Positions 1-35,211 of a DNA stretch of 35,211 bases are shown piece by piece. This DNA is from Ktedonobacterales bacterium (GTDB lineage: Bacteria; Chloroflexota; Ktedonobacteria; Ktedonobacterales; DATBGS01). Numbering within the stretch: the first letter of the stretch is position 1; every line of letters starts with the position of its first letter. The position numbers and the translations under genes were made by a program. The notes beneath the pieces were generated by a model. That model made no database searches and was not told where the DNA came from. It was given only the letters and a program-made list of their open reading frames with translations. The stretch is taken from positions 1 to 35,211 of the forward strand of contig DATBHW010000067.1 of the NCBI GenBank assembly GCA_036557285.1, given 5' to 3'.

Positions 1-2
1 TC

Positions 3-140
3 ATCGCGGCCAATCGGGCGTATGCCTCGTTGGAGGAAGAAGCCGAGCGAGCTGTAGCTTGGCTCGACGGCCTCACCAATGACGAGCGGTTGCGCCGCTG
101 TGGTCTGAAGTCCTCTAAATTTCAATGGCTATCTACTTAG
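3..140 (+). pseudogene. IS630-family transposase, C-terminal fragment (cut by window edge)
   Basis: An open frame runs in from the left edge and stops at TAG 138-140, giving 45 residues. The pattern ANRAYASLEEE, then AVAWLDGL, then RLRRCG resembles the extreme C-terminus of IS630-type DDE transposases, where an 'ANRxYxSLEE' segment precedes an 'RVRRLxGWxWI' tail. The upstream catalytic part lies outside the window, so it cannot be told whether the copy is intact. I could not identify the element's terminal inverted repeat after the stop. Confidence 0.6.
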
Positions 141-195
141 ACAGCAACTGCTTCGGGTGCTAGACTCTGCGAAGGAACATATCGGTTAGAGGAAC

Positions 196-1434
196 ATGGC
201 TAGTGGAGCCCTCATGACAAGAGAGCAGAGGCAAACGTCGAAGCGTCAGATACCTTCTCCTGTGCAGGCGCTCGTAGGTTGGTTGTGGCAGAGTCTCGCT
301 ATGCCTAACCAACGCTCGTTCATGGCCTGGATAGCGGGCCTGCTGTTCTTGCTCAGCGCGTGCTCGTCTGTGCCGAGCCCGGGTCCAGGCCCATCGCCCA
401 GTGCGCGGGCAAACGGCGATGCTTGTGCGGTCCAGGGACAGACGCCGCCCAGCAGGAATATTGCCGCCAACTTTGCCACTGCGCTCGCCTTTGCGCCAGA
501 TGGTCGGCTCTTCTGGACGGAGCGGTCGGGGGCGCTCAAGGTGTGGCAGGACGGCGCCGCCCGTACATTTGCCACTGTGAAGACTGTCACAACGGAGCCA
601 GACGGCAGCTATAGCGAGCGCGGCTTACTGGGGCTCGCTATCAGCCCAACCTTCAACCAGGACCGTTTCGTCTATGCCTTTTATTCGGACGTGAACTACA
701 CCAAGGAGCACGTCATTCGCTGGCGCGATTGCCGTGGAAGGGGCAGAGATCCCACCATCCTGGTGACGTTGCCGTCCGGGTCGGACTGCTGTCACAAGGG
801 CGGCCGGCTTGCTTTCGGCGACGATGGCATGCTCTATGTGACCGTCGGAGACGAGCACTCGGCCTCGTCGGCGCAGGATACCGGAGACGTACGCGGCAAG
901 ATCCTGCGCTACCGCCCCGACGGCTCAGTACCATCGGACAATCCGTTCGGGGCGACCAACCCGGTCTGGGCTTATGGATTTCGCAATCCTTTTGGGATTG
1001 CGGTGTCCTCCTCTGGGCAGATTGCGGTTACCAGCAATGGTCCGACCGGCGACGCAGATGCACCATCCACCGGCTATGATATCCTTGTCCTGGACCTTGT
1101 GCGTGGCAGAGGCTATCAGTGGCCGGACTGTTACGGGTACAGCCATCCGCTGGCGACGGCCTCCTGCCCGGCTAGTCAGTCGCCGCCCGATTACAGTACA
1201 GAGCGCAATACCCTGGTTCCTACTGGCGCCGTCTTTATTGATGCGGCTGGGCCTTCCCAATTGGCTGGTCACCTGGTCTTTTGCACCCTCAATGGTGGGA
1301 TGCGAATCGTCACACCGGGAAGCCCGCACGCCTCTGTCCGGCCTGGGCCTGATGGGTGCCGCCTGGACGTGAAGGAGGGACCAGACCACCTGGTGTATTT
1401 CTCGGACACCGGAACGATCTATCGAGTGAGCTAG
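196..1434 (+). CDS. PQQ-dependent sugar dehydrogenase-like lipoprotein (GSDH family)
   Basis: Predicted six-bladed beta-propeller of the glucose/sorbosone dehydrogenase (GSDH) family, which oxidises sugars outside the cytoplasmic membrane using PQQ. Family landmarks are visible: ERGLLGLAISP, then HKGGRLAFGDDGMLYVTVGD (His near residue 200, the position of the catalytic base), GKILRYRPDG and YGFRNPFGIAV. A hydrophobic stretch ends in a lipobox-like LLSAC (Cys at codon 361-363), so it is probably an anchored lipoprotein. Start is uncertain: ATG 196 has AGAGGA only 2-3 nt upstream, ATG 214 has GGAG at good spacing, and ATG 301 would give a textbook 20-residue lipoprotein signal but has a weak ribosome site. 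The longest frame is listed. It stands alone between transposase debris and a repeat element, so recent acquisition is possible. The actual substrate and cofactor cannot be read from the sequence. Confidence 0.85.
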   Translation: MASGALMTREQRQTSKRQIPSPVQALVGWLWQSLAMPNQRSFMAWIAGLLFLLSACSSVPSPGPGPSPSARANGDACAVQGQTPPSRNIAANFATALAFAPDGRLFWTERSGALKVWQDGAARTFATVKTVTTEPDGSYSERGLLGLAISPTFNQDRFVYAFYSDVNYTKEHVIRWRDCRGRGRDPTILVTLPSGSDCCHKGGRLAFGDDGMLYVTVGDEHSASSAQDTGDVRGKILRYRPDGSVPSDNPFGATNPVWAYGFRNPFGIAVSSSGQIAVTSNGPTGDADAPSTGYDILVLDLVRGRGYQWPDCYGYSHPLATASCPASQSPPDYSTERNTLVPTGAVFIDAAGPSQLAGHLVFCTLNGGMRIVTPGSPHASVRPGPDGCRLDVKEGPDHLVYFSDTGTIYRVS

Positions 1435-1651
1435 TCGCCAGACCCCGCCTTTCCCTCCCCGCGGGAGCGCGGAGCGTGTGGACACGCCGCTGCCCCCGGT
1501 GGATGTGCCTCCGTTGGAGCAAGCCGTGGCCGCCGAGCCTACGCTGCATCCTTATCCCATTTCGGGAGACTATGTCGCCACGGCATTCAGGCTACGCAAC
1601 AGAAGCGCAAAGGCGGTTCTCCCAAATCTGAGGTGTTGGCAAGCGAGGCGT

Positions 1652-1769
1652 GTTACTGGTAGCGCCGCCATCTTGGCGGCCAGCGTTGGCCTGCTGGTCC
1701 GCTGGCCTGAAGGGCGCACGCTCGCCAGGGCGCAGCGTTGGCCGCCAAGATGGCGGCGCTACCAGTGAC
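1652..1769. repeat. 118-bp inverted-repeat element with self-complementary arms
   Basis: Left arm 1652-1682 and right arm 1739-1769 are reverse complements over 31 nt with one mismatch (third base T versus C). Each arm contains its own hairpin, GCCGCCA-TCT-TGGCGGC. The roughly 56-nt centre has no coding potential. The form suits a MITE or REP-type palindromic element. It lies between the sugar dehydrogenase gene and the DUF59 gene. No target-site duplication is obvious. Confidence 0.75.
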
Positions 1770-1855
1770 CCCCGATAATTGGTGGAACTGCCGCGCGGCG
1801 CGACCTTCCGAGAGCACGCCCGGAGACTTGACCAGCGAGCAGACCTCGGCACGCT

Positions 1856-1885
1856 TTGACTTTTGGCCCAGCAATGGGCTATAGT
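1856..1885 (+). promoter_or_regulatory. Sigma-70-type promoter for DUF59 gene
   Basis: TTGACT at 1856-1861, an 18-nt spacer and TATAGT at 1880-1885. Transcription would begin near 1892, leaving a leader of about 93 nt before the ATG at 1985. Confidence 0.55.
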
Positions 1886-1984
1886 TCTAGGAGAAGAAGA
1901 CACGGTACAAGCTTCTCACGATACAAGCTGCTAAGGTACGATCTCTCGCGCCCTGATAGGCGCTGCTTTACCAGGAGGCCCAAT

Positions 1985-2329
1985 ATGGCCGATACCGCCA
2001 ACGAAGTAGAACAAACCGGACAAACCATTGACATCAACCAGGATGCCGTCATTGACGCCCTGCGCGAATGCTATGACCCGGAGATTCCCGTCAACATCGT
2101 CGATCTTGGCCTGGTCTACGAAGTCAATATCGGTGTTGACAGTGTGGGCGTCGTCATGACCCTGACGGCTATGGGCTGCCCGGTGGCGGGTGAGGTCATG
2201 GCCGAGGTCGAGGCCCGGCTGCTGGAAGTGCCGGGCGTCAAGAAGGCCAAGGTCGAATTGACCTTCGACCCGCCCTGGACGCCTGATCGCATGTCTGAAG
2301 ACGCCAGATGGGAACTGGGCATCGGTTAG
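1985..2329 (+). CDS. MIP18/DUF59 family iron-sulfur cluster assembly protein (SufT/PaaD-like)
   Basis: A 114-residue protein of the MIP18 (DUF59) family, small cytoplasmic factors that help mature Fe-S proteins. Visible landmarks are CYDPEIPVNIVDLGLVYEV and, in the centre, TLTAMGCPVAGEV with the conserved Cys of the family; the C-terminus VELTFDPPWTPDRMSEDARWELG is also typical. The start at ATG 1985 is chosen because AGGAGG lies 7-9 nt upstream and the family match begins soon after; an in-frame extension upstream has no support. It is a single gene with its own promoter, not in a suf operon here. Its TAG overlaps the last bases of the convergent ATPase gene by 3 bp. Fe-S role is inferred from the family; the client proteins are unknown. 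Confidence 0.9.
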   Translation: MADTANEVEQTGQTIDINQDAVIDALRECYDPEIPVNIVDLGLVYEVNIGVDSVGVVMTLTAMGCPVAGEVMAEVEARLLEVPGVKKAKVELTFDPPWTPDRMSEDARWELGIG

Positions 2330-3819
2330 GCAGTCAGCGGCCCCTTGCCCACAATCGCCTGCCCCGGCGGCAGCAGCCAGAGCGCCAGCGCCGCCGGGAT
2401 GCGCGCCACCGTATCCTCTCCCTCCCCGGTGGGCAGGCGCAGTTCCTGGCGCGTAAAGAGCGTCCCGCCGCCAAAGACACGCCGCAGCGTGGCCGCGTCA
2501 AAGCCCTGAACGATATTCCCGTACTTTGACTCAAACGCCAGCCGCGCGCCTGTCGGGTCCAGCAGAAAATCCACTTCGCGCTCGGCGCTGGCCCGTTCAG
2601 AACGCCAGTAAAAGAGCGTGCGCGGCACATGAAAAGCTTCCATCAGGTCCAGTTCAGCCGCCCGAAAGAGCGCCAGCGCCAGCGCCGACTCAACCAGCGC
2701 CGACGGCTCAGGCAGGCGGGTGCTGTGGAGCATGGCGCGCGGCAACTGCATTAGCAGTGGATCAACCGGATAGAGCTTGATATTCTTCTTCGGAGCCACC
2801 GCGCCCTTGGAGAGATCGAAGAAGTGCAGGGTCAGCAGTTGGAAGGACTCGCCCAGCCGCCGCACATAATCTTCCACCGTATCCACCGCGTAGCCTAGAT
2901 GCGTCGCCAGCCGGTTATAGCTGACCGACGACCCCAGATCAACGCTGGCCCGCTCGATCAGCCGCAGCGCCTTGAGTGGATCGCCGCGAAAGCGGCTGAC
3001 ATCCCCGGCCACCATATCCCAAAGCTGGCGCGATGTGCTTTCGCTCACCACGCCATCGGGCGTGGTCAGGTGATCGCGCACCGCCGCCGGGTAGCCGCCC
3101 ACCTGAAGATACGTCTGCAACAAGTCATCCAGGCGCCCGACCAGGAACGCATTGCCCAAGAGCGCATCGGCTGCCGCGCCCGCTGGCCGCGCCAGATCAG
3201 CCGGAGTCAACACACGCGGCGGTGGCGACAGGTCGGGCGCGCAGGCCGAGGCAAACTCGCCAAAGGACAAGGGCAGCAGGATACGATCAAGATGCGCCTC
3301 CGCGCCGCGCCGACCAGGCAGCCGTTCGGCCCCGGCGCGAATATCCGAGGCAACCGAGCCGGTCAGCAGGAAAAATGCCTCGGCAGCCGTGGTATTATCG
3401 CGCAGCCACTTGATCGCCTGCTGCCAGCCGGGAACCGCGCTAATCTCATCGAGAATGAAGTAATAGGTGGGCAGGCCCATCGCTGGCGGCGGCGTGGCTC
3501 GCGCCGTTTGCATGCCTGTGCGAACGATGGCCTCCAGCGCGCCCGGCTCGCCTTCCAGATCGAGCGCGTAGTACATCACCCGCCGAGGCGCGATGCCTGC
3601 CTCCAGCAAGCGGCGCACCAGGAGCTTGGCCGCCGTCGTCTTGCCAACCTGGCGCGGTCCACGCAGCGTATAGACAAGCTGCGCGTCGGTGCGCAAACTT
3701 TCGACAATGGGCAAAGGCCGACGAAACGGCGAAGTCTCCAGCGCGCGCAGATGGCGATCACGGTTGATCGCAGTGGGATCGAGCCACCAGGGATTACTGA
3801 CAGCAAGCCGATCAAGCAT
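2326..3819 (-). CDS. ATP-binding protein, AAA domain plus DUF4143
   Basis: A 497-residue protein of the common 'AAA_14 plus DUF4143' type. The N-terminal ATPase has Walker A GPRQVGKTT, a Walker B-like FILDEIS followed by PGWQQAIKWLRD, and a sensor-like LLTGS. The C-terminal half has the DUF4143 pattern, with a YNRLATHLG winged-helix-like segment, YVRRLGESFQLL and a late nuclease-like stretch (EREVDFLL, then FESKYG). The start at 3817-3819 is chosen because GGAGGG precedes it on the minus strand; the longer frame to 3894 has no ribosome site. The biological role of this family is unsettled, and PD-(D/E)xK-like residues at the C-terminus are only suggestive. It is a single gene, convergent with the DUF59 gene (3-bp overlap). 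Repeated CGATAA/TTATCG sequences lie just upstream. Confidence 0.85.
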   Translation of the reverse strand: MLDRLAVSNPWWLDPTAINRDRHLRALETSPFRRPLPIVESLRTDAQLVYTLRGPRQVGKTTAAKLLVRRLLEAGIAPRRVMYYALDLEGEPGALEAIVRTGMQTARATPPPAMGLPTYYFILDEISAVPGWQQAIKWLRDNTTAAEAFFLLTGSVASDIRAGAERLPGRRGAEAHLDRILLPLSFGEFASACAPDLSPPPRVLTPADLARPAGAAADALLGNAFLVGRLDDLLQTYLQVGGYPAAVRDHLTTPDGVVSESTSRQLWDMVAGDVSRFRGDPLKALRLIERASVDLGSSVSYNRLATHLGYAVDTVEDYVRRLGESFQLLTLHFFDLSKGAVAPKKNIKLYPVDPLLMQLPRAMLHSTRLPEPSALVESALALALFRAAELDLMEAFHVPRTLFYWRSERASAEREVDFLLDPTGARLAFESKYGNIVQGFDAATLRRVFGGGTLFTRQELRLPTGEGEDTVARIPAALALWLLPPGQAIVGKGPLTA

Positions 3820-3840
3820 AACCTTGTACCCTCCCGCTTT

Positions 3841-3886
3841 CGATAAAATCAACAAAGTTACTCTTATCGTTACTACTCGATAAAAT
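3841..3886. promoter_or_regulatory. CGATAA repeat cluster upstream of the AAA/DUF4143 gene
   Basis: CGATAAAAT occurs twice in direct orientation (3841-3849 and 3878-3886). A TTATCG at 3864-3869 forms an inverted pair with the second copy (8-nt spacer). A TACAAT (-10-like, minus strand) lies immediately upstream of the cluster. This suggests an operator in the leader or promoter of the ATPase gene. The binding protein is unknown. Confidence 0.4.
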
Positions 3887-3995
3887 TGTACCATATTTGA
3901 CGACTATACCGGAGGTAATCGCCTGGGAATATCGTATGCAAAAGCTGCTTCTGCCATTTGCTCTCAAGGATGCGCTTAAAGTTTGACAAAAAGGA

Positions 3996-4001
3996 TTGAC
4001 A
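3996..4001 (+). promoter_or_regulatory. Candidate -35 element of the tetR promoter
   Basis: A perfect TTGACA lies about 22 nt before the palindromic operator. No clear -10 is found at the expected distance (CATCAT/ATCATT at 4019-4025 is the best), but that position would be covered by the operator, as expected for a repressed promoter. Confidence 0.35.
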
Positions 4002-4023
4002 GTAGCTCCAGGTTATGCCATCA

Positions 4024-4052
4024 TTCTTGTGAATGAGATTCATTCACAAGAA
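4024..4052. promoter_or_regulatory. Perfect palindromic TetR-family operator (FadR-like core)
   Basis: Two perfect 13-bp arms, TTCTTGTGAATGA and its reverse complement, flank a 3-nt spacer GAT. The core TGAATGA-N3-TCATTCA is close to the TGAATGA-N4-TCATTCA box of Bacillus-type FadR (YsiA). It ends 27 nt before the regulator's ATG, so autoregulation is the simplest reading. Confidence 0.75.
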
Positions 4053-4079
4053 GGCACAACAAGCCAGGCGGAAGACACT

Positions 4080-4721
4080 ATGACAGCACCTGCACGCGAC
4101 GACATACGCGACAAACGCGCGGCCATCATCGAGTCGGCGCGCACGCTCTTTGCGAAGCAGGGATACGAAGAAACAACCATTGCAGAGATCGCGCGCGCAG
4201 CCGGTGTGGCTGTCGGAACCGTTTATCTATATTTTGAGAATAAGCGCCAGATTCTGATAGAGGTGTCGGTTTCTCTGAACACAGCGATTGCAGCGGTAAT
4301 GCAATCCTCTGAATTGCTGACCCTACCGATCCGCCAGGTTCCGCGCCTGCTCATCGAGGAGTCTTTTCGTACCTGTCATCAGAATCTCAGCGTCATGTCG
4401 CTTTTCCAGGTGAACGTGCCATCACCCGAAGAGATGTCACAGCTCAGGGTTGCTGACCAGCAGCTTGCAGACGCGCTGGATCAGTTCTTTCGGCAGACGA
4501 TTGAACGCGGCTTACTCAAACCCTTTGATACGAGCAGCTACGCTCAGATGATCATTGCCCTGGTGAGCGCCGTCATGAAGCAGTGCTTTGGCATCGAGCA
4601 TGGCAAACATGAGGAACTCTACCGCGAGCGGCTGATTGAATTGATCGAGCGGCTCTTTTTCGGCCCGCCCATCCAGGGAGAAGAAGAACAGGCTGGAGGA
4701 GCGAAAAATGATACGCAGTAA
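4080..4721 (+). CDS. TetR/AcrR family transcriptional regulator (FadR-like)
   Basis: A 213-residue one-component repressor. The N-terminal helix-turn-helix is clear: [28 protein letters not shown] followed by [19 protein letters not shown], residues about 15-65. The C-terminal two thirds are the ligand-binding helices. Start at ATG 4080 is preferred over an upstream TTG in the same frame because the helix-turn-helix begins about 10 residues later and because the upstream frame would run through the operator. The operator core and the GTxYLYFxNK segment recall the fatty acyl-CoA-responsive FadR of Bacillus and Thermus, but no fatty-acid genes lie here; the likely targets in view are itself and the following yjbQ and hypothetical genes. 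Ligand unknown. Confidence 0.88.
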
Positions 4722-4760
4722 TGTGCAACTCCTGCGCGCCCTCCATCGTAGAGGCAAAAG

Positions 4761-4814
4761 ACTGGATAGGAGGTATCTTCTTTCCAGTGCAGTATTGTTC
4801 TTCCACCTCCTACC
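4761..4814 (+). promoter_or_regulatory. Two mutually exclusive hairpins in the tetR-yjbQ spacer
   Basis: Hairpin A pairs ACTGGA (4761-4766) with TCCAGT (4783-4788) and holds TAGGAGGT in its loop. Hairpin B pairs that same TAGGAGGT (4767-4774) with ACCTCCTA (4805-4812), extended by two G-C pairs across a bulged A. Both cannot form together. The sequestered block looks like a strong Shine-Dalgarno sequence. See findings. Confidence 0.4.
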
Positions 4815-4830
4815 AGATGGGAAGAGAGCA

Positions 4831-5244
4831 ATGAAAACCCACACGAAATATCTCACCTTCAACACAAAGCAGCGCCGCGAACTGCTGCACATCACACCGC
4901 AGGTAGCCGAGGCCGTGCGCGAAAGCGGCATCAAGGAAGGCTTTGTGCTGGTTTCGGCCATGCACATTACGGCAGGCGTCTTTGTCAACGACAACGAGCC
5001 TGGTCTGCACAGCGACATCATGGAGTGGCTGGAGCATCTGGCCCCGGCGAAGCCCGGCTATCGGCATCACCAGACCGGCGAAGACAACGCCGACGCGCAC
5101 CTGAAATCGCTGCTGGTGCATCATGAAGTGATCGTACCCATTACAGCGGGGCAGCTTGATCTGGGAACCTGGCAGCGCATCTTCTACGCCGAATTTGACG
5201 GTCAGCGATCCAAGCGCGTCATCCTGAAAATTATGGGCGAATAA
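4831..5244 (+). CDS. YjbQ/UPF0047 family protein (secondary thiamine-phosphate synthase-like)
   Basis: A 137-residue cytoplasmic protein, the usual length for UPF0047. The diagnostic stretches are present: [34 protein letters not shown] and [17 protein letters not shown], where the conserved His residues are thought to bind metal. Members have weak thiamine-phosphate synthase activity in vitro; the physiological role is open. ATG 4831 is chosen for family length and a GGAAGAGAG just upstream. The frame is, however, open back to ATG 4708, which overlaps the tetR stop and has GGAGGAG at good spacing, so a form with a 41-residue extension cannot be excluded. Likely cotranscribed with tetR. Confidence 0.85.
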
Positions 5245-5403
5245 ATCAGGGTCTGGTACTGCTGATTGGCGGAAAGTCCTTTGCACATGGTAGACTGTCT
5301 CTAACGAAGAACGCTCATCAGCAGAGTGCTGCCAGGCCCAGGCTGGCGCTGAACTGACTTTGGCGCTAGCTGCGGGGCCACCTGTAAGCCTATGGAGCAT
5401 GTC

Positions 5404-5910
5404 ATGCCAAGCCGAAATAACCCGCCGAAAAAGTCTCCGATCTTTGGCGAATCACACAGTCTGAGCGATGAAGAAGCGAGCTATGTTCAGGAAATGATTC
5501 AAGAAGCCCAGCAATCCTCACGCCAGCTTTCGATCCCCAAAGACGATCTGGACGCTGGCGCAACGACGACCTTGAACCCGGCAGCCGCGCAGATCATCAA
5601 TGAGAGCAAAGTGCGCCCAATCTTGAGCCGCTTTAACCGCGATTTCCTCTACGGCCAGGGGCGCTTCGATGAGTATCAGGGCGGTTTGCTGCTGAAATGG
5701 GGCGATGGCTATTCCCGCAAGCATATCTGGGTGAGCGTCGAGGGCGAGAACCTGCTCTTCGAGAAGAGCCATTACAAGCCCTGCGATAAACCCTACTGCA
5801 ACGGGACGCACCATATCCTCAGCCGCGATCTGTGGAGCAACACCGCCTTAATCAACCAGGAACTGGGGGATTGCTTCCGCCGCCCGGTCTATGAGACCAG
5901 CGACGACTGA
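5404..5910 (+). CDS. Hypothetical protein with degenerate CDGSH-like motif
   Basis: A 168-residue, soluble, unassigned protein. The N-terminal 60 residues are polar and Pro/Ser/Gln-rich, probably disordered. The C-terminal half looks folded, with aromatic strands (FLYGQGRFDEYQGGLLLKWG, HIWVSVEGENLLFEKSHY). Residues near 118-133 read KSHYKPCDKPYCNGTH. This matches the second half of the CDGSH iron-sulfur motif (PxC[D/N]G[S/T]H) but has Lys and His where CDGSH proteins have the CxC pair. ATG 5404 is preferred to ATG 5392 because GGAG sits 6 nt upstream. It is 159 nt downstream of yjbQ and may share its transcript. Its stop is 22 nt from the convergent CoxL stop. Confidence 0.7.
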   Translation: MPSRNNPPKKSPIFGESHSLSDEEASYVQEMIQEAQQSSRQLSIPKDDLDAGATTTLNPAAAQIINESKVRPILSRFNRDFLYGQGRFDEYQGGLLLKWGDGYSRKHIWVSVEGENLLFEKSHYKPCDKPYCNGTHHILSRDLWSNTALINQELGDCFRRPVYETSDD

Positions 5911-5932
5911 AACCTTGCCTACTCCCTCGACA

Positions 5933-8314
5933 TCAACGGGCCTGCGCCCGCTTTTCGGCAATCAGCTCGCGCAGCATATCGGGCTTCACCGGCGCCTGGG
6001 TGATATGGATACCCAGCGGCGACAGGGCATCCTCAATCGCCGAGACCAGCGCGGCAGGGGTGGGGATGGCCCCGGCCTCGCCCGCGCCTTTGATGCCCAG
6101 CGGGTTCAGCGGTGAAGGTGTCTCCACATGGTCGGTCTCGATATGGGGCACCTCTGTCGCGTAGGGGATCAGGAAGTCCATATAGGTGCCACTGCGCAAC
6201 TGCCCTTCTTCATCGTAGTCCAGCTTCTCATAGAGCGCGCCGCCGACCCCCTGCGCCACGCCGCCATAGACCTGACCCTCCACCACCAGCGGATTGACCA
6301 TCACGCCGCAATCGTGGACAACGGCGTACTTGAGAATCTTGACCATGCCGGTATCGGCGTCAACCTCGACGATGGCGGCATGGCAGCCGCTGGCAAAGGC
6401 CGCGTGCGGTGGGCTGTAGTAGCGAATGGCTTCCAGCCCCGGCTCCTTGCCTGGAACAAGCGCCGGTCCCTGGCGCGGCAGCGGCTCCGCTGGCAGTTTA
6501 GGGACTTCGCCATAGGCGTAGCGAATCGGGTTGGAGGCTACCGCCAGCGCCGCCAGCGAATACGATCTGCCAGGGGCGCCCTTCACCGAAACGACGCCGT
6601 TCTCGAACTCCAGTTCTTCCGGGCTGACCTCCAGCAGATCGGCGGCAAGCTGCGCGGCTTTCTCGCGCACCGCGCGCGCCGCCAGACCTACAGCATTGCC
6701 TGCAACAGTCAGCGCCCGGCTGGCATAGGTACCTGAACCCCAGCGGAACTGTGTCGAATCGCCGGTTGTGACCGTCACTTTCTCCAGGGGTACGCCCAGT
6801 TCACTCGCCGCAATCTGGGCGAAGGTGGTGTAGTGGCCCTGCCCCTGCGTTGAGGCGGCGGTGGACACGAAGACATGCCCGCGCACATCAACGCGCACCT
6901 GCGCCCCCTCATAGGGGCCAATGCCGGTGCCTTCTACATAATTTGCCAGGCCGATCCCCAGGTAGCGCCCCTGCGCCCGCGCCTGCTGCTTCTTAAAACT
7001 GTCCCAGCCGATCATGTTGAGCGCCCGCGCCTGGACCTCCGGGTAATTGCCGCTGTCGTAGGTGGTTGGGCCGCCATCCTGAAAGATCAGGCCCACGTCA
7101 TGGGGGAACTCGTCCGGCTGGACAAAATTGCGCCGTCGAATCTCGGCGCGGTCCAGGCCGATTTCGTGGGCCGCTTTATCCAGCAGGCGCTCCATTGCAA
7201 AGACGCCGTGTGGTCGGCCCGCGCCGCGATAGGGGCTGACCGGCACTTTATTGGTATAGGCGACGGTAAACTCCACGCGATAATTGGGGACTTTATAATT
7301 ATTGGGTACCTGCGTTGCCGTAATCAGCGGCGTGATGATGCCATAGGGGCTAAACGCGCCGGTATCGTGCAGAAAGGTATCGCGGACACCCAGGATACGC
7401 CCATCCTTATCAAAGGCGATCTCAATATCATGAATCTGCTCGCGCTCGTGGTTAGTCGAAATAAAATGCTCGATGCGGTCCTCGATCCACTTGACCGGAC
7501 GATTCAGACGCATCGCGGCCATCGGCGCGAGAATCTCTTCGGGATAGAACATCATGATTTTCGGCCCGAAGCCGCCGCCCACATCGGGGGCCATCACGCG
7601 CACCTTATGCTCTGGCAGATGGAAGAGCATCGCCAGCCCGTTCTTGATGGGAATCGGTCCCTGAGTGGAAATCCAGCAGGTCAGGGTTTCTGCCGCGTCG
7701 TCCCACTCGGCCACGATGCCGCGCGTCTCCATCGGGTGGGCAGCGCCCCGGTCCATGCGGATGCGGTCTTTGACGATATAGGCCGCCCGCGCAAAAGCGG
7801 CATCGGGATCGCCCACCGTCTGCACCAGATGCGCGGCGATATTGCGCGGCACATCCGCATGCGCCAGCGGCGTATCTTCGCGGATGGCTGCATCAAGCGC
7901 AGCGACGACGGGCAGCGGATCATATTCGATCTCGATCAGTTCCAGCGCGTCTTCAGCGATATAGCGGTTTCTGGCGACGACAAAAGCCACCGCTTCGCCA
8001 ACATAGCGCACCTCATCATCGGCCAGCGCGCGCTGGGTGCGCGGCTGGGTGAGCGCCGGATGGGGAATGAGCAGCGGCAGCGAGCCGCCTGCTGGCCCCA
8101 GATCATCCGCCGTCAGCACCAGTTGCACGCCAGGCAGCCCTCGCGCCTTGCTGACATCCAGTCGTTTGATGCGGGCGTGGGCATGCTGGCTGCGCAAGAC
8201 CGCGCCATGCAGCATCCCAGGCCGGTGAATATCGTCAACGAACTGGCCCTGGCCCTTCAACAGCCGGGGGTCTTCGAGCCGCTTGATGGGTTCACCGAGC
8301 AATTTTGTCGTCAT
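5933..8314 (-). CDS. Xanthine dehydrogenase family, molybdopterin-binding large subunit (CoxL-like, form II)
   Basis: The 793-residue catalytic subunit of a heterotrimeric molybdenum hydroxylase (Pfam Ald_Xan_dh_C plus the Mo-binding domains). It begins with the typical GEPIKRLEDPRLLKGQGQFVDD. Cofactor-binding stretches include PDVGGGFGPK, STQGQGHYTTFAQIA, SGTYASRA and, near the C-terminus, KGAGEAGAIPTPAAL with the catalytic Glu. The active-site loop near residue 359 is PYRGAGRP, the form-II type; true form-I CO dehydrogenase has AYxCSFR, so CO oxidation is not supported. It is the last gene of a five-gene operon (cyclase, NCS2 permease, FAD, Fe-S and Mo subunits), in the canonical M-S-L order and 9 nt after the Fe-S gene. 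Genes for cofactor insertion (XdhC/CoxD/CoxF types) are absent here. Substrate is likely an N-heterocycle or aldehyde; inference only. Confidence 0.92.
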   Translation of the reverse strand: MTTKLLGEPIKRLEDPRLLKGQGQFVDDIHRPGMLHGAVLRSQHAHARIKRLDVSKARGLPGVQLVLTADDLGPAGGSLPLLIPHPALTQPRTQRALADDEVRYVGEAVAFVVARNRYIAEDALELIEIEYDPLPVVAALDAAIREDTPLAHADVPRNIAAHLVQTVGDPDAAFARAAYIVKDRIRMDRGAAHPMETRGIVAEWDDAAETLTCWISTQGPIPIKNGLAMLFHLPEHKVRVMAPDVGGGFGPKIMMFYPEEILAPMAAMRLNRPVKWIEDRIEHFISTNHEREQIHDIEIAFDKDGRILGVRDTFLHDTGAFSPYGIITPLITATQVPNNYKVPNYRVEFTVAYTNKVPVSPYRGAGRPHGVFAMERLLDKAAHEIGLDRAEIRRRNFVQPDEFPHDVGLIFQDGGPTTYDSGNYPEVQARALNMIGWDSFKKQQARAQGRYLGIGLANYVEGTGIGPYEGAQVRVDVRGHVFVSTAASTQGQGHYTTFAQIAASELGVPLEKVTVTTGDSTQFRWGSGTYASRALTVAGNAVGLAARAVREKAAQLAADLLEVSPEELEFENGVVSVKGAPGRSYSLAALAVASNPIRYAYGEVPKLPAEPLPRQGPALVPGKEPGLEAIRYYSPPHAAFASGCHAAIVEVDADTGMVKILKYAVVHDCGVMVNPLVVEGQVYGGVAQGVGGALYEKLDYDEEGQLRSGTYMDFLIPYATEVPHIETDHVETPSPLNPLGIKGAGEAGAIPTPAALVSAIEDALSPLGIHITQAPVKPDMLRELIAEKRAQAR

Positions 8315-8323
8315 CGTTTTCCC

Positions 8324-8830
8324 TTATTTCTTCATTGTTTGCGCGGCCTGGCGCACAGCGCGCACAATGCCCTGGTAGCCCGTACAGCGGCAGAGATTTC
8401 CGGCAATCGCTACGCGAATCTCCTCATCGGTCATACGCAGCGCAGAATGTTCTTTCAGGAAGGCATAGGTTGCCATCAAAAAGCCTGGCGTGCAGAAGCC
8501 GCATTGCAGCCCGTGACAATCCAGAAACGCTTGCTGGATGGGGTGCAGCGAGCCATCTTCGTTCGCCAATCCCTCGACGGTGACGATGCGCGACCCCCTG
8601 GCCTGCACCGCCAGCATCAAGCAGGAGCGGATAGGCACCCCGTTATATAAAATGGTACAGCAGCCGCAGACGCCATGTTCGCAGCCCACATGGGTACCCG
8701 TCAGCCCCAGTTCATGCCGCAAAAAATCGCTCAAGAGCATGCGCGGCTCGGCCTTGGCGGCAACGCGCTTGCCATTCACGTTCAGATGCAGCGTCCTGGC
8801 TCGCGTTGCCCTGGTTTTTGGCTCAATCAT
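8324..8830 (-). CDS. (2Fe-2S)-binding subunit of molybdenum hydroxylase (CoxS/XdhC-type small subunit)
   Basis: The 168-residue electron-transfer subunit. The N-terminal plant-type ferredoxin domain has C50, C55, C58 (CEHGVCGCC) and C70. The C-terminal helical [2Fe-2S] domain has C110, C113 (CGFCTPG) and C147, C149 (CRCTGYQ), followed by IVRAV. All eight cluster ligands are present. Length is typical. It overlaps the upstream FAD-subunit gene by 4 bp (ATGA), so the two are translationally coupled. It passes electrons from the Mo centre of the large subunit to the FAD subunit. Confidence 0.95.
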   Translation of the reverse strand: MIEPKTRATRARTLHLNVNGKRVAAKAEPRMLLSDFLRHELGLTGTHVGCEHGVCGCCTILYNGVPIRSCLMLAVQARGSRIVTVEGLANEDGSLHPIQQAFLDCHGLQCGFCTPGFLMATYAFLKEHSALRMTDEEIRVAIAGNLCRCTGYQGIVRAVRQAAQTMKK

Positions 8831-9708
8831 AGCTGGCTCCTTCGGCGCGCCCGCCCCCAGGCGATGCCGAGCGCCCGGCGCGTCAGCACACCTGCCACTT
8901 GTTTCCGGTATTCCGGCGAGCCGTGAATATCGCCCACCGGCTCCAGGGATGCCATCGCGGCAGCGGCTGCCGCCTCAATCGCCTGCCCATCCATTTGATA
9001 GCCCACCAGACAGGCTTCTGCCTGCGCCGAGCGCACCTGTGTTTCGCCCGCGCCCAGCAAGGCCACCGCAGCCCTGGTACATATGCCCTGCTGGTCAATC
9101 GTCAGGCAGGCAGCGACGCCGACCAGCGCAAAATCGCCGTGTCGTCTGGTCACTTCCAGAAAGGCTGTTCCCGTCCCCGGCGGCAGGAAGGGAAACCAGG
9201 CTTCGGTCAGCAGTTCATCTGGCTGAAGGGATGTGAGCAGCGGCCCCACAAAAAGCTCAGCGGCAGGAATACGGCGTGTCCCGCTGGGGCCGGTGGCATG
9301 TACCCAGCCATCCAGGGCCAGCAGCACCGCCGGAAGCTCTGCTGCGGGATCGGCGTGGGCGAGGCTGCCGCCAACACTTCCCCGCGAGCGAATGGGCGGA
9401 TGCCCCACAAAAAGAATCGCCTCGGCCAGCAGCGGGGAGCGTTTCTTGACCACCCGCGAACGCTCGATAGCGCGCTGACGGGTCAGCGCGCCAATCATCA
9501 GGCCAGCTTCGGCTTCTTTAATATAGGCCAGCTCTTTCACCCGGTTAATATCAATGATCGCCTCTGGTTTTGCCAGGCGCATATTCATCATGGGAACCAG
9601 GCTCTGCCCTCCCGCCAGCACTTTTGCTCCCCACCTCAACTCTCCCAGGAGTTCCAGAGCCTCGGCTTTCGTCGTCGGCTCATAATAGGCAAATGCTGCT
9701 GGTTTCAC
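8827..9708 (-). CDS. FAD-binding subunit of molybdenum hydroxylase (CoxM-like)
   Basis: The 293-residue medium subunit, with an FAD_binding_5 domain and a CO_deh_flav_C domain. Both flavin signatures are seen: AGGQSLVPMMNMR near the N-terminus and RGSVGGSLAHADPAAELP in the middle. The start is set at GTG 9706-9708 because GGAA/GGAGG lies upstream on the minus strand and the protein then begins with the usual 'KPAAFAYYEPTTKAEAL'; the frame extends to a TTG at 9735 without a ribosome site. The gene overlaps the Fe-S subunit gene by 4 bp. It follows the NCS2 permease gene after a spacer of about 130 nt that contains a strong stem-loop. Confidence 0.92.
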   Translation of the reverse strand: MKPAAFAYYEPTTKAEALELLGELRWGAKVLAGGQSLVPMMNMRLAKPEAIIDINRVKELAYIKEAEAGLMIGALTRQRAIERSRVVKKRSPLLAEAILFVGHPPIRSRGSVGGSLAHADPAAELPAVLLALDGWVHATGPSGTRRIPAAELFVGPLLTSLQPDELLTEAWFPFLPPGTGTAFLEVTRRHGDFALVGVAACLTIDQQGICTRAAVALLGAGETQVRSAQAEACLVGYQMDGQAIEAAAAAAMASLEPVGDIHGSPEYRKQVAGVLTRRALGIAWGRARRRSQL

Positions 9709-9762
9709 TGGTCTTCCGGCCCTCCCTTCCTGCAAGCCGCAAATGATTCATGAGCCGACGCC

Positions 9763-9800
9763 TGGGCATGGCCCCACGTTGGGACGGCCCGCCATGCCCA
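9763..9800 (-). other. Stem-loop between permease and FAD-subunit genes
   Basis: Perfect 10-bp stem: TGGGCATGGC (9763-9772) pairs with GCCATGCCCA (9791-9800), with an 18-nt loop that can pair further (GGCCC with GGGxxGGCC). There is no T-tract on the minus strand, so a processing or attenuation structure is as likely as a terminator. Confidence 0.5.
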
Positions 9801-9837
9801 ATCGCCAGCCACTTCACACGATCAGGGCATCAGAGCA

Positions 9838-11181
9838 TCAGCTTGATGCCACGCCACCCTCTGCCGCCGCGCCGCCAGGTGTTCCTACTGCCGCCTCCGC
9901 TGGCTTCTCAGCCTGTTCTTTGGGGTCGCGCAGCACCTGATAGAGAATAATGGTGGCGAAAGTCGCCAGGGGAATAGCCACCAGATCGAAGTCTCCGATG
10001 TGCAGCACATAGCCGCCGGTCGCCAGAATCAAGCCGACGCCTGCCGTCATGAGGTTGCGCGACTTGCCAAAATCCACTTTGCTTTCCACCCAGATACGTC
10101 CACCCGTTGCGGCAATCAAGCCGAACAGCACAATGGACAACCCGGTGAGAACGCCTTGCGCCTGACCCGGAATGATCCCGATCAAAGCGCCAAACTTGGG
10201 ACACAGCCCCAGCAGAATCGCCACGAAGGCGGCAATGATAAAGATCACTGTCGAGTAGACGCGCGTCATCGCCATCACGCCGATATTTTCAGCATAGGTG
10301 GTGACGCCCGTTCCGCCGCCGAAGCCAGAAACAATCGTCGCCACGGCATCACCCAGGAAGCCGCGCCCCAGGTATTTATCCAGGTTGCGCCCGGTAATCG
10401 TACCCACCGCCTTGATATGGCCGGTGTTCTCTGCCACCAGCACAATGGCAATGGGCGCAATCAAGAGCATGGCCGACCCATTGAATGTCGGACCAGTAAA
10501 CTTGGGCAGCCCAAACCAATCAGCCTGGCCCACCGAAGAAAAATCAATATGCTTCAGCGGGATAGCGACGATATAGCCAACAATGCCACCAATCAGAATC
10601 GGCAAGCGGCGCAAGAACCCCGGCAGATAGACCGCCGAGAGGACCGCCGCTGCTATGGTGATGATGGCGATCCAGACATCGTTCGTTGAAGCGCCAGGGG
10701 AAGTGATATAGGCGACGCCAGCCGTCGCCAGGTTCAGGCCGATAATCATCACGACGGTGCCGGTCACGGCTGGGGGCATCAAGATGTCGATCCAGCGCGT
10801 TCCAGCAACTATCGTAATCAGGCCAATGATCGCGTACACCACCCCACAGATAATGATACCGCCCAGAGCCGCTGAAATGCCGCCATATTGAGCCTCGGCT
10901 GTCAGCACCACGGCAATGAAGGAAAAGCTGGACCCGACATAGCTCGGAACGTTTCCTCCCACAATCAGGAAAAAGATCAGCGTGCCGATGCCCGAAAAGA
11001 AGATTGCCGTATTGGGAGGAAAACCCATGATGAGAGGCGCGACCACCGTTGCGCCAAACATGGCGAGCACGTGCTGGAGGCCCAGCGCAATGCTGCTGCC
11101 CCAGGGTAATCGCTCGTTTGGCGCAATCACGCCTTCGCGTTTCTCCGTCCATGTGAACATGCCCTTGACGGAAATCGCCAT
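9838..11181 (-). CDS. NCS2 family nucleobase:cation symporter (uracil/xanthine permease-like)
   Basis: A 447-residue polytopic inner-membrane transporter of the nucleobase-cation symporter-2 (uracil/xanthine permease) family. The N-terminal LGLQHVLAMFGATVVAPLIMG is the family hallmark. About 12-14 hydrophobic segments follow, including VAENTGHIKAVG and the signature region GGTGVTTYAENIGVMAMTRVYS, where conserved Glu residues contact the base. AAAGGAG precedes the ATG. The hydrophilic C-terminal tail (about 25 residues, Ala/Gly/Glu) is unremarkable. Second gene of the five-gene operon, between the cyclase and the hydroxylase genes, which suggests that the hydroxylase substrate is an imported nucleobase or related ring compound. 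Confidence 0.92.
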   Translation of the reverse strand: MAISVKGMFTWTEKREGVIAPNERLPWGSSIALGLQHVLAMFGATVVAPLIMGFPPNTAIFFSGIGTLIFFLIVGGNVPSYVGSSFSFIAVVLTAEAQYGGISAALGGIIICGVVYAIIGLITIVAGTRWIDILMPPAVTGTVVMIIGLNLATAGVAYITSPGASTNDVWIAIITIAAAVLSAVYLPGFLRRLPILIGGIVGYIVAIPLKHIDFSSVGQADWFGLPKFTGPTFNGSAMLLIAPIAIVLVAENTGHIKAVGTITGRNLDKYLGRGFLGDAVATIVSGFGGGTGVTTYAENIGVMAMTRVYSTVIFIIAAFVAILLGLCPKFGALIGIIPGQAQGVLTGLSIVLFGLIAATGGRIWVESKVDFGKSRNLMTAGVGLILATGGYVLHIGDFDLVAIPLATFATIILYQVLRDPKEQAEKPAEAAVGTPGGAAAEGGVASS

Positions 11182-11222
11182 AGCTTGCTCCTTTCGTGCT
11201 GGCTCCCGAATATATCTCGCTA

Positions 11223-11297
11223 GCGCGGAGGCCGTATCCGCGCCTTCTGCGGCGCCCGCAGTCTTGGCAGCTTCGCTGCCTCGCGCGGGCGCGCGAG
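11223..11297 (-). repeat. Four consecutive hairpins in the cyclase-permease spacer
   Basis: Perfect stems follow one another: GCGCGG/CCGCGC (11223-11228 with 11238-11243), CTGCGG/CCGCAG (11247-11252 with 11256-11261), GGCAGC/GCTGCC (11266-11271 with 11275-11280) and CTCGCGCG with its complement (11280-11287 with 11290-11297). They fill most of the 126-nt gap between the cyclase stop and the permease start. No T-tract follows. Confidence 0.65.
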
Positions 11298-11307
11298 CGT
11301 GAGCCGC

Positions 11308-12114
11308 CTATGCCTGCACAAAAGCCACCACGCGGCAGAACGCCGCCTCCCCACCGGCAAAGCGCCAGGGGAAGCACCCGATCCAGAGCCGTTGATCGAG
11401 GACATCATCAATCTGGCCGCCGACGTTTTCGGCGTGAAAGACGTTATGAGGGAAGAGATGATAGTGCATGACCTGATAATCGCGCACTGGAAAAATGTCG
11501 TCCAGTTTGCGGCCAAGCGCCTGTTCGGCCTCTTCGGCCAGATCAGGCCGCACCTTGCGAATGACGGTGTTCATGGGATGATCGGCGGAGCCAGCATCAA
11601 CGGCCAGCCAGGAGATGCCGCGCTCCAGCACCCAATCGGCAAAGGCGCGGGTTGGGCCTGGGTGTTTGATAAAATAGCGGGTCTCATCGTACTGGCTCTC
11701 GCCGTACCAGTTGCTGGGATAATATTTGTGGTAGCCGGTGTGAATGACCAGAATATCGCCGCGCTCGATGCGAATGCCAGTCTTGCGCTCCCATTCCTCG
11801 AAATGAGTCGGCCCATAGAGTTGATAATCGCCAATGCCCAGCTTTTCCAGGTCAACCACCACCGCCGGACCAAACAACGTATCAATGGGGATGCTGGCAA
11901 TATCCTGGCCGTTGGTGACAAAGTGCATGGGGGCGTCCAGATGGGTGCCTACATGCAGGGTGGAGGCGATATGCTGGCCGCCGACTTTATCGAAGGCCAC
12001 CCGTTTAATCCACTTAATCGTCGGGCCTTCATAGGTGGCAAACCCTGGCGTGTGCATATCCCAGTTCTGGGAGAGATCAATGACCCGCGCATGGGAGAGA
12101 TCAACGGGTATCAT
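11308..12114 (-). CDS. Cyclase family protein (kynurenine formamidase/KynB-like metal hydrolase)
   Basis: A 268-residue member of the cyclase superfamily (Pfam Cyclase), metal-dependent amidohydrolases that include arylformamidase (KynB) and isatin hydrolase. The N-terminal DLSHARVIDLSQNWDMHTP and the metal-binding LHVGTHLDAPMHF (HxGTHxDxPxH) are intact, and RGDILVIHTGYHKYY and SADHPMNT are also typical. First gene of a minus-strand operon leading into the NCS2 permease and the molybdenum hydroxylase. No other tryptophan-degradation genes are present, so ring opening or amide hydrolysis of a heterocycle imported by the permease is a better guess than kynurenine formation. Substrate unproven. 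Confidence 0.88.
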   Translation of the reverse strand: MIPVDLSHARVIDLSQNWDMHTPGFATYEGPTIKWIKRVAFDKVGGQHIASTLHVGTHLDAPMHFVTNGQDIASIPIDTLFGPAVVVDLEKLGIGDYQLYGPTHFEEWERKTGIRIERGDILVIHTGYHKYYPSNWYGESQYDETRYFIKHPGPTRAFADWVLERGISWLAVDAGSADHPMNTVIRKVRPDLAEEAEQALGRKLDDIFPVRDYQVMHYHLFPHNVFHAENVGGQIDDVLDQRLWIGCFPWRFAGGEAAFCRVVAFVQA

Positions 12115-12347
12115 CGCGGTTCGTTCCTTCCTCTATCGGCGTTCTGGCTAGATGAGGGCGTCTCTGCCCATCAGAGCACATATACAAGACAAGAGGCGTG
12201 GGTTTCAGGAAGCTTTATTAGAAGAGAGAAGGCGCTACAGGCCAGACGCTTGCAGATACTATAGGCACTGTAGCAGATAGCGAGCGAGTGCGCAAGGCTA
12301 TATCTTGCCAAAAGAGGCTGCGCAGCTTTATCTTTATTCAACAGAAC

Positions 12348-12374
12348 AGGCGCGGCTTTTGATCAGCCGCGCCT
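12348..12374 (-). terminator. Hairpin terminator after the 253-aa gene
   Basis: Perfect 10-bp stem AGGCGCGGCT/AGCCGCGCCT with a 7-nt loop, 9 nt beyond the stop on the minus strand. The downstream T content (TGTTCTGTT) is modest. Confidence 0.6.
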
Positions 12375-12383
12375 GAGAGGTAC

Positions 12384-13145
12384 TTAGGCGGCTGCGAGGC
12401 CAAGCACGCCCAGGAAGAGCTTAAATGCGCTTGCCATCAATTCTTTATTGGTGAGCGTTGATTGAATGACCTCCGACCATTCTACGTGCGCCAGCGTCTC
12501 TTGAACGCCGCCCACAGCATGGCCCACGCGCTGGCGCAGCATAAATCCCAGCCCAAGCTCGCCCTTGAGGGCTTGATAGCGCCTGTGGGGATCAGGCTCG
12601 CGCATGTGGGTATTGGTTTTGGTAAAGAGCGCCTCAAAAAAGCTGGTGAGGTGCTGGTCATCCCAATCGGGCAGGCGCTGAATCAGCCGCTGGTTTGAGT
12701 TGAGATCGGTCATCAAGACCAGGCAGGGCAGTTTATCATAGGCAACGTGGATTTGCTGCGCCAGCCCATAGACATCAGCCGCCACCTGTTCAGGGCTGTA
12801 GCGATACTCTTTCCAGGCTTGATTGGCTTTGTCCTCATCGCCCACCAGATTCGTCAAAAAATTGCGCATCTCTTTGGTGGGATGCTCTGGCACCAGGGTG
12901 GTTATGAGCAGGCAGGCGGAGCCGCTCATCGTATGAATGGCTTCCCAGGAGCTTCGCAGATAGCGGTTCAGTTGACTATCGCCCGCACTAGGCAGCAGCA
13001 AGCCATAAAAAGGATAGGTCTGCTCTTGATCCAGGAACTCTTGTATGCTCATGCCGCGCCCGATATGCGCTATATGGCGTACTGGCCCCCGGGGTTCCTC
13101 CGGTTCCGGTTGGAGCTTCGTAAAATCGATCCCACGCGACGACAT
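12384..13145 (-). CDS. Hypothetical alpha/beta protein
   Basis: A 253-residue protein I do not recognise. Start ATG 13143-13145 has AGGAGGG 6 nt upstream and is preferred to the in-frame ATG at 13163. After a polar N-terminus, three hydrophobic strands (YPFYGLLLPSA, SACLLITTLVPE, LPCLVLMTDL) separated by helices suggest a three-layer alpha/beta fold, perhaps Rossmann- or thioredoxin-like. The C-terminus ends in a short hydrophobic helix (AFKLFLGVLGLAAA), possibly a membrane tail. No catalytic motif is evident. It is a single gene with its own promoter and terminator, divergent from a 56-residue membrane protein gene. Confidence 0.75.
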   Translation of the reverse strand: MSSRGIDFTKLQPEPEEPRGPVRHIAHIGRGMSIQEFLDQEQTYPFYGLLLPSAGDSQLNRYLRSSWEAIHTMSGSACLLITTLVPEHPTKEMRNFLTNLVGDEDKANQAWKEYRYSPEQVAADVYGLAQQIHVAYDKLPCLVLMTDLNSNQRLIQRLPDWDDQHLTSFFEALFTKTNTHMREPDPHRRYQALKGELGLGFMLRQRVGHAVGGVQETLAHVEWSEVIQSTLTNKELMASAFKLFLGVLGLAAA

Positions 13146-13211
13146 GTTGCCCTCCTCGCGCAAATTGGTGTACTATACGTTTCAGGAGACCTGTTTTCAC
13201 CAACTGCTCCC

Positions 13212-13240
13212 AGTATAACAGGGAGCGGATATTCTCACAA
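13212..13240 (-). promoter_or_regulatory. Promoter of the 253-aa hypothetical gene
   Basis: On the minus strand TTGTGA (13235-13240), a 17-nt spacer and TATACT (13212-13217). The predicted transcription start near 13205 gives a leader of about 60 nt. Confidence 0.55.
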
Positions 13241-13369
13241 CCGGGTTGCGTCTCACCACAACCGCAGTGCTGGCACTGGCGCGAGCGGCGGCCCATTCGA
13301 CGCCAGTTGTCCGGCAGCGTGTATAGGGCATCTTTCAAGCAGCCGTCTGCTGAGCCTCGGAGGACTATC

Positions 13370-13540
13370 ATGGCAAACGTCGCCCCACAGTCGTCGCACG
13401 CAGCGCCCCAGGATGCCGAGCCGGAAGAACCTGCCGATAACAGCTTTTACAGCATGCTCTCTATCGCCTTCCTGGTTGGCATAGTCTTTCTCTTTGGCCT
13501 CTTCACCTTGATGCTGATCCTGCTCGCTGGCGCGAAGTGA
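13370..13540 (+). CDS. Small single-pass membrane protein (56 aa)
   Basis: A 56-residue frame starting at ATG 13370 with GGAGG 7 nt upstream. The first 27 residues are polar and acidic (QDAEPEEPADNS); the rest is one long hydrophobic helix (MLSIAFLVGIVFLFGLFTLMLILL) ending in GAK. No family recognised. It lies 20 nt from the convergent DivIC-like gene and is divergent from the 253-residue hypothetical gene. The good ribosome site and clean topology make it a likely real gene. Confidence 0.65.
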   Translation: MANVAPQSSHAAPQDAEPEEPADNSFYSMLSIAFLVGIVFLFGLFTLMLILLAGAK

Positions 13541-13560
13541 ATGGCTGATACTGGCCCGGA

Positions 13561-14355
13561 CTATCCCCCAAAGAACAGCTTGAGCCAATCCGTCCAGAAG
13601 CCAAACCAGTCTGATGAGGGCGGCGCGGTTTGCTTTGGCGACGCTGGCGCTGGTGTCGTTGTGACGATAACCACCGGCTGATCGCCAGGAAAGATAAAGC
13701 CCAGCTTGCGCGCCTCCGCTTCAATAGTTGACGGCTGCTGAAGCTGCTGAATCGTGTTGGCAAGCGCCTGATTCTGCGCCTGCAATTGATCGGCGGCCTG
13801 CTGGTTGGCAGCCACCTGCTGATTGAGGCGATGGACGGTCCAGGCTTCGCCAATGGTTGCCAGAATCAGCAAGCCACAGATCGCCGCCGTACCCCAGAGA
13901 ATCAGGCGCGCCAGCAGCGAGGGTCTCGGCTCCTGCGGGAGCGGCGGCAGACCGGCCAGTTCCTCGCGTCTCGCGGCGGCGCGTCTGCCCTCTGGCCTCT
14001 CTGCCAGCAAACGCCCTTCCAGGCCGCCAGAGTTTCTGGTTGGCGCTGGCTGCTTCTCGGCGTCCAGGCGGTCCGCTTTGCGCTTTGTCTCCGCTGGCGC
14101 GGCGCTGCCAGCCTTCCTGGCCGCCGCTGTCGAAGACAACCGCGCTTGCGATGGCGGCGCAGGCGGTTTAGCCGCCGCAGATTTTCCCCTGGCGGCGGCC
14201 TGCGCCCGATCTCCAGTTTGGCGACTGGCTGCTTCGTCGCTTTCACCAGCCGGGCGAGACGAGCGGCCCGAAGCGGGCTGCTGGCTCTGGCGCTGCTGCA
14301 TGCGCCGCCGACGCGCCTCCTGGCGCTCCAGAAAATCTTGCTGGTCACTGCTCAT
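13561..14355 (-). CDS. Septum formation initiator family protein (DivIC/FtsB-like) with long disordered N-terminus
   Basis: A 264-residue bitopic membrane protein. Residues 1 to about 140 are Arg/Ala/Gln/Ser-rich and look disordered and cytoplasmic. A transmembrane helix follows (LILWGTAAICGLLILATIGEAW), then a coiled coil rich in Gln and Asn (HRLNQQVAANQQAADQLQAQ) and EAEARKLGFIFPGDQPVVIV, the typical end of the DivIC/FtsB domain. A Pro/Thr linker and an aromatic C-terminus (DWFGFWTDWLKLFF) are extra. Classical FtsB and DivIC are about 100 residues, so the N-terminal extension is unusual. ATG 14353-14355 is preferred to the longer frame to 14412 (AGGAG and AAGG upstream). It is second in an operon behind the TPR membrane protein. 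Role in divisome assembly is inferred from the family. Confidence 0.82.
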   Translation of the reverse strand: MSSDQQDFLERQEARRRRMQQRQSQQPASGRSSRPAGESDEAASRQTGDRAQAAARGKSAAAKPPAPPSQARLSSTAAARKAGSAAPAETKRKADRLDAEKQPAPTRNSGGLEGRLLAERPEGRRAAARREELAGLPPLPQEPRPSLLARLILWGTAAICGLLILATIGEAWTVHRLNQQVAANQQAADQLQAQNQALANTIQQLQQPSTIEAEARKLGFIFPGDQPVVIVTTTPAPASPKQTAPPSSDWFGFWTDWLKLFFGG

Positions 14356-14486
14356 AGCGCCCTTCTCCTTATAGCGGGTCGAGGTAGCGGGTCCAGTCCA
14401 GCCAGGGGACATGCAAGCGAATATGCAGCGGGGAACGCGCCGCCTGCCAGAACTCAGCTTCCTCCACGCAAAAACCAGGCCACTCG

Positions 14487-17400
14487 CTATTCCTGGCGCG
14501 TCCCGCGCGCCCCAGCATCCGGGGCATCGCTCCTGACCTCATTCTGAACGCTTCCGCCGGTCAGCGTTGGCATCTCATCTATCGGCTGATCGTCCGCAGC
14601 AGGCGCTTCCGCGCCCGGCTTCGTGCGTGAGCGTTTCGGTTTTCCTCTGGTCGGCGCTTTCTTCTCAAGCGTTGTCGTGATCTCGTCGCTGCTGGCTGCG
14701 CTCTGCTGCTCGGCGGCTGGAGCCTGCGTCTGTACCTCCTGGGCAGTCTGTTCGGTACGGTCTTCAGCGCGCGGCTGCGCGCTTGCCACCAGGCGTTCGC
14801 GCAAAATCTCTTTGAGGCGGCGTATCTCTTCCCCAACCGACTCATCAGGCTGCATCAAGACAACGGTATTGAGAGAGGGAGGCGGCTCCCCACCTGTGGT
14901 TCCTACCGGCGAGGAGGCCGCCCGCGCCTGAGCAGATGCATCCGCTCCCTGGAAGTCGCTTTCCTCGCCACTGACCGCCGCCAGCAGGGCGTAAGCGTCC
15001 TGATCGCGCCCCGCCCGATGATAGAGCGCGGCCAGCACGTAGCTGGTCAAGGGCGCTCGCTCGATCTCCAGCGCGGCCTCGAAATCCTGCTGGGCCTGTT
15101 CCAGTTGGCCGCGCTCTTCGTAGATTTGCCCGCGCTCCAGCAGCGCCCGCAGCCGCTCAGGGGCGCCGGGCTTCGCTCCGGCCAGACAGGTATCCAGGGC
15201 GTTCAGCGCCGCCCGCAGGTTCTGCGGTCCCTGCGCGTGGAGCGCGCATCCGAGGTAGAGGAAGGCCCGGCTATCGCGCTCTCCCTCTTTGCTTGCCAGG
15301 TAATCTTTCAGCCGCTCAGTCGCCTGAGCATAGCGTCCCATGTGATACAGGGCGCAAGCGGCAAAGAAGCGCGCATCTACATACCGGCGCACGACCTGAT
15401 CGAGCGCGGCAAACGCTTCGTCAAAGCGCCCCTGCTCAAAAGCTGCGCGACCTTTGACGCGCAGCAGAACGTCACGCTCTGGATAGAGCCGGGGATAATG
15501 GGTCACACGTATCTGAGCAACGGCGGGGTTGCCTATCAACTGCAAGGTCTGATCGGCCATTGCCAGGGCCGGGGTCATCTCACCACGTACCATCAAGACG
15601 TGCGCGCAGAGCGTGGCCGCCGGGATATGCTGCGCTATCAGGCGCAGCACCTCTTGAGCCGAGTTGAGCGCCGCATCCATATTGCCCTGTTCCAGAGAGG
15701 TCAGGGCCAGCCCATACCACGCCTGCGCGCTCTGCCGATCCACACTCAACGCGCGCCGGAACCAGAGATCGGCCTGGGATGGCTGCTGAGCTTCAAAGAG
15801 TTCCGCCATGCCCGCCGCGATATAGATAGGCGCGGCTGTCGGCAGTTGCAGCTTCGCCTGCATCTCCTCTTCCAACAGGGCGCGCTCGATAATCGAGCGC
15901 GCCCGCCTCCAACGCTCCGCGTTCACCGTCTGAGCAGGGATCGTCGTGGTTGTCGAGAGCAGCGGCGTCTGCAAGACATCGAGCAGCGTCTCAGCATACG
16001 TGCGCACGACCAGGAACCAGCCCAATTCTTTCTCGGTCACTTCCTCCAGCAGCGCCAGCGCCTCGCTGCTCTGCTGCTCGCGCGCATACGCCACCGCGCG
16101 ATAGAACGGCAAGGCCCGGTCATCGCGGCGTTGGGACGCGGCGACCTCCAGGTGCGCGCGAGCGAGCGCGGCGTCCCCTACAGCCAGCCGACACAATCCG
16201 GCATTTATCCGCGCCCAGGGGAGCGTTCCGTCAAGCTGGACGACGGCTTCGTTCAACGCCAGCAGCAGACGCAGATCGTGGCGGGCCGCCAGTTCCGGCA
16301 GAAAGGTATCTGAGCGCCAGGGCGCGGCTTTTTCGCTGTTGGCTCCGCTGCCCGCTTCTTCAGCCTTCACCGGCTGCGCGTTGGCCGGGGGAACAGGCGC
16401 CAACCCGCAGACGCGCCGCTCCAGCGCGCTCACGACCAGCCCCAGGCGCACATTGGTCTTGACCGCGGCGCTGAGGGGCGTTTTCTGGTGAAGCTGGCGC
16501 TGCGCCGCCGACCAGGCGCGGCAGTAGCTGAGCAGGAAATGCCCATAGCGCGCGCGATCCTGGAGCAGTGACTCTGGCACATAATCCGACGCCAGCAGCC
16601 AGCCCAGCCCCAACCACTCGCCCCGCTTGAGATCGCGTAGTTCGACAGCGCCAACAAGGTAGAGCGTTGCTTCTTTGACCCCTTCGCCGCCAGGCTCCAG
16701 CGATGCCTGCGCCAGCACCAGCCGCGCCTCGGCCACCGCTTCGGCTGCTGCAACAGCGCCCTGTTGCAGCAGCCGCTCTTTGCCCAGCACATCGGCCAGG
16801 TCGGCGAGCCGCTGATAGAGGCCCAACCCCTCTAGCCGCAGTTCACCGTCAACCGCATCCACCCACTTGCGCCCTAGCTTTGCCAGTTCCTGGCAATAAG
16901 TTGGCAAGGAGCGCCGGTTCAGGCGGCGCAGCGCGCTATTCACGATGAGAAAGGCCAGGATCGCAAAGCCCCAGCAGCACAAAAAAGGCAGGATGAGCGG
17001 CCATCTGTCGAGATACCAACCCAGCCGGACCATTACGAGGATAGCGGCAACCGCCAGGATTTGGAAGGGGATCAGCAGCCAGATGCGCCCGTTCATCCGG
17101 CCATAGGCCGTACAGATCCGCTCTTCCAGCGGCGCCAGCAAGCCGATAACGGGCGTTTCATATGGCCCGCGCAGCCGCGCCTGGCCGCGCGCCAGCCGCT
17201 GGGCCGCATTTCCAGAGGCATCGTAGAAAAGCGCCAGCAAGCCCGCCAGCGCCGCAGCCAGCACGACGCCTCTGGGGGTATATTGCGCCGTCAGGTCTGC
17301 CTGAGTAAAGCTATCCCGCTGGGCCACCACCCAGACTATCGCCATGATCGCCTGGAAAAGTGCGATACAGTTGGCGGCGACATACAGGCGAAACCAGGCG

Positions 17401-17591
17401 GGCGCTCGCCCTTCTCCATCATCGCCGGGCGGTGGTCTGCGAGCCAGGAGCATCAGGAGCGCAATGCCCAGGACCGCTCCCACGACAAGCGCAGCCGTCC
17501 AGGTCAGGGCCAGCACGATCTGGCCTTCAGTCGTTTGGGGAAAGGTCAGGTCGAGCGCCTCGGCGCTGGCAAGCATATCTCTCATCGGCAT
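14487..17591 (-). CDS. Large membrane protein with tetratricopeptide repeats
   Basis: About 1034 residues from ATG 17591; the frame continues to TTG 17630, and neither start has a strong ribosome site. About five N-terminal transmembrane helices lie within residues 24-212 (for example IVLALTWTAALVVGAVLGIALLMLL and the pair ending LILPFLCCWGFAILAFLIVNSAL). A long alpha-helical region of degenerate and then clear TPRs follows (ASQRRDDRALPFYRAVAYAREQ, DLWFRRALSVDRQSAQAWYG, AQQDFEAALEIERAPLTSYVLAALYHRAGR), and finally an acidic/Gln-rich tail with a basic patch (RGKPKRSRTKPG). TPRs bind partner proteins; function otherwise unknown. It is the first gene of an operon with the DivIC-like gene, under a clear promoter, suggesting a cell-envelope or division role. 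Confidence 0.82.
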   Translation of the reverse strand: MPMRDMLASAEALDLTFPQTTEGQIVLALTWTAALVVGAVLGIALLMLLARRPPPGDDGEGRAPAWFRLYVAANCIALFQAIMAIVWVVAQRDSFTQADLTAQYTPRGVVLAAALAGLLALFYDASGNAAQRLARGQARLRGPYETPVIGLLAPLEERICTAYGRMNGRIWLLIPFQILAVAAILVMVRLGWYLDRWPLILPFLCCWGFAILAFLIVNSALRRLNRRSLPTYCQELAKLGRKWVDAVDGELRLEGLGLYQRLADLADVLGKERLLQQGAVAAAEAVAEARLVLAQASLEPGGEGVKEATLYLVGAVELRDLKRGEWLGLGWLLASDYVPESLLQDRARYGHFLLSYCRAWSAAQRQLHQKTPLSAAVKTNVRLGLVVSALERRVCGLAPVPPANAQPVKAEEAGSGANSEKAAPWRSDTFLPELAARHDLRLLLALNEAVVQLDGTLPWARINAGLCRLAVGDAALARAHLEVAASQRRDDRALPFYRAVAYAREQQSSEALALLEEVTEKELGWFLVVRTYAETLLDVLQTPLLSTTTTIPAQTVNAERWRRARSIIERALLEEEMQAKLQLPTAAPIYIAAGMAELFEAQQPSQADLWFRRALSVDRQSAQAWYGLALTSLEQGNMDAALNSAQEVLRLIAQHIPAATLCAHVLMVRGEMTPALAMADQTLQLIGNPAVAQIRVTHYPRLYPERDVLLRVKGRAAFEQGRFDEAFAALDQVVRRYVDARFFAACALYHMGRYAQATERLKDYLASKEGERDSRAFLYLGCALHAQGPQNLRAALNALDTCLAGAKPGAPERLRALLERGQIYEERGQLEQAQQDFEAALEIERAPLTSYVLAALYHRAGRDQDAYALLAAVSGEESDFQGADASAQARAASSPVGTTGGEPPPSLNTVVLMQPDESVGEEIRRLKEILRERLVASAQPRAEDRTEQTAQEVQTQAPAAEQQSAASSDEITTTLEKKAPTRGKPKRSRTKPGAEAPAADDQPIDEMPTLTGGSVQNEVRSDAPDAGARGTRQE

Positions 17592-17662
17592 ACCTGCATT
17601 TCCGTTCTGAATACCTGAAGCTCCAGGCAAGCTACCCCCTCATGTTGACTCATCCCCAGGAG

Positions 17663-17692
17663 AGTATACGGGTGGGCTGTCTCATCTGTCAA
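17663..17692 (-). promoter_or_regulatory. Promoter of the TPR-divIC operon
   Basis: Minus-strand TTGACA (17687-17692), an 18-nt spacer and TATACT (17663-17668). The predicted start of transcription near 17656 leaves 26-65 nt before the possible start codons. Confidence 0.7.
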
Positions 17693-17763
17693 GCAGCCTA
17701 TTTTTTCTGAGAGGCTGGCTGGGACTATTGGGGGATTGATGCGCGGTTATTCCGCATTTCCGC

Positions 17764-17769
17764 TATACT
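17764..17769 (+). promoter_or_regulatory. Candidate -10 element of the glycosyltransferase operon
   Basis: TATACT about 40 nt before the first start codon. No good -35 at 16-18 nt; TTGATG is 22 nt upstream. Confidence 0.3.
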
Positions 17770-17809
17770 GGTCCACGATGTTTTCTTAAGGCATCCTCTT
17801 GTCTTTGGG

Positions 17810-19495
17810 ATGCGCCGAATTGGGAACGTGGATGTGAACGAGCAGGCTCTTCAACTGGCCGAAGCCGGACAACACGATCAAGGAACAACCGATCAAGAAG
17901 CGGCGGCGCGCAAGAAACAGCGCCTCCAACGCTGGGGGTTAGTCGGCGCGGCTGCCGCTGTTCTCCTGCTTTCCATCGCGCTGCATGTCATCCACCTGGC
18001 CCAGACGCCCGGCTGGGATGGTGACGAGGGCTACAACCTCGATATTGCCTGGAATCTGCTGCATGGCCGTCTGCGCATGTTCGCATTAACCTCCGCATTT
18101 GTGCAGCATCCACCGCTTTTTTACCTGGCGCTGGCCGTCGCTATCCGCCTCTTTGGCTACAGCATGCTGACGCTGCGCGCGCTGGCCGTCTTTTACAGCG
18201 TGCTGACGACCCTGTTTCTGCTGATCCTGGGGCGGCGCATGTTTGGCCCTGGCCCGGCGCTCTGGGGCGCGCTGGCGTTTACGATTGCCCCGCTGGCCCT
18301 GGAGAATACCCGCTGGGGCTATACCTACAGCCAGTTGATGCTGCTGGCGTTCCTGGGCATCTACGCCTGCTGGCGCTACCTGGAGACACGCTCCCGGCGC
18401 TGGCTGCTGCTCGCTTCGGCGCTGGGGGCGCTGGCAATCCTCAGCGATTACGAGGGCGCGTTTCTGCCGCTGCTCACCATCCTGGTCGCCTGGCGTGTGC
18501 GTCCGCGCCATATTTTCACGGCGGCGGGCATCGGCCTGGGCATACCCCTGTTGACCACGCTGAGTCTGCTGGCGGCGACGCCCGCAACGTTCCTGAGCGA
18601 TCTGGCTGCCACCGCCGCACGCGCCGGAGGCGGCAGCCCGATTGTGCAGGCGCTCAATATCATCATCAACTTTCAGCATCTGCTCTCGCTGGATGCCTGG
18701 GTCATCCTTGGCCTGATCGGCCTCTGGCTGGTCCGCGATGCCCGGCTGCGCGGCCTGATCTTCGCGGCGCTGGCGCTGATGTTGATCGCCGTGCTCAAGG
18801 TCCGTGACCTCAACCCCTATTTCCACAGCGGCGTTCCGCTGCTCCCCTGGATTGGCCTGGGGGCGGGCCTCGCCATTGATCGAGGGATTACGACGCTTTA
18901 TTCCTGGCTGAATGGCTGGTGGGACACGCTGCTTGCCAGGGTATCTCCTGGCCCACGCTGGCTGGCAAAGCTGAAACGCTTCAGCGTAGCCCTGATCCTG
19001 TTTCTGGCGCTGATCTCACCGCTGGGCATTACGATTGCCGCCGACGCGGTGGGCGTCGCCAACGGCTTGCATACCCGCATTGACACCAGCCTTGCGAATC
19101 ATCCCGACGACGCTCAGCGCGCCGCCAGCTATATCCTGGCGCACGCCCAGGCGGGCGATGTGGTGCTTTGTTCGCCACAGGTTGCCTGGCTGCTCGATGA
19201 TCCAGAAGACAGCAGCGGCCACGAAACAGGTATTCTGGCGACGGAGCCACTGCAAAGCGTCGCCTACAGCGGCCAGGGCATCGCCTTTTATCCAGCGGGC
19301 CTGGGAACGGATCGCTTTGCCTTCGACCCTTCAGCCGCTGCCGCGCGCTTTGCTATTGTGGATAATTTCTGGCGCGCCCTGGCTGCGCCCGATCAAGCGC
19401 CCCAGGTGAAACCGCTGCTCACGCTGGTCGAAAGCTGGCCTGCTGTCTATCACGTGGGCGAATATACCATCTACGAACAAGGGGCGGCGCAATGA
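17810..19495 (+). CDS. GT39-type membrane glycosyltransferase (ArnT/PMT-like)
   Basis: A 561-residue polytopic protein of the GT-C fold (PMT_2/ArnT-like), which transfers a sugar from a polyprenyl-phosphate donor on the outer face of the membrane. The N-terminal TM helix is followed by TPGWDGDEGYNLDIAWNLLHG, with the acidic DE pair expected in the first periplasmic loop, then QHPPLFYLAL, another family landmark. About 10-11 more helices follow, and a soluble C-terminal domain from about residue 400 (HPDDAQRAASYILAHAQAGDVVLCSP). ATG 17810 is the first ATG of the frame. It overlaps the next gene by 4 bp (ATGA), so the two are coupled. Acceptor, lipid or protein, unknown. Confidence 0.88.
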   Translation: MRRIGNVDVNEQALQLAEAGQHDQGTTDQEAAARKKQRLQRWGLVGAAAAVLLLSIALHVIHLAQTPGWDGDEGYNLDIAWNLLHGRLRMFALTSAFVQHPPLFYLALAVAIRLFGYSMLTLRALAVFYSVLTTLFLLILGRRMFGPGPALWGALAFTIAPLALENTRWGYTYSQLMLLAFLGIYACWRYLETRSRRWLLLASALGALAILSDYEGAFLPLLTILVAWRVRPRHIFTAAGIGLGIPLLTTLSLLAATPATFLSDLAATAARAGGGSPIVQALNIIINFQHLLSLDAWVILGLIGLWLVRDARLRGLIFAALALMLIAVLKVRDLNPYFHSGVPLLPWIGLGAGLAIDRGITTLYSWLNGWWDTLLARVSPGPRWLAKLKRFSVALILFLALISPLGITIAADAVGVANGLHTRIDTSLANHPDDAQRAASYILAHAQAGDVVLCSPQVAWLLDDPEDSSGHETGILATEPLQSVAYSGQGIAFYPAGLGTDRFAFDPSAAAARFAIVDNFWRALAAPDQAPQVKPLLTLVESWPAVYHVGEYTIYEQGAAQ

Positions 19496-21342
19496 GCAAA
19501 GAGCGGTTGGCAGAGCATAGTCAGAGCGAGGCGGCGCTGGCAGAAAAGCCTGTGGTGATGCAGCCAGTTACAGCGCAGCAGCGCCGCCGCGATTGTCTGA
19601 TTTTGCTCGCGCTGGGGCTGCTGCTGCGCGCGCTCACAGCGGCGCTCTTCGATCAGCCAGGGTATATTGACGCCGCTTATTATTACGATGTAGCGAAAAA
19701 TATCGCTGTCGGGCATGGCTTCCGCGAGGATTTTATCCTGGTCTACCTCACCCCGGCAGCGAATGTGGTCCATCCCAGCAATCTCTACTGGATGCCGCTG
19801 GCCTCGTTGATAATCGTCCCTTTCTTTCTGCTGTTTGGGGTTTCCTGGCATGTCGCCCAGATTCCCAGCGTGCTGCTGAGCGGGTCGCTGCCCTTGCTGG
19901 CCTATTGGATCGGCTGGGATTACTTTCACAGCCGCCGCTATGCCATCGGCGCGGCGCTGCTTACCCTGTGCGCTGGCTTCTATTACCCGCTCTATTTCGT
20001 CTTCAGCGACAATTTCGGCCTCTATGCGTGGACGGCAGGGCTGGCGCTGCTCTTTTTAGGGCAGGGCGCACAGGGCCGCCCACGCCGCTTCGCTCTGGCT
20101 GGCCTCTGGATTGGTCTGGCGCACCTGGCGCGGCCCGACGCTCCGCTGCTGCTGGTAATCGCCCTGCTCCTCTTCGCCGCGACGCGCTATCGCGCCTGGC
20201 GGGTGGCCCGCCAGGGTCTCCGACAGAAAGAAACGCTACCGGCGGCGCTCCCCTGGTCTTCCCTGGCGGCGCTGCTGGCCCTCTACCTGCTGATTATGGC
20301 GCCCTGGTTCCTGCGCAACCTGATCGTCGCCGGAGCCATTCTGCCACCCGGAGGGGCCGAGACGATCTGGCTCACGACCTATAACGACTTCTTCAGCTAT
20401 GGGAAAGACGTGTCTTTCCAGAGCTATCTGGCCTGGGGGTGGGACAACATCCTGCTCTCGAAGATTCAGGCACTGGGCCAGAACGCCTTCGCCATCCTGG
20501 CGATTCTGGAGTTCGCTCCTGCGCCCTTCGTGGCTATTGGCCTCTGGCGTCTGCGGCGCTCGCTGCAAGCCCTGCCGTTTCTGCTGTATCTGCTCTTGCT
20601 CTACCTGGGCCTCTCGCTGGTCTTCACGTTCCCCAGCCTGCGAGGCACCCTGCTGCATTCTTTTGTTCCCTTGCTGCCATTTCTCAGCCTGGGCGCTATC
20701 CTGGGCCTGGATACGACCATTGATTGGCTGGCCCGCCTGCGGCCTGGCCCTTTCGCCCGACAGCGAGCGGCAGGACGCCGCCGCGTCTATCTGGCTGCTA
20801 TGATTTTGCTTTCGGTGGTGCTTTCTATCTTCATCGTTCTTTCTAACGCCTGGACCTGGGACACCACCTATCATACCTATCAGCAGGCTGGCAAGATCAT
20901 CGCTCGTGACGCCAGCAGCGTCTCTGGCGCGGGTGCTGGCATGAAGAGCGGGCAAAGCGCCTTGCAAGGCGCTTTGCCCGTCGTGATGGTTTCTGATCCA
21001 CCTGATTATTATTTTGCTACCGGCCAGAACGCCATCGTTCTTCCTGACCAGGGTATGGCCGTTATCCTTCAGGCCGCCGACCGCTATGGCGCTTCGTACC
21101 TTCTGCTGGAACCTCTGCACAGCCAGGCACAGGACGCGCTCTGGAGCGGCGCTGAACGCTCGCCGCGCCTTCGGCTGCTCTGGTCAACGCCCACTGCCCA
21201 TCTCTACCGCATCATCGCCAGCCAGCGCGGCAGCTTCCCATCTTCCTCTGCTCGCCAGGAGACAGAGGGGGCCGAACCAGCCAGCGCCCCCGAAGCACGC
21301 CTGGCAATGCCACCTCTGAATGAGCGCAGAAACACTGCCTGA
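19492..21342 (+). CDS. Second GT39-type membrane glycosyltransferase
   Basis: A 616-residue polytopic GT-C protein, paralogous in layout to its upstream partner. The first loop reads FDQPGYIDAAYYYDVAKNIAVGHGF and is followed by VVHPSNLYWMPLASL; the acidic residue in the loop is the usual catalytic candidate. Around ten TM helices run to about residue 460. A soluble C-terminal part (SDPPDYYFATGQNAIVLPDQ) closes with a disordered Ala/Glu tail. Residues about 487-496 (GQSALQGALP) are encoded by a perfect 32-bp palindrome and look like an insertion into the soluble domain. Translationally coupled to the upstream gene by ATGA overlap. A small GC hairpin (21346-21358) follows the stop. The convergent csrA begins 58 nt further. 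Confidence 0.87.
   Translation: MSKERLAEHSQSEAALAEKPVVMQPVTAQQRRRDCLILLALGLLLRALTAALFDQPGYIDAAYYYDVAKNIAVGHGFREDFILVYLTPAANVVHPSNLYWMPLASLIIVPFFLLFGVSWHVAQIPSVLLSGSLPLLAYWIGWDYFHSRRYAIGAALLTLCAGFYYPLYFVFSDNFGLYAWTAGLALLFLGQGAQGRPRRFALAGLWIGLAHLARPDAPLLLVIALLLFAATRYRAWRVARQGLRQKETLPAALPWSSLAALLALYLLIMAPWFLRNLIVAGAILPPGGAETIWLTTYNDFFSYGKDVSFQSYLAWGWDNILLSKIQALGQNAFAILAILEFAPAPFVAIGLWRLRRSLQALPFLLYLLLLYLGLSLVFTFPSLRGTLLHSFVPLLPFLSLGAILGLDTTIDWLARLRPGPFARQRAAGRRRVYLAAMILLSVVLSIFIVLSNAWTWDTTYHTYQQAGKIIARDASSVSGAGAGMKSGQSALQGALPVVMVSDPPDYYFATGQNAIVLPDQGMAVILQAADRYGASYLLLEPLHSQAQDALWSGAERSPRLRLLWSTPTAHLYRIIASQRGSFPSSSARQETEGAEPASAPEARLAMPPLNERRNTA
20949..20980. repeat. Perfect 32-bp palindrome inside a coding region
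   Basis: The left half CGGGCAAAGCGCCTTG is followed directly by its exact reverse complement, with no spacer. It keeps the glycosyltransferase frame open. Form and GC content suggest a REP-type mobile palindrome. Confidence 0.85.
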
Positions 21343-21400
21343 GACGCAGCGACGCTGCTGCATACGGCTCAGGCTCGCCTTCTATGAACAGCGCAACACT

Positions 21401-21862
21401 TCAGGTGCGCTTTTGCTCTCCTTCGTCGGGCGCTTTCTCTTCAGGCTCCTCGGATTGGCTCTGCTGAGCCAGGGTAATCTGCTGGCGGCCCTGGGTGCGC
21501 GGGTTATCTGTTGATTGCTCTGCTGAGTACCCATTGCGAGGAGGGAGCGTGCCATCCGGCGTCGAGAGGGCACGGTTCAGCATGGCCCGCAAGTCACGGC
21601 GTCCAGTGACCCCTTCCGTCGAAGGTTCCTGGCCGGATTTACCACCGCCCGCCTCACCCTCACCTTCACCGCCCTGACCCAGCTTGCGCGCCGCGCGATT
21701 CTCCTGGGAAACGGCATCGAGCAACTCCTGGCGCACAATCACGACATCGGGCGGCGCATTGATACCCAGCTTCACCCGCTCGCCCTCAACTGCCAGCACA
21801 TAGACGGTAATCACCCCATTCAGGACAATCGCTTCGCCTACTTTACGACGCAATACGAGCAT
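21401..21862 (-). CDS. csrA: Carbon storage regulator CsrA with long C-terminal extension
   Basis: Residues 1 to about 60 are a complete CsrA/RsmA domain: MLVLRRKVGEAIVLNG, then ITVYVLAVEGERVKLGINAPPDVVIVRQELL, including the RNA-contacting N-terminal strand and the VxRxE segment. CsrA dimers bind GGA motifs in mRNA leaders and change translation or stability. Usual length is 60-75 residues; here about 90 extra residues rich in Gly, Glu, Gln and Ser follow, probably disordered. ATG 21860-21862 is the conserved family start; the frame extends upstream to 21904 without family support. The leader has GGA motifs and a hairpin near the start codon, so autoregulation is plausible. It is not in a flagellar operon here, unlike many csrA genes outside the Proteobacteria. 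Confidence 0.92.
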   Translation of the reverse strand: MLVLRRKVGEAIVLNGVITVYVLAVEGERVKLGINAPPDVVIVRQELLDAVSQENRAARKLGQGGEGEGEAGGGKSGQEPSTEGVTGRRDLRAMLNRALSTPDGTLPPRNGYSAEQSTDNPRTQGRQQITLAQQSQSEEPEEKAPDEGEQKRT

Positions 21863-22564
21863 CCTACACGCTCCCTTCTCTGGCGCCTGCTGCCGAGCCT
21901 TCAATTGTCGGCAGGACTGAATGATCCATCACGTACAGCATATATTCTCTCCATCTGGAGACGGCACGCCCGCCACTGGGTTCTCTATCCAGCTTTTTCT
22001 CAGGCAGCTTCAACACCGGCCCTACCAGCATCAGAAACCGCAACAGATATGCCAGATACCCCACCACCGGTGCGCAATCGCACATTACAAATCCATTCCC
22101 AACAACACTCAACCCTTTTTTTACTTCTATCCACATCAGCCTGATCAGGATGGCCTTTGCACTGACAGGCAAGCCGGGCCGCCTGCAATCTCAGCGGCCT
22201 GGCACTTTTCACCCCTCCTCCTCTCTACTAGTAGAAACCTCTGGCGCGCCGGTTTAGTCACAACCAACCAGACTCGTCCTCCATGTCAACTGATGCTTTC
22301 CTTAGAGCGCCTCTCAGGTAAGAAGACGCGCAGACTACCTTTCTCGATAGCCTGCGCTCCCTGCATAGTCAGCGCCCCTGGCAGCCCCTTATGCCCGCTC
22401 CGATTGCCGCTACCACTTTGCGTTATCTTGGTCTATTTCACCGGGCGCTGAGATTTTTGCGCCGCTCTTCAATTGTTTGTTTTGACATTCAAGCGGAAAG
22501 GATTATGTAGATAGTAACTCCCTTTCGTTTTCCTGTCAACAGGGGGTGTCGGAAAATGATGCCG
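21863..22564. other. 700-bp gene-free stretch upstream of csrA
   Basis: Several open frames cross it on both strands but none has a recognisable family or ribosome site. Seen directly are a 7-bp hairpin in the csrA leader (CTGCCGA 21890-21896 with TCGGCAG 21909-21915) and a 10-bp GC-rich stem at 22173-22203. The right end (22445-22464) has a weak GGCGC/GCGCC hairpin just beyond the ychF stop. Base composition falls to a more even AT content than in the genes. Confidence 0.5.
22173..22203 (+). terminator. Orphan terminator-like hairpin
   Basis: GCCGGGCCGC pairs with GCGGCCTGGC (one G-U pair, 11-nt loop) and is followed on the plus strand by ACTTTTC. No plus-strand gene ends here. Confidence 0.35.
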
Positions 22565-23743
22565 TCATTTGGATACGTTGAACCGGAAATAGATGACATC
22601 GCCATCCTGCACGATATATTCTTTACCTTCCAGGCGCAGCAAACCCTTTTCGCGGGCGGCAGCAAACGACCCGCACGCGACCAGATCGCCATAGCGCACC
22701 ACTTCGGCGCGAATAAAACCGCGCTCAATGTCAGAGTGAATCTTACCCGCCGCCTGGGGGGCTTTCGTGCCGCGCGTAATCGTCCAGGCGCGCACCTCCG
22801 GCTCGCCCGCCGTCAAAAACGAGAGCAGATTCAGCAGCCGATAGCCCGCCTGGATGACGCGATCAGCGCCCAGTTTTGGCAGCCCCAGCGCCTCCAGATA
22901 TTCTGCCGCTTCCTCATCGCTCAGTTCGCTCAATTCGGCCTCCAGACGTGCCGAGACCGCCACTGCCTGCGCCCCCTCGGCTTTCGCGCGCGCGCCTACC
23001 TGCGCTACCGAGCGCAAATCATCGCTGTGCTGGCGCGCGGCTTCCTCGGCATCGATCTCCCCATCCGCAATCGCGGCCAGCAGATCAGCGGCAGCTCCCA
23101 GCGTTTCTTCGCCCACATTGGCGATATAGAGCTGAGGTTTCATGGTCAGCAGAAACAACTCGCGTATCAGGCTCTCATCTTGCGACGCCAGCGTCACGGC
23201 GCGCGCCATCGTGCCTTCATTGAGCGCCGTTTGTAGCTGGCGCAGCGCCTCTAACTCCACCTGATATTTTTTCTCGCCCGATTTTGCCGCCTTGGTGGTG
23301 CGCTCGATGCGCCGCTCCAGCGCGGCCAGATCGGTCAGCGCCAGTTCGGTATCCAGTTCGGCCAGATCGCGCCCGGCGTCTACGCCGCCTAGAGGATGCG
23401 GCGATTGTGGGCTATCAAAACAGCGCACGACGACGGCCAGCGCATCCGCGTTGCGCAGATGCCCCAGGAACTCGGCGCTTAAGCCTTCGCGCCTGTCCAC
23501 CTCGCTGGCCTGCCCAATTCCGGCCACATCAACAAACTCCACCGTCGTATGCGTCACCTTCTTGGGCTGAAAGATCTCGGCCAGCACCCCCAGGCGTTCA
23601 TCGGGTACCTGGACTACGGCCATATTCGCCTGCACCGTACTGGTGGGATACCCACTCACCTGCGCGCCTGCTCTGGTCAGGGCGTTAAAGAGGGAGGTCT
23701 TGCCCGATTGGGGCAGGCCAATAATACCAACTGTCAGGGCCAT
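22565..23743 (-). CDS. ychF: Redox-regulated ATPase YchF (Obg-family P-loop protein)
   Basis: A 392-residue cytoplasmic P-loop NTPase, slightly longer than the usual 363. G1 is GLPQSGKTSLFNAL near residues 9-22; the switch region has FVDVAGIG; the ATP-specifying G4 is degenerate (PQLYIANVGEE, as YchF uses NxxE instead of NKxD). A helical insert is followed by the C-terminal TGS domain (VRAWTITRGTKAPQAAGKIHSDIERGFIRAEVV and the final QDGDVIYFRFNV), diagnostic for YchF. It associates with ribosomes and affects translation fidelity and oxidative stress. The start codon at 23743 fits the family. A possible -10 TATAAT lies on the minus strand at 23811-23816. Confidence 0.93.
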   Translation of the reverse strand: MALTVGIIGLPQSGKTSLFNALTRAGAQVSGYPTSTVQANMAVVQVPDERLGVLAEIFQPKKVTHTTVEFVDVAGIGQASEVDRREGLSAEFLGHLRNADALAVVVRCFDSPQSPHPLGGVDAGRDLAELDTELALTDLAALERRIERTTKAAKSGEKKYQVELEALRQLQTALNEGTMARAVTLASQDESLIRELFLLTMKPQLYIANVGEETLGAAADLLAAIADGEIDAEEAARQHSDDLRSVAQVGARAKAEGAQAVAVSARLEAELSELSDEEAAEYLEALGLPKLGADRVIQAGYRLLNLLSFLTAGEPEVRAWTITRGTKAPQAAGKIHSDIERGFIRAEVVRYGDLVACGSFAAAREKGLLRLEGKEYIVQDGDVIYFRFNVSK

Positions 23744-23810
23744 AGGCGCCTGCTCTTTCTTTTATGATTGCTGAGCGCGCTGCTTTTGTCCTCTCTCGAA
23801 AAGCAGGGGC

Positions 23811-23816
23811 ATTATA
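23811..23816 (-). promoter_or_regulatory. Candidate -10 element of ychF
   Basis: TATAAT on the minus strand, about 67 nt before the ychF start codon. No good -35 at the right distance. Confidence 0.35.
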
Positions 23817-23890
23817 GCACAGAGCGCAGTATTTCTGTCTGGTTCCCACAGGCGCTGGAGTTTCTGCGGGGCGCGTATCCAGGGAATGGG

Positions 23891-24619
23891 CTAGTGGGCA
23901 TGCTCGCGGATCAGCGCCATAAACTCGGCGCGGGTCGCCACGTTCTTGAAGACGCCGCGCATCGCGCTTGTCACCACTTTGCTCCCTGGCTTTTTCACGC
24001 CGCGCATTTGCATGCAGAGATGATCGCCTTCCAGCACCACACCCACTCCGTTTGGCTCCAGCGTCGTCATCACCGTATCAGCGATCTGCGAGGTCAGGCG
24101 CTCCTGAAGCTGCGGGCGGCGAGCCAGAATCTCTACCGCGCGCGCCAGTTTGCTGATGCCCACCACGCGCCCGCGCGGGATATAGCCGACGTGGGCTACG
24201 CCATGAAACGGCAAGAAATGGTGTTCACAGACGGTATAGAAAGGAATGTCTTTGACGATAACCATCTCGGAATGGCCCTCGTCAAAGCTTACCTGCAAGA
24301 CTTCCGCTGGATCGTGCTTCAATCCCGCAAAGAGTTCAGCGTACATCTCCGCGATACGTCGCGGCGTATCGCGCAAGCCCTCGCGGGTGGGGTCTTCGCC
24401 AATCGCTTTGAGCATCATCACGACAGCCGTCTTGATCGCCTCTGCATCAACGGATGGCTCGTGATCCCTGACGCCAGGCGCGTTCTCATGTACACGCCCA
24501 TTGCTCAGGGCTGCTTCATGTGTTTCTGGCACAGCCTCCAATTCCGCTGATGCGCTCAGCATTGACCACTGATCGGGGGACTGGCGCTTTTTGCTGCGCC
24601 GCGATACCTCTTTGCTCAT
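23891..24619 (-). CDS. folE: GTP cyclohydrolase I
   Basis: A 242-residue enzyme converting GTP to dihydroneopterin triphosphate, the first step of folate and pterin synthesis. The core begins at about residue 55; [16 protein letters not shown], then [13 protein letters not shown] (zinc Cys and catalytic His), [28 protein letters not shown] and [15 protein letters not shown] (second zinc Cys) are all intact. A 50-residue N-terminal extension is polar and variable. ATG 24617-24619 is chosen; the frame is open to 24754, but that would place the start almost at the predicted transcription start (near 24738). It could serve folate or, together with the molybdopterin enzyme nearby, only indirectly: Mo cofactor synthesis uses MoaA, not FolE. 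Single gene, divergent from fur. Confidence 0.93.
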
Positions 24620-24744
24620 AAACACTTTTCGCCTTTTCTCTTCAAGAAATCCATCCTCCCAGCCACCTATCCTTTTCGCGCTGGTTTTCTCATAACCTGA
24701 AAGATCATACGACTTTCTGCTACGGCATTCCAGGGTTGCAAGAT

Positions 24745-24774
24745 ATTGTAGCAAAAGTTAACTATTCTTCTCAA
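24745..24774 (-). promoter_or_regulatory. Promoter of folE
   Basis: Minus-strand TTGAGA (24769-24774), 18-nt spacer, TACAAT (24745-24750). Confidence 0.6.
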
Positions 24775-24820
24775 CTATAGATGTGTTGCCCCGCGCTTCG
24801 GCAGCGCGTCGAAAGTGCGT

Positions 24821-24826
24821 TATAAT
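24821..24826 (+). promoter_or_regulatory. -10 element of the fur-family gene
   Basis: Perfect TATAAT in the fur leader region. The -35 position (TCGGCA) is poor, which may mean activation or a repressor site; no classical Fur box is seen. Confidence 0.4.
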
Positions 24827-24969
24827 GCGGCAAGAGCGTCTCCTTCAGACAAACATCTCATTCTACAGGCCAAAATCGAGGTTCGTCAGGGGCTATGCCG
24901 CATTCCACCACAAGCAACGAAACGCTCCGCCGCCAGGGAGGGACGCGCGAGCGACCAACGGGAGCGAGA

Positions 24970-25431
24970 ATGGCCGAGCCAGGCGAGGCCAAGCGCCCCT
25001 TCCCGAAGGGGCTGCGCCTGACTCCCCAGCGTCAAATGATCCTGAACGTGATTGAGCAGGCCCAGGAGCATCTGAGCGCAGAGATTATCTGCCAGCGCGT
25101 GCAAGAACGCTATCCGTTTGTCAGCCTCTCAACGGTCTATCGCACTCTGGAACGCTTGAAGACGCTGGGATTGGTGCGCGAGGTCCATCTGTTGGGCGAC
25201 CATCGCTTTTATGAATCAGCCGACAGCGGCACGCATCATCACCTGCTCTGTCGCGGCTGTGGCGGCGTCCTCCACGCCGATGATGACCTGCTGGCAGGCT
25301 TGCGCGAGCGGCTTGAGCAGCACTATCATTTCACCCCGCTTTCGCTGGATTTGATCGCCACCGGCTATTGTGGCGAATGCCAATCACAGGCGCAGAGCGT
25401 AGGGAAAGGCTCAGGGGCAAAAAAAGGGTAG
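24970..25431 (+). CDS. Fur family transcriptional regulator (Fur/PerR/Zur type)
   Basis: A 153-residue metal-responsive repressor. The winged helix occupies residues about 15-80 (LTPQRQMILNVIEQAQEHLSAEIICQRV, then VSLSTVYRTLERLKTLGLV). The dimerisation and metal-binding half has GTHHHLLCRGC and GYCGEC, giving two CxxC pairs for the structural zinc, as in Fur and PerR. The HHH cluster marks the sensory site. Whether iron, zinc or peroxide is sensed cannot be decided. ATG 24970 is preferred (GGGAG 6 nt upstream); the frame runs back to ATG 24895, but the extra N-terminus is Arg/Gly-rich and not family-like. The stop codon overlaps the 3' end of the convergent tRNA-Lys gene. Confidence 0.9.
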   Translation: MAEPGEAKRPFPKGLRLTPQRQMILNVIEQAQEHLSAEIICQRVQERYPFVSLSTVYRTLERLKTLGLVREVHLLGDHRFYESADSGTHHHLLCRGCGGVLHADDDLLAGLRERLEQHYHFTPLSLDLIATGYCGECQSQAQSVGKGSGAKKG

Positions 25432-25501
25432 GGGCACCGGGACTCGAACCCGGGACACCTCGCTTAAAAGGCGAGTGCTCTGCCGACTGAGCTATGCCCC
25501 C
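25429..25501 (-). tRNA. tRNA-Lys (anticodon UUU)
   Basis: On the minus strand a complete 73-nt cloverleaf: acceptor GGGGGCA/TGCCCCT (G1-U72 pair) with discriminator A, D-arm GCTC...GAGC, anticodon stem CTCGC/GCGAG with loop CTTTTAA (anticodon TTT), T-arm CCGGG-TTCGAGT-CCCGG. CCA is not encoded. A run of seven T follows a few bases beyond the 3' end, suitable as terminator. A TATAAT at 25514-25519 would start transcription about 6 nt before the mature 5' end. The 3' three bases overlap the fur stop codon. Confidence 0.97.
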
Positions 25502-25513
25502 ACGCCATCCTCT

Positions 25514-25519
25514 ATTATA
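25514..25519 (-). promoter_or_regulatory. -10 element of tRNA-Lys
   Basis: TATAAT on the minus strand, 12 nt upstream of the tRNA 5' end. The -35 match (TTTGTT, 16-nt spacer) is weak. Confidence 0.45.
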
Positions 25520-25558
25520 TCACAGTCCGCAAATCAACAAACATCCCTGGCACATGAC

Positions 25559-25588
25559 TTGCCGCTGTCACCACATGTCAGCTGATAT
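25559..25588 (+). promoter_or_regulatory. Candidate promoter of the 294-aa membrane protein gene
   Basis: TTGCCG (25559-25564), 18-nt spacer, TGATAT (25583-25588), about 30 nt before the ATG at 25624. Confidence 0.35.
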
Positions 25589-25623
25589 ACGCAGTGGCCC
25601 CATGTTCACCAGGAGGTGCGCTC

Positions 25624-26508
25624 ATGGCATACAATCCTACTCCCAATGACCCCTCGGCGCAGGAAGGCGCCTTCTATCCCGACGAACCTCCAACAAACCG
25701 TGCTGACTATCCAACAGATGAGACGCCAACCCGGCAGCGCCCGCGCCCACCACAAAATGTTCCGCCTCCCCAGCCGCCAGGGTATCCCCCCCCTCAGCAG
25801 GAAGGCTATCCACCCGCTCAGCCAGGCAGTTATCCGCCTGCCCCACAGGGGTATCCCCAGCAAACGCAGCCAGCAGCAGTTCCTGCTGGCGCGGCAGGAG
25901 CCGCCACGTTGCTGGGGTCACAGAAGATCTGGGGCGATCTGGCGCAGCTAGGACAGGCGGCAGGAATCGCAGGGGCGCTGCTGGTGATCTTCTTTTTCCT
26001 GCCCTGGTCCTTTACACCCGACATCAGAGCTTCTACCACGCAGATCACCAGCAATTTCCCCACCGTTTCTCATTCAGGGTGGTCAACTGCGGTTGGGATA
26101 CCTCTCCTGGGCGGCACAGTGCAGTTCACGCTTTTTCCGCACCTGTGGTTGGTGCTGCTCTGCGCTCTGGCGCTGATAGCGACTGCTGCGCTGTTGCGGC
26201 TGTACCGGATAGGCGTGCGGCTGGCGGCGATGCTGATTACTGGTCTTTCCCTACTTGCCCTGGTGTTAGAACTGCTTTTTCTGGCCCAGATCAACTCATT
26301 CCAGGGAGCCATCAATGCCCTCGCGGGAGGCAATCTCAATCAGACTCTTTATGGGGTTTCGTGGGGGTTCTGGCTCGCGCTGGTTGCCACGATTGTTGCG
26401 CTGGGGATCGGAGCCTATATGTTGTATCAAGAATACGCGCCGGGGGCGCGCAGAACGCCGCAAGCGCCGCGATTCCCTGAAGGCCAGCAGCCCCATCCAA
26501 TGGCGTAG
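25624..26508 (+). CDS. Hypothetical membrane protein with Pro/Gln/Tyr-rich N-terminus
   Basis: A 294-residue protein. ATG 25624 has AGGAGG 7 nt upstream and is preferred to 25594. Residues 1 to about 95 are low complexity, with tandem GYPP(P/A)Q-type repeats (GYPPPQQ, GYPPAQP, SYPPAPQ), cytoplasmic and disordered. Four transmembrane helices follow: residues about 114-133 (GIAGALLVIFFFLPW), 174-193, 201-222 and 249-270, with an extracytoplasmic loop after the first. The tail is short and polar. No enzymatic motif. This Pro-rich-plus-4TM layout is common among Ktedonobacteria and Actinobacteria proteins of unknown function. Confidence 0.78.
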   Translation: MAYNPTPNDPSAQEGAFYPDEPPTNRADYPTDETPTRQRPRPPQNVPPPQPPGYPPPQQEGYPPAQPGSYPPAPQGYPQQTQPAAVPAGAAGAATLLGSQKIWGDLAQLGQAAGIAGALLVIFFFLPWSFTPDIRASTTQITSNFPTVSHSGWSTAVGIPLLGGTVQFTLFPHLWLVLLCALALIATAALLRLYRIGVRLAAMLITGLSLLALVLELLFLAQINSFQGAINALAGGNLNQTLYGVSWGFWLALVATIVALGIGAYMLYQEYAPGARRTPQAPRFPEGQQPHPMA

Positions 26509-26515
26509 CGTTCGA

Positions 26516-27406
26516 TTATAGGCCGTAGCTCAAGCGCAGCGCCATGCGCGCCGGAAGCCCCGAACGCCAGATTTTGCGCTGGGTCTGCTCCAGCGGATAT
26601 TCGACGCGATAGAACTCGCAGCCGCGCTCGGTATCATAGACCATGAACGCCGCGCGGGGATCGCCGTCACGCGGCTGCCCCACGCTGCCCGGATTCACGA
26701 TGGCTCGATAGCCAGGAGGAAGCACCCACTGTCCCTCTCCGGGCGCAAACATCTCACAGGAGGCCACCGATCCCTCGATCAAGGCTTCCTGCTCCGCCGC
26801 GAGCTGCTCCAGCGTTTCCAGCCCAAGCAAATCTTCCGGCAGGGGACTTCGACTGGACTGCCTCTCACGTCTTATCCGCTGGGCGGCGCTGCCAACGGGG
26901 AGGGCTTGCTCTTCGCGTTGCAGAAAAATGGTGGGGACATGGGTATGGCCCACGATACACAATGGGGTGGAAAAACAGGGGAAGCTCAACGTAGCGATCT
27001 CCTCTGTGGTCAGATATTCCCAAACCGGATTGCGCGGACTTCCATGCGCCAGCGTGCAGGCGCCAATCACCCAACGCTCGGCCAGCCCGGCGAGATAGCG
27101 CAGATGCTGCTGGGTGAGACGCTCGCGGGTCCAATCGGCAGTGACCTGGGCGCTGTCATTGAAGCGTTCTACCGGAAGCACCCCGGCGACCGCCTGATCA
27201 TGATTGCCCGCGATGACCACATCGGTATGGGAGCGCACTATATCAACGCAGCCCGCAGGGTCGGGGCCATAGCCCACCAGATCGCCCAGGCACCACAGGC
27301 CATCGAACGACAGGCCAGAACGCTGAACAATGCGGGCCAATTCCTGGAGAACGGCTTGCAGAGCTTCTTGATTGGCGTGAATATCTGAGATAATCGCATA
27401 GCGCAT
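26516..27406 (-). CDS. Calcineurin-like metallophosphoesterase
   Basis: A 296-residue phosphoesterase with the five metal-site blocks in order: ISDIHAN at residue 6, GDLVGYGPDP, GNHDQAV, AHGS and GHTHVP. NPGSVGQPRDGDPRAAFMVYD closes the fold, as in the YfcE/DUF-type phosphodiesterases. A polar insert of about 60 residues (near ERQSSRSPLPEDLLG) lies between the GHTH block and the C-terminal strands. ATG 27404-27406 directly before MRYAIISDIHAN is the family start; the frame continues to 27466. Substrate unknown. The stop lies 7 nt from the convergent membrane-protein gene. Confidence 0.9.
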   Translation of the reverse strand: MRYAIISDIHANQEALQAVLQELARIVQRSGLSFDGLWCLGDLVGYGPDPAGCVDIVRSHTDVVIAGNHDQAVAGVLPVERFNDSAQVTADWTRERLTQQHLRYLAGLAERWVIGACTLAHGSPRNPVWEYLTTEEIATLSFPCFSTPLCIVGHTHVPTIFLQREEQALPVGSAAQRIRRERQSSRSPLPEDLLGLETLEQLAAEQEALIEGSVASCEMFAPGEGQWVLPPGYRAIVNPGSVGQPRDGDPRAAFMVYDTERGCEFYRVEYPLEQTQRKIWRSGLPARMALRLSYGL

Positions 27407-27581
27407 GCGCAAACCTGCCCCTCTCTCTTCCAAAACACCCAAAGCCACTTGCGGTAGAGGTATCATAGCACAAGGGCTGGTGGAAGGCCAGCCAACTTTT
27501 TACAGCGCCCTGCAAGAAGCCCTCCTCGTGGTGCGCCCATACGCTTGATAGGAGGTGTGATAGGACTTGCAGCAGGAAAAA

Positions 27582-27610
27582 TTGACAACAAGTGACTCAA
27601 ATCGTATACT
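27582..27610 (+). promoter_or_regulatory. Promoter of the dnaK operon with HAIR-like HspR operator
   Basis: Near-consensus promoter: TTGACA (27582-27587), 17-nt spacer, TATACT (27605-27610). The same -35 plus ACTCAA at 27595-27600 form TTGACA-N7-ACTCAA, which fits the HspR box (CTTGAGT-N7-ACTCAAG) with exact 7-nt spacing and a degenerate left half. No CIRCE element (TTAGCACTC-N9-GAGTGCTAA) is visible. Confidence 0.75.
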
Positions 27611-27644
27611 ATCGTCATTAGAAGACTAGAAGCTGCTCCTTCTA

Positions 27645-27664
27645 CCAGCCTGTTTCCAGGCTGG
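27645..27664 (+). promoter_or_regulatory. Stem-loop in the dnaK leader
   Basis: CCAGCCTG pairs with CAGGCTGG around a TTTC loop, about 28 nt after the transcription start and 50 nt before the ATG. It may stabilise the mRNA. It does not cover the ribosome site. Confidence 0.5.
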
Positions 27665-27713
27665 ACGCCCAATAGATACTCTTCCAGAAAACCCATGTGC
27701 AGGAAACAACTGA

Positions 27714-29543
27714 ATGCCAAAAGTAGTAGGTATTGACCTGGGTACGACCAACTCGGTGGTAGCGATCATGGAAGGCAACACGCCGGTCGTGATCCCTAAC
27801 GCCGAGGGCAGCCGCACCACGCCATCGGTGGTCGCTTTCAGCAAAGATGGCGAGCGTCTGGTAGGCCAGATCGCCCGGCGGCAGGCAGTCCTGAACCACG
27901 ACCATACGATCAGTTCGATCAAACGCAAGATGGGGACAAGTGAGGTTGCCTGGGCAGGAGGGCGGCCCTATACGCCCCAGGAAATCTCGGCAATGATCCT
28001 GCAAAAGCTCAAAGCCGACGCGGAAACCTACCTGGGTGAGCCTGTCACCAAAGCAGTCATCACCGTACCCGCTTATTTCAATGACGCGCAGCGCCAGGCA
28101 ACCAAAGATGCTGGCAAAATCGCCGGCCTGGAGGTGCTGCGCATCCTCAATGAGCCGACTGCCGCCAGCCTGGCTTATGGCCTGGAAAACAAAAAGACCG
28201 AGACCATTCTAGTCTGGGATCTGGGCGGAGGTACCTTCGATGTCTCCATTCTGGAAGTTGGTGATGGGGTCTTCGAAGTCAAATCCACTAACGGGGACAC
28301 GCACCTGGGCGGCGATGACTACGATCAGCGCATTGTGGGTTGGATGGTGGAAGAATTTCTCAAAGAGCAGGGTATTAACCTGCGCCGTGATCGGCAGGCG
28401 CTGCAACGCTTAGTGGAGGCGGCTGAAAAGGCCAAGATTGAGCTTTCAACCGTCTATCGGACCACCATTAACCTGCCCTTTATTGCGGCTGATGCCAGCG
28501 GCCCCAAACACCTGGAAATGACCCTCAGCCGCGCCAGATTTGAGGAGATCACCGCCGATCTGACTGATCGCACAACTGGCCCCTTCCGCGCCGCGCTGGC
28601 CGACGCCAGGCTGACCGCGCAGCAGCTTGATGAGGTGGTGCTGGTGGGTGGAGCGACACGTATGCCAGCGATCCACCAGTTGGCGCGCAGGCTAACCGGC
28701 AAAGACCCCCATCAGGGCGTCAACCCCGATGAGGTGGTGGCGGTGGGCGCGGCGATCCAGGCAGCAGTGCTGACCGGCGAGGTGGAGGACGTGGTGCTGC
28801 TGGATGTGACGCCCCTCAGCCTGGGGGTGGAAACGCAGGGCGGCGTGATGCGCAAACTTATCGAGCGCAACACCACCATTCCCACCCGCAAATCAGAAAT
28901 CTTCTCGACGGCTGAAGATAATCAGACCTCGGTTGAAGTGCATGTCTTGCAGGGCGAGCGCGATCTGGCGCAGGACAACAAGCCGTTGGGCCGCTTCCAT
29001 CTCGAAGGAATCCGCCCAGCGCCGCGCGGCGTCCCCAAGATTGAAGTTACCTTTGATATTGACGCGAATGGCATCGTCAGCGTCTCCGCGCGTGACCGCG
29101 CCACTGGTTACGAGCAGCGCGTCACTCTGACGGCCAGCACGAACCTGAGCAAAGAAGAGGTAGAGCGGCTGGTGCGCGAGGCTGAACGCTATGCCCAGGA
29201 GGACCGCCGCCGCCGCGAAGACGTGCAGCTACGCAATTATGCCGACACGCTCATCTACCAGGTTGAGCGCAGCCTGCATGAGTTGGGTGATCGTTTGCCG
29301 ACTGCCGTACACAGCGACGTTGAGCAGGCGATTGCCCGTTTGCGTACAACGCAGGCAGGAAACATGTCTGAAAGTATTCGCCAGGCGGCGAAGGACTTGA
29401 AAAAGACGGCCCAGCGGATGGGCGAGGCTATCTACAGCACAGGCAACGGTCACATGCCAGCAGGCAAGCCGACTGGTGAACGCGCCAGCCGTCAGAGGCC
29501 GAGCCAGGATCATGTTGTTGATGGCGAATTTCGAGAAATCTAA
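27714..29543 (+). CDS. dnaK: Molecular chaperone DnaK (Hsp70)
   Basis: A 609-residue Hsp70. The nucleotide-binding domain has [12 protein letters not shown] at residue 6, [43 protein letters not shown] and [13 protein letters not shown]; the linker [15 protein letters not shown] is intact; the substrate-binding domain follows, and the lid ends in VVDGEFREI. The 24-residue loop typical of proteobacterial DnaK is absent, as in Gram-positive-type proteins. AGGAAAC precedes the ATG. First gene of a dnaK-grpE-dnaJ-hspR operon, a gene order known from Actinobacteria and Chloroflexota. Confidence 0.98.
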
Positions 29544-29557
29544 TTCGAGGAAAGATC

Positions 29558-30121
29558 ATGGCAGAACAAGAGACTCAGGCAGAAGAAACCGAAAACCAGC
29601 CAGGCATAGAGGAACTTCAGGAGCGCGTGGCGCAATTGGAGAGCCAGGTTGCCGAGATGGATACCGCGCTCAACACCTCGCGGCAGGAAGCGGCGAATAA
29701 CTGGGATAAGTATATTCGCCAGGTTGCCGAGATGGACAACTTTCGCAAGCGCCAGGAGCGTATGCGCGAAGACCGGGTGAAGCGCTATAAGAAAGAGCTG
29801 CTGGAGAAAGTGGTTGCCGTGATGGATAACCTGGAGCGCGCCCTGAATTACCAGGATTCCATGAACCGCGAGGGTCTGCAACAGGGTCTGCGCATGGTGC
29901 AGTGGCAGCTAAACGAAATCCTGCGCACCGAAGGGCTGACGCCTGTACCCACCGTCGGGCAGCGTTTCGACCCTCATATTCACGAGGCGGTAGAAACCGT
30001 TGAAGACAGCGATCAGCCGGAAGGGATGGTCGTCGAGGAGATTCAGAAGGGCTATATGATGGGCGAGGACATGCTCCGTCCTGCCCGTGTCAAAGTCAGC
30101 GCCAGCCGCAACGAGGGCTAA
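29558..30121 (+). CDS. grpE: Nucleotide exchange factor GrpE
   Basis: A 187-residue DnaK nucleotide exchange factor. An acidic N-terminus leads to a long coiled coil (ELQERVAQLESQVAEMDTALN) and the conserved dimer and DnaK-contact part: YIRQVAEMDNFRKRQERMRED, VVAVMDNLERALN, PTVGQRFDPHIHEAV, then VVEEIQKGYMMGEDMLRPARVKVS. GAGGAAAG precedes the ATG. It starts 14 nt after the dnaK stop. Confidence 0.97.
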   Translation: MAEQETQAEETENQPGIEELQERVAQLESQVAEMDTALNTSRQEAANNWDKYIRQVAEMDNFRKRQERMREDRVKRYKKELLEKVVAVMDNLERALNYQDSMNREGLQQGLRMVQWQLNEILRTEGLTPVPTVGQRFDPHIHEAVETVEDSDQPEGMVVEEIQKGYMMGEDMLRPARVKVSASRNEG

Positions 30122-30161
30122 TCCCTCAGGTCAGCTTACCTTTGGGCTGAGGAAGGCTCAC

Positions 30162-31190
30162 ATGGAGTACAAGGACTATTATAAGGTGCTTGGGGTCGAG
30201 CGCAAAGCCAGCCAGGATGAGATTAAAAAAGCATTCCGCAAGCTGGCGCGCAGACACCATCCCGATGTCAATCCTGGAGATAAAAAAGCTGAAATGCGCT
30301 TCAAAGAAATCAACGAGGCGTATGAAGTCCTCTCTGACCCTGAGAAGCGCCATAAATACGATACGCTTGGCCCCAACTGGCAAGAGCAATTTGGCGCGCC
30401 TGCCGGAACCGGACCGTTCGGGCGCACCAGCCGGGGCGGGAGCCGGGGCGGGGGTATCCCGTTTGATTTTGACACGGACCCGACGCATTTCTCCGATTTT
30501 TTCGAGACGCTTTTCGGGCGGGCTGGCTCGCGCACCGGGCGTACCTCCACCACCACAACCGCCGATCAACTTCGCCAACGGCAGGGAGATAACATCGAGC
30601 AGCCAGTGGAGGTCTCTTTACAGGAAGCGTACAGCGGCGGCGCGCGCAAGTTTGTTGTGCAATCGCCTGAAGTCTGTGGCACGTGCCTGGGCATTGGGGA
30701 AGTCAACGGCAAAACCTGCCCGACCTGCCAGGGCCAGGGCCAGACTACCCGCACCAAGCATATCGAGGTGCGCATTCCGCCAGGCGTTGATAACGGCTCC
30801 AGAGTGCGTGTAGCCGGAGAAGGGCAGCCGGGCATTGGCGGCGGGCCGCGTGGCGATCTCTTCCTGGTGATTAGCATCCGCCCCGACCCGAACTTTGAGC
30901 GAAGGGGCGATGATCTGGTGACAGAAATCCCCGTCGATCTGACTACCGCCATGCTTGGTGGTGAAGCTCCCGTAGCGACGCCGGATGGCAAACGACTTTT
31001 ATTGACGATCCCGCCAGAGACTCAGAACGGCCAGGAGTTCCGCCTGACCGGCAAGGGTATGCCTAACCTGCGCTCTGGCCTGCGGGGAAACCTCTACGCG
31101 CGCGTGCGGGTGATGCTGCCAACCAGATTAACGCCCCACGAGAAAGAACTTTTCGCCGAGCTGGCGCGCGGGCGAGGCGCCAGAAGTTAG
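30162..31190 (+). CDS. dnaJ: DnaJ-family chaperone with reduced zinc domain
   Basis: A 342-residue Hsp40. J domain residues 1-70 carry HPD at 33-35. A Gly/Phe-rich region holds GSRGGG. The zinc region has only two CxxCxGxG motifs (C172/C175 and C186/C189, about 10 residues apart) instead of four, so only one zinc site remains. The C-terminal substrate domains are complete (RIPPGVDNGSRVRVAGEGQPG, GDLFLVISIRPDPNFERRGDDLV, RLTGKGMPNLRSGLRGNLYARV). ATG 30162 has GAGGAAGG upstream and is the correct J-domain start. It lies 40 nt downstream of grpE. The layout is between DnaJ and the zinc-less CbpA type. Confidence 0.95.
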   Translation: MEYKDYYKVLGVERKASQDEIKKAFRKLARRHHPDVNPGDKKAEMRFKEINEAYEVLSDPEKRHKYDTLGPNWQEQFGAPAGTGPFGRTSRGGSRGGGIPFDFDTDPTHFSDFFETLFGRAGSRTGRTSTTTTADQLRQRQGDNIEQPVEVSLQEAYSGGARKFVVQSPEVCGTCLGIGEVNGKTCPTCQGQGQTTRTKHIEVRIPPGVDNGSRVRVAGEGQPGIGGGPRGDLFLVISIRPDPNFERRGDDLVTEIPVDLTTAMLGGEAPVATPDGKRLLLTIPPETQNGQEFRLTGKGMPNLRSGLRGNLYARVRVMLPTRLTPHEKELFAELARGRGARS

Positions 31191-31279
31191 GTCGCGCCAG
31201 CCCTGGGACCATTGTACCGGAGTATGTCGAAAAGGCCAAATGACGTTACACCAGGCTGCGCAACGAAGAAAGGTTGTAC

Positions 31280-31619
31280 ATGGAAGAGAAAGCTGGCGAG
31301 GGCGCGTGGTATATCATTAGCGTGGCCGCCCAGAAAGCAAACGTCCATGAACAAACCCTGCGTCACTATGAACGTTTAGGGCTGATTACCCCTGCGCGCA
31401 AGGGTTCCAGCCCGCATAGCCCACGTCTGTTCTCTGACCGGGATATAGAGCGCGTTTTGCACATTCGACGGCTGATGCAAGACCTTGGCGTCAATCTGGC
31501 CGGTGTGGAAGCGATCCTGCATATGCGTGACCGTATGGAGCAGATGCAGGCCGAGATGGACTTCGAGCTAGGGCGCATGCGCCAGGAGTACGAGAGCGAG
31601 ACCCGCCGCCTCAAGCAAA

Positions 31620-31642
<23 letters not shown>
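31280..31642 (+). CDS. hspR: Heat-shock repressor HspR (MerR family)
   Basis: A 120-residue MerR-type repressor. The winged helix-turn-helix [31 protein letters not shown] is close to Hsp[19 protein letters not shown] and [13 protein letters not shown] follow; a coiled coil ends the protein. HspR binds HAIR boxes with DnaK as co-repressor and shuts off dnaK operons. ATG 31280 has GAAAGG 6 nt upstream; a TTG two codons earlier is possible. Last gene of the dnaK operon (90-nt gap after dnaJ). The stop region overlaps the convergent uvrA by 23 bp. Confidence 0.93.
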
Positions 31643-34838
<3,196 letters not shown>

Positions 34839-34891
34839 TCCGGCGTACCTCGCTTTGTTGTCTGCTACGCGCCCCTTAAAACGCATCCCTC

Positions 34892-34921
34892 ATTATAGAA
34901 CAGGTGTGCTACCTCTGTCAA
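34892..34921 (-). promoter_or_regulatory. Promoter of uvrA
   Basis: Minus-strand TTGACA (34916-34921), 18-nt spacer, TATAAT (34892-34897), both consensus hexamers. Transcription would begin near 34885-34886, at the upstream in-frame ATG, leaving a 48-nt leader to ATG 34838. No LexA-type palindrome is evident. Confidence 0.75.
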
Positions 34922-35092
34922 GTCGCATAGGATCATCGAAAAAAGGCCGCGGCGCTTTGGATGGGTTTGCGCTTCGCAGCGGCTTTCTATAGCGGAGCCT
35001 TCGTCGTGACAGCCATCCTCTATAATATCCTCTCCTTTTTCTACCGGTCTTTTCATCACTTCTAAACGAACTTAGTGGTCCATCCGGCAAGT

Positions 35093-35211
35093 CTATGAGA
35101 TTACCGGGACCAAGGCTACGCCCGGTTGCCGGTGGGGTCGATGCCGCCTTCGACGCCCCCAGTAGAAGGGATGGCGATGTTGGTTCCAGTAGGCCGTCGC
35201 CGCTTCTACGG
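35093..35211 (-). pseudogene. IS630-family transposase, C-terminal fragment (cut by window edge)
   Basis: A minus-strand frame enters from the right edge and ends at TAG 35093-35095, giving 38 residues. The tail AATAYWNQHRHPFYWGRRRRHRP followed by QPGVALVPV matches the C-terminal end of a large IS630-type transposase subgroup (typical 'AYWNxHRHPFxWGRRRRHR'). It is clearly a different subgroup from the fragment at the left edge. The catalytic region lies outside the window. Confidence 0.65.

Follow-up and report, generated by a model that had tools for sequence, protein, structure and literature searches.

We found that the 32-bp perfect palindrome at positions 20949-20980 of the window (the whole 35,211-nucleotide stretch of Ktedonobacterales DNA analyzed here) lies in coding sequence as a single copy, within a tolerant protein linker, and that it most likely arose as a fold-back duplication. 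Its two 16-nt arms are 100% complementary and meet without a loop, and it lies in frame in the open reading frame at 19492-21342 on the forward strand, confirming the original prediction on all of these points. The features on which the analysis turns are the following.

19492..21342 (+): host gene for a protein of 616 aa that matches PMT_2 (PF13231), is predicted to have many helices, and has strands in its C-terminal domain
20908..20949 (+): lengthened linker DASSVSGAGAGMKS, residues 473-486
20949..20980 (strand not applicable): perfect palindrome, 16+16 nt, no loop
20949..20964 (+): left arm CGGGCAAAGCGCCTTG
20965..20980 (+): right arm CAAGGCGCTTTGCCCG
20950..20979 (+): ten codons encoding GQSALQGALP, residues 487-496, with the symmetry axis at a codon boundary

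The 30 bp at 20950-20979 make up ten codons with the axis between codons 5 and 6, and the codons that mirror each other across it are exact reverse complements in 5 of 5 pairs (GGG/CCC, CAA/TTG, AGC/GCT, GCC/GGC, and TTG/CAA). This palindrome is real and not a product of chance. In 1,587,481 bases of the genome to which it belongs (the window plus 80 stretches of the 5,115,258-base assembly), 7 zero-loop palindromes with arms of at least 16 nt were seen where 0.0007 were expected; the one at 20949-20980 was the only zero-loop palindrome with arms of at least 12 nt to be called inside coding sequence, the coding and intergenic calls being hexamer-score predictions made here rather than curated annotation. 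Shuffling of synonymous codons in the 651 genes predicted within the first 0.8 Mb produced no palindrome with arms of at least 14 nt and a loop of 0-12 nt in 10 rounds, and when the peptide was held fixed, a 16-nt arm was reached by 27 of 300,000 synonymous codings. The ten codons are also uncommon by the standards of this genome, ranking 8th lowest in codon commonness among the 607 ten-codon windows of the host gene, which fits codons dictated by symmetry but would equally fit any non-coding origin.

Against this background, chance or an assembly artifact is a barely credible explanation. Palindromes do trouble assembly, and 3 of the 29 contig starts looked at open exactly with one; on the other side stand the expectation given above for 1.59 Mb and the gene itself, which is in frame and homologous on both sides of the palindrome, a continuity that a simple fold-back artifact would not give. 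The contigs that open in this way are C2, C11, and C12 (L111 1-58, L117 1-38, and L119 1-43); their palindromes have perfect arms, two without a loop and one with a 3-nt loop, and look as if the assembly broke there.

The host protein looks like a membrane sugar-transfer-type enzyme of the PMT_2 type, judging from a domain match that is weak but over threshold (27.3 bits versus a cut-off of 26.1), and the palindrome codons are placed in its lengthened linker, preceding the soluble domain. A structure model puts residues 478-495 in a low-confidence coil between a helix (422-478) and a strand (497-500); this model is weak (3 sequences, mean pLDDT of 61.2) and was used for coil placement alone. 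No solved structure gave a sequence match at E <= 1, and the neighboring gene at 17810-19495 is only a distant PMT_2 relative, uninformative on the linker. Across the window, Rfam at gathering scores returned one tRNA and nothing else. On the reverse strand at 21401-21904, the window also holds an open reading frame of 167 aa, counted from a provisional start codon; its CsrA domain spans residues 15-66 and is followed by a long additional C-terminal portion.

Relatives of the host protein were collected by a search of the phylum (400 genomes, 67 matching at E <= 1e-30 including our own; only the best places were fetched, giving 28 new loci, L033-L060), a search of the order (47 genomes, 2 matching at 1e-20 including our own), and a search of GTDB contigs (2 loci). 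The comparison was run on 34 loci; L005 fell below the alignment cut-off, leaving 33, and as L004 and L006 belong to the same gene of genome G028, these represent 32 relatives, one of which (L007) is another, distant protein from G028. L008, a further fragment from a gene already represented, was left out. The linker is short in 31 of the 32 aligned relatives, where the stretch ahead of the V-V-M-V strand is a short turn. The exception is the nearest ortholog, from G028 (a different family of the same order; its pieces show 53% and 61% identity), so that a long linker was found only in the window protein and in this ortholog. The original prediction had placed the segment at a variable linker, in a permissive protein site, and had proposed a protein alignment of orthologs to see whether it is missing from them; in our alignment it is absent from the relatives, and the site proved permissive in the sense that the G028 ortholog carries something else there. 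Judged from the alignment, the ten-codon segment is an addition.

What the G028 ortholog carries, in frame and at the same place in the linker, is a different palindromic repeat that is dispersed in its genome. A 22-mer from the G028 linker has 47 matches in that genome at up to 3 mismatches versus 11 for the reversed control, and a longer CTCCCCTCTCCCGTCGC...GGGG body is common to several of the 20 copies read (L091, L094, L096, L107, and L110). The P-V at the right end of the palindrome segment is its sole likeness to G028. It therefore appears that this linker tolerates palindromic DNA and that two lineages have filled it differently. A different loop of the G028 ortholog (L006 253-2334, reverse strand) also holds a long insert, where CTCCC/GAGGGG looks repeat-like by eye.

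The palindrome had originally been explained as a REP-type or mobile palindrome, with BLASTN against the same genome as the proposed check; this part of the prediction did not hold. BLAST of the palindrome against its own genome (a draft of 82 contigs) found no second copy, and a 20-mer from it, searched in the same genome with up to 3 mismatches, gave 1+1 matches, both of them the site itself, and 0 others. Elsewhere in the order (46 genomes), 28 matches to this 20-mer were found, all with 2-3 mismatches; the reversed control gave 21 across the full set of 47 genomes, and the rest of the palindrome was missing in 19 of 19 fetched matches (5-9 mismatches of 10). An exact 30-mer search of viral contigs found none, BLAST against phages gave no match, and BLAST against plasmids gave three weak partial matches (E of 0.04-0.5). 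A copy of a mobile palindrome or REP was thus rejected on copy number in all of these collections.

The anatomy points the same way. REP-type sequences have many genomic copies, and this palindrome was found in one place only; it has no GTAG tag, and its stem of 14-16 bp has G+C ends. As described in PMC3733652, GTAG REP stems are mostly 6-9 bp and up to 13 bp, and CGTC REP stems measure 8-9 bp, have A/T as their first two positions, and in most cases carry a CCA tail. The letters CGTC do overlap the right end of the palindrome (CCCGTC), where the GTC codon encodes V and G028 also has V. Chloroflexi are named in the same source among the holders of GTAG-tagged REPs (PMC3733652), and our genome indeed holds an abundant family of this look (CTTGTAGCGCCGCCTTCCAGGCGGC), for which a genome-wide search allowing up to 2 mismatches gave 325 + 363 = 688 matches versus 4 for the control; unlike the palindrome at 20949-20980, this family is multi-copy and lies between genes, and its sequence is different, on which ground kinship was rejected. 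In the first 0.8 Mb, 74 of 78 matches lay between genes, and the 4 called as coding sequence, all of which were read, proved to be ordinary coding sequence without the GTAG tag, leaving 0 of the 78 sampled matches as a REP inside a gene. The abundant GTAG-type REPs include L029 12195-12251 and others with the pattern GCCGCCTTCCAGGCGGC; some stand in head-to-head pairs, and many lie within larger repeated blocks.

A REP- or RPE-like (Rickettsia palindromic element-like) mobile palindrome could still have inserted in frame and be the only copy left or assembled, an explanation that we consider improbable. It draws on the G028 linker repeat, which indicates that palindromic elements can enter this site, on published in-gene REPs, including different REPs near the same recB site in two Xanthomonas (PMC3733652), and on the draft state of the assembly (96.93% complete). 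It is opposed by the lack of a second copy in our genome or of a recognizable one in the order, by the missing GTAG tag and a stem whose length and ends are unlike those of the CGTC families, by the REP family of this genome being unseen inside genes, and by flanks in which no direct repeat of 2-9 nt was found around either the 30- or the 32-bp unit. As with Rickettsia palindromic elements, the segment is in frame, in a tolerant site, and absent from orthologs; dispersed in-frame copies in unrelated genes were found neither in our genome nor in the order.

A single arm of the palindrome gave a less simple picture. At up to 2 mismatches, the half-arm has 34 matches in its own genome, 2 of which are the site itself, versus 9 for the control, an excess that may reflect codon composition. 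If an insertion sequence had been excised and had left its two perfect terminal inverted repeats joined, such symmetry would result, but we regard a scar of this kind as very unlikely. Among the other half-arm matches, one has 1 mismatch and 31 have 2; none of the 28 of 32 places that were fetched continues as a palindrome (at least 7 mismatches of the next 15 nt compared with the second arm), and no element with the same ends was found in our genome at these 28 places. Two close half-arm pairs, on contigs C28 and C60, lie by eye inside long open frames and are not element ends, and the missing direct repeats count against a scar as well. Terminal inverted repeats of an insertion sequence were rejected on the half-arm places and on these two pairs.

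The RNA of 71 nt around the palindrome folds with a z score of -4.82 (0 of 200 shuffles were equally stable), and the stem energy is about -30 kcal/mol for 40 nt. Together with a position preceding the soluble domain, this stability would suit an mRNA hairpin selected for slowing ribosomes as they pass from the membrane part to the soluble domain, or for tuning decay or transcription. Equal folding, however, is expected of any perfect palindrome, and the hairpin is not conserved, the segment being missing in 31 of 32 relatives and having other letters in the 32nd. The site does not resemble an intrinsic terminator (stem plus T run), and no terminator or promoter was found at the palindrome; a selected hairpin is in our view distinctly improbable.

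We instead favor a local event in the tolerant linker, in which about 12-15 nt were duplicated in inverted orientation by fold-back (template switching), an account for which we hold belief and doubt to be evenly balanced. A single local mutational event would create the palindrome: during DNA synthesis, the strand would fold back or switch template at the short self-complementary turn TTGCAA, 12-15 nt of the adjoining coding sequence would be copied as the reverse complement, and the original template would then be resumed. With an added length that is a multiple of three and no stop, a linker that was already tolerant would become 4-5 codons longer ahead of the soluble domain, and the 30-bp hairpin would be a by-product with no job of its own. 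The second arm is the exact reverse complement of the adjacent arm at a single locus, and arms that are adjacent, free of errors, and present only once fit the copying of 12-15 nt by fold-back or template switching; copied lengths of 12 or 15 would keep the frame. Against the fold-back duplication, the nearest ortholog is only 53-61% identical and has an insert of its own, leaving no close relative that displays the state before the event; neither arm is clearly the older, as only the right-end P-V resembles G028; and the half-arm excess (32 others versus 9 in the control) has no explanation under it.

Other palindromes of the same genome bear on this reading. The 1.59 Mb sample contains 9 zero-loop palindromes with arms of at least 14 nt, including the one at 20949-20980, where 0.01 are expected; 2 of the 9 are at contig starts, and the remaining six (28-40 bp, intergenic or at a gene edge), judged by their first 14 nt, each occur once in the sample.

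L113 3209-3240: single-copy zero-loop palindrome
L232 8384-8423: single-copy zero-loop palindrome
L245 18349-18380: single-copy zero-loop palindrome
L258 7763-7796: single-copy zero-loop palindrome
L012 2698-2725: single-copy zero-loop palindrome
L130 2452-2481: single-copy zero-loop palindrome

Further single-copy zero-loop palindromes are what a sequence-independent process would give; as these six are intergenic or at gene edges and may have been kept by selection as transcription signals, they support a fold-back origin but do not prove it. No zero-loop palindrome with arms of at least 14 nt was found in 0.4 Mb each of G003 and G010, both of which belong to this order, consist of a single contig, and have a similar G+C content. 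At the rate of our genome, about 2.3 would be expected in each sample, or about 1.5 when 20949-20980 and the two contig starts are excluded (6 in 1.55 Mb), and the two zeros are therefore weak evidence. A broader possibility, which we offer tentatively and think rather unlikely, is that in this lineage perfect zero-loop palindromes are made and kept throughout the genome by a process that does not depend on sequence (template switching or arm-to-arm conversion), mostly as intergenic hairpins and occasionally as new coding sequence in a tolerant linker.

Several further repeats were observed in passing. Within one TPR-protein gene of the window, 4-5 kb from 20949-20980, are palindromes at 15878-15904 (13+13 nt, loop of 1) and 16742-16775 (15+15 nt, loop of 4); a coding palindrome at 4024-4052 of the window is probably upstream of the true start and is not to be relied on. 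A 63-bp palindrome with 31-nt arms and a 1-nt loop (L020 12367-12429) lies at a predicted gene end, between convergent predicted genes. Overlapping 14-mers with the core CTGGCTGAATCTCCGCTGGAGATTGAAAC are each present 32 times in the first 0.4 Mb of the sample, the placed copies being in L016 from base 1 onward; we take this set to be a putative CRISPR repeat, which it resembles.

In the open-licence literature, as far as titles and the starts of abstracts go, no palindrome of this kind is described in this gene. On a small scale, the site cleanly illustrates a perfect palindrome turned into protein; at the corresponding linker in another genus of the order, a dispersed palindromic repeat is found instead. 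If the excess of single-copy perfect palindromes holds, this genome would offer a bacterial system in which template switching can be set against selection as the maker of perfect hairpins. Work on template-switch and quasipalindrome mutations has been carried out in E. coli and, with a focus on coding sequences, in yeast (PMC8794818, PMC7202029, and PMC8604942), and template switching is described as able to make perfect stems in a single event (PMC8794818). Those mutations likewise consist of one local event that leaves a perfect reverse-complement copy beside its source, although in our case the event is one that we infer from anatomy alone. Perfect inverted repeats inside genes are likewise described in the mitochondria of Nematomorpha (hairworms), for which template switching is given as one possible source of the perfect coding palindromes; the hairworm palindromes are numerous, reach 284 bp, and encode conserved residues in both arms (PMC6649704), whereas the present case is a lone 32-bp site whose linker is not conserved. 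The palindromic elements of Rickettsia (PMC3733652) and Wolbachia (PMC4224334), as these sources describe them, are likewise in-frame palindromic DNA in a tolerant protein region; they form multi-copy families, unlike the single copy at 20949-20980, and are the closer match for the insert in the G028 ortholog.
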